Positions 1 through 64,000 of a stretch of DNA of 64,000 nucleotides are shown here, piece by piece. This stretch comes from Bdellovibrionales bacterium (GTDB taxonomy: Bacteria > Bdellovibrionota > Bdellovibrionia > Bdellovibrionales > UBA1609): NCBI GenBank assembly GCA_019637855.1, contig JAHBUX010000001.1, positions 271,337 through 335,336 of the forward strand, written 5' to 3'. The notes beneath the pieces are model-generated. The model made no database searches. It worked only from the letters and a program-made list of their open reading frames with translations, and was not told where the DNA came from. Each line of letters begins with the position of its first letter. Positions within the stretch are counted from its first letter, which is position 1. The translations under genes were made by a program, and so were the position numbers.

Positions 1-707
1 TTGTTCTTTTGCGGATCGAACTGAAAGCAGAACATCATGGCCTGCTCAATCATGTTGCCGATTTTCCCACTGGAAGCTTCGAGCAAGCTCAGCTTCAAAG
101 TGGTGGGATCGGGCTGAATACCGTGAAGGTAACGTGAAATCTTGCCCTCGGGAGTGATCACATATGTGACCGAAGCATGGGCAAACTGCTTTTTCTCAGG
201 CATCCAAGAAAAGCGGAAGCCGAGCTGATCGGCGATCTTCTGCACGTTCTCTTTGCTACCTGTTAAGAAGTGCCAGCCGGCATCGGTCTGCATGCGACCG
301 TAGGCGGTCAAATAATTATGTTTCTTCTTGGCTGCTAGATCCGACTTTTCACTGTGATCCATGCTGATGGCGATCACGTCGAAATCCTGCCCGGCCGTCC
401 ACTTCAAGGTCTTCATGGTGTCAGTCAAACCATTGAGATGATAGTTACACAGGCTCGGACAATCGTAATACACCATGGCCAGCACGGCCGGTTTGTTCTT
501 GTCGAAGAAGTGGCGCAAAGGCGCCGTCACACCCTTGTCGTCGGTGAACTGCAGATCCATATCGAGCTGTGCGCCCAAGTGTTCTGTCACACCTACGCTC
601 TGCAGCTCTTTAGGCAATTCATGCCCGGTTACGGTCACCTTCGTGTCGTAAGCCCATGCAGATCCAGAGATGATGGCTGCGCACAGCAGCCCAAGCCACG
701 TCGTCAA
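1..707 (-). CDS. SCO1/SenC-family copper chaperone (3' end beyond window)
   Basis: The frame runs off the left edge, so the C-terminus is missing. Visible are an N-terminal signal sequence (TTWLGLLCAAIISGSAWA) and a thioredoxin-like domain with the CxxxC copper site in DCPSLCNY, followed by a conserved His further on (FAHASVTYV). Proteins of this family deliver copper to, or reduce, the CuA site of cytochrome c oxidase at the outer face of the inner membrane. The frame opens directly after the stop of the upstream cytochrome c gene; the only reasonable start is TTG at 707, ten bases after that stop, with no clear ribosome binding site, so translational coupling is likely. The link to a terminal oxidase operon continuing left of the window is inferred. 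Confidence 0.85.
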   Translation of the reverse strand, partial: MTTWLGLLCAAIISGSAWAYDTKVTVTGHELPKELQSVGVTEHLGAQLDMDLQFTDDKGVTAPLRHFFDKNKPAVLAMVYYDCPSLCNYHLNGLTDTMKTLKWTAGQDFDVIAISMDHSEKSDLAAKKKHNYLTAYGRMQTDAGWHFLTGSKENVQKIADQLGFRFSWMPEKKQFAHASVTYVITPEGKISRYLHGIQPDPTTLKLSLLEASSGKIGNMIEQAMMFCFQFDPQKN

Positions 708-716
708 ATCACGTAC

Positions 717-1253
717 CTATTTTGCGGTTTTAGCAAAAGCTTCGAGCTTAGCCGCGTCGTCTTTAATTCTGTTCTTAGTGACCGAGTGAATGAATTGCAC
801 CAAAGCCCAACGGTCATTGAGCGGCAAAGTTCCAAATGCCGCCATGCTTGTTCCGGGCATGCCATTTTTGATAGTCTCGAATAGCGCGATCGAATCGCCC
901 CCGTGCTTCCACTTGCCCTCGACGAAGTTACGCGGCGGAGGAGTTAACCCTTTGCCGGCAGGTCCATCACCCATACCGGCAGGGCCGTGACAAACGGCGC
1001 AGACATTGCCGTAAACTTGTTTACCATGAGCTACCATATCGGGGTTATCTTCCCACGGTTTAGCAATCTTGCTGACATCGACAGCGCCACCACCGCCCGC
1101 CACCGTTTGCTCTGCACCGGGGGCTTGTTCTTTCACTTCTTTGAGATCAATTCCGGGATGAATCATGCTGATGTAAATAAAAAAAGTGAGAGAAAAGACC
1201 ATGGAAAACAGGAAGGCAATGAAGCCTCCGCGGTTGTAGCTGTCGTTCTGCAT
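717..1253 (-). CDS. Membrane-anchored class I cytochrome c
   Basis: The 178-residue protein has one N-terminal membrane segment (about residues 9-30, rich in F, L, I) and a periplasmic c-type haem domain with the CxxCH motif CAVCH and a downstream Met in the IKNGMPGTSM region that would be the sixth haem ligand. It should pass electrons in the periplasm, probably to the oxidase served by the SCO1 protein just downstream. The chosen start (MQNDSYNRGG) has AAGGG a few bases upstream; the open frame extends 21 codons further up but without such a site. A 209-bp spacer separates it from the divergent lipoprotein gene; I see no clear promoter there. Confidence 0.85.
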   Translation of the reverse strand: MQNDSYNRGGFIAFLFSMVFSLTFFIYISMIHPGIDLKEVKEQAPGAEQTVAGGGGAVDVSKIAKPWEDNPDMVAHGKQVYGNVCAVCHGPAGMGDGPAGKGLTPPPRNFVEGKWKHGGDSIALFETIKNGMPGTSMAAFGTLPLNDRWALVQFIHSVTKNRIKDDAAKLEAFAKTAK

Positions 1254-1462
1254 ACAGTTCGCCCTTAGGTTGGATGTCTTACTGTTTGTGCACACTACCA
1301 TTAATGTAAAAACCAAGTCACGTATCTAGATTCACTTGGTTTTCATCAGACAAGGTTCAGTGACGCCTGGCATCTTTCATGTCTCACCTTGAGACGCGGC
1401 AAGTGTGGCGCGTGTGAGGCCCCGGCAATTCGTATTACTATATATAGAGGAGCGATCATCCC

Positions 1463-1831
1463 ATGCGACTGCTTTTGCCTACACTCACATTTCTTCTGAT
1501 CACAGGCTGTGCTTCCATTCCGCAGCGCGATTTGGAAAATTTGCGCCCCGGAATGGACAAGGACATGGTCCTCAACAAAGTCGGCAATCCGAAGCGAACG
1601 TTTCGGGCAAATGGTCAGGATCATTGGATTTACGTGTATTTTGAGAACGACATTCAAATGTCACGGCAGCTGGATTTCGCTGATGGCAAGCTGTTGAAGG
1701 TTGGCCTCCCAATCTCAAAGCAGTCACTCGAGCGGGCCCTAGAAAACGCCGAGTCGATGGAAGAGTTCGAATCCAAAGCGCGTGAACATCAGCGTAAAAA
1801 TTCAAATTTTAAGGACGTTGACGGCGGCTAA
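1463..1831 (+). CDS. BamE/SmpA-like lipoprotein
   Basis: A 122-residue lipoprotein: signal sequence ending in the lipobox LLITGC (Cys16), then a short alpha-beta domain with the pattern LRPGMDKDMVLNKVGNP followed by an aromatic strand HWIYVYF. This pattern is the core of the SmpA/OmlA (BamE) fold, found in the outer-membrane beta-barrel assembly machine and in several unrelated small lipoproteins. The charged C-terminal tail of about 40 residues is extra. A strong ribosome site (GAGGAG) precedes the ATG. Whether it works in the BAM complex cannot be told from sequence; other BAM genes are not nearby. Confidence 0.7.
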   Translation: MRLLLPTLTFLLITGCASIPQRDLENLRPGMDKDMVLNKVGNPKRTFRANGQDHWIYVYFENDIQMSRQLDFADGKLLKVGLPISKQSLERALENAESMEEFESKAREHQRKNSNFKDVDGG

Positions 1832-1852
1832 CCCGAGGCATAAATCGGGTCC

Positions 1853-2536
1853 ATGTCCGCGTGGGCGACTTTCCTAACCACCATTCAGAATGAAAAAGAG
1901 GTGACCCTTGTCGGCCCCCTCTATCATCAACGCCACACGCCATTAATGCCGACTATATATGTAGATGGTGGCACCCGTTATCGGGCCGCCGGAGGATGGG
2001 TCGCGGAGGCCCATGCGGCCACACATCCCCTAGCGGCCGCCGCGGCACGCCCTTTTCCCGTGGTGAGCGTTGGAGATGGGGATTCGGCAGGCTCAAGCTT
2101 AGACGAACTCTTGCCGGCTGATAAGGATTACTCCGACTTGAGCTTCGTGCTGCGCAGCCTGCCACCCTCCATTCGCGAAGTCACATTGCTTGGGTTCTTA
2201 GGCGGGCGCCGCGATCATGAACTGGCCAACTTGGGCGAAGTGAACGCGTTCCTGCAAACTCGCCCCGGCTTTGCGCGGGCTGACCTTGTCGGCCCGGTCG
2301 GCGACCGCGTGATCGCTTTCAACCGCGGTTCATTGGAACTGCATATTCAAAGTGTGTTTTCGGTGTTTGTTTTCCAGGCGAGCGGTATTGAAGTTTCAGG
2401 CTTGTGTAAATACCCGCTGAGTGCAGAGACAATGCTGTCCCCGCTCAGTAGCCGCACCCTGAGTAATGAAGGTTACGGAAAAGTAATCATCACCAGTTCG
2501 AATCCCTGTTTTATATTTATAGAGAAAAGCGGCTAA
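1853..2536 (+). CDS. Thiamine pyrophosphokinase-like protein
   Basis: The 227-residue protein carries the hallmarks of the thiamine pyrophosphokinase fold: a glycine-rich strand (IYVDGGTRY), VGDGDS in place of the usual GD.DS, K-D-x-S-D (ADKDYSDLSFVL), and GFLGGRRDHELANL, which matches the family GGRxDHxLxNL nucleotide-site motif. The C-terminal beta domain is present (KYPLSAETMLSPLSSRTLSNE). True enzymes convert thiamine to thiamine diphosphate with ATP in the cytosol. The substitution in the first acidic motif and the low overall similarity leave open a related role. It follows the lipoprotein gene after 21 bases containing a small CCCGA/TCGGG hairpin, and its stop overlaps the stop of the convergent SDR gene. 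Confidence 0.65.
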   Translation: MSAWATFLTTIQNEKEVTLVGPLYHQRHTPLMPTIYVDGGTRYRAAGGWVAEAHAATHPLAAAAARPFPVVSVGDGDSAGSSLDELLPADKDYSDLSFVLRSLPPSIREVTLLGFLGGRRDHELANLGEVNAFLQTRPGFARADLVGPVGDRVIAFNRGSLELHIQSVFSVFVFQASGIEVSGLCKYPLSAETMLSPLSSRTLSNEGYGKVIITSSNPCFIFIEKSG

Positions 2537-3447
2537 ACTTGCGCCGGTGTCGGCACTTCGAAGTCCGCATGCTCAAGCTGATAGCGAATTCGGTCTAAAC
2601 AGAATCCAATAAGACGATCAAATGCACGCGACGGTAAGAAGCGCTTTAAAAAAGCGAACACCTGAGCGTCGAGAGTTACCTGCAAACGCAGTGGCGGGCG
2701 CTTCATATTGAGCGCACGACAGATCGCGCCGGCCACTTGGTCCGGCGTCGATGTGGTCATGTGGATAGCTCTGTCGACAAGTGTGGATATCACGCGAGAC
2801 TGCAGGCGATAATTCTGCGCCGTAGGGTTATTTTGTTTATCGAAAGCAAGACCCAAGCGGCAGTTCATATAAGCTTCACTAGCAATAAATCCCGGCTCGA
2901 TCAAAGTGACGCCGATGTTCCAGGGTTTCAGTTCGTGATAAAGCGCTTCACTGGCGCCTTCGAGAGCGTGCTTAGAGGCAGCGTAGAGTCCCATGGTCGG
3001 TACAGAGAAAAAGCCGGCGGCGGAAGACACCATAATCACTCGCCCACCACCCGATTTGCGCAGCAACGGCAGGCATACTTTCACCATCTCTAGCGGAGCA
3101 TGGAAGTTGACCAACATTTGCTCTTTGCTTTCGAATTCGTAGGCATACTCGATAGGCGTGCGGTAAATCACACCGGCATTGTTGATCAGATAGTCCAGCC
3201 GGCCCAATTGCTTTTCAATCTCATCGAGGAGCTCGCGCCGCTCGAGCGCGTTACGCACATCGAGCGGCCGGAGCCAGTATTGGGAGGGGTCCTGCAAAAA
3301 ATCCGCGCATTGCAGGCGTTCGAGGGAGGAGTCCCGCGCAGTGAGGACAACAAAGACACCGCTTTCGAGGAGGCGGCGTGCAGTAGCTAATCCAATTCCA
3401 GTCGACGCACCAGTAACGAGCGCGACTTTGCGAGTGCCGGCATTCAT
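2533..3447 (-). CDS. Short-chain dehydrogenase/reductase
   Basis: A classical SDR of about 304 residues with the Rossmann motif TGASTGIG near the N-terminus, NNAG in strand four, the catalytic Ser in VSSAAGF and the YxxxK pair in YAASKHALEG. It should be an NAD(P)-dependent oxidoreductase; the substrate is not evident. The C-terminal extension (about 50 residues, basic and hydrophobic) resembles SDRs that act on lipids, but this is weak. The start is fixed by an ATGA overlap with the stop of the small membrane protein gene upstream, which implies coupled translation. It is the last gene of an operon that appears to be sigma-54 controlled. Confidence 0.85.
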   Translation of the reverse strand: MNAGTRKVALVTGASTGIGLATARRLLESGVFVVLTARDSSLERLQCADFLQDPSQYWLRPLDVRNALERRELLDEIEKQLGRLDYLINNAGVIYRTPIEYAYEFESKEQMLVNFHAPLEMVKVCLPLLRKSGGGRVIMVSSAAGFFSVPTMGLYAASKHALEGASEALYHELKPWNIGVTLIEPGFIASEAYMNCRLGLAFDKQNNPTAQNYRLQSRVISTLVDRAIHMTTSTPDQVAGAICRALNMKRPPLRLQVTLDAQVFAFLKRFLPSRAFDRLIGFCLDRIRYQLEHADFEVPTPAQV

Positions 3448-3641
3448 GCACCCAACCATTCTGAGCTCGCGCGGCCCAACCATAACGATTTCGTTTCATT
3501 CGTCGTCGGCTTATGTAGCTGACGAGCGATGAGGTGGGTGCAGACGAGTACGCCCGCGCACACCGCCAGGGTGAGCGGAGCCATCAGAATCACGAGAAAA
3601 TACTGAAGGCCCGTGAAAGCGTAAGTCACAACGGTAGTCAT
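3444..3641 (-). CDS. Small single-pass membrane protein
   Basis: A 65-residue protein with one long hydrophobic stretch (about residues 8-38: TYAFTGLQYFLVILMAPLTL and onward) and a short basic cytosolic or periplasmic tail. It has no family I recognise. It is very probably real: a perfect AAGGAGG lies the right distance before its ATG, and its stop overlaps the SDR start as ATGA. It sits third in the operon receiver - HPF-like - this gene - SDR. Overlap with longer frames in other phases makes it easy to miss in automatic annotation. The function is unknown; a small stress-related membrane protein is a guess from context only. Confidence 0.75.
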   Translation of the reverse strand: MTTVVTYAFTGLQYFLVILMAPLTLAVCAGVLVCTHLIARQLHKPTTNETKSLWLGRASSEWLGA

Positions 3642-3652
3642 ACGGACCTCCT

Positions 3653-3955
3653 TCAGTGTTTGCGCACGCGCGTACGCATGCGGTTTGAAACCGTATTGAC
3701 CAGGGAGAAAAACTCATCACCGTGGCCATGTACCACCTCGACCTTTTTTCCGTCGTGGGTGTTCAGAGTGAGCGACATCAGTAGGTGCGGCTGGCGCGCC
3801 TGCATGCGTTTACGTTCCATGGTCAAATGGACCGCCAGATCAAAGTTCTTATGTTTTAGGTGTCGCTCTAGGGGTTCGACAATTTTATGAACGATAGACT
3901 GCTTCATGCTGTCGGACCATTCCATGTCGGCGGATACGTAACGAACTTGGTTCAT
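3653..3955 (-). CDS. HPF/RaiA-like ribosome-associated protein
   Basis: A 100-residue protein with the length and residue pattern of short ribosome hibernation factors: an amphipathic strand (VRYVSADMEW), a helix (MKQSIVHKIVEPLERHLK), strands (FDLAVHLTMERKR, HLLMSLTLNTHDGKKVEVVH) and a final basic helix containing D-E-F-F-S-L-V-N (HPF has D-x-Y/F-A-A-I-D). Such proteins bind the decoding centre and silence or pair ribosomes in starvation. Identity is low, so the call is by pattern rather than by a firm motif. The start is chosen because AAGGAGGG stands right before MNQVRY; a GTG 18 bases earlier would bury that site. It is the second gene of the sigma-54 operon. Confidence 0.6.
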   Translation of the reverse strand: MNQVRYVSADMEWSDSMKQSIVHKIVEPLERHLKHKNFDLAVHLTMERKRMQARQPHLLMSLTLNTHDGKKVEVVHGHGDEFFSLVNTVSNRMRTRVRKH

Positions 3956-3969
3956 GTTCCCTCCTTGGC

Positions 3970-4422
3970 TCACAGGTATTCCTCAAAAACGGATTGGCAA
4001 CGCCCCACTGTCAGCGGTTTCGGCAGATATATGGGACAGTTGTTCACTCCGCGCAAAATTGAAAAGTAGCGGTCAAAGGACAAACATGAAGTGATCACAA
4101 AAGGCATCTTCGGATACATCTGTTGGCAATCGAGCCACACGTCAAAGCCGGTGGTGTCGCCCTCCAAAAAAATGTCGGTGATCACTAAACTATATGGTGA
4201 ATCGCCGCGAAACTTACCGCGGCGGCGGATCAGTTCTAGCGCCTCTTCACCGCTGGTGACATATTCCCATTCCAATCCGGGCTTCATCTCATCCAGGATG
4301 GTGTCAATGAACTGAATCAAAGACAGATCATCTTCGATCACGAGAAGTGATTTGGGCGCAGTGACTAACGACAAAAAGTCGTTCTTCTTCTCCGCCGATT
4401 CGACCGGAGCCGTTTGATTCAT
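3970..4422 (-). CDS. Single-domain response regulator
   Basis: A 150-residue protein: a 23-residue N-terminal extension and one receiver domain. The acidic pair is D31/D32 (LVIEDD), the phosphoacceptor is D83 (VITDIFLEGD), T111 or S112 and K135 (LPKPL) complete the active site. There is no output domain, so it works as a phosphate sink, relay or protein-binding switch. A GAGGAGG ribosome site precedes the ATG. It heads the operon with the HPF-like, small membrane and SDR genes, and is divergent from an NtrC-type regulator and hybrid kinase that could phosphorylate it; that pairing is inferred from position. Confidence 0.9.
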   Translation of the reverse strand: MNQTAPVESAEKKNDFLSLVTAPKSLLVIEDDLSLIQFIDTILDEMKPGLEWEYVTSGEEALELIRRRGKFRGDSPYSLVITDIFLEGDTTGFDVWLDCQQMYPKMPFVITSCLSFDRYFSILRGVNNCPIYLPKPLTVGRCQSVFEEYL

Positions 4423-4448
4423 GGGATGTCCTCCTCGCTTTTAACTTC

Positions 4449-4465
4449 AGCAAGCGCAGTGCCAA
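4449..4465 (-). promoter_or_regulatory. Sigma-54 (-24/-12) promoter of the 4422-2533 operon
   Basis: Read on the minus strand the sequence is TTGGCACTGCGCTTGCT. The accepted sigma-54 consensus is YTGGCACG-N4-TTGCW; this site differs at one position (T for G after the CAC). The GG and GC dinucleotides are correctly spaced. Transcription would start about 12 bases downstream, giving a leader of about 15 bases before the receiver gene. The gene immediately upstream in the opposite direction encodes a sigma-54 activator, and palindromic sites lie at typical enhancer distances upstream. Confidence 0.8.
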
Positions 4466-4504
4466 AATGGGTTCTGCATAAATTGCTGTCCTGGTTCCGA
4501 TACG

Positions 4505-4601
4505 GCCTCATTGAGGCAAACTTGGCCAAAACCCTGAGGCAGCTTGCCTCACACGCCAGGCAAAAGAGCAAAGACTCAGTACCTTAACTGAGGCTCCTCA
4601 G
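4505..4601. promoter_or_regulatory. Cluster of three TGAGGC palindromes (probable activator sites)
   Basis: Three inverted repeats share the half-site TGAGGC: GCCTCATTGAGGC at 4505-4517, TGAGGCAGCTTGCCTCA at 4535-4551 (perfect 7-bp arms) and CTGAGGCTCCTCAG at 4588-4601. They lie 40-150 bp upstream of the sigma-54 promoter, where enhancer sites for NtrC-type proteins are usually found, and the third is just upstream of a TATAAT reading towards the activator gene. I infer that the 4743 activator binds here, switching on the leftward operon and controlling its own gene. Confidence 0.65.
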
Positions 4602-4622
4602 GTAACGAGTCCTCTCCACCGC

Positions 4623-4628
4623 TATAAT
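4623..4628 (+). promoter_or_regulatory. Possible -10 element of the activator gene
   Basis: A perfect TATAAT lies 115 bases upstream of the activator start. The expected -35 position, 17 bases further up, has no good match and is overlapped by the third TGAGGC palindrome, which would fit an activator- or repressor-dependent promoter. Only the hexamer itself is seen. Confidence 0.35.
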
Positions 4629-4705
4629 CTTGTGCAATTTGGACTTGATAAACCCCTACTCTTACAGTCAATATCGCTTCCACGAGGCATTCGGCCACAA
4701 AAAAC

Positions 4706-4722
4706 GGGGCAAGCTGCCTCCG
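4706..4722. promoter_or_regulatory. Fourth, imperfect TGAGGC-type palindrome
   Basis: GGGGCAAGCTGCCTCC is, apart from the outermost positions, the reverse complement of the perfect 4535-4551 site (core GGCAAGCTGCCTC). It lies 20 bases before the activator ATG, downstream of the possible TATAAT, where bound protein would block transcription or translation initiation. Autorepression is an inference. Confidence 0.5.
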
Positions 4723-4742
4723 TCGTGGACTATGGAGGCTAA

Positions 4743-6101
4743 ATGGCACGGCTCGTAATCGTAGACGATGATTTGGCCATACATGATCTATTAAGGGTGT
4801 TCTTTCAGGACCTGGGGCACGATGTCCGTTGTTTTGAGAACGTGACCAGCGCCAGCCAGCATCTCAAAGAGCGTGGACACGAAACGGACCTTATCGTTTC
4901 CGACCTGCGTTTGCCCGACGGTACGGGCCTCGCCCTCATGCCGGTACTTAAGCAAAATGGTTTAGATATCCCTCTCATATTGATCACTGCTTATGGCTCC
5001 GCAGAGATCGGCGCCAATGCTCTAAAAAAAGGCATCTTCGATTATATCACCAAGCCGCTCAATCTCACCGAACTAGAAGTGATTTGTAATCGCGCCATCA
5101 AACTAAAGCGCCTAGAGAAGAGCCTGCTCGACCTGCGTTCGATGGTGGATGAAACTCGCCGCTTCCACGGTTTCGTTGGCAATAGTACGAAGATGCGTGA
5201 GGTGTTCGACATCATCGATAAGGTGGCCGACACCGCGTCCAGCATACTTGTCACCGGGGAGAGTGGCACCGGCAAGGAGTTGGTCGCCAGAGCCATTCAC
5301 GAACGTGGGCGACGCAGCTCACAACCGTTTGTGGCCATCAACTGTTCGGCCATTCCCCACGAGCTCTTGGAGTCGGAACTCTTTGGCTATAAGAAAGGCG
5401 CTTTCACCGGCGCCACCGATGACCGTAAAGGACTGTTTGAGGAAGCCGACGGCGGTACTCTGTTCTTGGATGAAATCGGCGATATGCCCGCTTTGTTGCA
5501 AGCCAAACTCTTGCGTGTTTTGCAAGAACGACGGATCAAACGCTTGGGCGAAAACACGGATCGCGTCGTCGATGTGCGGATCGTGGCTGCCACTCATCGC
5601 GATCTGAAAACGGCCATTCAGAAAAAAGAATTTCGCGAGGATCTGTTTTTCCGCCTGTGTGTCATCAAAGTTTCGATCCCGCCGTTACGTGATCGCAAAG
5701 ATGATATTCCATTGATCGCCAATCATTTTTTACGCAAATTCGCATCACTCAATGAGAAGACCATCTCGGGTTTCACACGCGAAGCCATGACTGCGCTGCT
5801 CGCCGCCCCCTGGCTGGGCAATGTGCGCGAACTTGAAAACACCATCGAGCGCGCCGTCGCTCTGTGTGCCACGCACTGGATCGACGCCGTCGATTTAAGC
5901 CTGGAGACTCCCATCCTACCATCAGAAAGCAAAACGGATCGTTTGTTCGCCCGACTGCCCACTCTGAAGGAGCTTGAACGCGAATACATTCATCATGTGC
6001 TGACTTCGACTGGTGGCAAGAAGGAAGAGGTCGCCGCCATCTTAGGCATCGACCGCAAGACCCTGTATCGCAAGGAACGCGAATACAACTTGAACTCGTA
6101 A
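4743..6101 (+). CDS. NtrC-family sigma-54 response regulator
   Basis: The 452-residue protein has all three NtrC domains. Receiver: D8-D10, phosphoacceptor D54 (VSDLRLPDG), T82, K104. AAA+ domain about 140-370: Walker A GESGTGKE at 172-179, the sigma-54 contact loop GAFTGA at 219-224, Walker [10 protein letters not shown] at 239-247. C-terminal Fis-type helix-turn-helix about 415-450. All key residues are intact, so it should open sigma-54 promoters when phosphorylated. GGAGG precedes the ATG. The hybrid kinase starts about ten bases after its stop and is the natural partner; the divergent operon with its sigma-54 promoter is the natural target. Confidence 0.95.
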
Positions 6102-6111
6102 AAGGGGAGTG

Positions 6112-8598
6112 ATGAACACAAGGACCGGACATACGCGGAAACTATGGCGCTGGCTGCGGACCTTTGATTTCAAGGATCTCGGCTTTCTGTACCTCGCCTG
6201 CATGGTTACTGTTGTTGTGCTGTTCACGATCTTCCGCACCTGCCAGTACTACCTTAACACCACCGAGGCGAGCGAACTCAATGCCATTCACTGGCTGCAA
6301 GAGCAACGCGATCGGGTCGCCGAACTTGAACGACTACTAGCATTTGCGCAAAGCACTCCCGGCGCTGTGCCCGCCGGTCTCGAAACTCAACTGCAGTCAA
6401 CCTATACGGATTTGCGCAAGAGTCATGGTGATATCAAAGCAGTGCACACAGCTTTAAGCGAGTTGTGCGCCGAGTTCCCCTGCGCAGGTCTACAAACTCC
6501 GGAGATCTTTACCAACGGTGGCAAGCTGCCGCCCCTGGAGACCATAGAACAAACACAGGCCGTGTTAAGCAGCGCGCTGGCCTATCATGCCGACCTTAAA
6601 GATGCCATTGAGCGCGCCGTCGCCGAGCTGCGCGAAACCAATTTGGCCGGCGCCAATTTCGATACCATAGCCTATCTGTCACTGTTGCTTTTGCTCGTTT
6701 TACAGGCGTTGTTTATATTCGGTCCTGCCATCCGTAAATTGAACGCGTCGCTGTCGACTCGGTCGGACTTCTTAAGCCGCATCAGTCACGAGATTCGCAA
6801 TCCCATGAACTCCATTATCGGCATGGCCGACATTCTTAAGGGCACCAAGCTCAATTACGAACAACAGCAGTATGTAGACAATCTGCTGCGCTCGGGCCAA
6901 GCGTTGCTCGACATGCTTAACAATTTGATCGATTTTTCTTCGATCGAGAGTCGTAAGCTCACCTTGAACCCGCAGCCTTTTGATCTGTTCAAGTCTTTAG
7001 AACGTTGTTTGTCGCTGATTTCCATTCAAGCCCACCACAAAAATCTGAACGTCTATGTCTCACTCAGCCCGAAGATCAGCCAGCGTCTAGAGGGTGACTC
7101 CGTTCGCCTTGAGCAAGTGTTGATCAATTTACTGAAAAATGCGGCCAAATTCACCGAGCAAGGTTCGATCACACTGAATGTCGAGGTCGAAGCCGAGACC
7201 GAAGGCAGTGTGCAACTGCTGTTTTCTGTCGAGGACACTGGCATCGGAATTCGTCAGGATCAGCTGGGCGAGATCTTTGAAAGCTTTGTACAGGGCGACT
7301 CCAGCATTCAAAGAAAGTATGGCGGTTCAGGGCTGGGGCTTTCTATCTCAAGCGAATTGATCCGTTTGATGGGAGGTCAACTCAACGTTCATAGTGATCT
7401 GGGCAAGGGTTCGACCTTCTTTTTCTCCGTACGTTTGAACAAACAAGCGCCACGGCCCGATGTCATTGCCAAACCACTTACACCCTTGATCGGTCAAAAG
7501 TTTGCTTTCCTGACGGCGCCTCCCGAGAAGGCCGTTTATACCGAACTATTTGAGAAACTGCAGGCCCCGACCGCTGTCCTGGCCACAGCGCAAGAGCTGC
7601 GCCACGCACTGGAACAAAGCTCGGGCGGCATAAGCGAGATTTTGATCGATGATTCGGTGGGAATTATTTCGATGATCAACTGTCGTAACGCCGCTGACCA
7701 GCACGGTTTAGGCGATCGCTCTGTCGCCCTGATTCGCTCAAACTTTACCAAAGAGAATATGGATCTCTTGCGTCGTAACGGTTTTATGCGTTTTTTGATC
7801 AAGCCCTTGAAACCTTGGGATCTTCTCAGCCTTCCCGCCCAGCTGAGCGAAGAGCAAAACGCGGCCGGGGCACGGCCGTTGATCAACAAGCTCAAAGAAA
7901 AAAACTTGCGCATGCTTTTGGTCGATGATTCCAATGACAATCTGTTTTTGCTGAAAGAGGTCGTACAACCTCTCGCCTCCACCATTCACTTCGCTGAAAA
8001 TGGACTGGATGCGATCGAAAAATTTCGTCAACACCCCTACGATGTAGTCTTCATGGATATCCAAATGCCTGTAATGGACGGCTACACCGCCATTCGTAAA
8101 ATGCGCGAAATGGAAGCGGGCGCGCAAGGCCAGACGGTGCCGATCTACGCGGTCACGGCCCACGCCGGATTGGTTGACGCACAAAAATGCCGTGAGGCAG
8201 GCTTTACCGATCGCATCGTTAAACCTGTGGTGCGCACGGATATTTATCAGTCTCTTTCCAAGGCCTTTGCGCTCGATGTGACCGCTGACTTCGACGAGGG
8301 TGATACGGGAAGTGCTGTACCGTCCAAGTATCTCGACAAACTCATACCCACCTACCTACGAACACGTTTTGAAGATATGGTGAAGCTGCGGGCTGCTCTT
8401 GCCAGCTGTGACTTCAATACCATCTCAGCACTTGGGCATAAAATTAAGGGCAGTGCTGCCAGCTATGGGTTTCCGCGAGTCAGTGAGCGCGCGAAACAGC
8501 TTGAGCATGCCGCACAGAGCGCAAACCTCGAGCGTTGCCAAACGATTGCCGATGAACTGGATCAGATGTTCCATGAAGAGCAACGCCGACGCAATTGA
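6112..8598 (+). CDS. Hybrid sensor histidine kinase with receiver and HPt domains
   Basis: About 828 residues. Two membrane segments (about 25-45 and 185-206) enclose a periplasmic helical domain of roughly 140 residues that lacks a named sensor family. Then come a HisKA domain (SHEIRNPMNS, His near residue 226), an ATPase domain with N, G1 (DTGIGI) and G2 (GGSGLGLSI) boxes, a region of about 130 residues that looks like a receiver without its aspartate, a true receiver (FMDIQMPVMDG, Asp near 649) and a C-terminal HPt domain (HKIKGSA, His near 776). This is a complete His-Asp-His phosphorelay in one chain, which could pass phosphate to the neighbouring regulator or to the receiver protein at 3970. 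The start is ATG 6112 or GTG 6109; GGGGAG is unusually close to both. Confidence 0.9.
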   Translation: MNTRTGHTRKLWRWLRTFDFKDLGFLYLACMVTVVVLFTIFRTCQYYLNTTEASELNAIHWLQEQRDRVAELERLLAFAQSTPGAVPAGLETQLQSTYTDLRKSHGDIKAVHTALSELCAEFPCAGLQTPEIFTNGGKLPPLETIEQTQAVLSSALAYHADLKDAIERAVAELRETNLAGANFDTIAYLSLLLLLVLQALFIFGPAIRKLNASLSTRSDFLSRISHEIRNPMNSIIGMADILKGTKLNYEQQQYVDNLLRSGQALLDMLNNLIDFSSIESRKLTLNPQPFDLFKSLERCLSLISIQAHHKNLNVYVSLSPKISQRLEGDSVRLEQVLINLLKNAAKFTEQGSITLNVEVEAETEGSVQLLFSVEDTGIGIRQDQLGEIFESFVQGDSSIQRKYGGSGLGLSISSELIRLMGGQLNVHSDLGKGSTFFFSVRLNKQAPRPDVIAKPLTPLIGQKFAFLTAPPEKAVYTELFEKLQAPTAVLATAQELRHALEQSSGGISEILIDDSVGIISMINCRNAADQHGLGDRSVALIRSNFTKENMDLLRRNGFMRFLIKPLKPWDLLSLPAQLSEEQNAAGARPLINKLKEKNLRMLLVDDSNDNLFLLKEVVQPLASTIHFAENGLDAIEKFRQHPYDVVFMDIQMPVMDGYTAIRKMREMEAGAQGQTVPIYAVTAHAGLVDAQKCREAGFTDRIVKPVVRTDIYQSLSKAFALDVTADFDEGDTGSAVPSKYLDKLIPTYLRTRFEDMVKLRAALASCDFNTISALGHKIKGSAASYGFPRVSERAKQLEHAAQSANLERCQTIADELDQMFHEEQRRRN

Positions 8599-8611
8599 AG
8601 CGCGGCGGATC

Positions 8612-9181
8612 TTATTTCTCGAGCCGCAAACGCGGCGGCTTTTCCTCACCCGGTTTAGCCACTTTAGGTTTAGGTTCCGGTTTTTTCTCTTCTTCCATAA
8701 AGGGCGCAAATTTACGTTCGACCACTTTTTTCGTGCGGGTGAGCAATTCATCCAATCCGCCAGCGGCCTCCATCTCTTCTAACGACCGACTGCTCTGAGT
8801 CTGATAACGACGGTTCAGCTTTTCGCCTTGATAGGGATAGCGATAGGTAAGGTCGGATTTGATCTTGTTGAACTCATCCGCATCTTTGTTGCGTTGATTG
8901 GTGATCTCCACCATCTCTTTAATCAAAACCTGCTTGGCCTCAGGTGATTTAGCCGCGGCTTTTTCACGCACCAGCTCTTGAAAGCGCTTTTCAGCCTCTT
9001 CAATACGATTGCCCAAAGTGGTGAGCTTGGCGGTTTTGTCCGTAAACTCTTTTTGGTCCTTCGGCACCTCTTCCGTAGCCGCCGCACTCTCTTCTTTTTT
9101 TTCGCTGGCGAATGCCGTGTGCATAACGATTGCAGAACTGACTATGGACAACAGTAAAACCTTAAGCTTGATGAATGGCAT
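8612..9181 (-). CDS. Periplasmic coiled-coil protein, unknown function
   Basis: A 189-residue protein with a signal peptide (cleavage probably after HTAFA) and a mature part that is almost all charged helix: acidic N-terminal linker, then about 80 residues of heptad-like sequence from KLTTLGNRIEEAEKRF onward, and a Pro/Lys/Glu-rich C-terminal tail. No catalytic motif is visible and I do not recognise a family. Its first 20 bases overlap the end of the zinc-ribbon gene, so the two are cotranscribed. A structural or adaptor role in the envelope is possible, but that is a guess. Confidence 0.7.
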   Translation of the reverse strand: MPFIKLKVLLLSIVSSAIVMHTAFASEKKEESAAATEEVPKDQKEFTDKTAKLTTLGNRIEEAEKRFQELVREKAAAKSPEAKQVLIKEMVEITNQRNKDADEFNKIKSDLTYRYPYQGEKLNRRYQTQSSRSLEEMEAAGGLDELLTRTKKVVERKFAPFMEEEKKPEPKPKVAKPGEEKPPRLRLEK

Positions 9182-9764
9182 ATTGCTCCCATCGAATCTT
9201 CACCGGTAGGCTGCGCAACCGTGAGATCAACATATAGGCTTTGGTCGCGGAGACATTGCCAATCACGGCCTCGCCATTGTGAATGGCGCGCAAAATCTTA
9301 TCAACGTCCCACATAAATTTGCGATCGGTGATCGCTTCGCGAAAAGCTTCGCGCACGTCCGAAGTATCGATGCCATAGATACGCAGATTGTAGCGGAGCG
9401 CACCCTCTCGCGCGCTGCTCACATCCGAATTACCAAAAGCCGCGATATCAGAAAGATCAGGAGAGTCCGAAGTGACCGGTGACCGATAGGATTCCGGAGA
9501 GAGTTCCTCGCCAGGCGCATCGAAAACCGCTAAGGGGTCCTCCGCGGGAGCTTCGAACTCCTGTGGTTGTTCATAACTCTCATCAATCGGCATATCCGCA
9601 AAGTCGTCGCCGACGTCGACCCGCTCGTCGGCTTCCGCCGAAGCGTTCCCTGAATGTTCCACAGTTCCATCCACGTGAACGATCAGCTGCGCTTGGCAGC
9701 TTTCGCACTCGATGAGACCGAAGTCAGCAAGGACTTCCGCTTGGCAAACGGGACACTGAGCCAT
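9162..9764 (-). CDS. Zinc-ribbon protein, unknown function
   Basis: A 200-residue soluble protein. The first 30 residues form a zinc ribbon with two CxxC knuckles (CPVC and CESC) followed by a short beta strand (LIVHVDGTVE). Then comes an acidic, low-complexity linker of about 70 residues rich in D, E, P, and a folded C-terminal domain (LRYNLRIYGIDTSDVREAFR to the end) with helix-strand pattern and no signature I can name. The architecture, a zinc ribbon plus disordered linker plus small domain, is typical of cytosolic regulatory or scaffold proteins of gliding or predatory bacteria; function unknown. It overlaps the following coiled-coil gene by 20 bases. Confidence 0.75.
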   Translation of the reverse strand: MAQCPVCQAEVLADFGLIECESCQAQLIVHVDGTVEHSGNASAEADERVDVGDDFADMPIDESYEQPQEFEAPAEDPLAVFDAPGEELSPESYRSPVTSDSPDLSDIAAFGNSDVSSAREGALRYNLRIYGIDTSDVREAFREAITDRKFMWDVDKILRAIHNGEAVIGNVSATKAYMLISRLRSLPVKIRWEQYAIHQA

Positions 9765-9845
9765 ACTAAAATGGTATCACGCCCGACTTACAGCGCCACG
9801 GTTTTCAAACTATACAGGCCCAAATTTTGCGACTTGAAAAACGAT

Positions 9846-10526
9846 ATGAGTCTTAAACAAATCTGCCAGCTGCTGATGATCTGGATGTCCCTTCTCGCCC
9901 CGCGGGCCTGGGGCGAAACCGAAGGCTTAATTTCCTGGCGCGCCCGGGTGCAGGCCAATTGTGCCACTCACTTTGGCCGAAAGTTAGAGGCTTGGCCGGG
10001 CATAGCACCGTCCAACCGGGTGCGTTTAGCCCGAGCTTTGTGCCGCGATGAACGGGTCTTCTGGCCCTACGCCTCCGAGGCCCAACCCCAGCTCGGTCCC
10101 CTCCTAGAAGAGAAGTTCGCGCGGGTAGCCAATCATATGCCGCTACTGGTGGGTGTGATCGGTCCTTCGGCACGGGAAAACAGTGAGGCCCTGCACGCCA
10201 TCCGCGATCTCCTCTATCTACCTTCAGACACGCTATTCCGTTGGCGTGACAATCTGGCCGCCCTGCAAACTTGGCGAGGACGTATGGACGGCGGACTGAT
10301 GGGAGGAGTGGTGATGGTGGATTTTGACAAAACCGACAAGAACAGCACACTTCTTAACGTGAGTCGCACGCTCAACGCTATGTCGCACATGAGTACGCAC
10401 GAGATGGAAAGCTATGTTTTGGCGATTCAGTCGCGTCAAGATGTGCGCGACCATTTCTCCGATTTGCCTCAAATCACCTGGGTCGACTTCAATGTCGATC
10501 AAACCTGCGAAAACCAGTTCCGCTAG
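9846..10526 (+). CDS. Secreted or periplasmic protein, unknown function
   Basis: The chosen ATG (MSLKQICQLLMIWMSLLA) gives a 226-residue protein with a clear signal peptide, cleaved probably after PRAWG. The mature part has three cysteines and is mixed alpha-beta; I recognise no family or active-site motif. The frame stays open upstream to about 9654, but that part lies antisense to the zinc-ribbon gene and lacks a ribosome site. The start itself also has only a weak site. The gene is convergent with secA, their stops being eight bases apart. Confidence 0.65.
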   Translation: MSLKQICQLLMIWMSLLAPRAWGETEGLISWRARVQANCATHFGRKLEAWPGIAPSNRVRLARALCRDERVFWPYASEAQPQLGPLLEEKFARVANHMPLLVGVIGPSARENSEALHAIRDLLYLPSDTLFRWRDNLAALQTWRGRMDGGLMGGVVMVDFDKTDKNSTLLNVSRTLNAMSHMSTHEMESYVLAIQSRQDVRDHFSDLPQITWVDFNVDQTCENQFR

Positions 10527-10533
10527 GTTTTCG

Positions 10534-13215
10534 CTAACGTCTTTTCTTAGCCTTTTTCTCCATACGGCGGCGCTGCTCACGATTCATTTTAGGACCATCG
10601 TCATCATCACCCGGACCATAGGTCATGGTCATTGATGACGGTGCTTGCGGTGCCTGCGGACGCGGCGCTTGTGCAAAGGCCGGTGCGCTTTCATCGGCAC
10701 CCGCATAACTCAGCTCCGATTGATCCAACTCTTGACGCTCCTGCAGAACCTCACGTGCTCGATCTTGGCTGACCAGTTTGATCTTGAGCAATTTTTCGAC
10801 GGTCTCTTGCTGAATCCAGGTGTTCATTTCCTGGAACGTGTTGAAAGCCTCTTTTTTATACTCAATCAACGGGTCTTTCTGGGCGTGAGCACGCAGATGG
10901 ATGCCTTCTTTCAAACGATCGATGCGTTCCAAGTGTTCTTTCCAGCGTTGATCGATAGTCTGCAACATCAGCATGCGCGAGAGCTGCTCGAAGAAATCAC
11001 CGATCTCAGCCTTCTGCGCGTCGTAGATCTTCTTCACTCCGTCTGAAACCATTTGAGTGATCTCGGGCGCGGACAGGTTTTTCAACTGCTCTTCCGCCAA
11101 GACCAAACCAAACTGGCGGTGCGCGGTGGCCACGAGTCCAGCGATGTTCCATGACTCACGCTTACCGTCTTCGGGCACAAAGGTGTCGAGCAAATTGGAC
11201 GTGATGTCGCCCAACATATCCAAGACTTTGCGTTCGACATTTTCACCGGCCAGGATCTGCCGGCGCAAAGTGTAGATCGCCTTGCGCTGTTGGTTCATAA
11301 CGTCATCGTACTCGATCAAGTGCTTACGAATATCGAAGTTATGACCCTCCACGCGCTTCTGCGCGTTTTCAATCGCGCGTGAAACCATGCCGGCGGTGAT
11401 GGGCTCATTCTCATCCACACGTAAAGTGGTCATGATTTTCTGAATGCGTTCGCCATTGAAGATGCGCATCAGGTTGTCTTCTAAAGACAGGTAGAATTTC
11501 GATTCGCCCGGGTCGCCCTGACGGCCGGCTCGACCACGCAATTGGTTGTCGATACGGCGCGATTCGTGGCGTTCAGTGCCCATAATGTAAAGTCCGCCGG
11601 CGGCAATCACATCTTTTTTATCGGCATCTGCTTTGGCGCGATATTTCTCGATCAATTCATTCACTCGCTCTTCGGAAGCATCGTGACCGGCTTCCGCGCG
11701 CGCCATAAACTCAGGATTACCGCCTAGTAGGATATCCGTTCCACGGCCGGCCATGTTGGTGGCGATGGTCACACCGGCTTTACGACCGGCTTGCGCCACG
11801 ATCTCGGCCTCGCGCTCGTGATGTTTGGCATTCAGCACGTTGTGTGTGACACCTTCATTTTTTAACAGACGCGACAAGCGCTCAGATTTCTCAATACTCA
11901 CTGTACCGACAAGAACCGGTTGGCCCTTAGCATTGCGTTCGCGAATATCGGTAACCATAGCACGGTACTTGGCGGCCTCGGATTTATAGACCACATCTTC
12001 ACTATCCGTACGGCTGATCTTGCGATTGGTGGGAATCACCTGCACGTCCAGATTGTAGATCTTCTTAAATTCCGTAGCTTCCGTCTCGGCCGTACCGGTC
12101 ATCCCAGCCATCTTGCGATACATGCGGAAGTAGTTTTGAAAAGTAATGGTCGCGAGAGTTTGGTTTTCATTGCGCACCTTCACGCCTTCTTTGGCTTCGA
12201 TGGCTTGGTGCAAACCATCACTCCAGCGTCGACCCGGCATCAAACGTCCGGTGAACTCATCCACAATGACGATCTCACCGTCTTTGATCATGTAATCGAC
12301 ATCAAGCTTATAAAGGTGGTGCGCCTTCAAGGCCTGATAAATATGGTGCAAAAGATCGATGTGCTCGGGATCGTAAAGATTCCCAATACTCAACAGCTGC
12401 TCCACCTTCGAGTTGCCCTCTTCGGTCAAACTGGCGGTGCGGCTTTTTTCTTCCATAGTGAAGTGCACGTCCATCTTCAAATGGGGAATGATCTTGTTGA
12501 TCTCCGTGTACTTCTCAGTCGAATCGTCTTTGGGCCCGGAAATAATCAAAGGCGTGCGCGCCTCATCGATCAAAATCGAGTCGCACTCATCGATAATGGC
12601 GTAATTCAGTTCGCGCTGAACGTAATCTTCAAGAGCGAATTTCATGTTGTCGCGCAGATAATCAAAACCGAATTCATTGTTGGTACCGTAGGTGATGTCA
12701 GCGCCGTAGGCCTCTTTGCGCTCGGCATCCGAGAGGTCGTGCACTATGGTTCCCGTGGTCAAACCCAGCCAATTGTAAAGCCGGCCCATCCATTCGGTGT
12801 CGCGCTTAGCCAGGTAGTCATTGACGGTGACCACGTGAACACCGCGGCCTTCAAGAGCATTCAGATATGTGGGGAGAGTGGCCACAAGGGTCTTGCCTTC
12901 GCCGGTCTTCATCTCGGAAATACCCCCGCGATGAAGCGTGATGCCACCAATCAACTGCACATCGTAATGGCGCATGCCAAGCACGCGGCGCGAAGCTTCA
13001 CGGCACACGGCGAAAGCTTCGGGTAACAGCTGCTCAAGAGTCTCGCCTTTTTTAATGCGCTCTTTGAATTCAGGGGTTTTGGCCTGCAACTGGACATCGG
13101 TGAGGCCTTTTAATCCCGCCTCGAGCGAATTGATTTGCTCGATCAGCGGGCGGAGTTTTTTCATGTCTCGTTCGTGCTTAGTGCCGAACAGATTCGTCAG
13201 GATTTTTTGGACCAT
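10534..13215 (-). CDS. secA: Preprotein translocase ATPase SecA
   Basis: The 893-residue protein is full-length SecA: N-terminal helix, Walker [15 protein letters not shown] near residue 102, [13 protein letters not shown] (DEAD-type Walker B), the preprotein cross-linking domain, the second motor domain with [18 protein letters not shown] and the [12 protein letters not shown] loop, then the helical scaffold and wing domains. It drives Sec-dependent export through SecYEG using ATP. The C-terminus is unusual: instead of the cysteine-containing zinc tail that binds SecB it ends in an acidic patch (GDDDDGP) and a strongly basic helix ([17 protein letters not shown]). It lies alone; the next gene upstream ends 43 bases from its start. 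Confidence 0.97.
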
Positions 13216-13257
13216 AGCTTCCTAAGATAGTCCGCTGAGGTTGACCTGTCACGCTTT

Positions 13258-13722
13258 CTAGCCGCGAGTCTGGCGGAACCCCTCGAACATCACGATGGCC
13301 ACCGCGGTGGCGATGTTTAAGCTGCGTATGGGACCGGTCATTGGTATTTTGCGCAACTGCTCCGGATGCGCCTTGAGAATAGTCTCATCCAAGCCCTTCG
13401 TCTCTTTACCAAATACCAACCAGTCCCCATTTTCAAACTGGGTGTCAAAATGCGTTTGTCCAGCTTTGGTGGTGAAAAAGAACACGCGCGAGGGGTCAGG
13501 AACCTCATTCCACCAGTCTTCCCAGGTCTGATGATGGACAAAATCCAGATGCGGCCAGTAGTCGAGGCCGGCCCGCTTTAGGCGCCGATCGGTGATATCA
13601 AATCCCAGTTTTCCGACTAAGTGCAGCTTGGACTCGAGTCCCACACAGGTGCGGCCGATGTTGCCGGTGTTAGCACCGATTTCGGGCTCAATCAAAACGA
13701 CGTTGAAGCGTGGTTTTTTAAT
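13258..13722 (-). CDS. trmL: TrmL-like tRNA (cytidine/uridine-2'-O-)-methyltransferase, probable ATT start
   Basis: A SPOUT-family methyltransferase with the TrmL signatures EPEIGANTGNIGRTC, LKRAGLDYW, FGKETKGL and the knot residues IPMTGPIRSLNIATAVAI. TrmL methylates the ribose of nucleotide 34 in tRNA-Leu isoacceptors; AdoMet sits in the C-terminal trefoil knot. Start: the first beta strand (RFNVVLIEPEIG) needs codons upstream of the first TTG, and the frame is closed by TAA just before. The only codon left is ATT at 13722-13720, with GGGAG exactly seven bases before it and the upstream gene's TAA overlapping it by one base. TTG at 13695 would cut the first strand and has no ribosome site. 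This gives 154 residues, the family's usual length. Confidence 0.85.
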   Translation of the reverse strand: MKKPRFNVVLIEPEIGANTGNIGRTCVGLESKLHLVGKLGFDITDRRLKRAGLDYWPHLDFVHHQTWEDWWNEVPDPSRVFFFTTKAGQTHFDTQFENGDWLVFGKETKGLDETILKAHPEQLRKIPMTGPIRSLNIATAVAIVMFEGFRQTRG

Positions 13723-14341
13723 GTCTTATCTCCCGATTTTTAGGCAGGTATCGCACCACCTCTTGCCCCAGTTTAGAAAGGCCCACACGCCGACCACGAT
13801 CAATAATCAGCTCCATCTTCAAAAGCTCGCGATACAACGTTAGATCTTGTGGCATGTTCTCCCGCCCATTGGACGCTCCGAGTCTTTCAAGGTAGAGACG
13901 ATGGCGCTCCGACAGCTGACTTACTAAGTCGGGCTTGTGGCGTAAATCCGTGGGCCAATCGCCGGCACCAATACGCGGATAAGATTGCGGCAAACGAGCC
14001 TTAGGCATGGCATACACCAACACCGGAGTAGGCTCGCTGTCGCCGTCCCACGCGGCCAACGTAATGCGTTCGAATAAAGACTCTAGCGGATTCATCTTAC
14101 TTACTCCGTGAAACTCATCGAGTAAGAGAAAGAGGGTCTCCGGAGCGTGCACTTGCACAACGGCGCCGGGCACACGGTCGTGACCCTCGTTCACAAATAC
14201 GGGGAAGCCAATGCTCGTTCGATAAACTGAACCCTGCACCGTCGCCGGGCGAAAATGCAAGACGTGGTTTTCTATGAGCGGAAAATGCACATGGCCCGGG
14301 AACCAAGAGCCATAAAGAAACAGATGCTGCGTGACTTTCAT
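13718..14341 (-). CDS. Gamma-glutamylcyclotransferase-like (AIG2/GGCT) protein
   Basis: The first 100 residues match the GGCT-like fold: LFLYGSWFPGHVHFPL (family YGSLxxG near the N-terminus), strands TVQGSVYRT and FPVFVNEG, and LLLDEFHGV, which provides the acidic residue in the position of the catalytic Glu. Family members release 5-oxoproline from gamma-glutamyl compounds or act on gamma-glutamylamines. The C-terminal 100 residues are extra, helical and basic, ending in a winged-helix-like stretch (LIIDRGRRVGLSKLGQEVVRYLP). Its stop overlaps the probable ATT start of trmL. Substrate unknown; the fold call is moderate. Confidence 0.6.
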   Translation of the reverse strand: MKVTQHLFLYGSWFPGHVHFPLIENHVLHFRPATVQGSVYRTSIGFPVFVNEGHDRVPGAVVQVHAPETLFLLLDEFHGVSKMNPLESLFERITLAAWDGDSEPTPVLVYAMPKARLPQSYPRIGAGDWPTDLRHKPDLVSQLSERHRLYLERLGASNGRENMPQDLTLYRELLKMELIIDRGRRVGLSKLGQEVVRYLPKNREIRH

Positions 14342-14368
14342 AGGGCCCGCATCTTTACCAAAATTTTT

Positions 14369-14397
14369 TTGACTGCGTAACCCGTTTCGAGGTTTAA
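14369..14397 (+). promoter_or_regulatory. Possible sigma-70 promoter of glnB-glnA
   Basis: TTGACT at 14369-14374 and GTTTAA at 14392-14397 are 17 bases apart and lie 40 bases before the glnB ATG in the spacer between divergent genes. The -35 match is good, the -10 fair. No sigma-54 element is seen here, although glnA operons of enterobacteria use one. Confidence 0.4.
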
Positions 14398-14434
14398 CTG
14401 CAAAAACAAAGACCCTTCCCGAAAAGACGAATAG

Positions 14435-14776
<342 letters not shown>

Positions 14777-14821
14777 TTTTTCGTCCACGAGCTTTAACCA
14801 ACTTACCCGAGGAGCCTTTTC

Positions 14822-16237
14822 ATGAAACCCGCCGAAGTCATAACGTTTGCGCGCGAGCGCGGCGTGAAGATGGTCGATCTGAAGTTTATCGATCTGCCCG
14901 GTATGTGGCAGCACTTCACCATTCCGCTCTCTGAGCTGAAAGAGGACGTATTCGAAGAGGGGCTGAACTTTGACGGCTCTTCCATCCGCGGTTGGCGCGC
15001 CATCAACGAGTCGGACATGACCGTGATGCCCGATCCGCGCACAGCCAAGATCGATCCGTTTATGGAAGTTCCCACTCTGTCACTGATCTGTGATGTGGTT
15101 CACCCCGACACGCATGAGCCCTATGAGCGCGATCCGCGCCAAATCGCAAAAAAAGCCATCGCTTATTTGAAATCGACCGGCATTGCCGACACCGCTTATT
15201 TCGGTCCGGAGGCGGAGTTCTTTATTTTCGATAACGTGCGCTACGATCAGACGTCTTACGGCGGTTTCTATCATGTCGACTCGGACGAGGCGACGTGGAA
15301 CAGCGGCCGTGAAGAGAGCGGACGCAACCTCGGATACAAGCCGCGTTTAAAAGAGGGTTACTTCCCCGCTCTGCCCTCGGATACTTTGCATGATCTGCGT
15401 ACCGAAATCTGCCTTGAGCTCGATAAACTCGGCATCGAAGTCGAGCGTCAACACCACGAGGTAGCCACCGCTGGCCAAGGGGAGATCAACTTCCGCTTCG
15501 ACACCATGTTGGATATCGCCGATAAGCAAATGTGGTTTAAGTACATCGTGAAAAACGTGGCCCGTCGTCACGGCAAAACGGCCACCTTTATGCCGAAACC
15601 TATCTTCGGCGACAACGGCAGCGGTATGCACACTCACATGTCCCTGTGGAAAAACGGCCAACCTCTGTTCGCCGGCGACCGCTACGCAGGCTTGAGCGAT
15701 ATGGGCCTACATTTTATCGGCGGTATTCTGAAGCATGCCCCGGCCTTGTGCGCCATCACCAACCCGTCCACCAACTCCTACAAGCGTTTGGTGCCGGGTT
15801 TTGAGGCCCCGATCCGACTAGCTTATTCGTATCGCAATCGCTCAGCGGCAATTCGTATTCCGAATACCGGCACGAATCCAAAAGCCAAGCGCATTGAGTT
15901 CCGCACTCCCGATCCTTCGGCCAACCCGTACCTGGCTTTCGCCGCCATGTTGATGGCAGGTATCGATGGCGTAATGAACAAGATCCACCCGGGTGATCCG
16001 CTGGATAAAGACATCTATGGTCTGCCCCCGGAAGAAGCCAAAAAAGTTCCGCACTGTCCGAAGACTCTGGATGAAGCATTGGTCAACTTGCGCAACAGCC
16101 ACGAATTCTTACTGCGCGGGGATGTGTTCAGCCAGGACATGCTGGAAACTTGGATGGACTACAAGTACGAACGCGAAATCATTCCGATGCAGCAGCGGCC
16201 AGCACCGTACGAGTTTTACTTGTACTACGATCTGTAA
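14822..16237 (+). CDS. glnA: Glutamine synthetase, type I
   Basis: A 471-residue type I enzyme that makes glutamine from glutamate, ammonia and ATP. Visible signatures: FDGSSIRGW (N-terminal beta-grasp), the metal-site segment [10 protein letters not shown], the ATP-site region [18 protein letters not shown], the glutamate-site [17 protein letters not shown], and the adenylylation segment DIYGLPPEE with Tyr near residue 399. The last marks a GS of the beta subgroup controlled by adenylylation, matching the PII gene upstream. A strong terminator hairpin follows the stop codon. Confidence 0.97.
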
Positions 16238-16266
16238 TAAGGTTTTGGCGTTTAGCTAAACCTTCA

Positions 16267-16297
16267 AGAAGGGGCCAAACGGCCCCTTCTGTCGTTT
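16267..16297 (+). terminator. Rho-independent terminator after glnA
   Basis: A perfect 10-bp stem (AGAAGGGGCC / GGCCCCTTCT) with an AAAC loop is followed by GTCGTTTT. It lies 30 bases after the glnA stop and just before the ribosome site of the next gene, which therefore probably has its own or readthrough expression. Confidence 0.85.
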
Positions 16298-16310
16298 TAA
16301 GGATGATACG

Positions 16311-18239
16311 ATGAGAATTATTTTAACCCTCGCTGTTCTGATATCCCTGTTCGGCTGTCAGTCCCCTGGTAGCAAAGATCGCACACCCGCCACTGCCTTA
16401 ACTGCTGCCGAAATCCCCTTGGAAGAATTTTTTAAAAATCCCGCGCTGTTCGGCTTCCGCGTTTCCCCCGACGGCAAAAAACTAGCTTTCTTGAAGCCGT
16501 GGAAGAGCCGACTCAACATCTTTGTTCAACCTATCGACAACCCGAGTGCCGTTAAGCAAGTGACCTTTGTCGAAGACCGCGACATTACGCAGATTCACTG
16601 GAAAGGCTCGAACTTCGTACTGTTCGAAAAAGACAGCAACGGAGACGAGAACGATCACGTCTTCGCAGTAGACCTGACTTCAGGCGAGGCGAAAGATCTG
16701 ACGCCTCATGCAGGCACTAAGGCCGCAATCATCGACAGCTTGGAAGAAACATCCCCTACCGATATTTTGGTGCAACACAACCAACGCAACAATGAACTTT
16801 TCGACGTTTATCGCGTGAATGTTGCCACGGGCGCCAGCAAGATGGTTGCTGAAAATAAAAATCAAATTCTAGGCTGGCTGATTGATCACAACGGCGATGT
16901 CCGCGGCGGCACATCCAGCGACGGCGTGAATACGGTCATCTATTTTGAACGCAGCAAGGGAAAGCCTTGGATTCAGCTCTATAAAACGAACTTCCGTGTC
17001 AACTTTACTCCGATTGGCTTTACTGCCGACAACAAGCGCCTATTTGTGACTACCAATTTGAGAAGCGATTTAGACCAGATCGTAGAGGTCGACCCGCAGC
17101 GCCCGCCCAACCGTTTCATTGTCAGAACCGTGTTCAAACATCCGAAATATGATGTGAGCGAAGCGCACTATTCGCATCCGCGCAAGACACTTGGCCGCGT
17201 TACCGTGGTCACGGATCGCCGCGAGACTTTCTTTTTAAATCCCGCCGAGCAAAAGGAATGGGACTTTTTACGCGCAAAGTTTCCACAGGCGGGCGGTTTG
17301 GTGATCGCCAACTCCTCGTTGGATGAGCGCTTCTGGTCCATCAAAACCAATTCCGATCTGACTCTCGGCAGCTACTACATTTACGATCGTAAAACCAAAC
17401 AGCTGACGGATGTGGGCAATACCTCGCCCTGGCTGAACCCCGAGCTTATGTCGCCCACGAAAACCGTCCATTACAAATCACGTGATGGCCTGGAGATCGA
17501 GGGCTACTTGACCTTGCCGCGCGGAAGCGAAGGCCGACTCGTGCCGATCGTTATCAATCCACATGGCGGGCCCTGGGCGCGCGACGAGTGGGGCTTCAAT
17601 CCTGAAACGCAGTTTTTGGCGAGCCGTGGCTATGGCGTATTCAAAATGAACTTCCGCGGTTCGACCGGCTATGGCCGCAAGTTTTGGGAGAAATCGTTCA
17701 AGCAGTGGGGCAAGAAGATGCAAGACGACATCACCGACGGCGCACAGTGGTTGATCAGTCAGCGAATTGCCGATCCAAAACGTATTTGCATCTACGGAGC
17801 GTCTTACGGCGGCTACGCCACGTTGGCCGGTATCACCTTTACTCCCGATCTTTACGCTTGTGCGGTCGACTATGTGGGCGTCAGCAATCTCTTCACCTTC
17901 ACTAAGACAATTCCTCCCTATTGGAAGCCGATGCTTGAGATGACTTATGAGATGGTAGGCCATCCCGAAAAAGACAAGGAGCTTATGCGCGCCGCTTCGC
18001 CCGTCTTTCATGTCGATAAGATCAAAACCCCGCTGTTTGTGGCGCAAGGCGCGAATGATCCCCGCGTGAATAAGGCCGAAAGCGATCAAATCGTGGAGGC
18101 TTTACGCTCGCGCGGCGTCGAAGTGGAGTACATGGTGAAGGACAATGAAGGCCATGGTTTCGCCAATGAAGAAAACCGCTTTGACTTTTATCGCAGCATG
18201 GAGAAATTCTTGGGCAAACACTTGGGAGGCCGCGAATGA
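16311..18239 (+). CDS. S9-family prolyl oligopeptidase-like peptidase, lipoprotein
   Basis: A 642-residue lipoprotein (lipobox SLFGC, Cys16). An N-terminal beta-propeller-like region of about 370 residues with WD-like strands is followed by an alpha/beta-hydrolase domain with the triad S498 (YGASYGGY), D583 (QGANDPRV) and H615 (NEGHGF). It should be a serine peptidase cutting short peptides at the outer periplasmic face or in the prey-derived space, depending on the membrane it is sorted to. Residue 2 of the mature chain is Gln, so inner-membrane retention by Asp+2 is not expected. Its stop overlaps the next start (ATGA), coupling it to the GcvH-like protein. Confidence 0.92.
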   Translation: MRIILTLAVLISLFGCQSPGSKDRTPATALTAAEIPLEEFFKNPALFGFRVSPDGKKLAFLKPWKSRLNIFVQPIDNPSAVKQVTFVEDRDITQIHWKGSNFVLFEKDSNGDENDHVFAVDLTSGEAKDLTPHAGTKAAIIDSLEETSPTDILVQHNQRNNELFDVYRVNVATGASKMVAENKNQILGWLIDHNGDVRGGTSSDGVNTVIYFERSKGKPWIQLYKTNFRVNFTPIGFTADNKRLFVTTNLRSDLDQIVEVDPQRPPNRFIVRTVFKHPKYDVSEAHYSHPRKTLGRVTVVTDRRETFFLNPAEQKEWDFLRAKFPQAGGLVIANSSLDERFWSIKTNSDLTLGSYYIYDRKTKQLTDVGNTSPWLNPELMSPTKTVHYKSRDGLEIEGYLTLPRGSEGRLVPIVINPHGGPWARDEWGFNPETQFLASRGYGVFKMNFRGSTGYGRKFWEKSFKQWGKKMQDDITDGAQWLISQRIADPKRICIYGASYGGYATLAGITFTPDLYACAVDYVGVSNLFTFTKTIPPYWKPMLEMTYEMVGHPEKDKELMRAASPVFHVDKIKTPLFVAQGANDPRVNKAESDQIVEALRSRGVEVEYMVKDNEGHGFANEENRFDFYRSMEKFLGKHLGGRE

Positions 18240-18601
18240 AGGATCTGATCACATTTATGGGTTATGAGTGGATCATGATCGAAGACGGCGTGGTCACCGT
18301 CGGGATCAATGAAGCAGGCTTGGATGAGTTCACCGAACTCAATAGCATCAACCTGCCGGGTGAAAACGAAGAAGTGATTCCCGATGAAGTGTGCGGCGAG
18401 CTCGATACAGATCAAGGCCCGCTGAACCTTTACACTCCAATTGAAGGCAATGTGATCGAAGTCAACGAAGCGGTGGTCGAAAACCCCAGCCTAATCGTTG
18501 AGGACTGCTACGGCGATGGTTGGCTGTTCCGTGTTGAACCCAAAAGTGCCAGCGATCTAGATGAGTTGTCTTCAGCTTCGACCAATGATCGCGACGACTG
18601 A
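18236..18601 (+). CDS. GcvH-like protein lacking the lipoyl lysine
   Basis: A 121-residue protein that follows the glycine-cleavage H fold: TFMGYEWIMIEDGVVTVGINEAGLDE at the start, then LNLYTPIEGNVIEVNEAVVENPSLI and GDGWLFRVEP at the end. In H proteins the lipoylated Lys lies six residues before the conserved Tyr of the YxPxxG turn; here that position is Gln60 (ELDTDQGPLNLY) and no Lys is nearby. So it cannot carry lipoate in the usual way and is not a working H protein of glycine cleavage. Its gene starts inside the stop of the S9 peptidase gene (ATGA), an unusual partner. No other gcv genes are in the window. Confidence 0.8.
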   Translation: MKDLITFMGYEWIMIEDGVVTVGINEAGLDEFTELNSINLPGENEEVIPDEVCGELDTDQGPLNLYTPIEGNVIEVNEAVVENPSLIVEDCYGDGWLFRVEPKSASDLDELSSASTNDRDD

Positions 18602-18628
18602 GTTTAGGCCTTCCACCATGGCGCCGAT

Positions 18629-18997
18629 TTAGGGTCCGATCGAAAAGCGACGAAAACGGTCGACTAGTTTCTCCATGGCAAAAGGCTTTCGAATCGCATC
18701 ATCGGCGCCCATGGTCCGCGCCACCTTGGACACTTCACGGATAGCCGACATCAACACCACCTCCGTTTCGTCCAGTTCGGGTTTCGCCCGAATGGCCTTT
18801 ACCAATTCCTCCGGATCACTTCCGGGCATAATCAGATCCAAGAGCACCACTGTGGGCTTGAACCCTTTCTCGATCAATGCGATGGCTTCATCCGCATCCG
18901 AGGCCACTGCCACGGGAGAGAAATTGAACATCTGTGCGATCAACTCACAAAAGCTGCGGTTGTCGGGGCTGTCATCTACGATGAGCATTGAAGACAT
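18629..18997 (-). CDS. Single-domain response regulator
   Basis: A 122-residue protein made of one receiver domain: D8/D9 (LIVDDS), phosphoacceptor D54 (LLDLIMPG), S84, K104 (IRKPF). No output domain. Convergent with the GcvH-like gene and separate from any kinase gene, so its partner is unknown. CheY- or DivK-like relay roles are possible. It is standalone; the next gene upstream is divergent after a 250-base spacer. Confidence 0.9.
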   Translation of the reverse strand: MSSMLIVDDSPDNRSFCELIAQMFNFSPVAVASDADEAIALIEKGFKPTVVLLDLIMPGSDPEELVKAIRAKPELDETEVVLMSAIREVSKVARTMGADDAIRKPFAMEKLVDRFRRFSIGP

Positions 18998-19191
18998 GCG
19001 TGGCTTTCCCTTTAAACTAAGTCGTTATCTTTGGTTTGGTTCCCTACATCTAAAGCCTACTGCAAGCCGCCGACCAAGTGTCGCGGCCCCCATTGGCGTC
19101 CTGAGGTAGAACGTACGTACCATGTTTCCCTTATCACGCGGTGAATGTGGACGTATCCGGGCTTTAAGTACTCTCAGAAACCAGTCCAGGG

Positions 19192-19208
19192 CGGGCGCGC
19201 TCGTTGCA
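19192..19208 (+). promoter_or_regulatory. Possible sigma-54 promoter of the DUF1328-csbD genes
   Basis: CGGGCGCGCTCGTTGCA matches YTGGCACG-N4-TTGCW at all but two consensus positions, with GG and GC correctly spaced. Predicted start of transcription is about 30 bases before the DUF1328 ATG. The rest of the 250-base spacer (18998-19247) holds a TGAGG half-site at about 19103 and the 8-base palindrome ACGTACGT, but no full copy of the 4505-4601 palindromes. Confidence 0.5.
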
Positions 19209-19247
19209 AATCCTCCAATGCGCCCATCCAACGGGAAGGAGACAAAC

Positions 19248-19430
19248 ATGTTGAGAGCGGCAATCGCATTTTTTGTTCTAGCACTTATTGCTTATTTCCT
19301 CGGTGCCGGCGGCGTCGGCGGACTCTCGATGGAAATCGGCAAGATGTTATTGATCGTATTTGTGGCCCTCGCACTCATCAGCCTAGTTGTAGGCCTGGTG
19401 ACCGGCCGTAAACCCAACGTTCTGCCCTAA
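19248..19430 (+). CDS. DUF1328 (YtjA-type) small membrane protein
   Basis: A 60-residue, almost entirely hydrophobic protein with two membrane segments (about 4-22 and 32-51) joined by a glycine-rich turn GAGGVGGLS, the pattern of the DUF1328/YtjA family. Family members accumulate under stress and are often beside CsbD or OsmB-type genes, as here. AAGGAG precedes the ATG. Function unknown; an envelope stress role is inferred from family behaviour and neighbours. Confidence 0.85.
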
Positions 19431-19452
19431 ACCCTTAAAAAGGAGAAGATCC

Positions 19453-19686
19453 ATGGATAAAAATATTATTGAAGGCAAATGGGACGAGTTTAAAGGTGAA
19501 GTCCGCAAGCTGTGGGGCAAAATCACCGGAGATGAGATCGAAAGCACCAAAGGTGATGTCGAATCACTCTCGGGTTTGCTGCAACAGAAGTACGGTTATA
19601 AAAAAGACGAAGTGACGCAAAAGCTTGGCGAACTTCGTGACCGTTACACGGAGCCGGCCAAAGACGCTCTCCGCAAAGATCACTAG
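19453..19686 (+). CDS. CsbD-family stress protein
   Basis: A 77-residue hydrophilic, helical protein with the CsbD opening NIIEGKWDEFKGEVRKLWGKITGDE and the internal repeat GYKKDEVTQKLGEL. CsbD-family proteins are induced by general or osmotic stress in many bacteria; the molecular job is unknown. A good ribosome site (AAGGAG) lies 22 bases after the DUF1328 stop, so the two genes form an operon ended by two tandem hairpins. Confidence 0.92.
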   Translation: MDKNIIEGKWDEFKGEVRKLWGKITGDEIESTKGDVESLSGLLQQKYGYKKDEVTQKLGELRDRYTEPAKDALRKDH

Positions 19687-19688
19687 GC

Positions 19689-19713
19689 AAAAGGGCACGT
19701 GAGTGCCCTTTTT
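19689..19713 (+). terminator. Rho-independent terminator after csbD
   Basis: AAAAGGGCAC-GTGA-GTGCCCTTTTT: a GC-rich stem directly after the stop codon, with five T following on the plus strand. Confidence 0.85.
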
Positions 19714-19729
19714 GTTCGAAGTATTGATA

Positions 19730-19765
19730 AAGGGCTCCTGCCAATAGATAAGGAGCCCTTTTTTT
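19730..19765. terminator. Second terminator hairpin between csbD and spoVR
   Basis: Stem AAGGGCTCCT / AGGAGCCCTT with an 11-base loop, followed on the plus strand by five T and, on the other strand, preceding a weaker T-rich stretch after the spoVR stop. It may therefore serve both converging operons. Confidence 0.75.
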
Positions 19766-21320
19766 ATTTGGGGTCTTCGGGTTTGTTTTGATCGCCGACG
19801 GGCAAGTTGGACAGACTTTGATGTTTGAATTCCGTGCCGTCAAAGCTCACGATCTTCGGATCACCATCAAGAACCGTAGCCACCGCCACCGGGCGTGACC
19901 AAATAGCGAAGAGATTCTTCATCGTCTCTTGCATATAGTCCGGCTGCATCTCCACACCTTCAAACAGATGTGTCAGCAACAACTCGCCGCGATTGTTATG
20001 ATTGGCGTCAACCACCGAAATAATCGGTTGGCCAAAGTTGGTCAGCTGGAACAAGAACTTCTTCTTGATCGCCTTGAAATCGCGCGTGTCGACTTCGTAC
20101 TGACCGGTGCGTTTGTTGAATTTGTAAACGAACATGCGATGCTCGACGCAGAAGTCTTCGGTCAGGAATTCGTCGATAAAGGTCACGTCGTTATAGTGCT
20201 TGCGCACTTCGAAGATCTTCTCTCGACCACGCCCGGTTTTTTTATCCCAAGCTTTTTTAGCCGAAAGATCCTGACACTCTTCCCACTCTTTACCGAACTG
20301 ACCTTTGTTCCAACGCTCTTCGATATTTCGGAACAGCTCGATGCCCACCTTATAAGGGTTAAAGCTGGTCGGTGACATCGCCATAGTGCCACTGTGGCGG
20401 TCGGCAAAATCGATGATTTCCGAGTCGTCCATGATTTTCTCAGTCAAAATCTTGGAGTGCCAATAAGAAGCCCATCCCTCATTCATGATTTTAGTCATGC
20501 CTTGAGGCGAAAAATAATAGCTCTCTTCCCGCACGATCGACAGGATGTCTTGTTGCCACGGCTTCAGGGGAGCGTAATGCAGAAGGAAGTTCAAAACATC
20601 CTTTTCAGGTTTTTCAGGAAACACCCCCGAGCGTTCATTGCGTTCGGCCATACGACGTTGTTGCTCGGCCAAAAACTCGGGTGGGTTGATATATGAATCC
20701 ATATATCCACGATGCACTTTTAAACGCCCGTCCGGGCGGTGCGCCTGCTGCTGATCGAATTGCTCCTCGTCCTCATCGCTTGAGGAGCGAGGCGGCTCAA
20801 CGATCTTCTTTGGCGTATAAGGGGAAAAGCGATCAATCAGGTTTTCAAGGCTCAGACAGAGATCAATAAAGTTCTCCACCGCCTCTACGCCGTAGCGGTC
20901 CATATAACGGCGCACACGCGTGGCATGATTGGCCATATTGTCCATCATCTTGCGGTTGGTGGGAGAAAACCAATAGTTGTTCTTAAAGAAGTCGCAATGA
21001 CCGAATACGTGGGCCATGACCAGCTTCTGGTCCAAGAACTCGTTTCCTTCCATCAGATAGGCGTAGCACGGGTCGTTATTGATCACGAGCTCATAGATCT
21101 TCGATAGACCATACTCATAGGACTTCGAAAGAGATTCGTACTCCATACCAAAACGCCAGTGCGGATAACGCACCGGAAATCCGCCATAGGCGGCGATTTG
21201 ATTGAGCTGATCATATGTGACCAGTTCGAAAACCGTGTCGAAGCAATCCAGGCCAGCGTCGCGGGCCGCCTTTTCGATCTTCACTCGTTCACGTTCTAGG
21301 TCGGGAGTGAGATTGGCCAT
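19764..21320 (-). CDS. spoVR: SpoVR-family protein
   Basis: A 518-residue SpoVR protein: opening ERVKIEKAARDAGLDCFDTVFELV, the conserved block YGGFPVRYPHWRFGMEYE, EGNEFLDQKLVMAHVFGHCDFFKNNYWF and the WASYWHSKI segment. The family was named for spore cortex formation in Bacillus but is widespread in non-sporulating bacteria, always with PrkA and YeaH, as here. Its biochemical role is unknown; induction by starvation or stress is known for the operon in enterobacteria. It starts three bases after the yeaH stop and is the last gene of the operon. Confidence 0.95.
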   Translation of the reverse strand: MANLTPDLERERVKIEKAARDAGLDCFDTVFELVTYDQLNQIAAYGGFPVRYPHWRFGMEYESLSKSYEYGLSKIYELVINNDPCYAYLMEGNEFLDQKLVMAHVFGHCDFFKNNYWFSPTNRKMMDNMANHATRVRRYMDRYGVEAVENFIDLCLSLENLIDRFSPYTPKKIVEPPRSSSDEDEEQFDQQQAHRPDGRLKVHRGYMDSYINPPEFLAEQQRRMAERNERSGVFPEKPEKDVLNFLLHYAPLKPWQQDILSIVREESYYFSPQGMTKIMNEGWASYWHSKILTEKIMDDSEIIDFADRHSGTMAMSPTSFNPYKVGIELFRNIEERWNKGQFGKEWEECQDLSAKKAWDKKTGRGREKIFEVRKHYNDVTFIDEFLTEDFCVEHRMFVYKFNKRTGQYEVDTRDFKAIKKKFLFQLTNFGQPIISVVDANHNNRGELLLTHLFEGVEMQPDYMQETMKNLFAIWSRPVAVATVLDGDPKIVSFDGTEFKHQSLSNLPVGDQNKPEDPK

Positions 21321-21322
21321 GG

Positions 21323-22420
21323 CTACCTGCCTTTACCCAAAAAGTCCTTGATGGACTGAATGATCTTGTCGCGATTCTCAATGCGCGAAATCACCAGACG
21401 CTCATCTTCCGGAAAGGCTTTTTCCAGATCTTTGAGAAACTGCCCACTGCCGTACTTACTCTCAACCTGCCCGTAACCAAACATGTTCACATGCGGTAGA
21501 AAGTACTCTTTCAGTAGTTTCACGCATAAGCGCGTATCTTCGCCACTCCAATTATCGCCGTCCGAAAAGTGGAAAGGATATATGTTCCACTCGTTCAGCG
21601 GATATTCTTCATCGATGATCTTTTTGCACAGCTTGTAGGCCGAGCTGATCAACGTTCCACCCGATTCGGAGGTGGAGAAAAAGGTTTTCTCGTCGACCTC
21701 TTTGGCGGCGGCGTCGTGAATGATAAAGCGAGTCTCAAGGCCCTTATAGTTGCGGCGTAACCATGTGTTGATCCAAAAGCTCTCCAGACGAACGATCTCT
21801 TTTTGTTCGTCACCCATGGAGCCCGAGACGTCCATCATGTAAATCACAACCGCATTGGCCTGAGGTTTGACTGCCGTGCGGAACGAGCGAAAACGCATAT
21901 CGCGACGGATCGGAACAACGATCGGATCTTCCGGATTGTACAAACCTGCTGAAATGCTGCGCTTCAAAGCCTCTTTGTAAGAAGCTTTGAAGTGGCGCAA
22001 AGAGTCCGGACCCACCCGCGAACGACCGTTGTACTTAGTCATCTTGGATTCTACCGCTTTATGCCCTTTGGGCAAAATGCGTGGAAGAGCAAGCTCTTCC
22101 CCTAAGATATCTGCCAATTCCTCTAAGGAGATATCAGCTTCCAGCAAATGCTCGCCCGGCGTATCTCCCGCTTGTCCCTGCCCTGGCTGCTCTTCACCGT
22201 CGACGGCATCGCCCGACTGTCCTTGTCCCTGTCCGACTCCACCCGATTGTTTCGGCCCGTATTTGAACCTTGGAACATCGATAGAAGGAATCGGAATCTT
22301 GACGTAATCGTTCTCACGCTTGCCGATCATCTCGCCATGCGTGACGTACTTCTTAAAGTTCTGTTTAATCCGCCCGCGAACTATGTCGCGAAACCGGCTG
22401 TGATCTTCGCGAATTCCCAT
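21323..22420 (-). CDS. yeaH: YeaH/YhbH-family (DUF444) protein
   Basis: A 365-residue DUF444 protein: basic N-terminus ([18 protein letters not shown]), a Gly/Gln-rich linker (about residues 60-90), and a von Willebrand A-like domain with a MIDAS-type motif ([13 protein letters not shown]), then the tail region [17 protein letters not shown]. In all known genomes it travels with PrkA; a role as partner or substrate of the kinase is accepted but unproven. It lies between prkA (stop six bases upstream) and spoVR (three bases downstream). Confidence 0.95.
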
Positions 22421-22425
22421 TCGGT

Positions 22426-24513
22426 TTACTTCTTATCTTTCACGTCGCCACGAGCGAAGATGCTGGCCACATAGTGCAAGACATCCGTCGCCGAGATTTC
22501 GTCGTAACCAAACTCTTTGATCAGACGCGTTTTCACGATATCGATCTTCTCTTGCGTGTCCTTGTCGACGACGCTGGAGACCAGACTCGTCAGCTTGATC
22601 GAATCCTTCTGGTCTTCGAACAATTTCAGTTCAAGAGCCTTGTGCAGACGTTCGTTCGTTTTGTAGTCGAACTTTCGGCCTTCCAAGGACAGAGCACCGA
22701 TGTAATTCATGATTTCGCGGCGGAAATCGTCTTTGCGTGATTCAGGGATCTCGATCTTCTCCTCGATCGAGCGCATGAGGCGCTCATCCGGGTCGTCATC
22801 CATACCGGTGAACTGATTGCGTACGCGCTCTTTCTGCGTGTAGGCCTTCACGTTATCAATATAGTTGGCGCACAGGCGGTGCAGGGCGCTTTCATCGGCC
22901 GAAATGGCACGCTGAACTTCGCTCTTGATGGTCTCTTCATACTCCTGCTTCACCACGCTCAAAAGCTCACGGTAGTCCTGCTTGAGCTCTTCATTGGCTA
23001 AAAGCGAGTGATGCTTAAGGCCGGCGTCCAATTCATTCAGCACCATGAACGGGTTCACGGAACCCTTATTCATCTGCTGCGCCATAACGATCGCATTGGA
23101 CAGTTTGTCTTGAATATAGCGTGGTGAAATACCCTCTAAGCCCTCACGCTTGGCTTCTTTGCGCAGCTCTTTAATATTGTCCTCGGTGTAATTCGGCAAC
23201 GACTTGCCGTCATACAGCTTGAGCTTCTGCAAACGGGTCAGATTGGCTTTCTTCGGTTTTTCCAAGCGGGTCAAGATCGCCCACATGGCGGCCATCTCGA
23301 TGGTGTGCGGAGCAATGCTCACGCCACGCAAAAGACGCGAGTTAAAATCCTTCTTATAGATCTTAATTTCATCGCGTAGCTTGGTGATATAAGGAATATC
23401 GATCTTCACCGTACGGTCGCGCAAAGCTTCCATGAACTCGTTGTCTTGCAACTTACGATATTCAGGCTCGTTGGTGTGACCAATGATCACCTCATCGATG
23501 TGGGTTTGGGCGAATTTCTTCGGCTTGATTCTATGTTCTTGCGAAGCACCGAGTAGGTCATACAAGAAAGCTACGTCTAACTTCAGAACCTCAACGAATT
23601 CCACCATACCGCGGTTAGCGACGTTGAATTCACCGTCAAAATTAAAGGCGCGGGGATCGGAGTCCGAACCGTATTCAGCAATTTTGCGATAGTTCAGATC
23701 GCCCGTGAGCTCGGTCGAATCTTGGTTCTTTTCATCCTTCGGCTGAAAGGTGCCGATACCGATGCGGTCGGATTCCGAAAGAAGCAGGCGTTTCACACGT
23801 ACATGCTCAAGCACCTTGGTGATATCGCCGTGGTAGCGCTCCATCAAAGATTTAAAGATCCAGCGCGACGGCGGGCACAATTCACCGGTCACGTTAACGC
23901 GGAATTCGCCTTTGGCGCCGCGATTCAATTCATCAAAAACGGCCTGACGCATTTCGGGCGGCAAGACCAACAAAGGCTCTTCATGCATGGGGCTAGGGAA
24001 CACGCGACAATCTTTGCCGAAAATATCCTCGAACTTACCTTCCTCATCGACCCACTCAAAAGTGTAGAGTGCGCCGGCGTCGGTCTTCGAATATTTCTCC
24101 AAACCCTGTTTGATCAAACGGCAGATCGTCGACTTGGCCGATCCCACCGGACCGTGCAAGAGAATCACACGCTTTTCCGTTCCGTAGCCGAGAGCGGCCG
24201 CGCGCAGAACGTTGACCAACTTCATCAGAGGGATGGCGGCGCCATAAACGGCATCTTTGCCATCGGCGTCTTCCGCATCAAAAAACTTATAATGGATGAT
24301 CTGTTTCTTAACGTCAGTGTATTCCGACGTGCCTTTTTCCATGATCATGTCGTACATGCGCTGAAAGGCGTTGCGAGTGATCTTGGGATTCTCGCGAATT
24401 AGATTGAGGTAGTCGTTAAAACTTCCCGACCAGCTCAGATCTTGATAACGATTGGACTGTTGGAGATTGCGGATCAAATCCGAGAAATTTGTCCGGCCCG
24501 AATCCATAGCCAT
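22426..24513 (-). CDS. prkA: PrkA serine protein kinase / AAA+ protein
   Basis: A 695-residue PrkA, somewhat longer than enterobacterial YeaG (about 645). The N-terminal AAA+ part has Walker [11 protein letters not shown] and a following acidic Walker B region ([16 protein letters not shown]); the C-terminal part carries the PrkA-specific kinase-like domain. Family members phosphorylate serine in a target protein and are produced in nitrogen or carbon starvation. It heads the prkA-yeaH-spoVR operon; AGGAGGGG precedes the ATG and a good sigma-70 promoter lies about 55 bases upstream. Confidence 0.95.
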
Positions 24514-24564
24514 GCGCCCCTCCTGGCTTAAAGCAAAGCCCCACGCCCGAGGCTATTACTAGAA

Positions 24565-24593
24565 ATTATCCTATGAAAGCGCCGCCTTCTCAA
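24565..24593 (-). promoter_or_regulatory. Sigma-70 promoter of prkA-yeaH-spoVR
   Basis: On the minus strand TTGAGA (24593-24588), a 17-base spacer and GATAAT (24570-24565) stand 52 bases before the prkA start. The match to consensus is good at both boxes. Confidence 0.6.
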
Positions 24594-24668
24594 TGGGCCA
24601 TTCAATAAACTGGCGCCCGATTCGAATTTGGAGATTTTGTATCACTATGGGATAGCGCGAGCTACCGG

Positions 24669-25286
24669 TTATCTCACACGTAACTTCTGATAGCCCTCGG
24701 GAGCTTCTAAGACGAATAAGTTTTTTCTATCCTCGACCTTGGGCTTAAACGAATTCACATTGATCTGGACCGAAGCCTTGGGGTGCTCGATCATCACGGT
24801 CCTTTTCTCTCCCTGCCGCGAGGACCACGTGATCTTTGTATTGGAGATCGTGTCTCGGCAAGATTGCAGAAAACCACCGCTATCGACTTCGCAACTCCAA
24901 CCTTTGTCGGTGACGGGATCTTCAAAGAGCAGATTGTTCAACCAGCGCGGATCAAAAGGCAGGGCCAGGATGGGGCGCATGACATCCACCTGGGGATTAC
25001 CATAGTAAAATCGTTTGGAGTCAAATAGCACATAACGAACTTCTTTAGGTTCAACCATGAGTGAGGCCACACCCGTACCCAGTGTGCTCGTCACATCCAT
25101 ACGAGCACGTTCATGACGAACGGCATTGAAGTTCAAGTTGACGACGTAAGAGCGGCCTTGTTCTTTGTCTTTGACCAGCGCTTTGCCGCGCCAATGGCCC
25201 TCGGAGACGTTGTTGAGTTTGACAGCGGGGCCGCCTACGCAGCCACCGAGCACTAGACACATAACCAGCGCGGTCTTTTTCATCAT
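24669..25286 (-). CDS. Lipoprotein, possibly LolA/LolB-like fold
   Basis: A 205-residue lipoprotein starting MMKKTALVMCLVLGGC, with the lipobox LGGC. The mature part is a run of beta strands with one pair of cysteines (WSCEV and QSCRD). The order WRGKALV, VNLNFNAVRHERARMDVTSTLG, VRYVLFDSKRFYYGN resembles proteins of the LolA/LolB beta-barrel class that handle lipids or lipoproteins, but similarity is by pattern only. It begins 14 bases after the stop of the TPR lipoprotein gene and is likely cotranscribed. The frame extends 75 codons upstream, but that part lies inside the TPR gene. Confidence 0.65.
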   Translation of the reverse strand: MMKKTALVMCLVLGGCVGGPAVKLNNVSEGHWRGKALVKDKEQGRSYVVNLNFNAVRHERARMDVTSTLGTGVASLMVEPKEVRYVLFDSKRFYYGNPQVDVMRPILALPFDPRWLNNLLFEDPVTDKGWSCEVDSGGFLQSCRDTISNTKITWSSRQGEKRTVMIEHPKASVQINVNSFKPKVEDRKNLFVLEAPEGYQKLRVR

Positions 25287-25299
25287 GTCAGGGATTATG

Positions 25300-27150
25300 T
25301 CACTGCGCTCTTGGGTCAGCAAGGCTTGCGGGTGCGCGGGCCGGTAGTTTTTCTGTTTGTGAACGGATATTGGCCAGCTTCTCTTGAATTTTTCCGTAAC
25401 GTGTACCTTCGCCCTCGAGCTGAGCGGCCTTCTGATACATGCGCTGAGCCTTCTGCCACATCTGATGACGCAAATATGCGTCACCCAAGTGTTCCGCGAT
25501 GATCGCCTCATCTGAGCGCAGCTTGTAGGCCGCCTCTAAATACTTGATCGCGTCTTCAATCCGTCCACGCTTGAAGTGAATCCAACCCAGCGTATCCAAA
25601 ATATAGCCATCATTGGGTTGCAGCTTCAACGCGCGCGCCGCCAGACTCTCAGCTTGATCCAAATTGTCACCCAGTTCGGCATAGGTGTAGGCCAGGTAGT
25701 TCAAAGCCTGCACGTGATCTTCATCTTGTTCGATGACTTTGGTCATCTGGGCGATGGTTTCTTTGGGATTGCCCATGCGATCCTGCATCGTGCCCAAGAA
25801 GAAGCGCAGCTGAGTGTTGCTCGGAAAACGCTCGACTGCCACGGTCAGCATCTTCAGGGCTTTCTTGAAATTCTTCTGATCGTCTAACAATGTGGCCAGG
25901 TAAGCGTACAGCTGCGGCAGATCGTCTTGCTGCTTGATGGCCGCTTCCATGGTCTCGATCGCTTTATCCAAACGACCGGTGGTTTTATGCAGCTGTGCCG
26001 TGCGCAGAACGGCATCGGCGAAGTAATTCGACCCGCTGCCGATGTGCTTGTAATGTTCCAGCGAAAGCTGCGTTTGATTCAACTCTTCATACACAGCGCC
26101 CAGGTAGTAGCGCACTTTATCCGACTGCGGCTCTTGCAACAGAATGTCTTCTAAACGCTGTGCCGCAGATTCAAAACGCTTCTTCTCGATCAGGATCAAA
26201 GCGATTTGAAACTTGATGTTGATGTTGTCGCGCTCGAAACTATCAAAGACCTCGAGTTGCTCTAAGGCTTTGTCGTAATCTTCTTTTTCTAAGTAGTAAT
26301 GACTGAGCTGGCGTGACATTTCACGCGCCGGCCCGAATTTTTCCTGGAACGAGCGTAGCAGTTGCTCCATCTCTTTGCTCTTGTTCTCCGCCCGTAAAAC
26401 CATGGCTAGCGACAGGGCCGCTTCCGAATAGTCGGGTTTAATCTGCAAGGCTTTGCCAAAAGCCTGTTTGGCTTCAGCGTAGTGCGACTGTCCCTGCTCG
26501 GAGTGCACACGACCGATGTAGTAGTAAGCTTTCTCACTCTCTTTGAAGGCTTGGTTTTTCGCTAAACTCTCAAAGTACTTGATCGACTCATCGAACTTCC
26601 GCTCTTCTGCCAATAGAGCGCCTAAATACACGGCGGCCTCAGCATGACCGGGCTCTTTCGTCAAAATGGCCTGAAACTGGTCACGCGCGGGCTGAAACAT
26701 CTTGAGGCCCGTGTACAGACCACCGAGAAGCATCCGCGCATCGACGCTCTCCGGTGACATGTCTACGGCGATTTCTCCCTGCTCAACGGCTTCAGTGATC
26801 ATGCCCATGCGCACGTACTCACGCGCTAGTGCTAGGCGCACATGCACCGATTTTGGATCATAGACGAGAGTGGATTTATACTCTTCGATCGCACGGGGGG
26901 ATTGCCCTTCATTGCTGAAGGTTTCACCCATCGTGTAATGGTAATCAGCTTGGCTGCTTAAATAGGTGTCATCCAAAACTGGAGTCTCTGAGTTGCTCGA
27001 AATATAGTCAGGCGGAGTGAGTTTGGCTGGCGCGGGATTCAAATTGGAAAGCGCGTCGGTTCGATAAGCTCCACCTCTTTGCCCAAGCGTTGAGCAGGCA
27101 GAAGTGACCGCCAAGATCACCCCAAGCTGGCAGAAAAGTAGTTTTTTCAT
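25300..27150 (-). CDS. TPR-repeat lipoprotein
   Basis: About 616 residues. Signal sequence with lipobox VTSAC, a short Pro/Asn-rich linker, then about 14 tetratricopeptide repeats from residue 65 on, recognisable by the repeated W/Y-x-x-L-G-x-x-Y and A-x-x-x-F/Y-x-x-A-L patterns (for example AEAAVYLGALLAEERKFDESIKYFE and similar). TPR arrays bind partner proteins; as a surface-anchored lipoprotein it probably scaffolds envelope assembly or a secretion system. GGAAAGG lies before the chosen ATG; frames from further upstream lack a ribosome site. Confidence 0.85.
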   Translation of the reverse strand: MKKLLFCQLGVILAVTSACSTLGQRGGAYRTDALSNLNPAPAKLTPPDYISSNSETPVLDDTYLSSQADYHYTMGETFSNEGQSPRAIEEYKSTLVYDPKSVHVRLALAREYVRMGMITEAVEQGEIAVDMSPESVDARMLLGGLYTGLKMFQPARDQFQAILTKEPGHAEAAVYLGALLAEERKFDESIKYFESLAKNQAFKESEKAYYYIGRVHSEQGQSHYAEAKQAFGKALQIKPDYSEAALSLAMVLRAENKSKEMEQLLRSFQEKFGPAREMSRQLSHYYLEKEDYDKALEQLEVFDSFERDNINIKFQIALILIEKKRFESAAQRLEDILLQEPQSDKVRYYLGAVYEELNQTQLSLEHYKHIGSGSNYFADAVLRTAQLHKTTGRLDKAIETMEAAIKQQDDLPQLYAYLATLLDDQKNFKKALKMLTVAVERFPSNTQLRFFLGTMQDRMGNPKETIAQMTKVIEQDEDHVQALNYLAYTYAELGDNLDQAESLAARALKLQPNDGYILDTLGWIHFKRGRIEDAIKYLEAAYKLRSDEAIIAEHLGDAYLRHQMWQKAQRMYQKAAQLEGEGTRYGKIQEKLANIRSQTEKLPARAPASLADPRAQ

Positions 27151-27545
27151 GTGGGGCCTTTCCGGCGTCCGAGCCAGCTGTTCCATGTACATAAATCGGA
27201 AATTTGGCTCGAGAGCTTGACCGGAATAGCCTCAAAAAAGGTCTAGTTCGACACTTGCTGGAACGGGGCGTGTTATAGAAGATATGAGCCATATCAGTAA
27301 CTTATATGGCTGCCATAAGCGCTTAAGTTTCATTCCGAAAGACCAAGTCGAAATTGCGACAAAGGTCGTTCACCCCGGAGGCAAAAGAGTTGCGTCACAG
27401 AGTGTAAACGGCCTGATGTCACGCAGTGTCTTAGTTCTTGTTTTTATTGGAAGAGTCCGGATGGGGGCCTTGACAACCCGTGGCGGGCGGGACTACGTTT
27501 CAGCGCAAGTTTACAGAGGGAGTCATTTTCTAGAGGGAGGCTTTG
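27151..27545. promoter_or_regulatory. Divergent promoter region with palindromes
   Basis: A 395-base spacer between the TPR lipoprotein (left) and the PhaR-type gene (right). It contains overlapping inverted repeats AGCCATAT / ATATGGCT (27287-27294 and 27304-27311) and TATGGCTGCCATA (27305-27317), plausible operator sites. Towards the PhaR-type gene there is TTGACA (27470-27475), an 18-base spacer and TACGTT (27494-27499), then GGGAGG before the start. No small gene or known RNA is evident. Confidence 0.45.
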
Positions 27546-28076
27546 GTGAACCAAGAGATGACGATGAATCGGCCTAACGCAAAGACTAAGATCATCAAGC
27601 GGTATCAAAACCGCAAGCTGTATGACACACAACAGAGCTGCTATGTGACGTTGGATGACATCGCAAAAATGATTCGCTCCAGCGAAGACGTGATGGTGAT
27701 CGACAATAAAACTAAGAACGATATCACTGCGGCCACCCTGACCCAGATTATCTTCGAATCTGAAAAGAAAGCGTCACAATACGCCCCTCTTTTCACCCTT
27801 CGTGAGATCATCCAGAACGGTAACGGCAGCATTTCCAGCTATCTTGCAAAGCTGGGTGCCTTCCCGCAGGATTACGCTGAGAAGCAAGCTGCGGCTCAAG
27901 CAGAAGCTGCTCAGAAGATGGAAAATGGCAAAGCTTCTTACGACGACATGAAAAAGTCGCTCGATGAACGCGTGGCTTCGGCCGCGAATGCCGCTACCGC
28001 TGCTAAAGAACTCGAGCGCGGTTTCAGCAACGATCTTCCCGATCTGCCGAATTCCAACCGCAGTCTCGGCAACTAA
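27546..28076 (+). CDS. PhaR-type polyhydroxyalkanoate regulator DNA-binding protein
   Basis: A 176-residue protein whose first 65 residues are the PHB/PHA-accumulation regulator DNA-binding domain: IIKRYQNRKLYDTQQSCYV, then TLDDIAKMI and the long conserved helix (TAATLTQIIFESEK). PhaR of this kind represses phasin and its own gene when no polymer is present. The rest is an Ala/Lys/Glu-rich helix, probably coiled coil, without the usual second PHA domain. GTG 27546 is chosen because GGGAGG lies five bases upstream; TTG at 27543 is too close. No PHA synthase or phasin gene is in the window, so its targets are unknown. Confidence 0.8.
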   Translation: MNQEMTMNRPNAKTKIIKRYQNRKLYDTQQSCYVTLDDIAKMIRSSEDVMVIDNKTKNDITAATLTQIIFESEKKASQYAPLFTLREIIQNGNGSISSYLAKLGAFPQDYAEKQAAAQAEAAQKMENGKASYDDMKKSLDERVASAANAATAAKELERGFSNDLPDLPNSNRSLGN

Positions 28077-28104
28077 GCCTGCTGCTAAATTAACGTGCAT
28101 TTTG

Positions 28105-28134
28105 AGCCCCGGTGACGAACCGGGGCTTTTTTTT
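28105..28134 (+). terminator. Rho-independent terminator after the PhaR-type gene
   Basis: Perfect 8-bp stem AGCCCCGG / CCGGGGCT with a 7-base loop followed by seven more T. Confidence 0.92.
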
Positions 28135-28187
28135 GCCTGCGGTTGGTAGCCTCTACATATCTATACAATAATATTGGGCGAACAGAA

Positions 28188-29414
28188 TTAGCGCAGGGAA
28201 CGCCAATTCATGAAGAGCTTCTTGCGTGGGACAATACTTACCTGTTGCCATTCGGTGGCCTCACCCGTCGGAAAGCCACCCTGATTGATGCCAACAATGC
28301 GAACGCGGTACTTCCCGGGCTTTAAACGTAGCTTCGCAATCTGAATCGTCGCGGGAAGAGTGAGCCACTGGCGTAGGTCAGCTTGGTCCGCCAAGTTCAT
28401 TCCGATCCAAGCCAATTCACCCAGCAACTGGTTTTTCTGGCGAAGCTGATCTGCCATCACGGCCTTAGCAGCAATGCCGGCCGCACGCATAGCAATCAAC
28501 CCAGCATACTGCTCATCCAACGTTTCAGTGGCTGTACTGGTAACATCCAACACGGTTTGCGTCGGTTCACTCGGCCCACCTTCAACCTCTAAACGAGCGC
28601 GTTGGGTTTCTGAGTACGAGGGGTAGAGCTTAGGCACGCGCGGGAAGGAGGGGTGGGGGCGTTTTACTGGTCCCCAACCCTGCTGATACAGCAAAATCAA
28701 CTCGCCCTGATCTTTCAAATTGGCCGGGGTGACATTTGGAAAGGCACTTTTCCATTTCGCTACCTCTTCGGGCCGGCGAGCAGCAATACCTGCACGAATC
28801 AGATCTTCTTTGAGATAAACCAGATCCGGATTGAGCTCGTAAGCTTTCTTGTAGTCGATGTAGGCCGAATCCCAGTCTTTGTTGGCTTCCCAGATGAGCG
28901 CTGACAGGTAAAATGCAAACGGATTCTGAGTGTAATTGCGTTTCCCCTCGAAGCGGAACTTGTATAACTTGTCATTGAGTTTACGGCACTCGACGCGAGC
29001 GGCTTCCTGATCATTCAACATCAGAAAATTAATAGCCAGCATGGCGTTGATCATGACTTTTTCGTAGTCATCGCCTTTGTACTGAACCATGCCTTCATTC
29101 AAAAGCAGTGAGCCTGTGACGCGCGAGATGGAGTGATAGTCTTTTATATCGGTGAGGTCTTCCGCCAGTAAAAAAGCTTTATTGCTGGCTTCGTAGTTCT
29201 GGGCGATTTGCTCAGCCGTGCCGTACTCAAGTAAATACACCACTTGGTCATCACCGTCAGTGTAGGCCTTTGTTTTGACTTGTTCGGCGGCTTTTTCAGG
29301 AGCATTGGCGCGCAACTGCTCGCGAAATCCATTGAGCTTGGATTGATAGGTCGTGCAGCCGGCCAACGTGAGAAACGCGAGGCCGGCAGTGAAATGATGT
29401 TTCCAGTGGCGCAC
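28188..29414 (-). CDS. COG3014-type TPR lipoprotein
   Basis: A 408-residue lipoprotein (lipobox LTLAGC). It contains degenerate TPR-like helices in the first 200 residues (AEQIAQNYEASNKAFLLAEDL; WDSAYIDYKKAYELNPDLVYLKEDLIR) and a C-terminal beta-rich domain (LPATIQIAKLRLKPGKYRVRIVGINQGG). This matches the conserved family that sits beside LpoB-like genes in many Gram-negative bacteria, as here. Probably an outer-membrane protein linked to cell-wall synthesis or surface assembly; function is not established. It starts 13 bases after the LpoB-like stop, in one operon. Confidence 0.75.
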   Translation of the reverse strand: MRHWKHHFTAGLAFLTLAGCTTYQSKLNGFREQLRANAPEKAAEQVKTKAYTDGDDQVVYLLEYGTAEQIAQNYEASNKAFLLAEDLTDIKDYHSISRVTGSLLLNEGMVQYKGDDYEKVMINAMLAINFLMLNDQEAARVECRKLNDKLYKFRFEGKRNYTQNPFAFYLSALIWEANKDWDSAYIDYKKAYELNPDLVYLKEDLIRAGIAARRPEEVAKWKSAFPNVTPANLKDQGELILLYQQGWGPVKRPHPSFPRVPKLYPSYSETQRARLEVEGGPSEPTQTVLDVTSTATETLDEQYAGLIAMRAAGIAAKAVMADQLRQKNQLLGELAWIGMNLADQADLRQWLTLPATIQIAKLRLKPGKYRVRIVGINQGGFPTGEATEWQQVSIVPRKKLFMNWRSLR

Positions 29415-29426
29415 GAAACTCCAGGC

Positions 29427-30026
29427 TTAGAGGCCTACCCGCTTTTTCTTGTACTCTTTGCGCAGCTGCTTGTGATCTGTCCATTGAATCAAACCGGTCT
29501 TCAAGTTGGTCAGATTCATCGTCATTTTATAATAGATGGTTTTGTCTTTACCGGCCTCCTGCACGATCGAATCCAAGCGACCGTTCATGATGAAGTCGGC
29601 ACCGACCTGACCGCCTTTGCCTTTCTTGCTCTCGCGCTCAACCATGCCAGAGTCTTGATAGTCGTACTCTTCGGCGATGTCTTCGCGCGCGGCTTTGTCG
29701 ACGAACGTCACTTTACCCGAACGCATAAGCTCCACTTGAAACATATCGGTGATGCTTTGAGTGTCGACGTGTTCGCTCGTTTTATTTTGCAAACGTGTGA
29801 CCATCACAATAGGCGGACGTTTCGCATTGGCGATCGCGGGGTGGCTGACCGCACTGGCGACGAGATCCTTCACCGCCTTTTGCATATCCGATTCAGACCA
29901 CTTGTCGGTCAGCAGGTTGGCGTCTTCAACATTCTCATCATACTGACCCTTAACAAACTGTCGTGGACCACAGCCAACCAAGACCAGCGAACATACCAAT
30001 CCAAATAACAAAACTAAGTTTTTCAT
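29427..30026 (-). CDS. LpoB-like penicillin-binding-protein activator lipoprotein
   Basis: A 199-residue lipoprotein (lipobox LVLVGC) with the LpoB/CsgG-type nucleotide-free Rossmann-like domain: IVMVTRLQNKTSEHVDTQSITDMFQVELMRSGKVTFVD, then GADFIMNGRLDSIVQ and a strand-rich end (YKMTMNLTNLKTGLIQW). LpoB reaches from the outer membrane to stimulate PBP1B; a PBP1A-type enzyme is encoded at 48229, but pairing is only possible. GGAGG lies upstream, a TTG start six codons earlier would overlap that site. It is first in a two-gene operon with the COG3014-type gene. Confidence 0.8.
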   Translation of the reverse strand: MKNLVLLFGLVCSLVLVGCGPRQFVKGQYDENVEDANLLTDKWSESDMQKAVKDLVASAVSHPAIANAKRPPIVMVTRLQNKTSEHVDTQSITDMFQVELMRSGKVTFVDKAAREDIAEEYDYQDSGMVERESKKGKGGQVGADFIMNGRLDSIVQEAGKDKTIYYKMTMNLTNLKTGLIQWTDHKQLRKEYKKKRVGL

Positions 30027-30159
30027 AGTGGAATTTGCCTCCAAAGCTCTCCCATTTTAGGAGGGCACTGAACGGCGTGCAAGAATAGAAATTAGGTTAA
30101 ACTCGTCTCAAATCGAATGAGCAGTGCGTAGGGATGAAAATATCCTCATCCTCTATGGT

Positions 30160-30873
30160 TTAAAGCCCGCCCTGCTTGGACATGCGATCCATGATTTGAT
30201 CGATGCTGAGCCGGCGGTTCACCTTGCGAACACCGACGACCACGAGATTGGCGTCGATTTCGACTTCATAGCCGCGCTCGTAAGCGGAGAGGATAAAGTT
30301 GCGCACGAAGTTTACGCGCTCCGCACGCTCGTGTTCATTGATCCACTTGTTGTTGGCGAGCTTGGCGTTGATACGCTCTTCCGGCAAAAAATCCGTACTG
30401 ACCGGTTGCCGATAGTTGAGATCGCGATAGAGTTTGTCGGCGGTATCCTCTTGATCGAGCTGCACGCCGTAGTTGCGACCATCGTCCTCGACCACCACAG
30501 TGTCGACACTAAGACTGGGATCTTTAAGACGAGCGTTTTCCAGCGCCAGTTGTCGGCGCATCACTTCTTCTTTGAAATGCGAGTCTTGCAAGTGACGCGA
30601 GATTTTAGCGTTAATGGGAGATTGCACCGAGGCCAAGTCCGTCTGCTGCATCTTTTGCGGAGCAGCCGCAGTCATATTGCGCGCAACCGATTGGGGCGGC
30701 TTCAGGCCCGGTAAAGCAAGGGCACTAAGAAGAGCGACAAAGGCGCCCGCGCCGACATAGATAATCCAGCGCGGCTGGCTCTTCTTCTTGGCAACAGGCT
30801 TTGCGGCGGCCTTGCGCTCGTTTCCACGCGGGAGAGCGCGAATTTTGATTTCAGGCTGTTGCGGCTGTCCCAT
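30160..30873 (-). CDS. Single-pass inner-membrane protein, unknown function
   Basis: A 237-residue protein: a basic cytosolic N-terminus of about 35 residues (RALPRGNERKAAAKPVAKKK), one membrane helix (WIIYVGAGAFVALLSALALP) and a periplasmic domain of about 170 residues with no cysteine. The periplasmic part ends in a regular alpha-beta stretch (FVRNFILSAYERGYEVEIDANLVVVGVRKV) that resembles TonB-like or secretin-pilot C-terminal folds only vaguely. Not recognised. GAGGTGAGGGTGG precedes the chosen ATG. Its upstream spacer holds a weak sigma-54-like element and a palindrome shared with other secreted-protein genes. Confidence 0.65.
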   Translation of the reverse strand: MGQPQQPEIKIRALPRGNERKAAAKPVAKKKSQPRWIIYVGAGAFVALLSALALPGLKPPQSVARNMTAAAPQKMQQTDLASVQSPINAKISRHLQDSHFKEEVMRRQLALENARLKDPSLSVDTVVVEDDGRNYGVQLDQEDTADKLYRDLNYRQPVSTDFLPEERINAKLANNKWINEHERAERVNFVRNFILSAYERGYEVEIDANLVVVGVRKVNRRLSIDQIMDRMSKQGGL

Positions 30874-30899
30874 AGTTACCACCCTCACCTCTGACAATG

Positions 30900-30916
30900 A
30901 GCAAGCCATAGGCCAC
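30900..30916 (-). promoter_or_regulatory. Weak sigma-54-like element before the 30873 gene
   Basis: On the minus strand GTGGCCTATGGCTTGCT has the -24 TGGC and the -12 TTGCT of the sigma-54 consensus at correct spacing but misses the ACG of the -24 box. It would give a leader of about 20 bases. Confidence 0.3.
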
Positions 30917-30960
30917 AAGATCCCACTTGTATGACGTATTAGACGCAAGGCGAGAGCAAT

Positions 30961-30973
30961 TCTCAAAATGAGA
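30961..30973. promoter_or_regulatory. Palindrome TCTCAAAATGAGA, copy 1
   Basis: Perfect 5-bp arms around AAA. The same 13 bases occur at 46308-46320, and a near copy with the same flank AGACGTCG occurs at 63761-63773. It lies 88 bases upstream of the leftward membrane-protein gene and 108 upstream of the rightward secreted-protein gene. I infer a regulator binding site. Confidence 0.5.
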
Positions 30974-31081
30974 CGTCGAGAGCTTGTGCATATGCCCAGC
31001 TGATGCGCTGGATCGCAGTTTTGTCTTGAATCCAGGGAGACCCTGAAATAGCGATTATCAAAATTTCCTAGGGGGGAAAAT

Positions 31082-31525
31082 ATGCGTTCACTTACAGCTC
31101 TCGCTCTACTCTTTTCGGTTCAGGCCTTCGCTTGCCCCGATCTCACTGGCACTTACACCTGCGCTTACCAAGATGGTTCTTCGGAGGTCATTACGTTGAG
31201 CCAGTCCGTCGACAAAGACGGCATTACGGTCTTCAACTACAATGGCTCGCAGATTCCGGCCGACAATCAGCTCTACCCTATTCCCGACGACGACACCCTG
31301 AAAGAAGGTACGTTCCGCGCTTGGTGCGACACGGCCAACCCGGCCCTGTTGCAATCGCAGTTGCTTGGCAAGTACTGGAACAACGGCGCCTACTACGGTG
31401 ACCTGACCATGAACATGACCTTTAGCCTATCGGGCCGTGATCTGAAGCAGACCACGCAAGGCACTCTGAAAAACGCTGGTGGCGAATATCCGCTGAACAG
31501 CGAATTGGTTTGCACCCGCAATTAA
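31082..31525 (+). CDS. Small secreted protein, unknown function
   Basis: A 147-residue protein with a signal peptide (cleavage after QAFA) and a compact mature domain with four cysteines (ACPDL, YTCAY, AWCDT and LVCTR near the ends), two of which could close a beta-barrel-like sheet. The strand pattern (GTYTCAYQDGSSEVITLSQS and alternating polar/hydrophobic residues to the end) suggests a lipocalin-like or similar small barrel. No family recognised. GGGGGG-AAAAT precedes the ATG and a terminator hairpin follows. Confidence 0.75.
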   Translation: MRSLTALALLFSVQAFACPDLTGTYTCAYQDGSSEVITLSQSVDKDGITVFNYNGSQIPADNQLYPIPDDDTLKEGTFRAWCDTANPALLQSQLLGKYWNNGAYYGDLTMNMTFSLSGRDLKQTTQGTLKNAGGEYPLNSELVCTRN

Positions 31526-31548
31526 TCGCTAAAAATTCATCTATTGAT

Positions 31549-31576
31549 AAGGGCTCGTATTCAACACGGGCCCTTT
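31549..31576 (+). terminator. Terminator hairpin after the 31082 gene
   Basis: Imperfect stem from AAGGGC and CGT to ACG and GCCCTT around the loop TTCAA, ending in TTTT. Confidence 0.65.
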
Positions 31577-31603
31577 TAAAACGCTCGACCAGAATGGCCG
31601 ACT

Positions 31604-32533
31604 ATGAAAATGCGTAGCGTACTTCTTCCGCTGGCGGTGGGATTCGTTTTGGGCGGGGGAGCTGTAGGCCTAAGCCTGCAGTTGCTAAAATCCCCCAAGA
31701 TCTCAACCGATATTCCGGAAGAACTCCATTTGGGACAGAGCGATTTCATCAATCCGCTGGTGGATTGCGTACCCAGCCCGCGCGGCTATTTGCCCAATGA
31801 ATTGGAATTGCGCTCGGAGATGAGCGCCAGCATCGAAAAAGCCAAGGAAGAAAAACGAGCCGATGAGGTGAGCGTCTACTTTCGTGATTTGATCAATGGT
31901 CCTTCATTGCACATCAATTCGCAGACGCCTTTCATCGCTACCAAGATGCTCAAGGTGCCCATTCTTATCGCCTACTATCGAAAGCTTCAATCCAATCCAG
32001 AGTTGTTCGATCGCAATGTGATCGATAGCGAAGGCAGAAGCTCGAGCGTGCGTAGGCTGCTTGAGAGAATGATCGTGAACTCTGATGAAGGGGCCGCCGC
32101 CCTGTTGGTAAGTACGCAACCGGATATCAATATTGTCTCCAGTCTCAATGACATGGGCGTGCCGCTGGTGCAAAAAGACGGTGAATACTGGGTCACCGCA
32201 CATGCCTATGCCTCCATGTTCCGCATTCTTTATAACGCTACCTATTTAGGCGCGCAGAATTCCAATGCTGCGTTGAAGCTACTGAGTCGCTCTGCCTTCG
32301 ATCGCGGAATTGTGGCGGGAGTCGATAAGGGAACTACGGTGGCTCATAAGTTCGGCGAACTTGAAAACAAGGGTATTCACCAATTTCATGATTGCGGCAT
32401 TGTCTATTTGCCCAAGCACCCCTACTTGCTCTGCGTGATGAGTCGCGGGGCGAATGTGGAACATCAAACTCGCCTGATGACAGAGTTATCCAACTTGGTT
32501 TTTACGAAGATGAAAGACAACCTGACCAACTAA
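31604..32533 (+). CDS. Class A beta-lactamase-like protein without catalytic serine
   Basis: A 309-residue protein anchored or exported by an N-terminal hydrophobic segment (about 5-27), with the fold of class A beta-lactamase-like serine hydrolases. The SxxK motif position reads K114-M-L-K117 (ATKMLKVPIL), so the nucleophile is replaced by Lys; S-D-N reads S160-D161-E162; the KTG triad reads K249-F-G (AHKFGE). Known catalysis is therefore not possible by the usual route. The gene is otherwise intact, without frameshift, and its stop overlaps the stop of the convergent kinase gene. A binding or regulatory role in peptidoglycan is one possibility. Confidence 0.75.
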   Translation: MKMRSVLLPLAVGFVLGGGAVGLSLQLLKSPKISTDIPEELHLGQSDFINPLVDCVPSPRGYLPNELELRSEMSASIEKAKEEKRADEVSVYFRDLINGPSLHINSQTPFIATKMLKVPILIAYYRKLQSNPELFDRNVIDSEGRSSSVRRLLERMIVNSDEGAAALLVSTQPDINIVSSLNDMGVPLVQKDGEYWVTAHAYASMFRILYNATYLGAQNSNAALKLLSRSAFDRGIVAGVDKGTTVAHKFGELENKGIHQFHDCGIVYLPKHPYLLCVMSRGANVEHQTRLMTELSNLVFTKMKDNLTN

Positions 32534-34494
32534 GCCGAAGGTTTTCTTACGTCGACCGGCCCGTGCACGGGCAGAATGATTTTGAACTCGGTACCTTTAC
32601 CCAACTCGGATGACACTAGAATCTCGCCGCCGTGCTTTTGAATCACTCCATAGGAAATGCTCAGACCAAGGCCCGTGCCTGAGCCAAGACCCTTGGTGGT
32701 GAAAAATGGATCGAAGATCTTCTCCACCGTGCTCTTGCTCATGCCCTTGCCGTTGTCGCGGATGCACACTTCCACGCGATCACCAGAAAGTTTTTTGGTG
32801 GCGATTGTAATCTCGCCTTCGTCGTCTATGGCTTGAGCCGCGTTACCCAGCACATTCATAAAGACTTGGTTGAGTTGGCTCGGATAGCAATTGATCTTGG
32901 GAATCTTCCCGAACTGCCTGGTGACCTTGATACGATTCTTCAGCTCACCAGTGAGCAAGCGCAGCGTATTTTCCAAGCCCTCGTGTAAATCCACTTCTTT
33001 GACATGAGCTTCTTCGAGACGCGAAAAGTTCCTTAAGCCCAAAACAATGTCGCGAGTCCGGCGTGCGCCGTCTTCACAAGATGAGATTAGTTTGGGCAGA
33101 TCCTTCATGATGTAGGGTAGATCGGCCTTGTCCTTCTCTTTGTCGAGCTTCTGAGGTTCATGTTCAGCCACATCAATCAAATGAATCAACTTTTGTGAAT
33201 AGTCGCGCAGATGAGTCATGTTGGAATAGATAAAGCCAATGGGATTGTTGAGTTCGTGCGCCACGCCTGCCACCAGCTGACCAAGGCTCGCCATCTTGGC
33301 GGTGTGCACCAGTTTGGCTTGGGTATCGCGAATCTCATTGTTGGCCTTCTCTAACTCTTGGATTTTGTCTTTCAACGCCTTCTGCGAATCAAATGTTCGT
33401 TTCGAAAGATCGTTGAAAGCATCCGCCAAGAGACCGAGCTCAGTTTCATTGGACGTCGGCACTTGCAACAAACCCTTGTCGAAGTCAGCGCGCTCAATGG
33501 CGTTCAGCACATCGTAAATGGGCGTCAGCAGGAGGCGTGAGGCCACAAAACTGAGTACGATAAGGAGCACCACGATAGTTCCGACCACGGAGTAGAAAGC
33601 CAACTTCACGTTTTTCAACACCGCTTTGGCCGCAGACTTTGAAGCACCGAGACCCATCACGAAACTGTTGTCGCCCCACTTCAACTCACGCAGCATCAAG
33701 CGATAAGGTGTGGCGCGAATATTGAGCTCAAAGAAGCCGTCTTCTTTCAAGTGTGGAGAGAAAATATCCGAGCGATAGAGCCCAAGATCGTCGTGAGTAG
33801 CGACCACATTAGGCCTACCCGGCTGAAAAAAGAAGATCTCAGCATTCAACCGGTTCCGGAAGTTTTGCAATACAGCTTCATCCAGCGCAATGGTCTCCTG
33901 CATGTAACCGATCAGTCGGCCATTGGCCCCTTTGATCTTATTGAAGGTCGAAAGTTCCATACGCGTGGCTCGTGGCTTGCGCGAGTCGCCGGTCGCCTCA
34001 GCCACGATGTCGAAGAGCAAAATTTCGTCCTTACCTTCAATAGCTTTAAGCAAGGGTTCATTCAGCTCAACGACACCGGATTCGAGATTGCTCTGACGCT
34101 GCACTTGCCCGTGCTCGTCCTTGTAGAGAGCGATCGTCAAACGCGCGTCGCGATTGAATACCCACACCCGTTGCGCCACAACCGAACTTTTGAACCAGCG
34201 TTTCAGCATCTCGCGCGTTTGCTCGATGTTGTTGGCCCCTAAGTAATACATGAGAGCACGATCGGTGACGACGTGGCGAGCTTCGTCGGTTAGCGAGTTT
34301 TGAAACTCGTTGAGGATCACACTGATCTGGCGGGCATTGCCCAACAGACGTGTGGACAGCTCTTGATCAATGGCTTGCTCGTATTTCACCAATGAATACC
34401 CGGTGATCGCAGCCAATGGCACCAGCGAAAATATCAAAAGCCAGAACACCAAAATGGTGCGAATTGATTTACGGGGCCTCTGCCTCGGCTTCAT
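32530..34494 (-). CDS. Membrane sensor histidine kinase
   Basis: About 654 residues. Two membrane segments (about 15-37 and 297-320) bound a large periplasmic sensor domain; a HAMP-like linker and a coiled coil (KALKDKIQELEKANNEIRDTQ) lead to HisKA with H in GVAHELNNPIG and an ATPase domain with DNGKGM, FTTKGLGSGTGLGLS. It is a two-component kinase of the group that carries no receiver. Start: ATG 34494 or ATG 34506, both inside the end of the anti-sigma-like gene, neither with a strong ribosome site. It is the last gene in the leftward run mreB - sigma-like - anti-sigma-like - this kinase; no regulator gene is adjacent. Confidence 0.92.
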   Translation of the reverse strand: MKPRQRPRKSIRTILVFWLLIFSLVPLAAITGYSLVKYEQAIDQELSTRLLGNARQISVILNEFQNSLTDEARHVVTDRALMYYLGANNIEQTREMLKRWFKSSVVAQRVWVFNRDARLTIALYKDEHGQVQRQSNLESGVVELNEPLLKAIEGKDEILLFDIVAEATGDSRKPRATRMELSTFNKIKGANGRLIGYMQETIALDEAVLQNFRNRLNAEIFFFQPGRPNVVATHDDLGLYRSDIFSPHLKEDGFFELNIRATPYRLMLRELKWGDNSFVMGLGASKSAAKAVLKNVKLAFYSVVGTIVVLLIVLSFVASRLLLTPIYDVLNAIERADFDKGLLQVPTSNETELGLLADAFNDLSKRTFDSQKALKDKIQELEKANNEIRDTQAKLVHTAKMASLGQLVAGVAHELNNPIGFIYSNMTHLRDYSQKLIHLIDVAEHEPQKLDKEKDKADLPYIMKDLPKLISSCEDGARRTRDIVLGLRNFSRLEEAHVKEVDLHEGLENTLRLLTGELKNRIKVTRQFGKIPKINCYPSQLNQVFMNVLGNAAQAIDDEGEITIATKKLSGDRVEVCIRDNGKGMSKSTVEKIFDPFFTTKGLGSGTGLGLSISYGVIQKHGGEILVSSELGKGTEFKIILPVHGPVDVRKPSA

Positions 34495-35653
34495 GTTTTC
34501 CGCCATCCTTCACTGTAAGGATAATGCGGATTTGACCTTCTGGCATCACCCGCGGGTGGCGCTCTTTGCTGATCCGGACTGGACCAAAGGTCTTGAGAAA
34601 GGATTGCAGCTCTGTGTAGTTGGACTCAGGTAGAGAAAAATGGAAGTACGACTCGTCGGAACGTCGCAACCAACCGAGCTCCACGTTACCAGCCGCGCGA
34701 CCACCCAGAGAAACAATCTTATCGCGAACTGCAGGCCATGTGGAATCGAAGCTGTCGACTTCGATTTGTCCGCGCAAGATCGCGCCTTTGCCCGAACCTG
34801 GCCCCAGATCTTTTTTCTCATCGTCCGCGCTGGCTTCATCGACCTTGCGCTTGCGCGGTTCTTTAACGGTGAATTCACGGCTAAGATCATGAATCGGAGT
34901 TTTTGCATCGGCCACTTTGACCGCCTCTGCAGGCGCGGTAGCCGGAGTGGGCGGCGGCGGTGACGGCGGTGTTACGAACGCCGCCGTTGGAACAGGTTTA
35001 GGCGTGGGCGCCGTCACCGAAGGACGACCGAAGAACGGAACGAAAGAGGCCATCGTGTTCAATGCCTGCTCAATCGCCTGCGTCGGCGAGAATGAGGTTT
35101 CCGGTTCTTTCTCTGTAGATACTGGCGGCACGACTGCTGGCTTCTCTGCTTCAGTCACGGCGGTAACGGAATTATGAGCAAGTGGCGGTGGCCCCTCCGC
35201 CGGAGCTGTGACTTTGTCGGTGGCCTGCGCCACCTGCGGAGACGCAAGCGGGCCTTCGGGATGCGCGACCTCTTTGTGATCCTGCTCAGCCAAAATCAAA
35301 TCGCGATGCGTGTCCTGTTGCCAGGGTTTGGTGACGTACAACCCCAAAACAATGGCCAAGGTCATGAAGGTATACGGTAACATACGCCAACCGCGCTGAA
35401 ACGACCACAGCGTCAGAGATTGCAGGCGCTTCTTCCAGGCCGGCTCGAAACCCTCAAGACCATGCAAGAGTGAGTCGGTCACGTGGATTGAGTTCACCGA
35501 TTGCGCGTAGGCCAACCCCTTCTTCAGGTTTTCCAGTTCGCGCTGCGAATCGCGGCAGGTCGACAAATACTCTTCCATGTCGCGGCGGCGATGCTCATCG
35601 AGGGTGCCGCTGGCGTATTCATACAACAGCTCTTGGCACAAAAAGCGCGTCAT
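34469..35653 (-). CDS. Anti-sigma-factor-like membrane protein
   Basis: About 394 residues. The N-terminus (LCQELLYEYASGTLDEHRRR, then DMEEYLSTCRDSQREL) has the shape of the zinc-binding anti-sigma zf-HC2 domain, but the usual HLxxCxxC is YLSTCRDS, so one His and one Cys are missing. One membrane helix follows at about 90-110 (MLPYTFMTLAIVLGLYVT), then a long Pro/Ala/Thr-rich stretch, and a C-terminal domain of about 110 residues that looks like DUF4349-type extracytoplasmic sensors (IEVDSFDSTWPAVRDKIVSLGGRAAGNVE). It lies just downstream of a sigma region-4-like gene, the usual arrangement for an anti-sigma factor. Zinc binding is doubtful. Confidence 0.65.
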   Translation of the reverse strand: MTRFLCQELLYEYASGTLDEHRRRDMEEYLSTCRDSQRELENLKKGLAYAQSVNSIHVTDSLLHGLEGFEPAWKKRLQSLTLWSFQRGWRMLPYTFMTLAIVLGLYVTKPWQQDTHRDLILAEQDHKEVAHPEGPLASPQVAQATDKVTAPAEGPPPLAHNSVTAVTEAEKPAVVPPVSTEKEPETSFSPTQAIEQALNTMASFVPFFGRPSVTAPTPKPVPTAAFVTPPSPPPPTPATAPAEAVKVADAKTPIHDLSREFTVKEPRKRKVDEASADDEKKDLGPGSGKGAILRGQIEVDSFDSTWPAVRDKIVSLGGRAAGNVELGWLRRSDESYFHFSLPESNYTELQSFLKTFGPVRISKERHPRVMPEGQIRIILTVKDGGKHEAEAEAP

Positions 35654-35675
35654 CTTCTTATGTTTGGGTTCAGCG

Positions 35676-36119
35676 TCAGGACTCAATGTATGCACCCAAG
35701 TGACGAAGACCGCGGCCCACACGGTAGCGAACCGTGCCCACGGTGGTTTTTAATCCGGCGGCAATCTCTTGATCCGAAAAGCCTAGAACTTTCGACAACA
35801 AAACCGCTTCGACTTCAATGGGATCGGCCGCGGACTGAAAAGAGATCCATAAGCTTAAGTCGAAGCCACGGGGAAAAGTAAAACCCTTGTCACTGGGCAC
35901 TTCCGACCATGCCCTTGGACCAATTCCCGGCAAACGCGGCTTCCACTTGGCCAACACTTCGATCCATCGCGAACGATGTTCGTCATCTAGCCAACCGTTG
36001 GCTTTGAGTTCGGAGAGAACTTTTAAAGACGCGGAAAAACTCACGCGCTCATCAAGAGCGGTGAAGAAGAAATACTTGGCCACGCTTTCGATTGCCGAAA
36101 TCGCGCCCCCCGCCGGCAC
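35676..36119 (-). CDS. Sigma-70 region-4-like protein
   Basis: A 147-residue protein. The last 50 residues match region 4 of ECF sigma factors (PIEVEAVLLSKVLGFSDQEI, AAGLKTTVGTVRYRVGRGLR, a helix-turn-helix that reads the -35 box). The N-terminal 95 residues do not look like region 2: no core-binding or -10-melting motif is seen. It starts with GTG five bases after the mreB stop with no ribosome site, so it depends on coupling. It may be a half sigma factor, an anti-sigma target or a repressor. An anti-sigma-like gene follows 22 bases downstream. Confidence 0.6.
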   Translation of the reverse strand: MPAGGAISAIESVAKYFFFTALDERVSFSASLKVLSELKANGWLDDEHRSRWIEVLAKWKPRLPGIGPRAWSEVPSDKGFTFPRGFDLSLWISFQSAADPIEVEAVLLSKVLGFSDQEIAAGLKTTVGTVRYRVGRGLRHLGAYIES

Positions 36120-36122
36120 GGA

Positions 36123-38843
<2,721 letters not shown>

Positions 38844-38844
<1 letters not shown>

Positions 38845-39305
38845 TAAAACCTCGCGGTGCGCAGTTCAATCAGCGGAGTTTTCACTGGGCACGCTTGCTT
38901 CCAATCTCTTAATAGTCCAGCCGATTCCGGGTGCTCTTCGATCAACACGCATTGGAAATGCTTGTCACGCGCCCATTTGTAGGTGGTGTCGAGCAGTGCC
39001 TGTGCGCAAGCGGCATCGCTGAAGGCAAAGTGTTCCACCCACAGGGTTTGAGTCAAACCACGCATAAAAATAAATGGCTGCGCCAAGATAAAACCAGTGA
39101 TGTGATTTTCACCGTTGAATGCGCCATAGCTCCAACCCATAGATAGATAGTGATCTAGAGCCTCACCACGCCACCGCGCCGACCAGCTCTGCATCTCACG
39201 CTCCATGGGATCGCTGATTTCACGCTCCAATTGCTCAAGTCCAAAAGCCAGCAAGGCTTCCTTATGCTCAGGCAGCAGAATGCGAATCTCTATGAGATTG
39301 GACAT
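38844..39305 (-). CDS. GNAT-like acetyltransferase domain protein
   Basis: A 153-residue protein with the strand-helix pattern of a GNAT domain: IEIRILLPEHKEALLAFGLEQL, an internal strand MGWSYGAFNGENHITGFILAQPF, and LWVEHFAFSDAACAQALLDTTYKWARDKHFQCVLIEE where motif A would bind acetyl-CoA. The usual Q/RxxGxG/A loop is not clearly present, so acetyl-CoA binding is uncertain. Coupled to glpD by TAGTG overlap. Substrate unknown. Confidence 0.5.
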
Positions 39306-39382
39306 AAATTGCTTGTATCACTCCGAACGTGACGCGCCAAGGAATTCAAACAAGGACGGTCGCGAAAGCCGCTTTCCTTGCA

Positions 39383-39411
39383 TTGCAGGCCAGCTCCCCG
39401 ATTGCTAGGAT
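39383..39411 (+). promoter_or_regulatory. Sigma-70 promoter of the HAD hydrolase gene
   Basis: TTGCAG (39383-39388), 17 bases, TAGGAT (39406-39411), 28 bases before the ATG. Good spacing, fair match. Confidence 0.5.
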
Positions 39412-39439
39412 AGTCCCGCATGAAAAAGGTGAGAGAACT

Positions 39440-40174
39440 ATGACGCCGATGCCGAAAGCCAAACTACAAAAGATCCTCGACGACCTGGAACGCCACCGTC
39501 CGAAGGGTCGTGCCGTGGCCGCCTTCGATGCCGATGGCACTTTGTGGGATACGGATTTGGGCGAAGGACTGTTTAGCTTTCAGATTGAGAACAAACTTGT
39601 TCCACTGCCCGCGGATCCATGGGGCCACTATAACTATTTAAAAGAGCACGTTTCCAATCCAGTGGCCTATTTGTGGTTAGCGCAGATTTGCAAAGACGTG
39701 CCGCTGGCCACTGTGCGCGCTTGGGCCGAAACCAGCGTGGCTTCAAAGCCGCTACCTATCTTCGATGAACAATTGCAAATCATGGAAAAACTGAAACAGC
39801 TGCAGGTCGAGATTTACATCGTCACGGCCTCGATCAAATGGGCTGTAGAACCTGGTGCTCTGCGCCTAGGTCTGACGGCCGACGACGTGATCGGCATCGA
39901 AACCGAAGTGGTAAACGGTGTTGTCGGCGACAAACAAAAAGGCGTGATCACTTATCGTGAAGGCAAATCCGAAGCAATTCTCGCGCGTACCGGAGGACTC
40001 GCACCCTATTTCACCTCAGGCAATACCGAAGGTGACAAATGGTTACTGGAAGGTGCGACCCATCTGCGCTTGGTCATGTCGGCTGCACCCGAGGGTTCGG
40101 AGAACTGGCCCACTGAAAGCCGAATGGTCGCACTCGCTAAGGAGCGCGACTGGCATTGGCATAGATTCCGTTAA
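39440..40174 (+). CDS. HAD-superfamily phosphatase, SerB-like
   Basis: A 244-residue haloacid dehalogenase fold enzyme. Motif I is FDADGTLWDTD (nucleophile Asp, acid Asp), motif II is IVTASIKWAVE, motif III K is in the DKQKGVITYREGKSEAI region and motif IV is SGNTEGDKWLL. The helical cap with W/Y residues sits between motifs I and II, as in phosphoserine or phosphocholine phosphatases. Substrate is unknown. AAAGGTGAG precedes the ATG; frames from further upstream have no ribosome site. It is convergent with pepP. Confidence 0.85.
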   Translation: MTPMPKAKLQKILDDLERHRPKGRAVAAFDADGTLWDTDLGEGLFSFQIENKLVPLPADPWGHYNYLKEHVSNPVAYLWLAQICKDVPLATVRAWAETSVASKPLPIFDEQLQIMEKLKQLQVEIYIVTASIKWAVEPGALRLGLTADDVIGIETEVVNGVVGDKQKGVITYREGKSEAILARTGGLAPYFTSGNTEGDKWLLEGATHLRLVMSAAPEGSENWPTESRMVALAKERDWHWHRFR

Positions 40175-40207
40175 AACCAATCCGCGCGGCGGGGCTAAGC
40201 CACGCGG

Positions 40208-41539
40208 TTATTTGTAGTTCGCACCGACGAGGGCTTCGACTTCGCCTGCATCCTTCGGAACAGCGCGAGTCATGTTTTCATTGCCCTCGGGGGTAACTAA
40301 AATGTCATCCTCGATGCGAATACCAAGACCTTTCAGCTCGTCAGGAACCTTGGAATTGTTGGCGGGGAAATATAGCCCAGGCTCAATGGTCAAAGCCCAA
40401 CCTGCTTCGAGTGGACGTGATTTACCTTGCACCATCAACACACCACTGTCGTGCGTGTCTAGTCCTAACAAATGACTCACCCCGTGCGGATAAAACGGCG
40501 CATGAGCAGCGGCCTTTATGTTTTCTTCCACAGTGCCGGTTAGGATTTTTTCGTCTAGAAGAATCTCTACAGAACCTTCGACAGCGCGCTTTTGTAGATC
40601 CATATGCGGTAACCCCGGCTTCACCATACCGATCAGTTCTTTTTGCAACTGCAATACTTTCTCGTACACGCGTTTATGGGCGGTTGAGAAACGACCGTTC
40701 ACCGGCCAGCAGCGGGTGATATCACCGCTGTACCATTGGTATTCGGCGCCGCAATCAGACAGTAGCACTTGCCCGGACTCAAGAGTGCTCTCGTTAAAAC
40801 GATAATGCAGGGTTGTAGCGTTATTGCCGGTGGCGACAATTCCTCCGTAAGCTTCCGTTGTCGCTCCCCGCTCCATGATCTCTTTTAAAAATACGCCGTG
40901 CAGGTAGCGCTCCGTGATGCCCGGTTTTGTGGCCTTCATCATTTCGATGTGCGCTTCGGCGGAAATCAGAGCCGCTTTGCGCATCATTTCGATTTCAGTT
41001 TCATCTTTGCGCATACGCAATTCACCGACCACCGAATTCGCATCCTCGATCGGCGGCAAGCCCATACCGTAACGCGGACGCCAGCCGCTAATACCCATCA
41101 CCGCTTCGCCAAATAGAACGTCGAACTCTCTATTGCGGAACATGGAATAGTAAATACGCTCGCAACCACGCAGGAGTTCCGGTGCGACTTTGGTGAACTG
41201 CGAATAGGGATAGACGGCATCGTAGCCAAAAACCTGTTTAGCGCCATCCACTCCAAAGCGGAAGCCATCCCAAGTTTCGCGTTCAACGTTTTTCTCACGC
41301 ACGAACATCACTGTCTCAGGAGTTTTGCCCGGACGGAAAACCAAACAGCATTCGGGCTCATCGTAACCGGTAAGGTAGTAAAGATTACTTTCGGGACGAT
41401 AATTGTAGTGCATATCCGCATTGCGGTATTGCTCGGGCCAAGCCGGCAACACTAGCGCACAACCGGGAATCAACGCTCCCAATTGACGGCGGCGCGCTTT
41501 TAACACTTCGGGTGGAACGGCAGACTTACGCATACTCAA
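40208..41539 (-). CDS. pepP: Xaa-Pro aminopeptidase (PepP)
   Basis: A 443-residue M24B metallopeptidase: N-terminal domain with YYLTGYDEPEC (creatinase-like), C-terminal pita-bread domain with the metal ligands in LSDCGAEYQWYSGDITRCWP, HGVSHLLGLDTHDSG and the EPGLYFP and GIRIEDDILVT segments. It removes N-terminal residues next to proline, using two Mn ions, in the cytosol. It is the last gene of the leftward xseA-xseB-ispA-tlyA-lipoprotein operon, 11 bases after the lipoprotein stop. Confidence 0.95.
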   Translation of the reverse strand: MSMRKSAVPPEVLKARRRQLGALIPGCALVLPAWPEQYRNADMHYNYRPESNLYYLTGYDEPECCLVFRPGKTPETVMFVREKNVERETWDGFRFGVDGAKQVFGYDAVYPYSQFTKVAPELLRGCERIYYSMFRNREFDVLFGEAVMGISGWRPRYGMGLPPIEDANSVVGELRMRKDETEIEMMRKAALISAEAHIEMMKATKPGITERYLHGVFLKEIMERGATTEAYGGIVATGNNATTLHYRFNESTLESGQVLLSDCGAEYQWYSGDITRCWPVNGRFSTAHKRVYEKVLQLQKELIGMVKPGLPHMDLQKRAVEGSVEILLDEKILTGTVEENIKAAAHAPFYPHGVSHLLGLDTHDSGVLMVQGKSRPLEAGWALTIEPGLYFPANNSKVPDELKGLGIRIEDDILVTPEGNENMTRAVPKDAGEVEALVGANYK

Positions 41540-41550
41540 AACCTCTCGGT

Positions 41551-42498
41551 TTAAAAACCGTATTTAGAGATCAAACCGGAGGCGGCTTTCGTGCCGGCCG
41601 CCTCACCAAGTTGGATCAAATCTTTTTTCGCTTCAAACTGCATGATGGGAAACGCGCTGGTGTCGACGCTGATCGTCTCTACATTCAGGCGCGACGCCTC
41701 AGTGATGGCGCGTTTCACCTCTTGCCAAAGGATAACATTGTTTACGTTATCCAGTAAGGCGTCTTGGGCCACGGGCATGGCCGAACCAAGCACATTGACC
41801 AGCACAATGATGTTAAATCCCTCGCGCGCCAGCTGCTCGATCGCTTCAGTGGCCTGTGAAGCGCCGGCCATAAAGCTGCCCTGCACTTTGAACAGCGGCG
41901 GATAACCCATACAGCGCTTAAGAGCATCTTTGTAAAGACCGCGGTTTTGCCAGCTCACTACACCTGTGTAAAGGGAACGGGACGGACAGCCGTAGGTAAT
42001 CTTGGAGCGGCCAATATCATCGCGGCCAAAGGCATCATCTAAAAATCCGTCCATAACTTTGATGGTCTCGTCATTGCGGCGAGAGAAGAAGCCCGTCGGA
42101 CGCGGCAGATGCTGCTGCTCCATTTTGTATAGCTTCCATTCCATGTCGTTGACCTGGCCCTTATTGGCAAACAAGGCACCCATCAAAGAGCCCCACTCAA
42201 GGCCAACCACTTTTTCAATCGGAATGCGCTGCTGCTGTAGCGCCTTCAACACTCCCACATGTGCGAATGTCTTAGCTCCACCCGGACCGAGAATCACAGC
42301 AACACGCTTGACCTCTTGCCGGCTGGGAACCGACGCTGCCTCTTGTGGAACCGTAGGCGTAGGCGTGAATGGCCCACCTTTGGCGGGCGCAGTAGGCACG
42401 GTCGTCTCGGGTTTTGACGGTCGGGTTTGGCAACCGCTAATCAACAAGATAGCACTAAGGGCGGCGGCGAGCGTAAACGAAGAACTCTTGATTGCCAT
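41551..42498 (-). CDS. Patatin-like lipoprotein without catalytic Ser and Asp
   Basis: A 315-residue lipoprotein (lipobox LISGC, Cys23) with a Pro/Thr-rich linker. The patatin fold is clear: oxyanion loop GPGGAKTFAHVGVLKAL (71-87), then the nucleophile elbow. There GxSxG reads GLEWG with Glu101 in place of Ser, and the DG[GA] motif is AGA (residues GSFMAGASQATEA). Both dyad members are lost, so lipase activity is not expected. The reading frame is intact and overlaps the tlyA end by 44 bases, AAAGGA being a good ribosome site. It may bind lipid or act as a decoy or regulator. The cell position (outer envelope) is inferred from the lipobox. Confidence 0.8.
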   Translation of the reverse strand: MAIKSSSFTLAAALSAILLISGCQTRPSKPETTVPTAPAKGGPFTPTPTVPQEAASVPSRQEVKRVAVILGPGGAKTFAHVGVLKALQQQRIPIEKVVGLEWGSLMGALFANKGQVNDMEWKLYKMEQQHLPRPTGFFSRRNDETIKVMDGFLDDAFGRDDIGRSKITYGCPSRSLYTGVVSWQNRGLYKDALKRCMGYPPLFKVQGSFMAGASQATEAIEQLAREGFNIIVLVNVLGSAMPVAQDALLDNVNNVILWQEVKRAITEASRLNVETISVDTSAFPIMQFEAKKDLIQLGEAAGTKAASGLISKYGF

Positions 42499-43225
42499 CT
42501 TGTCCTTTCACGGCGCACGGAAAATAATCTTCCTGTGAAAAACCATATTTCGCGAGAGCGCGCAACACTCGTCCCCTAACGTCGTCAAAAAGTGTGACGT
42601 CCATCACGATGCCTTTGCGATTCAAAGCCTCGGCACCGACTTCGAACTGCGGCTTCACCAACGCCAACAGACGCGTATCAAGGGGTAGAAGCTGACCGAG
42701 CGGCGGTAAAACTTGTTCGAGAGAGATAAATGAAACATCGACTACACAGAGATCAACACCTTTATCCACATAGGCCCGCACCGATTCATGCTGTGGAAGA
42801 TCTTTGACGTTCACGCCTTCAAAACTTTGCAACGCCGAGCGGACCTGTAAGCTCGGATGCAACTGCCCATGGCCGACATCAACCCCAGCGATCGCGCCAG
42901 CTCCACGCTGAAGCAAGCAATCACTGAATCCCCCGGTGGAGAGGCCCACATCGAGGATACGCCAGTGCTTCACATCAAGCTTCAAATGATCGAGAGCGGA
43001 CTCGAGCTTCAATCCGCCGCGGGAAACGTATTTAAGTGTGCGTGGCTCAGCCTGAAGGCGAATATCTTCGGCACGGAGCTGGTCGGTTTTGAAACTGGTT
43101 TGCCGAGCGGTTTCCCACTGACCGTTTTTGCGAATCTGCACTTCGCCGGCTTCGATCAACTGCTGGGCCTTACTGCGAGAAGGAGCCAAGCCCAACTCAG
43201 TCAGACGCAGGTCGAGCCGACTCAT
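42455..43225 (-). CDS. tlyA: TlyA-family rRNA methyltransferase
   Basis: A 256-residue protein with an N-terminal S4 RNA-binding domain (RLDLRLTELGLAPSRSKAQQ, LIEAGEV) and a Rossmann methyltransferase with ILDVGLSTGGFSDCLLQRGA, then VDVSFISLEQVLP, ending LVKPQFEVG. TlyA adds 2'-O-methyl groups to 16S and 23S rRNA (C1409 and C1920 positions) and decides capreomycin sensitivity; the old name hemolysin A is misleading. The start overlaps the ispA stop as ATGA. Operon with xse and isp genes is a common order. Confidence 0.92.
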   Translation of the reverse strand: MSRLDLRLTELGLAPSRSKAQQLIEAGEVQIRKNGQWETARQTSFKTDQLRAEDIRLQAEPRTLKYVSRGGLKLESALDHLKLDVKHWRILDVGLSTGGFSDCLLQRGAGAIAGVDVGHGQLHPSLQVRSALQSFEGVNVKDLPQHESVRAYVDKGVDLCVVDVSFISLEQVLPPLGQLLPLDTRLLALVKPQFEVGAEALNRKGIVMDVTLFDDVRGRVLRALAKYGFSQEDYFPCAVKGQDGNQEFFVYARRRP

Positions 43226-44058
43226 ACCCGCTCGCGATTGAGCTGCACCATTCGGCGTAAGCCCCAAGCATCGGGGAAGGACACCAGCGAGTCCAGCGCC
43301 GCCTGGCTGGAGCGCTCAAGACGCTTCAGTGTTTCGGTAATGCCGAGAAGTGATGTGAAACTGATTTTTTCTGGCTTTTCAGGATCGTGGTCTTGTAGGT
43401 CATCGGCCAGCTGAAAGGCCATTCCAAGATGTTCACCGTAGGTGCGAAGAGCGTCAATCTCGCGGGCATCCGCTCCACACAGAACCGCCGCCGCCTCCAC
43501 CGAGACACGAATCAATGCACCGGTTTTGCGTTGGTGAATCTCTGTGAGCAGAGTTTCACCGGGCTGAGCCGACTCGATATCGAGAGCCTGACCACCCACC
43601 ATGCCGCGCGGGCCGGCCGCAGTCGACAGCAACGCCACAGCGGTGGCGGCGTTGGGTGAAGGCGCTTGCGCCAACACACCAAAGGCCATAGTCAGCAAGC
43701 CATCGCCTGCCAGCAAAGCTCCGGCTTCGCCGAACACTTTATGATTGGTCGGCTTACCGCGACGAAGATCATCGTTGTCCATACACGGCAAATCATCATG
43801 AATCAAAGAGTAGGTATGGATCAGTTCAACCGCGGCGGCCAAAGTCAGCGTCAATTCAGGGGGCCTACCGAGAGCTTTGGCCGTAAGCACGGCCAACAGC
43901 GGACGAAAGCGTTTGCCGTCAGAGAAAAAGCTATAAGTCAGACTTTGCCAAAAGCGCTCCAGCTCCGGCAGCGGACAACTGTTCTGATAACGAAAGACCG
44001 AGTGGAAGTAGGTGTCGATAAGTTCCAGTTCGGGTTTAAAGTCCGCCTGAAAACTCAT
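43222..44058 (-). CDS. ispA: Geranyl/farnesyl diphosphate synthase
   Basis: A 278-residue trans-prenyl synthase. The first Asp-rich motif is IHDDLPCMDNDD with RRGKPTNHK after it; the second is LADDLQDHD, followed by EKISFTSLLG. These bind allylic diphosphate and IPP through magnesium. The residues ahead of the first motif (YSLI) fit a short-chain (C15) product. It feeds undecaprenyl phosphate and quinones. ATGA overlaps at both ends, with xseB upstream and tlyA downstream. Confidence 0.92.
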   Translation of the reverse strand: MSFQADFKPELELIDTYFHSVFRYQNSCPLPELERFWQSLTYSFFSDGKRFRPLLAVLTAKALGRPPELTLTLAAAVELIHTYSLIHDDLPCMDNDDLRRGKPTNHKVFGEAGALLAGDGLLTMAFGVLAQAPSPNAATAVALLSTAAGPRGMVGGQALDIESAQPGETLLTEIHQRKTGALIRVSVEAAAVLCGADAREIDALRTYGEHLGMAFQLADDLQDHDPEKPEKISFTSLLGITETLKRLERSSQAALDSLVSFPDAWGLRRMVQLNRERV

Positions 44059-44276
44059 TCTTTAATCTGAAAATCTTCTGTCACAGCCTGACCACCGGCA
44101 TCCACCGACAGAAGCAGTTTCACTTTTTGTTCCGCTTGGGAGAGCTGCGAGTTGCATTCACGTGACAGCTTCACACCCTCTTCGAAAAACTTGAGTGAGT
44201 CTTCCAGGGTCATATCGCCGGACTCCATCTTGGTCACGATCTCCTCGAGGCGGCCTAATTTTTTTTCGAACTCCAT
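44055..44276 (-). CDS. xseB: Exodeoxyribonuclease VII small subunit
   Basis: A 73-residue, two-helix protein with the family pattern FEKKLGRLEEIVTKMESGDM, TLEDSLKFFEEGVKLSRECN. Several copies bind one large subunit to form the single-strand nuclease of DNA repair. It lies 12 bases after xseA, with AAGGAGAAG before the ATG, and its stop overlaps ispA (ATGA). Confidence 0.95.
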   Translation of the reverse strand: MEFEKKLGRLEEIVTKMESGDMTLEDSLKFFEEGVKLSRECNSQLSQAEQKVKLLLSVDAGGQAVTEDFQIKE

Positions 44277-44287
44277 CGTTCTTCTCC

Positions 44288-45700
44288 TTATGACTTCACG
44301 GTCGATTCAATGCGGGCACGAGCAGAACCCTTGGCCAGTGCGATCTCCACACTATCGCCAGCCTGCAATTGCTCGCTCGATTTGATTAGCTCGCCATCTT
44401 TGCGAGTGATCGAAAATCCACGTTCTAGAACTTTTAACGGCGAAACAGCGTCGAGCAAGGCGGACAAGCGGCCCAGACGCGATTGACGGATCTCAAGTCC
44501 GCGCACCATCGAGCCGTTCAAGCGGGCCTGCAACATGTCCACATCCTGGCGGCGACGCAAAATGGTTTCGCGCGGGGACGGTAGACGCGCGGCAAGCAAG
44601 CGCACATGCTGACGTTCGGTTTCAAAGTAGCGCAAAACGCCGGCTTCGAGACGCTGCGCGAGCTCATCACTACGCAAAGCCAGATCGAGCAAACGTCGCT
44701 TCGGATCCACCAATCGTTTGCTCAAACCCGTGACCAACTGACGGTCCATACGGAACTTTCCCGTGAGGGCCCGCCACAGGCGTGATTTCAAACCGTTGAT
44801 TTGCTCTTGAATTTCACCGGCGTTCTTACACACCAGCTCGGCCGCGGCCGACGGCGTCGGCGCGCGCAGGTCCGCCACAAAATCCGCAATGGTGAAATCG
44901 ATCTCATGCCCAACAGCCGAGATCGTGGGAATGCGCGAACCAGAAATCGCACGTGCGACTCGCTCATCGTTAAAGCCCCAAAGATCTTCAATGGAACCGC
45001 CGCCGCGACCGACGATCATCACATCGACGTCGGCAAGCTTTTGGGCATTGGCGATTCCCAGGCAGATTGAGTCCGGTGCACCAGCACCTTGCACGACAGC
45101 CGGGATCACGGTGACACGAAGACCTTTGAAACGACGATTCAAAATATTCAAGATATCGCGGATGGCCGCACCTGTCGGCGAGGTCACCACCGCCACATGC
45201 CGCGGCAATGCGGGCAGCGCTCTTTTGCGCGCGGGCGCAAACAAACCCTCGAGTTCGAGTTTGCGTTTCAGCTGATCGAAGGCCACTTGCAATGCCCCGG
45301 CGCCGACCGGCTCCATCATTTCGCAAAAAACCTGATATGTACCGCGCGGCTCGTAAACCGAAATTTTACCACGCACGATCACTTCCAAGCCGTCGTGCGG
45401 CTTGAAGCGCAAACCTTGATTAAAACCGCGGAACATCACCGCGTTGATAGAGGCCTTGGAATCCTTCAATGCAAAATAGAAATGGCCGGAACTGTGCGGC
45501 TTAAAGTTCGAAATCTCTCCCTTGATCCACAAAGTTTTATAGTCGTTCTCCAAGGTGGTTTTCACCGCCTTGTTAACGTCAGAAACGGAGAGAATTTTAG
45601 GTTCGGCTTTCTTAGCGGCCTCTTGCTTAGCTTCCGCGTCAGTAGCGGGAGCCGCGCAGGCGGAAGCAACGGCTTCGAAGTCCATACGCATCTGTTCCAT
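44288..45700 (-). CDS. xseA: Exodeoxyribonuclease VII large subunit
   Basis: A 470-residue XseA: N-terminal OB fold (LWIKGEISNFKPHSSGHFYF, ALKDSKASINAVMF), catalytic domain with VVTSPTGAAIRDILNIL, RGGGSIEDLWGFNDE, then the long coiled coil and a small C-terminal domain (VLERGFSITRKDGELI). It degrades single-stranded DNA to oligonucleotides without metal. It heads the six-gene operon ending with pepP. The N-terminal 35 residues are an Ala/Lys-rich extension, so the first ATG is uncertain. Confidence 0.95.
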   Translation of the reverse strand: MEQMRMDFEAVASACAAPATDAEAKQEAAKKAEPKILSVSDVNKAVKTTLENDYKTLWIKGEISNFKPHSSGHFYFALKDSKASINAVMFRGFNQGLRFKPHDGLEVIVRGKISVYEPRGTYQVFCEMMEPVGAGALQVAFDQLKRKLELEGLFAPARKRALPALPRHVAVVTSPTGAAIRDILNILNRRFKGLRVTVIPAVVQGAGAPDSICLGIANAQKLADVDVMIVGRGGGSIEDLWGFNDERVARAISGSRIPTISAVGHEIDFTIADFVADLRAPTPSAAAELVCKNAGEIQEQINGLKSRLWRALTGKFRMDRQLVTGLSKRLVDPKRRLLDLALRSDELAQRLEAGVLRYFETERQHVRLLAARLPSPRETILRRRQDVDMLQARLNGSMVRGLEIRQSRLGRLSALLDAVSPLKVLERGFSITRKDGELIKSSEQLQAGDSVEIALAKGSARARIESTVKS

Positions 45701-45729
45701 GGGTTGAAGAATCTACTCGAATTTAAGCG

Positions 45730-45969
45730 CTAAAGCCAAAGGTTTTGCAGAGACCAAACGCCGCCGACCACAAGGCAGATTAGACCAAGCCCGCGGTGAG
45801 CTTTTAATTGCTGGCTCATGGCGTAAGGCAGCCGAGATTCGGCCAGCTCGGAAAACAAAGGCGTGTTTAAAATGAAAGTCATCACGGCGCCGTAGGCGAA
45901 AACAAGGAATGGGAATAACAAGTCAAGTTTCTCGGGTGTCACCTCTGTCTTTTCGGCGCGCCATCTCAT
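45730..45969 (-). CDS. Small two-helix membrane protein, unknown function
   Basis: With the ATG at 45969 the protein has 79 residues and two membrane helices (about 17-33, LFPFLVFAYGAVMTFIL, and 59-76, LGLICLVVGGVWSLQNLW) linked by a short polar loop. No family recognised. The frame extends to 46086, but the extra N-terminal part is not hydrophobic and looks like noise; no good ribosome site is seen before either start. It lies 30 bases upstream of xseA and may be part of that operon. Confidence 0.45.
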   Translation of the reverse strand: MRWRAEKTEVTPEKLDLLFPFLVFAYGAVMTFILNTPLFSELAESRLPYAMSQQLKAHRGLGLICLVVGGVWSLQNLWL

Positions 45970-46087
45970 GTTGTTACAGGACGAAGTGCCAATTCTAGAA
46001 AAAACAGCTGCGGCACGGGTTTTGATGCCTGTGACGGCGCCTTGGAACTCTGCTAGGCTGACCGTAGTTCTGTGGGCTGATGACAAA

Positions 46088-46206
46088 AGTAAACCCTACA
46101 AGAACATTTTTGGGGGCCGTCCCTGGTGATGGTGTGCAAGCTCACTTTAAGTGAGAAGCCTAAAGTCGCTATCATGGTCACCCACCTTGACTAAAACGGG
46201 TTTACT
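46088..46206. ncRNA. Candidate structured RNA
   Basis: Inside the 419-base gap between the small membrane protein and the secreted coiled-coil protein, AGTAAACCC (46088-46096) pairs perfectly with GGGTTTACT (46198-46206), enclosing a 101-base interior that carries a perfect 15-base palindrome (CTCACTTTAAGTGAG, 46141-46155) and a GGTGA/TCACC pair. It has no coding frame and no motif I know (no SRP, 6S, RNase P or GEMM riboswitch signatures). The rest of the gap holds the palindrome and sigma-54 element described below. Orientation is undetermined; the hairpins fit either strand. Confidence 0.3.
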
Positions 46207-46307
46207 GGATCACTCATGCCCACAGGATTTTTTATCTCTTTCGTCATACCTGACGAGCCTTAAGCCCAGCCCCTGCAGCAAAGCCACTTCCCCTCTGGGA
46301 AACTCTG

Positions 46308-46320
46308 TCTCAAAATGAGA
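46308..46320. promoter_or_regulatory. Palindrome TCTCAAAATGAGA, copy 2
   Basis: Identical to the 30961 palindrome. It lies seven bases upstream of a sigma-54-like element and 69 bases upstream of the secreted coiled-coil gene. Its place immediately before a -24 box suggests a repressor or cofactor rather than an enhancer site. Confidence 0.5.
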
Positions 46321-46326
46321 ATAGCG

Positions 46327-46343
46327 CCGGCACCAAGGTTGCT
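46327..46343 (+). promoter_or_regulatory. Probable sigma-54 promoter of the 46389 gene
   Basis: CCGGCACCAAGGTTGCT matches the YTGGCACG-N4-TTGCW consensus at all but two positions, with GGCAC and TTGCT intact. Expected transcription start is about 35 bases before the ATG. Confidence 0.6.
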
Positions 46344-46388
46344 CATTTACCGTCATGCAAATCTCTCTTTTAGGAGGGTTGATCCCCA

Positions 46389-48122
46389 ATGTTTAAGATT
46401 GAGACAGTTGTTCGAGTGTTTGTGTTCACCGCTCTCCTCTGCGGGCAGGCCCTGCATGCACAAGACAAAACCAGCCAAGATGCTCTAGCTGCCGCCATCA
46501 ACAACGTTTGCGATGCGGACAGCAAACCGAAAAGCTACAACAAAGCGAAGTGTGAAGAGTTGACCACCAAAGCCACTTCTTCGGGTAGCAGTTACGGCTG
46601 CACCGGCGACTATGAAAGCGCATATAAGAAAGCTCAGGAGGAATTCCTCAATGCTTGTGGTGAAGCCGGCGTCAGCTCCGGCGGCCCAGCGGGAGATATC
46701 GGTTGCGGCTATGCGATGGCCCGATGCAAATGCTTAAGCGGCGGCCTCACCTCAAGCGAGCGCAGTAAATTGGAGTGCTCAGACGTAGAGTCCAAAAGCA
46801 GTAGCCGCTCGAGCAGCAAGGGTGGCGTGAACATGGACTCGGCTCGCCGTATGTTTAAATACTGCCCTGCTATGGCCTCCTCAGACTACAAAAAGAACCA
46901 GGAGAAACTGGATAAATCGAACGAGAAAATCGAGAGCGCCGAGGAAAAGCTTCCGGCGCTATTGGACGCGGTTCAAAAAGCACAGACGGATGCGGCCGAA
47001 AAGCAGGACAGTATCGACAAAGAAGAAGCCGACGCCGACGAAAAATTCGAGCAGGACACCGCTCAGGCCAAGCAGAAAAAAGAAGAAGAACAGAAGAGAA
47101 TCATGGATCAAATCTCGCAGATCCAATCGCAGATCGGCACGCTGGAAGAGCAGACCGGCCAACTCGACTTGAGTAAAGTGGATGCCGACATGAAGCGCAC
47201 GGAAACCATCACGCAGGTTGACCTCAACTGTCACGCGCAAGCCGCGGCCATCGTGGGTAAGAAGCAAGAGGAAGCGAAAGCTTTGCTGGCGGCTGGAAAG
47301 CTCAACAAGGGTGGTCAAAAAGCGATGATGAAGCGGGTGGGCATTTCCGACCGTCAAAGCTGGGAGCGAGAAGCCGCCAAATATTACCAATGGTGTCTGC
47401 AGAGCAAGCCGACCAAAGATTCGAAAGTGAGCGCCAATAAAGTCTACGACTCTATGGTTCGTCAGGCCGAAAAATCCAAAACCGACTTAAGAGCTCGCAA
47501 AGCTCAGTTGCTCGAGCAAATGAAGAAAATGAAAGATCCCAATGGTCAATGCGGTCAGGTCATGCCCAGTGCGGATGGCTCTAGCAGCGAGACCGAAATG
47601 TGTCGGGCGGCGCGCACCGCCGCCGAAGAGCAAGTGCGTTTGGGCAACGGTTGGATTCGCAAAAAACAGAACTTCGCGACACAGCGCAATCGGGCCGCGC
47701 AGGCCGCCCAGCAAGCCGTCCAGTCCAAAATGGCTCAGGCACAGCTCGCACAACGTAATTTAGACAGTGAAAAAACTCGCCGCGACAAACTACAAGAGTG
47801 GAACGATCTAGCCGACAAAAATGGCGTGAGCGAAGGTGAAAGAGCCAAGTTCGATAAAGCACAAGCCAAGTTTTCTGCCTTTAATGTGCAAGCACAAAAC
47901 TTAGTGTCCTGTTCGATGGCGGCCGAAAAACCGTGTGCCAATGGCAATGAGTGTGACCAAGCCTCTAAATTTTTCGAACTGGTCAATGCGGGCCGCAAAC
48001 CTGTGGACGACGCGATTGATCCGATCATGCTGGCTGATGACAACAGTGAAAGCGAAACGCCTCGCTCCTCCACCACGCAGCCGGCAAGCTCCGGCTCCTC
48101 TGCCCCCGGCGCCAATCAGTAG
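46389..48122 (+). CDS. Large secreted coiled-coil protein, unknown function
   Basis: A 577-residue protein. A signal peptide (cut after ALHA) is followed by a cysteine-containing N-terminal domain (about 25-145, eight cysteines), a coiled coil of about 150 residues with Lys/Glu/Gln heptads (from DYKKNQEKLDKSNEKIE), a second domain with paired cysteines (VDLNCHAQAAAIVG, YYQWCLQS), another helical stretch, a Cys-rich segment (VSCSMAAEKPCANGNECD) and a Ser/Thr/Pro-rich, non-conserved tail. No domain is recognised. AGGAGG precedes the ATG, and a sigma-54-like element and palindrome stand upstream. The disulfide content indicates a periplasmic or extracellular place. Confidence 0.75.
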   Translation: MFKIETVVRVFVFTALLCGQALHAQDKTSQDALAAAINNVCDADSKPKSYNKAKCEELTTKATSSGSSYGCTGDYESAYKKAQEEFLNACGEAGVSSGGPAGDIGCGYAMARCKCLSGGLTSSERSKLECSDVESKSSSRSSSKGGVNMDSARRMFKYCPAMASSDYKKNQEKLDKSNEKIESAEEKLPALLDAVQKAQTDAAEKQDSIDKEEADADEKFEQDTAQAKQKKEEEQKRIMDQISQIQSQIGTLEEQTGQLDLSKVDADMKRTETITQVDLNCHAQAAAIVGKKQEEAKALLAAGKLNKGGQKAMMKRVGISDRQSWEREAAKYYQWCLQSKPTKDSKVSANKVYDSMVRQAEKSKTDLRARKAQLLEQMKKMKDPNGQCGQVMPSADGSSSETEMCRAARTAAEEQVRLGNGWIRKKQNFATQRNRAAQAAQQAVQSKMAQAQLAQRNLDSEKTRRDKLQEWNDLADKNGVSEGERAKFDKAQAKFSAFNVQAQNLVSCSMAAEKPCANGNECDQASKFFELVNAGRKPVDDAIDPIMLADDNSESETPRSSTTQPASSGSSAPGANQ

Positions 48123-48135
48123 GAAATCTTCCCTC

Positions 48136-48155
48136 GCACCGCCTGAGCGCGGTGC
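48136..48155 (+). terminator. Hairpin after the 46389 gene, weak terminator
   Basis: GCACCGC / GCGGTGC with a 6-base loop, 14 bases after the stop, but without a T-tract. It may only stabilise the mRNA end. Confidence 0.3.
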
Positions 48156-48187
48156 GGCTTGGACTGGCGTCGCTATCCGCATCCCAC

Positions 48188-48193
48188 TATAAT
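48188..48193 (+). promoter_or_regulatory. Possible -10 element before the PBP gene
   Basis: A perfect TATAAT stands 36 bases before the PBP start; no matching -35 box is seen at 16-18 bases. Confidence 0.3.
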
Positions 48194-48228
48194 GATGCTT
48201 TCGTTCTCCACCCTCGAGGGAAGCATCT

Positions 48229-50937
48229 ATGTCCATACGCAATCTGATTCTGGCTTTGGGCGGTCTCGTCGTGATCGGCGCCATCACCGTGGCGCTGGTG
48301 ATCGCCAAGTTTTCAGCCGAGTTGCCCGAGTTGATCGGCATCGCTGACTACAAACCGCTGCAGATGAGCGCCGTGTATGACCGCAACGGCAAAAAATTCG
48401 GCGAGTTCTGGCGCCAGAAGCGGATTTTAACACCGTATGATCAGATCCCGCAGAATGTGATCCATGCCTTTATCGCCGCCGAGGATGCCAGCTTCTTCCA
48501 CCATAAAGGTTTGAACTACCTAGCTATCGCCCGCGCCTTCTTTGCCAATATGCAAACGGGTCGCAAAGGTCAGGGGGGATCAACGATCACTCAACAGGTA
48601 GCTCGCGGTCTCTTGCTCAGCAATGAGAAAACCTATTCACGTAAAATCAAAGAAGTTCTGATCGCTCGCAAAATGGAAGAGACATTGAAGAAAGAAGAGA
48701 TCATCTATCTCTATCTCAACCAGATTTTCTTAGGCCAGAACGCCTATGGTGTGGGCGCCGCCGCACAGATTTACTTCCGCAAAGATATTAAAGACCTTAC
48801 CGTTCCAGAAGCGGCGATTCTCGCTGGCCTTCCGCAAGCACCGAGCACTTATTCCCCGATCCGCAACCCGGCCGCCGCCAAAGTTCGCCAGCGCTACGTT
48901 CTTGAGCGCATGGCCGAAGAAGGCTTCATCACCAAAGAGCAAGCCCATCAGTACGCTATGGAGCCGGTTAAACTGTTCGTGAAAGAAAACTTCGAAGAGA
49001 TGGCGCCCTTTTACTTAGAAACGGTTCGCCAAATGGCCGTGGCCGCCGTCGGCGAAGAGATGGTGTTTGATAAGGGCGTGAAGATTTATACCAGCATGGA
49101 TTTCGACAAGCAGATCAAAGCGCAGGAGGAGATCCGCAACGGTCTGCGTGCGCTGGATAAGCGGCAAGGCTTTCGCGGACCACTCAAGAATCTGACCGAA
49201 ACCAAAGACATTGCCGAGTTTTTGCTCGAATCACGCAACAAGGCCATGGATGAATCCTCGCCTGAACGTATCATGAAAGCCGATGGCACCTTTGATCCAC
49301 GCGGCCCTCTGAATCTGACCGGCAAAGACGACAAGGGCCAGCCCATGCCGGTACTGCCCGCATATATTCCCATAGGAAAAATCGTCGACGGTGTGGTTAC
49401 CAAAGTGGATGATGTGGCGGGCCTCACCTATGTGCGCTTCGCCGAAACCAAGGGCTTGATCGACTTGGAGAGCATGGCCTGGGCCCGTAAACCCGATCCC
49501 AATCTGCGCTCAGAAGACGCCGCGATTAAAAAGCCCTCAGCCGCTTTGAAGGTCGGCGATGTGATTCATGTAAAAGTGATGGCTCCGGAGTTTAAATCCG
49601 AACGCCTCGATAAACATCTGGCGGAGCTGAAAAAGAAAAGCAAAGGCAAGGCGGGTGCAACCATCGAGCTCCCCGACTTCAAAGCCTACACTCGTCTAGA
49701 GCTGGAACAAGAGCCTTTGGTCGAAGGCGCTTTGTTGTCTGTGGATGAGCGCTCTGAAGATGTGATTGCTCTGGTCGGTGGTTATGATTTCGTGCGCTCA
49801 AAGTACAACCGCGCTTTGCAGGCCGCTCGTCAGACGGGGTCTTCTTTTAAAGCACTTGTCTACCTGGCGGCGCTGGACAAAGACTACACTCCAGCTACAC
49901 CGATCATCGATGCCCCGGTGGTTTACGAAGAAGTGGATGAAGGTCAAGATGGCGTCGGCGGCAAAGGCGCTAGCAAAGAGCCTGAGACCAAAACTTGGCG
50001 CCCGAAGAACAACTCCAACAAATTCGGCGGCGACGTTTTGTTCCGTAACGCTTTGATCAAGTCGCTCAACGTACCAACGGTGAAGATCATCGAGCGCACC
50101 GGAGTGGAATGGGCGGCCACTTATGCCCGCCGCTTAGGAATTTTTTCGCCCTTAAATATGGATTTCACTCTGGCTCTGGGTTCGAGCGGCGTCACTTTGT
50201 ATGAAATGACTCGCGCGTTCGGCACCATTGGCCGCATGGGACACAGACTGCGCCCGGTTGTGATTCGTAAGATTGTGGATCAGACCGGTAAAGAGATCGC
50301 CACAAATATCACTTTGGATGATCGTTATAAAGCCGAAGTCACGCGCATCGACGAAGAGTTTGAGCAACGCCGCCAGAACTATTTGAAAGAGACCACGCCT
50401 TCTAAAAAAGAACCGCCCATCTACTTCCAAGACAGTGACGTGGTTGTGCGCCCGCAGACAGCCTATGTGCTGACCACTATGTTGCAAGGTGTGGTGGATG
50501 AGGCCGGCGGAACCGGGGGCGCAGCTCGTAGCCTGGGCCGCCCAGTAGCAGGTAAAACAGGGACCACCTCGGCTTTCTATGACGCTTGGTTTATGGGCTA
50601 CACACCCGACATCGTGACTGGCGTTTGGGTCGGTTTTGACGAAGAAAAGACCATTGGGCGGGGCGAAGTGGGCGGTAAATCAGCCCTCCCCATCTGGCTG
50701 GAGTATATGAAATTTGCTCACGAAGGGTTGCCGCCGCGCGGTTTCCCGGTTCCTGACGGTATTGTGTTCGCCAATATTGACAACGAAACAGGACAACTGG
50801 TTTCCTCCAGTTCCAAAGCCGTCGTTCGGCAGGCCTTTATTGATGGGACCGAGCCTGGGTCAGTGACTAGCCCAACGGCCGCCAGAAAAGACGAAGAAGA
50901 CAAAAACTTCCTCAAAGAGGAAATGGAGAGCGAGTAA
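48229..50937 (+). CDS. mrcA: Class A penicillin-binding protein (PBP1A)
   Basis: A 902-residue bifunctional PBP: membrane anchor at 7-27, glycosyltransferase (GT51) domain with E85 in AAEDASFFHHKGLN, GGSTITQQVARGLLL and RKIKEVLIARKMEE; an OB-like insert (VDGVVTKVDDVAGLTYVRF) as in Gram-negative PBP1A; transpeptidase domain with S538-S-F-K541 (QTGSSFKALVYLAALD), the SxN motif in IKSLNVPTVK, and K776-T-G (AGKTGTTSAF). It polymerises and crosslinks peptidoglycan at the inner membrane. uvrA follows at two bases, an odd pairing. Confidence 0.95.
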   Translation: MSIRNLILALGGLVVIGAITVALVIAKFSAELPELIGIADYKPLQMSAVYDRNGKKFGEFWRQKRILTPYDQIPQNVIHAFIAAEDASFFHHKGLNYLAIARAFFANMQTGRKGQGGSTITQQVARGLLLSNEKTYSRKIKEVLIARKMEETLKKEEIIYLYLNQIFLGQNAYGVGAAAQIYFRKDIKDLTVPEAAILAGLPQAPSTYSPIRNPAAAKVRQRYVLERMAEEGFITKEQAHQYAMEPVKLFVKENFEEMAPFYLETVRQMAVAAVGEEMVFDKGVKIYTSMDFDKQIKAQEEIRNGLRALDKRQGFRGPLKNLTETKDIAEFLLESRNKAMDESSPERIMKADGTFDPRGPLNLTGKDDKGQPMPVLPAYIPIGKIVDGVVTKVDDVAGLTYVRFAETKGLIDLESMAWARKPDPNLRSEDAAIKKPSAALKVGDVIHVKVMAPEFKSERLDKHLAELKKKSKGKAGATIELPDFKAYTRLELEQEPLVEGALLSVDERSEDVIALVGGYDFVRSKYNRALQAARQTGSSFKALVYLAALDKDYTPATPIIDAPVVYEEVDEGQDGVGGKGASKEPETKTWRPKNNSNKFGGDVLFRNALIKSLNVPTVKIIERTGVEWAATYARRLGIFSPLNMDFTLALGSSGVTLYEMTRAFGTIGRMGHRLRPVVIRKIVDQTGKEIATNITLDDRYKAEVTRIDEEFEQRRQNYLKETTPSKKEPPIYFQDSDVVVRPQTAYVLTTMLQGVVDEAGGTGGAARSLGRPVAGKTGTTSAFYDAWFMGYTPDIVTGVWVGFDEEKTIGRGEVGGKSALPIWLEYMKFAHEGLPPRGFPVPDGIVFANIDNETGQLVSSSSKAVVRQAFIDGTEPGSVTSPTAARKDEEDKNFLKEEMESE

Positions 50938-50939
50938 TT

Positions 50940-53867
50940 TTGAAGAAATCGATACGCGCCTGGGGGATTAAGCAAAACAATCTAAAAGGCGTGGATATCG
51001 AGATTCCCATCGGGTCGTTCACCGTGGTGTGTGGCCCCAGCGGCTCAGGGAAAAGCTCGCTCGCGTTTGAGACTCTGTACGCCGAAGGCCAGCGCCGCTA
51101 CATCGAAAGCCTATCTTCCTACTCACGCCAATTTTTGAACAAAGCGCCCAAGCCGGATCTTGAGGGTATCGAGAATATCCCTCCGGCCATTTCGATCGAA
51201 CAAAAAAACTCCGTGAAATCGTCACGCTCAACCGTGGGCACCACCACCGAACTGATCGATTATCTGCGCTTGCTGTTTGAAAAGATCGGTCACGCCTACT
51301 GCCCCGATCACAAGCTGGAGCTGCATGTGGACTCGCCGTCTTCGGGCGCCGTTCGCATTCTGGAAAACTTCCCCGGTGAACGTGGCTATGTTCTAGTGCG
51401 CGTGCCAGAAAAAGACCGGGTGGTGAACGAGAAACGCCTGCTCGCTCTGCTGAAGTCCGAAGGCTTCCGCCGCATTTACGTGGGTAAGAAAACTCAACGC
51501 AAGCTCGAATGGAAAGAGGGACAACCATACGCCACTGTTGAAATGGGCGAGGTCCTAGATTTGGACGACCCGATCTTTACCAAGAAGGGCGTGCCGAAGT
51601 CTGAGTTTTTTATTGTGATCGATCGCCTGGTGTTTTCAACCGATGATCAAGGTCGCATCGCCGATTCGTTGGCGCAGGCCTATCACGCTTCAATGAAATA
51701 CTCGAAGGCGTACACGGCGGCGCAAGCCGAAGTGCTGACGGTCGACGGCAAGCGTTTGCTTTTGAGTGAAGACAATTCTTGCTCGGTGTGTGCGTTCAAA
51801 TTTCCTCTGATCACTTCAGCACTATTTTCATTCAACTCACCGGTGGGTGCGTGCCCCGACTGCAATGGCTTTGGCAACAAGTTGGACTTGGACCCATCGA
51901 AGGTAATTCCCAATCCGGAACTGTCGATCGGCCAAGGCGCTATTGCACCATTTGCCATGCCTAGCGCCGCTTACGATCGCAAAGCTCTGCGGGCTTTTTG
52001 CAAAAAGATGAAGATCGATCAGGACGCACCTTGGGCTAAACTTCCTGAAAAACAAAGGCAGCTGATCTGGAAGGGTAACGACGACTTCTACGGCGTTAAA
52101 GGTTTGTTCGAGTACCTGGAAACGAAGAAATACAAAATGCATGTGCGCGTGTTTATCTCACGCTTTAAAAGTCCGTTCACTTGCCCGACCTGCAATGGCT
52201 CGCGGCTTAAGCCCGAAGCGCTGCAGGTTTTGATTCGTAGTCATTCGATCGCAACGCTCGGCCACATGACCATCGAAGAGCTCTACGCTTTCGTGCAAGG
52301 CATTCAACTTAGCGAATACGAGCAGACGATCTGCGCCGAGCCGTTTCGTCAGATCCGCGAACGCTTACGCTTTTTGAATGACGTTGGCGTCGGCTATCTG
52401 ACGGTGGATCGTCCCACCAAAACATTGTCAGGGGGAGAGTTCCAGAGGCTGCAGCTCGCCAATCAACTCGGCATGGGTCTGTCGCGCACTTTGTATGTGT
52501 TGGACGAGCCGACCGTGGGCTTACATCCGCGCGATACCGATCGCTTGATTGGAATTTTGAAGCGATTGCGGGAACTCGGCAATACGCTGGTGGTGGTAGA
52601 ACACGATCACGATGTGATTCTCAACGCTACGGATGTGATTGAAATGGGCCCTGGCTCAGGTCACCTGGGCGGAGAAGTCATTTACAAGGGCGAGGCCAAG
52701 GCATTTTTAAAAGCGCCGCAGTCAAAGACGGCGGAGTATTTGCGCCCGAGCCCAAGCTGGGTACCGCTGCGTGAACCACGACCCGTGGATCTCAACGAGC
52801 ACAAGTATGTTCTGTCGTTCAAAGGCGTGAAGGGCCACAACTTAAAGAACGTGAACATCGATATCCCTTTGAATCGGTTGGTCACTGTGACGGGCGTGAG
52901 TGGCTCCGGTAAGTCCACTTTGGTCGCCAAGACAATCTATCCAGTGGTGGCGCGCCATTTAGGGGTCGAGTTCCTCCCCAGTATGGAATACAAAAGTGTG
53001 AAGGGCCTTGATCAAATCAAAGCTGTGGTTTTGATCGATCAATCCGCGATCGGTAAAACGGCGCGTAGCAATCCTCTCACCTATTTGAAGGTTTTTGATT
53101 CCGTTCGCAGCATTATGGCCAGCTCGAGTGAAGCGAAAGCGCGCGGCTACACCGCCGGGACGTTCAGTCTCAATGTGGACGGCGGGCGCTGCCCCGTGTG
53201 CAAGGGCTTGGGCTATGAGATGGTCGACATGCTTTTTATGGACGATATCGAGATCAAGTGCGATGCCTGCGATGGCAAGCGCTATCGTCCCGAGATTTTG
53301 GAAATCACATACAAGGGTAAGAACATTGACGATGTGCTGAATATGACCGTGGCGGAAGCTATGGATTTCTTCGTGGCCTATCCCAATGTTCGGCGGCCGT
53401 TATCTGTGTTGAAAGAAGTCGGCTTGGATTATCTGAAGCTCGGCCAGAGCGCCAATACCTTAAGCGGTGGTGAGTCCCAACGCATGAAGCTGGCGCGTGA
53501 ACTGGCGGGATCGCATCAGCAACGCACCCTCTACATTTTAGACGAACCGACCACTGGTTTGCACTTTCGCGAAGTGCATTTGCTGCTTAAGGTGTTGAAT
53601 CGTCTAGTGGAGGCCGGTAGCACGGTCCTTCTGGTCGAACATAACCTTGAAATCATTAAGCATTCGGATTACGTCATTGATCTTGGACCAGAAGCTGGCG
53701 ATAAGGGCGGGCAAATCATGGCCGAGGGAACACCTCAAGAGCTGATGAAGAAGGCCGCCAAGTCTCACACGGGACGCTTTTTGAAAGCGTATGTCGAACA
53801 ACTCGGGGGAGGGTCCCCCGCAGCTACGCGACGCGCGCCAGCTTCCTCGGCTGAAAGCAAGGCATGA
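50940..53867 (+). CDS. uvrA: Excinuclease ABC subunit UvrA
   Basis: A 975-residue UvrA, about 35 residues longer than E. coli UvrA, with two ABC modules. Module 1: Walker A GPSGSGKSS near residue 32, UvrB-binding domain (YCPDHKLELH), zinc pairs CSVC and CPDC, signature LSGGEFQRLQL. Module 2: Walker A GVSGSGKST near residue 650, zinc pairs CPVC and CDAC, signature LSGGESQRMKLARELAG. It scans DNA and loads UvrB at damage. The start is TTG two bases after the PBP stop; GGAG within the end of the PBP gene serves as ribosome site. The C-terminus (about 30 residues, Gly/Ala/Ser) is non-conserved. Confidence 0.95.
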   Translation: MKKSIRAWGIKQNNLKGVDIEIPIGSFTVVCGPSGSGKSSLAFETLYAEGQRRYIESLSSYSRQFLNKAPKPDLEGIENIPPAISIEQKNSVKSSRSTVGTTTELIDYLRLLFEKIGHAYCPDHKLELHVDSPSSGAVRILENFPGERGYVLVRVPEKDRVVNEKRLLALLKSEGFRRIYVGKKTQRKLEWKEGQPYATVEMGEVLDLDDPIFTKKGVPKSEFFIVIDRLVFSTDDQGRIADSLAQAYHASMKYSKAYTAAQAEVLTVDGKRLLLSEDNSCSVCAFKFPLITSALFSFNSPVGACPDCNGFGNKLDLDPSKVIPNPELSIGQGAIAPFAMPSAAYDRKALRAFCKKMKIDQDAPWAKLPEKQRQLIWKGNDDFYGVKGLFEYLETKKYKMHVRVFISRFKSPFTCPTCNGSRLKPEALQVLIRSHSIATLGHMTIEELYAFVQGIQLSEYEQTICAEPFRQIRERLRFLNDVGVGYLTVDRPTKTLSGGEFQRLQLANQLGMGLSRTLYVLDEPTVGLHPRDTDRLIGILKRLRELGNTLVVVEHDHDVILNATDVIEMGPGSGHLGGEVIYKGEAKAFLKAPQSKTAEYLRPSPSWVPLREPRPVDLNEHKYVLSFKGVKGHNLKNVNIDIPLNRLVTVTGVSGSGKSTLVAKTIYPVVARHLGVEFLPSMEYKSVKGLDQIKAVVLIDQSAIGKTARSNPLTYLKVFDSVRSIMASSSEAKARGYTAGTFSLNVDGGRCPVCKGLGYEMVDMLFMDDIEIKCDACDGKRYRPEILEITYKGKNIDDVLNMTVAEAMDFFVAYPNVRRPLSVLKEVGLDYLKLGQSANTLSGGESQRMKLARELAGSHQQRTLYILDEPTTGLHFREVHLLLKVLNRLVEAGSTVLLVEHNLEIIKHSDYVIDLGPEAGDKGGQIMAEGTPQELMKKAAKSHTGRFLKAYVEQLGGGSPAATRRAPASSAESKA

Positions 53868-55579
53868 ACTTAATCGCCAAAATCATGTGGCCGGAACTGC
53901 GGCCTTATTTAAAACGTCTATCGGTAGTGATGCTGCTGGGTATAGTTATCAGCGGCCTCAAAGGTTTGACTCCCGAACTGCTGCGCCGTTTGACCGAGGC
54001 GTGGACGAACGGTGATAGCCAAGCCGCCTTTCAAATTCCGTTTGTTCTGGCGGGCGCCTGGGTGGTGGCGGCGATCTTTCGTTACTTCCATATGTTTTGG
54101 ATGCTGTTCACCGCCGACCAGATCGCTTTAAATCTGCGGCGCAAGCTGATGAACAAGTACCTGACTTTGAACCTTGGTTTTTTCAACAGCTTCGTGCGCG
54201 GCTCGGGCGGCCTGATCAGCCGTATGCTCAACGACATCACGGTAATTCAAGGTGGCTTTCAGCGCGTAGCCGATTTGGTACGCGAGCCCTTTATGATCAT
54301 CTTCATGTTCGGCTATCTGCTGTATGTCGATTGGCGGCTGACGCTGACGATTTTGGTGGTGGCGCCGATTATCTCGGTGGTGCTGCGCAAGTTCTCGCGC
54401 AGTGTACGTAAATACGCCAAACATAATCAAGAGAGTGTTGAAGAGCTGACCCAAACTCTGAAAGAGTCTCTCGATGGCACCCGCATCGTGCAGTCATTCA
54501 ATCTGCAGAATGAAATGCGCAATCGCTTTGAGCAACAGGCTCAGACGTTCTTGGCGAGCAAGGCTAAGATCATTTCGCGCGAAGAGGCTTCTGGACCTGT
54601 TTCAGAAGTGATCGCCGCTATCTTCGTCGCCTTTATGCTGGCCTACATCGGCAGCCTGGGTACGAAGAACGAAGTCGGTCACTTCATGAGCTACTTGTTC
54701 GCCCTCGGCTTGCTTTCCGACTCAGTGAAGAAGCTGCAGGACTCCATCGTGCGGCTGCAACAAGGGGCCGTAGCGCTGGAGCGCTTAGATCAGATTTTAA
54801 ATGACACGCGTGTGGTGCCTGAAATTGGTAATCCACAGCCTTTCCCACAGCATTGGGACGGTATTGAGTTCCGCAATGTCTCTTTCGGCTATGGCGACAA
54901 CATCGTATTGAAGAATGTGAATTTGAAAATTCAGCATGGCGAGCAAGTCGCTCTGGTCGGCACTAGTGGGGCGGGCAAATCGACGTTGATCAATCTTCTG
55001 CCGCGCTTTTTTGATCCCTCTGAAGGCGATATTTTCATCGGCAATGTTTCGATCCGCGATATGAAGTTGGATGAGTTGCGTTCGAATGTGGCTTTGGTCA
55101 CTCAGGACGTATTTTTATTTAGCGATAGCGTAGAACGCAATATTCAATCGGGCGATTTCCGCAGGCCGCTCACTGAAGTTTTGCCTGCCGCCAAGCTTGC
55201 CAATGCGGATGAATTTATCCGCAATAGTGAGCATGGTTATGAAACTCGTGTCGGTGAACGGGGCGCCCGTTTCAGCGGTGGTGAAAAACAGCGTATCAGC
55301 ATTGCGCGCGCGATCTTTAAAAACGCTCCGATCCTGATCTTAGATGAGGCCACCAGTGCTTTGGATTCCGAGAGCGAGTTGGAGGTGCAAAAAGGCCTCG
55401 ATTCTCTTATGCGGGGAAAGACCGCTTTGGTCATCGCCCACCGCCTTTCCACCATCGCCAAGTGCGACCGCATTTTGGTTATGGACAAAGGCGAAGTTAT
55501 CGAAGAGGGCAGCCACAACGAACTCATGGTCCGCCAGGGCGCCTACTACAAGTTCTTCCAAATCCAAAGCCGTCTCTAG
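53864..55579 (+). CDS. msbA: MsbA-type ABC exporter
   Basis: A 571-residue half-transporter: six membrane helices in the first 320 residues, then an ATPase domain with Walker A GTSGAGKSTLI, Q-loop (VTQDVFLFSD), signature FSGGEKQRISIARAI and Walker B ILILDEATSALD. Size and order match MsbA, which flips lipid A across the inner membrane, but other lipid or drug exporters have the same shape. The start overlaps the uvrA stop as ATGA. The stop is overlapped by the first palindromic repeat. Confidence 0.85.
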   Translation: MNLIAKIMWPELRPYLKRLSVVMLLGIVISGLKGLTPELLRRLTEAWTNGDSQAAFQIPFVLAGAWVVAAIFRYFHMFWMLFTADQIALNLRRKLMNKYLTLNLGFFNSFVRGSGGLISRMLNDITVIQGGFQRVADLVREPFMIIFMFGYLLYVDWRLTLTILVVAPIISVVLRKFSRSVRKYAKHNQESVEELTQTLKESLDGTRIVQSFNLQNEMRNRFEQQAQTFLASKAKIISREEASGPVSEVIAAIFVAFMLAYIGSLGTKNEVGHFMSYLFALGLLSDSVKKLQDSIVRLQQGAVALERLDQILNDTRVVPEIGNPQPFPQHWDGIEFRNVSFGYGDNIVLKNVNLKIQHGEQVALVGTSGAGKSTLINLLPRFFDPSEGDIFIGNVSIRDMKLDELRSNVALVTQDVFLFSDSVERNIQSGDFRRPLTEVLPAAKLANADEFIRNSEHGYETRVGERGARFSGGEKQRISIARAIFKNAPILILDEATSALDSESELEVQKGLDSLMRGKTALVIAHRLSTIAKCDRILVMDKGEVIEEGSHNELMVRQGAYYKFFQIQSRL

Positions 55580-55679
55580 TAGGGCCTAACATTTCCGGAA
55601 ATATACGCGATTTGGTATCCGGCCGGACAAAGGGCCGGACGCCAACGCGCGTATATTTCCGGAAATGTTAGGCCCTACT
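55578..55679. repeat. Large palindromic element, copy 1
   Basis: A 102-bp element: 32-bp perfect inverted arms (55578-55609 and 55648-55679; the arm starts AGTAGGGCCTAACATTTCCG), with the mini-palindrome TTTCCGGAAA in each arm, around a 38-bp centre that has its own short palindrome of CCGGCC / GGCCGG. It overlaps the last two bases of the msbA stop codon. Five T follow the right arm, so it could also act as a terminator. A second copy follows the next gene. Confidence 0.9.
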
Positions 55680-55786
55680 TTTTGGGGAAAAGTGGCGAAG
55701 TGTTTTACAGGACCACGTTTTAAATAGAAGCGGGCCTGGGTCTTTACTCGGGTGGTTTAGGGCGGGATGATAATCTAATCCTATAT

Positions 55787-56284
55787 ATGATGTGTATCCG
55801 TACTTCTAGTTCGCGAGCTCTCTTGGCCCTATTGGTTATGGGTCTTAGCTCTTGTTTGAATGGGCCGGACCGAGGTCATGTGACGGCAACTTGCACGACC
55901 AGTGGCTTCACTTCGCACATCGTTTTCTTAGTCTCATCGCCGACCGGGCTACCCAATGTGTTGTCAGGTCGGGTGAATGATACTGTTGCCTTCGATGAAT
56001 GCAATGGCAGCGACGCTTATCTTTATTCCATCACCCGTACGGACGCCAACTACGCTCAAGTTTCGATATGGCTACCTCCCTCGGCCAAGGTCTATGACCA
56101 ATACTTTGACGAAAACAACCAACCTCTGCCCGATCCCCAGTTGAGCTACAAAATCTACGGCCGCCCTTGGTGTGACTCGGATGAGGTCATCATGACCAGC
56201 GGAGACACCCGACTTGACTGGCAACCACTCTACACCGTCAACACCAGCTGTCCCCAAGCCGGCTACTCCGCCGTCGTTCGGTAA
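55787..56284 (+). CDS. Small lipoprotein between two repeats
   Basis: A 165-residue lipoprotein (lipobox LSSC, Cys23) with a beta-rich mature part containing four cysteines (TATCTTS, DECNGS, PWCDSDE, NTSCPQ), probably two disulfides. No family recognised. The first ATG of an ATGATG pair is taken; the ribosome site is weak, but TATAAT-like sequence lies nearby (GATAATCTAATCC). The gene lies between two copies of the palindromic element, its stop codon overlapping the second, so it may be mobile or under their control. Confidence 0.65.
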   Translation: MMCIRTSSSRALLALLVMGLSSCLNGPDRGHVTATCTTSGFTSHIVFLVSSPTGLPNVLSGRVNDTVAFDECNGSDAYLYSITRTDANYAQVSIWLPPSAKVYDQYFDENNQPLPDPQLSYKIYGRPWCDSDEVIMTSGDTRLDWQPLYTVNTSCPQAGYSAVVR

Positions 56285-56388
56285 GGTAGGGCCTAACATT
56301 TCCGGAAATATACGCGCTTTGATATCCGGGCGGACATGGGCCGGACGTCAATGTGACGTATATCTCCGGAAATGTTAGGCCCTACCTT
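56283..56388. repeat. Large palindromic element, copy 2
   Basis: A 106-bp copy of the 55578 element, in the same relation to the upstream gene (it overlaps the stop codon by two bases). Outer arms are AAGGTAGGGCCTAACATTTC and its complement, with one mismatch in the arm (TCTCC for TTTCC). The centre differs from copy 1 at only a few positions, for example CCGGGCGGACATGGGCCGG for the copy 1 CCGGCCGGACAAAGGGCCGG, which keeps the pairing. This pattern of drift with preserved arms suggests the folded form matters. Confidence 0.9.
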
Positions 56389-56470
56389 CTAGGTACGAAA
56401 GTCCTGTAAACTCAAGTTGTACAAACTTTTGACGATAAGAACCTTGGCAGTTCTTAGAGGAGTCAAAAGT

Positions 56471-58030
56471 ATGATCAATTGGGATGAGTTTGAGCATATA
56501 CATGTCATCAAGAAGCTAAAGCAAATTCTGAATTCTTGGTGGAACATCGATGTGGTCTTCACTGATGAGCGTGGACAACTGCGTGGAACTGATCTGAAAT
56601 CCTTCAGCTTTTGCAATCCTGCGGTCAGCACCTTCCTGAGCAAAGACACCTCCGTAGCCAGCCTAGCCGAATCCGTCACCAAAGCGATGGAAGACATTCG
56701 CACCAGCGGTAATCGCTACAGCATCCGCAAGTGGGAAACTGCCGGTTTCGACATGGCGATCATCCCCATCAGCATCGAAAATGATTTTATGGGTTGCGTG
56801 GTGGCCTTGGGCTTTATGAAAGATCGCAGCCAAGTGTCGCGCATCTCGGAAATCCGCGAGCGCATGGCCATCTTTGGTGCCTCAGGGGACACCATCGACA
56901 AAGCCATCGGCAAGATCAGCTTTATCGATGATCAAGATCGCGAACACTTCCTCGAACTCGTGGAACTGGTGGCTCAAGAGGTCGTAACTCTGCATTTGGA
57001 AATCACCACTCGCGAAAACCGCATCAAAGAACTGAACAAAGAGTTAGGTAGCCGCTACAAGTACGACAACATGATCGGTAAATCGAAACCGATGCAAACG
57101 CTGTACGCCTTGCTAGACAAGATCAAAACCGCCGATTCCACTGTGTTGATTCAAGGTGAAAACGGTACAGGTAAAGAATTGATAGCCAAAGCGATCCACT
57201 ACAATTCTCTACGCAAAGAAAAGCCGTTCATCATCCAGAACTGCTCGGCCTTCAACGACAACTTGCTCGAGTCTGAGCTTTTCGGTCACGTAAAAGGCTC
57301 TTTCACCGGCGCTATTCGCGACAAAAAAGGTCTGTTTGAAATGGCCGACAAAGGCACGTTCTTCCTTGATGAGATCGGTGATACTTCACCGACCATGCAG
57401 GTAAAGCTGCTACGCGTGTTGCAAGAGGGTACTTTCATTCCCGTCGGTGCGGTTGAGTCACGCCGCGTGGATGTGCGGATCATCGCCGCAACCAACCGCA
57501 ATCTCAAGGAGATGGTTGAAGCAGGCACCTTCCGCGAAGACTTATACTACCGCCTAAACGTGATCAATTTGAACGTCCCTTCGCTGCGCGATCGCAAAGA
57601 AGACATTCCGCTTCTGGCTGAATACTTCCTGAACAAAGCTCAAGCCGCCAACGGTGCTGGACCCAAAAAGGTTCTCACTAAACGCGGTTTGGAAAAGCTG
57701 TACGACTACGCTTGGCCGGGTAACGTGCGTGAACTGCAGAACGAGATGGAGCGCCTGATCGTTCTGGCCGGTCCCGAGACCAAAATCACCGCCGACATGC
57801 TGTCGCCCAAAATCCTTGAACTTGGCGATAAAACCAAAGTTCAAGGCGCCCGTCTGCACGGCAAGTTGAAGGACGCTTTGGAAGACCTAGAACGCGAGAT
57901 GATTCGCGAAGGCCTGCGCCGTACCGGCTGGAACAAGTCAAAGCTGGCTAAGGAACTCGGTATCAGCCGCGCCGGCCTTATTATGAAGGTCGAAAAGTAC
58001 GGCCTCGATAAGCGCAAGATGTTGAAATAA
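56471..58030 (+). CDS. Sigma-54-dependent activator with N-terminal sensor domain
   Basis: A 519-residue protein. An N-terminal sensor region of about 180 residues has the WWNIDVVFTDERGQL and CNPAVSTF pattern of the PocR-type ligand-binding domain; it has no receiver. AAA+ domain: Walker A GENGTGKE at 229-236, the loop GSFTGA at 276-281 (the Ser variant of GAFTGA is tolerated), Walker B FFLDEIGD at 297-304. Fis-type helix-turn-helix at about 475-515. It activates sigma-54 promoters in response to a small molecule or protein signal, not phosphorylation. AGAGGAG precedes the chosen ATG. The next gene has a weak -24/-12 element. Confidence 0.92.
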   Translation: MINWDEFEHIHVIKKLKQILNSWWNIDVVFTDERGQLRGTDLKSFSFCNPAVSTFLSKDTSVASLAESVTKAMEDIRTSGNRYSIRKWETAGFDMAIIPISIENDFMGCVVALGFMKDRSQVSRISEIRERMAIFGASGDTIDKAIGKISFIDDQDREHFLELVELVAQEVVTLHLEITTRENRIKELNKELGSRYKYDNMIGKSKPMQTLYALLDKIKTADSTVLIQGENGTGKELIAKAIHYNSLRKEKPFIIQNCSAFNDNLLESELFGHVKGSFTGAIRDKKGLFEMADKGTFFLDEIGDTSPTMQVKLLRVLQEGTFIPVGAVESRRVDVRIIAATNRNLKEMVEAGTFREDLYYRLNVINLNVPSLRDRKEDIPLLAEYFLNKAQAANGAGPKKVLTKRGLEKLYDYAWPGNVRELQNEMERLIVLAGPETKITADMLSPKILELGDKTKVQGARLHGKLKDALEDLEREMIREGLRRTGWNKSKLAKELGISRAGLIMKVEKYGLDKRKMLK

Positions 58031-58053
58031 TTCCCTGTTTGATCAGTCTGCCT

Positions 58054-58087
58054 GAAGGCTCTGGGCCCCCAGAGCCTTCTTTTTTTT
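58054..58087 (+). terminator. Rho-independent terminator after the activator gene
   Basis: Perfect 12-bp stem GAAGGCTCTGGG / CCCAGAGCCTTC with a two-base loop, followed by eight T. Confidence 0.95.
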
Positions 58088-58095
58088 CCCTCACT

Positions 58096-58112
58096 TAGGC
58101 ACACGCTTTGTA
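58096..58112 (+). promoter_or_regulatory. Weak sigma-54-like element before the 58142 gene
   Basis: TAGGCACACGCTTTGTA has GGCAC and TTG at sigma-54 spacing but misses T, G and C of consensus. It lies just before the gene that follows the activator. Confidence 0.3.
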
Positions 58113-58141
58113 GTACTGGCCCGCAAGGTTGGTACTTACAT

Positions 58142-58972
58142 ATGTCATCTTGGGTTCATGCGCAGGGCCGAATGCTCAAATCGGCCCGGGCTATCAAAGC
58201 CTATTTCGAGCATAAATTGAGAATGCCGTTCGAGCTCCTCACGGAAGCTCCGCAAACGTCTATGAACGGCGATATCGCGTTCAGTGCCGATATGCATCCG
58301 CATGGCCTGTGGGGTATCCGGCCGTCGGTGCCTTTGGCTGGAGAGCAAGAACTCGAAGTCTTCAATATGTTCCACACGATTTTGAACGGCGTCGACAAAG
58401 TGGAGCAAAAACGCGAAGACCTACATCGTCTGCACGGAAAGCTAGCGCAAATGCACGAAGAGTTGCCGAGCAATGTAATCCCTTTGCGCCGCACGCGCAT
58501 GTTCGAGCGGCCCACGCCCAGCAATGATCAACGCTGGGTTTTGAAACTTGATTGCCTGATCGAATCCAAGCATGTTTCAGAAATTCACAAGATGGCTATG
58601 GAGCTTCATGCACACAGTCGCCGTTATGCTTTTGTCGACTTCCGTGATCTTGATGGCACCAAGCGCACAAATCTTCCGGAGCTTTTGTCTTTGGGCGCGA
58701 TCAGTTTGTTTGTACCCGAGCTCATGACGCTTTCGATGACTGAACAAGACGTGTTGAAAAATCTGATGAAGACAGGCACCGTACAACGACCGCTGTTAAT
58801 GGTCGGCACCGGCTTGCCATTTTCCGAGCTGCGCACTTTGCCCGGTGTGCATATCGAATTTCTCACGTTGCTCTCACGGGCATATATCAAGCTCAGCAAG
58901 CCTTTCAGCGAGTACAAGGATCAGGGACTAATCCACTATTTCTTGGATTGCCTCTCGCAAAATCCCACGTAA
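58142..58972 (+). CDS. Unknown soluble protein
   Basis: A 276-residue cytosolic-looking protein without signal or membrane segment. The middle is basic (VIPLRRTRMFERP) after a helical stretch (VDKVEQKREDLHRLHGKLAQ); the C-terminal 130 residues have an alternating helix-strand pattern (WVLKLDCLIESKHVSE, YAFVDFRDLDG, LISLFVPELMTL, PLLMVGTG) that resembles receiver or similar Rossmann-like folds without catalytic residues. No family recognised. It comes after an isolated activator and ends about 30 bases before the kinase gene, so it may belong with either. Confidence 0.7.
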   Translation: MSSWVHAQGRMLKSARAIKAYFEHKLRMPFELLTEAPQTSMNGDIAFSADMHPHGLWGIRPSVPLAGEQELEVFNMFHTILNGVDKVEQKREDLHRLHGKLAQMHEELPSNVIPLRRTRMFERPTPSNDQRWVLKLDCLIESKHVSEIHKMAMELHAHSRRYAFVDFRDLDGTKRTNLPELLSLGAISLFVPELMTLSMTEQDVLKNLMKTGTVQRPLLMVGTGLPFSELRTLPGVHIEFLTLLSRAYIKLSKPFSEYKDQGLIHYFLDCLSQNPT

Positions 58973-59001
58973 TAATCGAGCTTAGACCCGGGGAGGCCCG
59001 T

Positions 59002-60039
59002 TTGAGCTCGCTTTTGTCGCGCGAAATTACGCAGTTTATTGCTAAACATGTCGGCGGTGCCGACTTCGAGTGTCTCCAACTTGCTGGCGATGCTTCCACG
59101 CGCAAATACTATCGCATTATCTACGGCGACCAGCCCTTGGTATTGATGAGCTGGGAGCCTTTCAGCGATCCCGACAACTACCCTTTTTTGAATGTGCAAG
59201 CCCACTTCGCCAAAATGGACGTACGTGTACCAAAAGTTGCCGCCTTAGAACCCTCTCTGGGCGTGGTTTTGCTGGAGGACCTGGGTGACCTGACTCTTGA
59301 GCGCAAGTTCTGGGAGAATCAGAATCAAGAGCTCGCCATGCCCTACTACGGCCAAGCCGTCGACGAGATCGTGAAAATTCATTTCTTGGCTTCGAAACCC
59401 ACACAGCCACCCAGTGTGTGTCAGCAAATTCAGTTCGATACGGCTAAATTCATGTGGGAGATGAACTACGCACGCGAACACTTTCTGGAAAAGGTCGGTG
59501 GCATTCAATTGTCGGCAAAGGACCAGGCCGCGCTGCAATCTGAGTTTCAGCATATCTGCGAAACATTGGATAAACAGCCAAAGTTTGTGTGTCATCGCGA
59601 TTATCACTCACGCAATCTGATGCTTAAGCTGGGCCGTGTGTATGTCATCGATTTTCAAGATGCACGCCTAGGACCGATTCAATATGACTTGGTGAGCTTG
59701 GTGCACGATTCCTATGTGAATCTGTCACAAGAGTCGATCGCTCACATTAAAAATGACTACAAAGAGAAGGCTAGGCAGACCGGCCCCAGCGGCGCGATCC
59801 GCTCGGATTTTGACGAGATCTTTCAACTGCAGACCATTCAGCGTTGCTTCAAAGCCTGCGGCAGCTTTGCCAGCTTCTACAATATGCGCAACGACACGCG
59901 CTATTTGAAGTACTTGAAGTCCACCGCCTCATTGGTGGCCACCACCTTGAACGAAAACGGACGCTACAAGCTTTTGAGCGGACTGTTTGCCAGCGCCGGG
60001 CTGACCGACCGCAATTACGACGAACTATGCGCGGTCTGA
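59002..60039 (+). CDS. amgK: AmgK-like anomeric sugar kinase
   Basis: A 345-residue aminoglycoside-phosphotransferase fold kinase with CHRDYHSRNLMLK (catalytic loop, HxDxxxxN) and VIDFQDARLGPIQYDLVSLVHDSY (the metal-binding DFG-equivalent, in the form typical of AmgK). AmgK phosphorylates the anomeric carbon of MurNAc and GlcNAc, the first step in bypassing de novo UDP-MurNAc synthesis. TTG at 59002 is chosen because GGGGAGG lies five bases upstream; the frame begins earlier, inside the previous gene. It overlaps the nucleotidyltransferase start by 13 bases, as in the amgK-murU operons of Pseudomonas. Confidence 0.8.
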   Translation: MSSLLSREITQFIAKHVGGADFECLQLAGDASTRKYYRIIYGDQPLVLMSWEPFSDPDNYPFLNVQAHFAKMDVRVPKVAALEPSLGVVLLEDLGDLTLERKFWENQNQELAMPYYGQAVDEIVKIHFLASKPTQPPSVCQQIQFDTAKFMWEMNYAREHFLEKVGGIQLSAKDQAALQSEFQHICETLDKQPKFVCHRDYHSRNLMLKLGRVYVIDFQDARLGPIQYDLVSLVHDSYVNLSQESIAHIKNDYKEKARQTGPSGAIRSDFDEIFQLQTIQRCFKACGSFASFYNMRNDTRYLKYLKSTASLVATTLNENGRYKLLSGLFASAGLTDRNYDELCAV

Positions 60040-61007
60040 TTCTCTCCGCCGGATTGGGCGAGCGGCTACGGCCGATCACCTCTAAGCGCGCCAAGCCCGC
60101 GGTAGAGTTTCTCAATATCCCCATGTTGGGCTTCCCCTACTATTGGATGAATACGTTGGGGCTGCATGAAATCACTTTCAACACACACTATTTGCCTGAC
60201 AGCATTCGCCATGCGGCCATGCACGTGGTGAGCCCGCAGATGCCGATGCACTTCACTCATGAAACTGCCATCTTAGGGAGTGGCGGGGGCATTTGGAACG
60301 CACGTTTCCACCTACAAGGCGACGAAAACTTTGTGGTCGCTAACGGAGACGGCGTCATCCTGTGCGAAGATCACGATGTGTTAGAACGCATGGTCGACTT
60401 CCATATAGAGAAGAAGGCGTTGGCCACGTTACTGGTTTGCCCTCTCGAAGGCGTCGGCACACGCATTCCCGGCGTGTGGATGAATTCGTACGGTGAAGTC
60501 TGCAATTTCGGCAAGGCGCCCAAACAATCGCATGCGGAGTGCTTTCACTACGCCTCTTATATGATTTTGAACAAACGCATATGGGATTATCTGCCGGAAG
60601 GCAGCTCCAATATTCTCTACGACGTACTCGAGCCGCGCATCGTCCAGGGGGAGCATACCTACGGATTCCGCGTGGACAATATGCGCTGGTATGAAACCGG
60701 CAATGCGCAAGAGTACCTGCAAGCCACACAGGATTGTCTGGAACAAGTTCGCTTAGGGACTCGCCTCGGCCGTTGTGTAGAGAATATCTTAGAGGCTCAT
60801 GCGCCGCCCTTCAGTTTGCACTCGGACTTTGGCCAAAGGCGTTTAGTCGCCGATGTGGCGAATGTGGCCTCAAGTGCTTCGCTCAAAGGTTTTCAAGTTC
60901 TGGGTGAGTGCGAAGTCGGCCCATACGCTATACTCGAAGATTGCGTCGTTCTACCGCAAACAAAGATCGAATCTTCGGCCTCACATCGTTTTGAAATCGT
61001 GATTTAA
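60027..61007 (+). CDS. Sugar-phosphate nucleotidyltransferase, MurU-like
   Basis: A 326-residue nucleotidyltransferase with the sugar-nucleotide site LILSAGLGERLRPITSKRAKPAVEF, a GSGGGIWNA segment and NGDGVI (metal site). MurU, the AmgK partner, is about 225 residues and makes UDP-MurNAc from MurNAc-1-P and UTP; this protein has an extra C-terminal stretch of about 90 residues ending in left-handed-helix-like turns (VLGECEVGPYAILEDCVVL). It may be MurU with an added domain or a related NDP-sugar synthase (mannose-1-phosphate guanylyltransferase class). Its start overlaps amgK; convergent with the pseudopilin gene. Confidence 0.75.
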   Translation: MRGLILSAGLGERLRPITSKRAKPAVEFLNIPMLGFPYYWMNTLGLHEITFNTHYLPDSIRHAAMHVVSPQMPMHFTHETAILGSGGGIWNARFHLQGDENFVVANGDGVILCEDHDVLERMVDFHIEKKALATLLVCPLEGVGTRIPGVWMNSYGEVCNFGKAPKQSHAECFHYASYMILNKRIWDYLPEGSSNILYDVLEPRIVQGEHTYGFRVDNMRWYETGNAQEYLQATQDCLEQVRLGTRLGRCVENILEAHAPPFSLHSDFGQRRLVADVANVASSASLKGFQVLGECEVGPYAILEDCVVLPQTKIESSASHRFEIVI

Positions 61008-61433
61008 CTACGGGTGCTGCGTGCCGGTATTCGGCGTGAGTCGCACGAACTTGTAAACGGTAGCACTTGCCTGCTCAGTGGATGCCACCGCTCGCAGTTC
61101 GACCTCGTAGAGACCCACCATCGGCATATCCGCATACACTTTCCATTCGACGTGAATGGGTCCACCTTCTTGTGGATTTCCGGCCAAATCGTATTCGCGA
61201 AAATGCGCGCCTGGCCCCAGCGTGCCGTCGTTACCAGGGGCAGACATGAGAACCTTGGCCATGCTCTGCATAAGAGCGTTCGCCTTGCGAGATGAAAGTG
61301 GATGAGCGGCCAATAGAGAACCTTGACCTACCAGCTCCATAGAAGCCACAACCACCAATGCCGCAAGCGCGATGACGGCCAAGATTTCCATCAGCGCAAA
61401 TCCGGTTTGGTGGTGGATCGCTCTAATAAACAA
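61008..61433 (-). CDS. Type IV pilin-like / pseudopilin protein
   Basis: A 141-residue protein with a prepilin leader: HHQTG then FALMEILAVIALAALVVVA, that is Gly11 before the cut, Glu five residues after, and a 20-residue hydrophobic helix. This is the class III signal cut by PilD. The C-terminal domain is beta-rich, about 95 residues, without the usual disulfide. Minor pseudopilins of type II secretion or minor pilins of type IV pili have this size. No other pilus or secretion genes are near. The stop adjoins that of the convergent nucleotidyltransferase. Confidence 0.75.
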   Translation of the reverse strand: MFIRAIHHQTGFALMEILAVIALAALVVVASMELVGQGSLLAAHPLSSRKANALMQSMAKVLMSAPGNDGTLGPGAHFREYDLAGNPQEGGPIHVEWKVYADMPMVGLYEVELRAVASTEQASATVYKFVRLTPNTGTQHP

Positions 61434-61447
61434 GCTACAACTCCAAG

Positions 61448-62569
61448 TTAAGCTGCACGACGAGTTTCTTTTCCGGCAGAGGCCGGCGGCGCAGTATGGA
61501 ACAGATACTTGCGGACGGTTTCATTGTCGGAACGCCAGATGACGTTATCGATAAAATAGTGATGTATGTTGATAAACAACAATACTGCAACAAGGATGGG
61601 TGTAGCGCCGAGACTGGTCGATGCAACCCAACCTTGCTTATCCAAAAACTGCGGTACCACTTCAAAAGCCAGAACACCAAGCACGACGGCCCGCAAAGCG
61701 TAACCACCGAACATCTTAACCCATGCCGTACGCAGCTCTCGGTCGCGCATGTGGCTTGTTAGAGCGGCGACTTCGTTCTTCTTCATCTGCCAAACCAAAG
61801 CTAAGTACTGCAACGAATGAAAGAACGGCACCAGATAGCCGAAGCCGGGATGATAAGACATCGGTAAGTACCAAGCATAAATGGCAACAAAAGCCGTCAC
61901 TGCGGGAGGCGCGGGCTTTTGGCCGGTCTGCACGTAATGGTGCAACTGCATGCCGAGCACTCCGACCAAGGAAGTACCGACCAACACGAAAATCACTGTC
62001 ATCAAATACGGCGGCAGATTCATGCTGTAGTGAGAGATGCCGTAATAGTCAAAATTCTCGGGCTGACTATGAGGTCCAAGCCAAGACATGGCCCAGGTGG
62101 CCGTGAGATTAAACAACAGCAAACGTCTTTGCCATGCCGAATAGAAAATTCCACGCTGAACGCTGGTTACGATCACGCAACCAAAGATCTGCTTCACGTA
62201 ATGCCAGCCAACCAGGAAGTACATTCCGGTGATGATGTGGGCCATGAGAGCGGCATTGGCTTTATAAAGCGCAACTCCGATTGCAAGAACCAAGCATATC
62301 GGCACCACCACGGCGGCCCAGAAGTAACGGCGTTGAGTGAGGATTCTCTTGCGGTAGTCGCCGTAAAGTAAAGTGTAGGACACCAGGAAGTGCGGATCGT
62401 TCACAACGAACGCCAGTGCCACCGCCAGGTTAGCCACAGTATGTACCGGTGTCGTCACATCCATAAAGGCCCAAGCCGCGAGGCACACAAGAATGGAAAA
62501 TCCGCCCAAGAGCATGGACTGGGTACTAAGGTAGCCGTCGTTGGGAATTGCCTGCGGTTGTGCTTGCAT
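61448..62569 (-). CDS. Polytopic membrane protein with conserved histidines
   Basis: About 373 residues with some nine membrane helices. Histidine-containing motifs sit near helix ends: NDPHFLVSY, GWHYVKQIFG, FFHSLQYLALVW and NIHHYFIDNVIW. Such patterns occur in di-iron membrane oxygenases and in the Brp/Blh carotenoid-dioxygenase class, but I cannot fix the family and it may be a separate, undescribed one. The chosen ATG (MQAQPQ) is 16 codons inside the open frame; its ribosome site is weak. The gene lies 15 bases upstream of the pseudopilin gene and may be cotranscribed. Confidence 0.65.
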   Translation of the reverse strand: MQAQPQAIPNDGYLSTQSMLLGGFSILVCLAAWAFMDVTTPVHTVANLAVALAFVVNDPHFLVSYTLLYGDYRKRILTQRRYFWAAVVVPICLVLAIGVALYKANAALMAHIITGMYFLVGWHYVKQIFGCVIVTSVQRGIFYSAWQRRLLLFNLTATWAMSWLGPHSQPENFDYYGISHYSMNLPPYLMTVIFVLVGTSLVGVLGMQLHHYVQTGQKPAPPAVTAFVAIYAWYLPMSYHPGFGYLVPFFHSLQYLALVWQMKKNEVAALTSHMRDRELRTAWVKMFGGYALRAVVLGVLAFEVVPQFLDKQGWVASTSLGATPILVAVLLFINIHHYFIDNVIWRSDNETVRKYLFHTAPPASAGKETRRAA

Positions 62570-62659
62570 CAACTCTATATCGGCGAGCCAAGATTTTGGG
62601 CTGAGACAGTGAGGCAAAAGCTAGACCTGCATCTGGTCGAGCTCGGTCTCGGAAAATAC

Positions 62660-63679
62660 CTACTTTTTGGGACGACCCACACTGGCCGGCAGGCGATTGG
62701 CGGTAGAATTACTCACGCCTTCGATAAAATGATTTCCCGCGCGTTTCTTTTGATAACACTCGTGCACCATATCGAAAATGTTGTTGCCACGAACACCGAT
62801 GGGTTCTCCATCGAAGTTGACGGTCTTGCCGGCCATCAAGCGTTTGCGCGCATTTGGATCATAAGAGTGAGTGCCAAGCCCCGCGCTTCCAGATTCGCTA
62901 GCTTCCCCGCCGGTCGATCCGCCATCGGCACCACCGCCGCCGCTACTGTCGACAGCGACGCCGGCCACATTGGCACCTAAACGATTGATCTCATCATTTA
63001 CTGCAGCCGTAACTTTCTGTGCCTCGCGAACGGCGTCGGCACCAAAGTTTGAAGCCATCGCGGAAGTACCCATGCTCGAGGCGGGTTGAAACGATCCGTT
63101 CGGAAGTTTCACTCCTGCGTCAGTAACGGTGTAGCCGTTTTCTTTAAGCGCAGCTAAGCCTTTGGCCACCGCCGGATTGGAAAATCCAGAAGTGCCTTTG
63201 CTTGGATCTGCATACGTAGGCTTGCCTGTGGCGGTGGTTGTCGTGGGGGTTGTCGTGCCGTTCAACTGACTGGCGTTGTAAGTGGCCGCAGACTGCCCGG
63301 AGGCACCGCTATCATGCCCGCCTTGCGCCAACGCCATAGCACCCATAGCACACAAAGCCATATTCGGCGGCTGCGTGGCCATACAGGCAGCCAGCATTGC
63401 GGCACCGGCAGCCATGTTGATAGCCGCGCCATTGTCTTGCGATTTTTTCCCAGCGGCTGCGCCCGGGTTGATGGAGTTGCCGGTATTGGAAGTAATTGGT
63501 GTACCGGTGCTGCCAGCACTTTCTCTGACCGCGCTAGTTCCATCGGTTGCCGTCGGTTGGTAAGCGCCGCTCTGCTTGACCTCTTGCTGAAAAATACTGC
63601 GCGCCAAATCGGCCGAATCTTGTGCGGCGTGAGCGACTGACACGGTCAGCGCAGTCGCAATGAGGACGGAATAACGCAT
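62660..63679 (-). CDS. Secreted Gly/Ala/Ser/Thr-rich protein, unknown function
   Basis: A 339-residue protein. Signal peptide cut after AHA; then a low-complexity region (Ala, Gly, Thr, Ser) with one hydrophobic, cysteine-containing segment (INMAAGAAMLAACMATQPPN, then MALCAMGAMALAQGG) that could cross a membrane, a Thr run, a conserved-looking part (VAKGLAALKENGYTVTDAGVKLPNGS), a Gly-rich stretch, and a C-terminal tail NIFDMVHECYQKKRAGNHF. No family recognised. A similar tail pattern ends the protein encoded just upstream. Its promoter region has a variant of the TCTCAAAATGAGA palindrome. Confidence 0.7.
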   Translation of the reverse strand: MRYSVLIATALTVSVAHAAQDSADLARSIFQQEVKQSGAYQPTATDGTSAVRESAGSTGTPITSNTGNSINPGAAAGKKSQDNGAAINMAAGAAMLAACMATQPPNMALCAMGAMALAQGGHDSGASGQSAATYNASQLNGTTTPTTTTATGKPTYADPSKGTSGFSNPAVAKGLAALKENGYTVTDAGVKLPNGSFQPASSMGTSAMASNFGADAVREAQKVTAAVNDEINRLGANVAGVAVDSSGGGGADGGSTGGEASESGSAGLGTHSYDPNARKRLMAGKTVNFDGEPIGVRGNNIFDMVHECYQKKRAGNHFIEGVSNSTANRLPASVGRPKK

Positions 63680-63760
63680 TCTAAACCCTCTTTAGATACT
63701 TCTATTATTCCAGTAAATGCGCGAGTCTTCTAAGAGGTTTTGTCTAGTTTTGATATTACG

Positions 63761-63773
63761 TCTCAAAACAAGA
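63761..63773. promoter_or_regulatory. Variant palindrome TCTCAAAACAAGA, copy 3
   Basis: Differs from copies 1 and 2 at two positions, but shares with copy 1 the flank AGACGTCG. It lies 82 bases upstream of the 63679 gene start, in the same orientation and at nearly the same distance as copy 1 before the 30873 gene. Confidence 0.4.
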
Positions 63774-63802
63774 CGTCGTGACTTTGGTCTTGCGAGTGGG
63801 GA

Positions 63803-64000
63803 TCAGTTGCAGCGCCAGAGCACGCCGAGCTTACACTTCTCGTACATCTTGTTGGAGATGCGCCGCCAAATATTCTCTTCCTTTGCATTGATCTGCACTT
63901 GTCCCGCAGCAGAGCCGGCCAAACGACGGCCGGGATCACGGCTGCCGCCGGGGAGAAATTGTTTTAGATCCATGCCACGATAACCGCCGTCATCGTCAGC
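63803..64000 (-). CDS. Partial CDS, C-terminus of an unknown protein
   Basis: The frame enters from the right edge; 65 C-terminal residues are visible before TGA. They are Gly/Arg-rich at first (FLPGGSRDPGRRLAGSAAGQ) and end in NIWRRISNKMYEKCKLGVLW and RCN. Its ending resembles the tail of the following gene's product (N-I-aromatic, spaced I/V, then Y-x-K), so both may belong to one class of secreted proteins. It ends about 120 bases before the following start. Function unknown. Confidence 0.6.
   Translation of the reverse strand, partial: ADDDGGYRGMDLKQFLPGGSRDPGRRLAGSAAGQVQINAKEENIWRRISNKMYEKCKLGVLWRCN

Follow-up and report, generated by a model that had tools for sequence, protein, structure and literature searches.

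Which regulator acts on the 320-bp spacer (4423-4742) that separates the leftward response-regulator gene (3970-4422) from the rightward activator gene (4743-6101), and what are the palindromes within it for? We analysed this locus in a 64-kb window (the whole stretch of DNA under study) and compared its source genome (G000) with three other genomes of the genus (G001, G002 and G003). GAGGC/GCCTC words occur 8 times in the spacer versus a mean of 0.6 per 320-bp window of the 64 kb, and no other place in the 64 kb is as dense in them; dinucleotide shuffles gave a mean of 1.0 such words, and 8 were reached in 0 of 2000. No RNA family was found within the spacer, and its membership in a repeat family was ruled out by the absence of a second DNA match from the genus genomes. 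The spacer carries a predicted sigma-54 promoter and paired putative sites, probably bound by the regulator encoded alongside. Our preferred reading, which we regard as likely, is a divergent control region in which the activator would use paired 17-bp sites to activate, through sigma-54, an operon for a response regulator, an HPF-like protein and a short-chain dehydrogenase (SDR), from a spacer that has apparently been duplicated.

The first gene of this operon (3970-4422, minus strand) codes for a single-domain response regulator (PF00072, a weak match below cut-off), whose orthologs in G001 and G002 are also accompanied by a -24/-12 element. It is followed on the same strand by a gene for a divergent HPF/YfiA-like (S30AE) protein (3653-3955), which scores 25 bits for PF02482 (cut-off 23.7) and 23.5 for TIGR00741 (cut-off 40.9), and by an SDR gene (2533-3447, minus strand; PF00106), the last of the presumed operon, which is kept in G002 and was not found in G001. 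A short unassigned ORF (3444-3641) lies between these two genes. The label of a stress-like operon, given in the preliminary description, is fair for this combination of response regulator, divergent HPF/YfiA-like protein and SDR, but weak. Three better S30AE matches lie elsewhere in the source genome (C21:152976-153245, C21:40727-41014 and C1:115732-116025), one of them about 0.5 kb from rpoN, and the HPF-like copy of the window (3653-3955) falls below the threshold of a six-frame S30AE search.

The leftward operon is predicted to be driven by a sigma-54 (-24/-12) promoter, TGGCACTGCGCTTGCT (4449-4464, minus strand), which departs from TGGCACGN4TTGCW at one position, as had been described, and is the only element of the 64-kb window with a score of 11. 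Its GG and GC stand at the spacing required of such promoters, and rpoN is present in the genome, where one sigma-54 was seen. Seven exact matches to TGGCACN5TTGCW were found genome-wide, TGGCACTGCGCTTGCT among them, versus 3 for a backwards control; since further exact matches precede a flagellar rod gene and genes for small exported proteins, this promoter type is apparently in use. Perfect counterparts stand at the orthologous response-regulator gene in G001 (TGGCACCGCTATTGCT) and G002 (TGGCACTGGTATTGCT), and the -24/-12 element is kept before this operon in three species (G000, G001 and G002).

The rightward gene (4743-6101, plus strand) codes for an NtrC-family response-regulator activator (PF00072, PF00158, PF25601 and PF02954), the presumed binder of the sites. 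With its REC domain, its sigma-54 AAA domain carrying GAFTGA and its Fis-type HTH, the protein has the domain set of a group I enhancer-binding protein, which together with rpoN bears out its first assignment as NtrC-type. None of its best 25 NCBIfam matches reaches the equivalog cut-off: its score is 438.8 bits for NF008469 (AtoC), the best, versus a cut-off of 714, 418.2 bits for TIGR01818 (NtrC) versus 558.6, and 384.4 for the ZraR profile versus 760. Adjoining it is a gene for a hybrid sensor kinase of the arrangement HisKA-HATPase-REC-Hpt (6109-8598, plus strand; Pfam), the likely partner, whose G001 ortholog is 56% identical.

Three 17-bp dyads in the spacer fit YGAGGC-N5-GCCTCR, at 4535-4551 (12 of 12 positions), 4683-4699 (11 of 12) and 4705-4721 (10 of 12), and three 6-5-6 dyads scoring at least 10 of 12 arose in none of 2000 shuffles. 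We name the candidate sites, to none of which a strand is assigned, A1 and A2 on the side of the promoter and B1 and B2 on the side of the activator. A1 (4512-4530), 57 bp from the -24 GG, is degenerate with one intact half TGAGGC; it overlaps the inverted repeat GCCTCATTGAGGC (4505-4517) and aligns with both B1 and the site at -57 in G001. A2 (4535-4551), 80 bp from the -24 GG, is the perfect 6-5-6 palindrome TGAGGC-AGCTT-GCCTCA. B1 (4683-4699, CGAGGC-ATTCG-GCCACA) is the best-conserved site, with 13 bases (GAGGCATTCGGCC) identical in G001, and B2 (4705-4721, CGGGGC-AAGCT-GCCTCC) follows at 22 bp, or about two helical turns; this pair lies 22 to 60 bp ahead of the activator start codon. The preliminary description had counted four inverted repeats of one half-site. 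The abundance of the half-site, with 8 GAGGC/GCCTC words, agrees with this, but the repeat GCCTCATTGAGGC at 4505 has a half-site spacing other than 6-5-6, the palindrome TTAACTGAGGCTCCTCAGGTAA (4584-4605, no strand assigned), which reads TTAACTGAGG-CT-CCTCAGGTAA and lacks a counterpart in G001, also differs in spacing, and 4683-4699 had been missed. That the second and fourth repeats are near reverse complements was correct, in that the 13-mer 4536-4548 in A2 is the exact reverse complement of 4708-4720 in B2. A genome-wide search for TGAGGCA-N3-TGCCTCA, which had been suggested, returned a single exact copy, that at 4535-4551 (A2), and the exact form TGAGGCA-N0-6-TGCCTCA was ruled out as a genome-wide operator by this one copy.

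The arrangement resembles that of known group I systems. In Enterobacteria, the NtrC operator at glnA consists of paired 17-bp 6-5-6 dyads, TGCACC-N5-GGTGCA, upstream of a -24/-12 promoter. Both systems have a REC-AAA-Fis activator and paired dyads of the same geometry above a -24/-12 element, an approximately integral number of helical turns apart. Unlike at glnA, the half-site here is TGAGGC and not TGCACC, so that the earlier statement that the palindromes differ from the NtrC operator (TGAGGC-N5-GCCTCA versus TGCACC-N5-GGTGCA) holds; the place of NtrB is taken by the likely partner, an Hpt-bearing hybrid kinase, the target is the response regulator-HPF-SDR operon, and the activator scores below the NtrC equivalog cut-off. 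Activators of the AtoC/ZraR type with a divergent, self-controlled operon share with this locus the divergent gene order and the common spacer, and AtoC gives the best profile score, but the protein is far below both cut-offs and the targets here are not acetoacetate or zinc genes. The putative operator YGAGGC-N5-GCCTCR is, on sequence grounds, new, and the architecture around it is classical, indeed of textbook kind. A search of open-access literature text for the half-site together with sigma54 and enhancer-binding protein returned no paper, which is weak evidence of absence.

Among the genomes compared, one other, G001, has an orthologous activator (79% identical), and the conservation of the sites therefore rests on two spacers. 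Gene order is the same in G001, with the response-regulator and HPF genes leftward and the activator and kinase genes rightward, around a spacer of 160 bp that holds one perfect -24/-12 element (TGGCACCGCTATTGCT) and, upstream of it, one pair of 6-5-6 dyads, CGAGGC-ATTCG-GCCTCA and TGTGGC-AACAT-GCCACG, whose distances to the -24 GG are 57 and 78 bp. The second dyad is the counterpart of B2, and the distance of B1/B2 to the activator ATG equals that of the G001 pair within one base. Most of the remaining spacer has diverged between the window and G001, and the site pair is kept. Absence of the palindromes from orthologous spacers had been named beforehand as evidence against the proposal; G001 keeps two 6-5-6 palindromes in matching place. 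The proposed enhancer-type layout with an adjacent regulator is thus supported, at the level of sequence comparison, by synteny, a perfect -24/-12 element and a dyad pair of the same family in G001. We also ran a tandem-site pattern (GAGGC-N5-GCC-N6-14-GGC-N5-GCC) over 20 genomes, 16 of them outside the genus. It matched this spacer in G000 (on both strands) and in G001, plus 3 scattered places in the genus; the 16 genomes from outside the genus gave no match, and the backwards control gave one over all 20.

G002 presents a different case, in which the response-regulator, HPF and SDR genes are found with a perfect -24/-12 element (TGGCACTGGTATTGCT), without an adjacent orthologous activator and without the site pair. 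From this, the sigma-54 promoter is the more widely kept trait of the operon, with activator and operator varying, and the operon may also run under another activator. The nearest activator homolog in G002 (L122:8394-9944) has GSFTGA in place of GAFTGA; it has Hpt and hybrid-kinase genes beside it and lies 3 kb from the response regulator-HPF-SDR operon. The G002 arrangement speaks for an alternative in which a different DNA-binding protein, either another Fis-HTH activator or a repressor, uses the sites and the targets of the adjacent activator are at other loci; so does the large number of candidates, at least 42 activator-family or activator-domain matches in the source genome. Against this, the sites adjoin the activator gene in both G000 and G001, and in the genus the site pair occurs at the operon only alongside the orthologous activator with an identical recognition helix (17 of 17 residues between G000 and G001, compared with 10 to 11 of 17 in the G002/G003 homologs compared). 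We consider such a different binder improbable.

In the window, the spacer seems to have arisen when a unit of promoter plus site pair, still single in G001, was duplicated in tandem. Copy A appears to have retained its -24/-12 element, and copy B, beside the activator, to have lost its own, of which a decayed remnant, TTGCACAAGATTATAG (4622-4637, minus strand), can be recognised by alignment with the G001 promoter region. Copy B (4612-4735) aligns to the G001 unit with a score of 25.5, the maximum of 500 shuffles being 14.5. Copy A aligns with G001 over its whole length, promoter and both sites included, with 6 of 500 shuffles scoring at least as well, and the direct alignment of the two copies is not significant (55 of 500 as high). 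Shared functional elements could mimic the look of a duplication, and the copy A alignment is only moderately significant. The same features lend something to a further alternative, in which the -24/-12 element alone is functional and the palindromes mostly remain from duplication and GC-rich repeat, or form hairpins in DNA or RNA: A2 and B2 share exact 13-base reverse complements, 4584-4605 fits no site model, and the spacer looks duplicated. Yet G001, where no duplication is seen, keeps the pair equally far from the start of the activator amid spacer sequence most of which has diverged, and we regard this alternative as highly improbable. Under the preferred reading of a divergent control region, a promoter-enhancer unit was seemingly duplicated and its function then divided between two divergent genes.

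In the mechanism that we propose, a signal would reach the hybrid kinase and pass through the Hpt phosphorelay to the REC domain of the activator, whose phosphorylated oligomers would occupy the paired dyads YGAGGC-N5-GCCTCR. Bound at A1 and A2, 57 and 80 bp above the -24 GG, the activator ring would contact sigma-54 polymerase at 4449-4464 by DNA looping, and this polymerase would then express the response regulator-HPF-SDR genes. The single-domain response regulator may act as a phosphate sink and so feed back on the relay. B1/B2 could serve as an extra enhancer, in autoregulation, or in both. Self-regulation of the activator through this pair is plausible from position only; no sigma-70 promoter at consensus level was recognised for the activator in the spacer, which leaves its promoter, and with it autoregulation, without an assigned place. 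The decayed -24/-12 element of copy B (4622-4637) now reads TATAAT on the plus strand (4623-4628), towards the activator, with no -35 recognised. The locus offers a concrete candidate operator for one of more than 40 sigma-54 activator-family matches in a Bdellovibrio-type genome, together with a small, testable regulon.

Could the same putative site serve further genes? Dyads with one mismatch number 40 per strand in the source genome versus 27 in the control, and since nearly all are inside ORFs and the excess over the control is modest, most are background. Of these 40 we inspected 35, all except those on C25 and C26, and two outside the spacer have a -24 GG at 48 bp on their downstream side, ahead of a lipoprotein gene on C8 in one case and of a YflT-like gene on C1 in the other; about 0.15 such pairings are expected by chance (P about 0.01, with the background rate taken from this window). 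In G001, a one-mismatch site lies at -78 before a secreted-protein gene (C2), and in each of the four species the lipoprotein family carries a -24/-12-like element. These cases favour an extension of the preferred reading, not exclusive of it, in which the activator is a wider regulator of envelope and stress genes. Against it, no dyad was found near the lipoprotein homologs of G001 to G003, the transcript of the YflT-like gene would have next to no leader, and a joint pattern of site and -24/-12 element adds one case only, in G001 (C9:39515-39582), where a perfect -24/-12 element precedes genes for a small DUF1328-like membrane protein and a hemerythrin-like protein (named by eye) and the near-site, 40 bases upstream, is off by one base in half-site spacing. 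The joint pattern is no independent test because it was written after three of its matches had been seen. Its match at flgF in G002 was rejected for a different half-site spacing, and its match in G011 lies inside an ORF. We put the wider regulon forward tentatively, as possible but doubtful.

Control by sigma-54, with many activators, of genes for the cell exterior (envelope, lipoprotein and stress functions) has been described (Francke et al. 2011, PMC3162934; Carrera-Reyna et al. 2025, PMC12316311), and the candidate targets here are likewise of envelope, lipoprotein and stress type; a text search of the two papers gave no mention of Bdellovibrio. A reading that goes further still is that relatives of Bdellovibrio have a sigma-54 stress regulon specific to their lineage, in which a kinase-Hpt-activator relay and the new operator YGAGGC-N5-GCCTCR would couple a ribosome-hibernation-like protein to envelope lipoproteins and do the work done in other bacteria by RpoS or SigB; we think it unlikely in this full form. 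Elsewhere in the window, its sole Rfam match is a 6S RNA (RF00013, 67.3 bits) at 46064-46232 on the plus strand.
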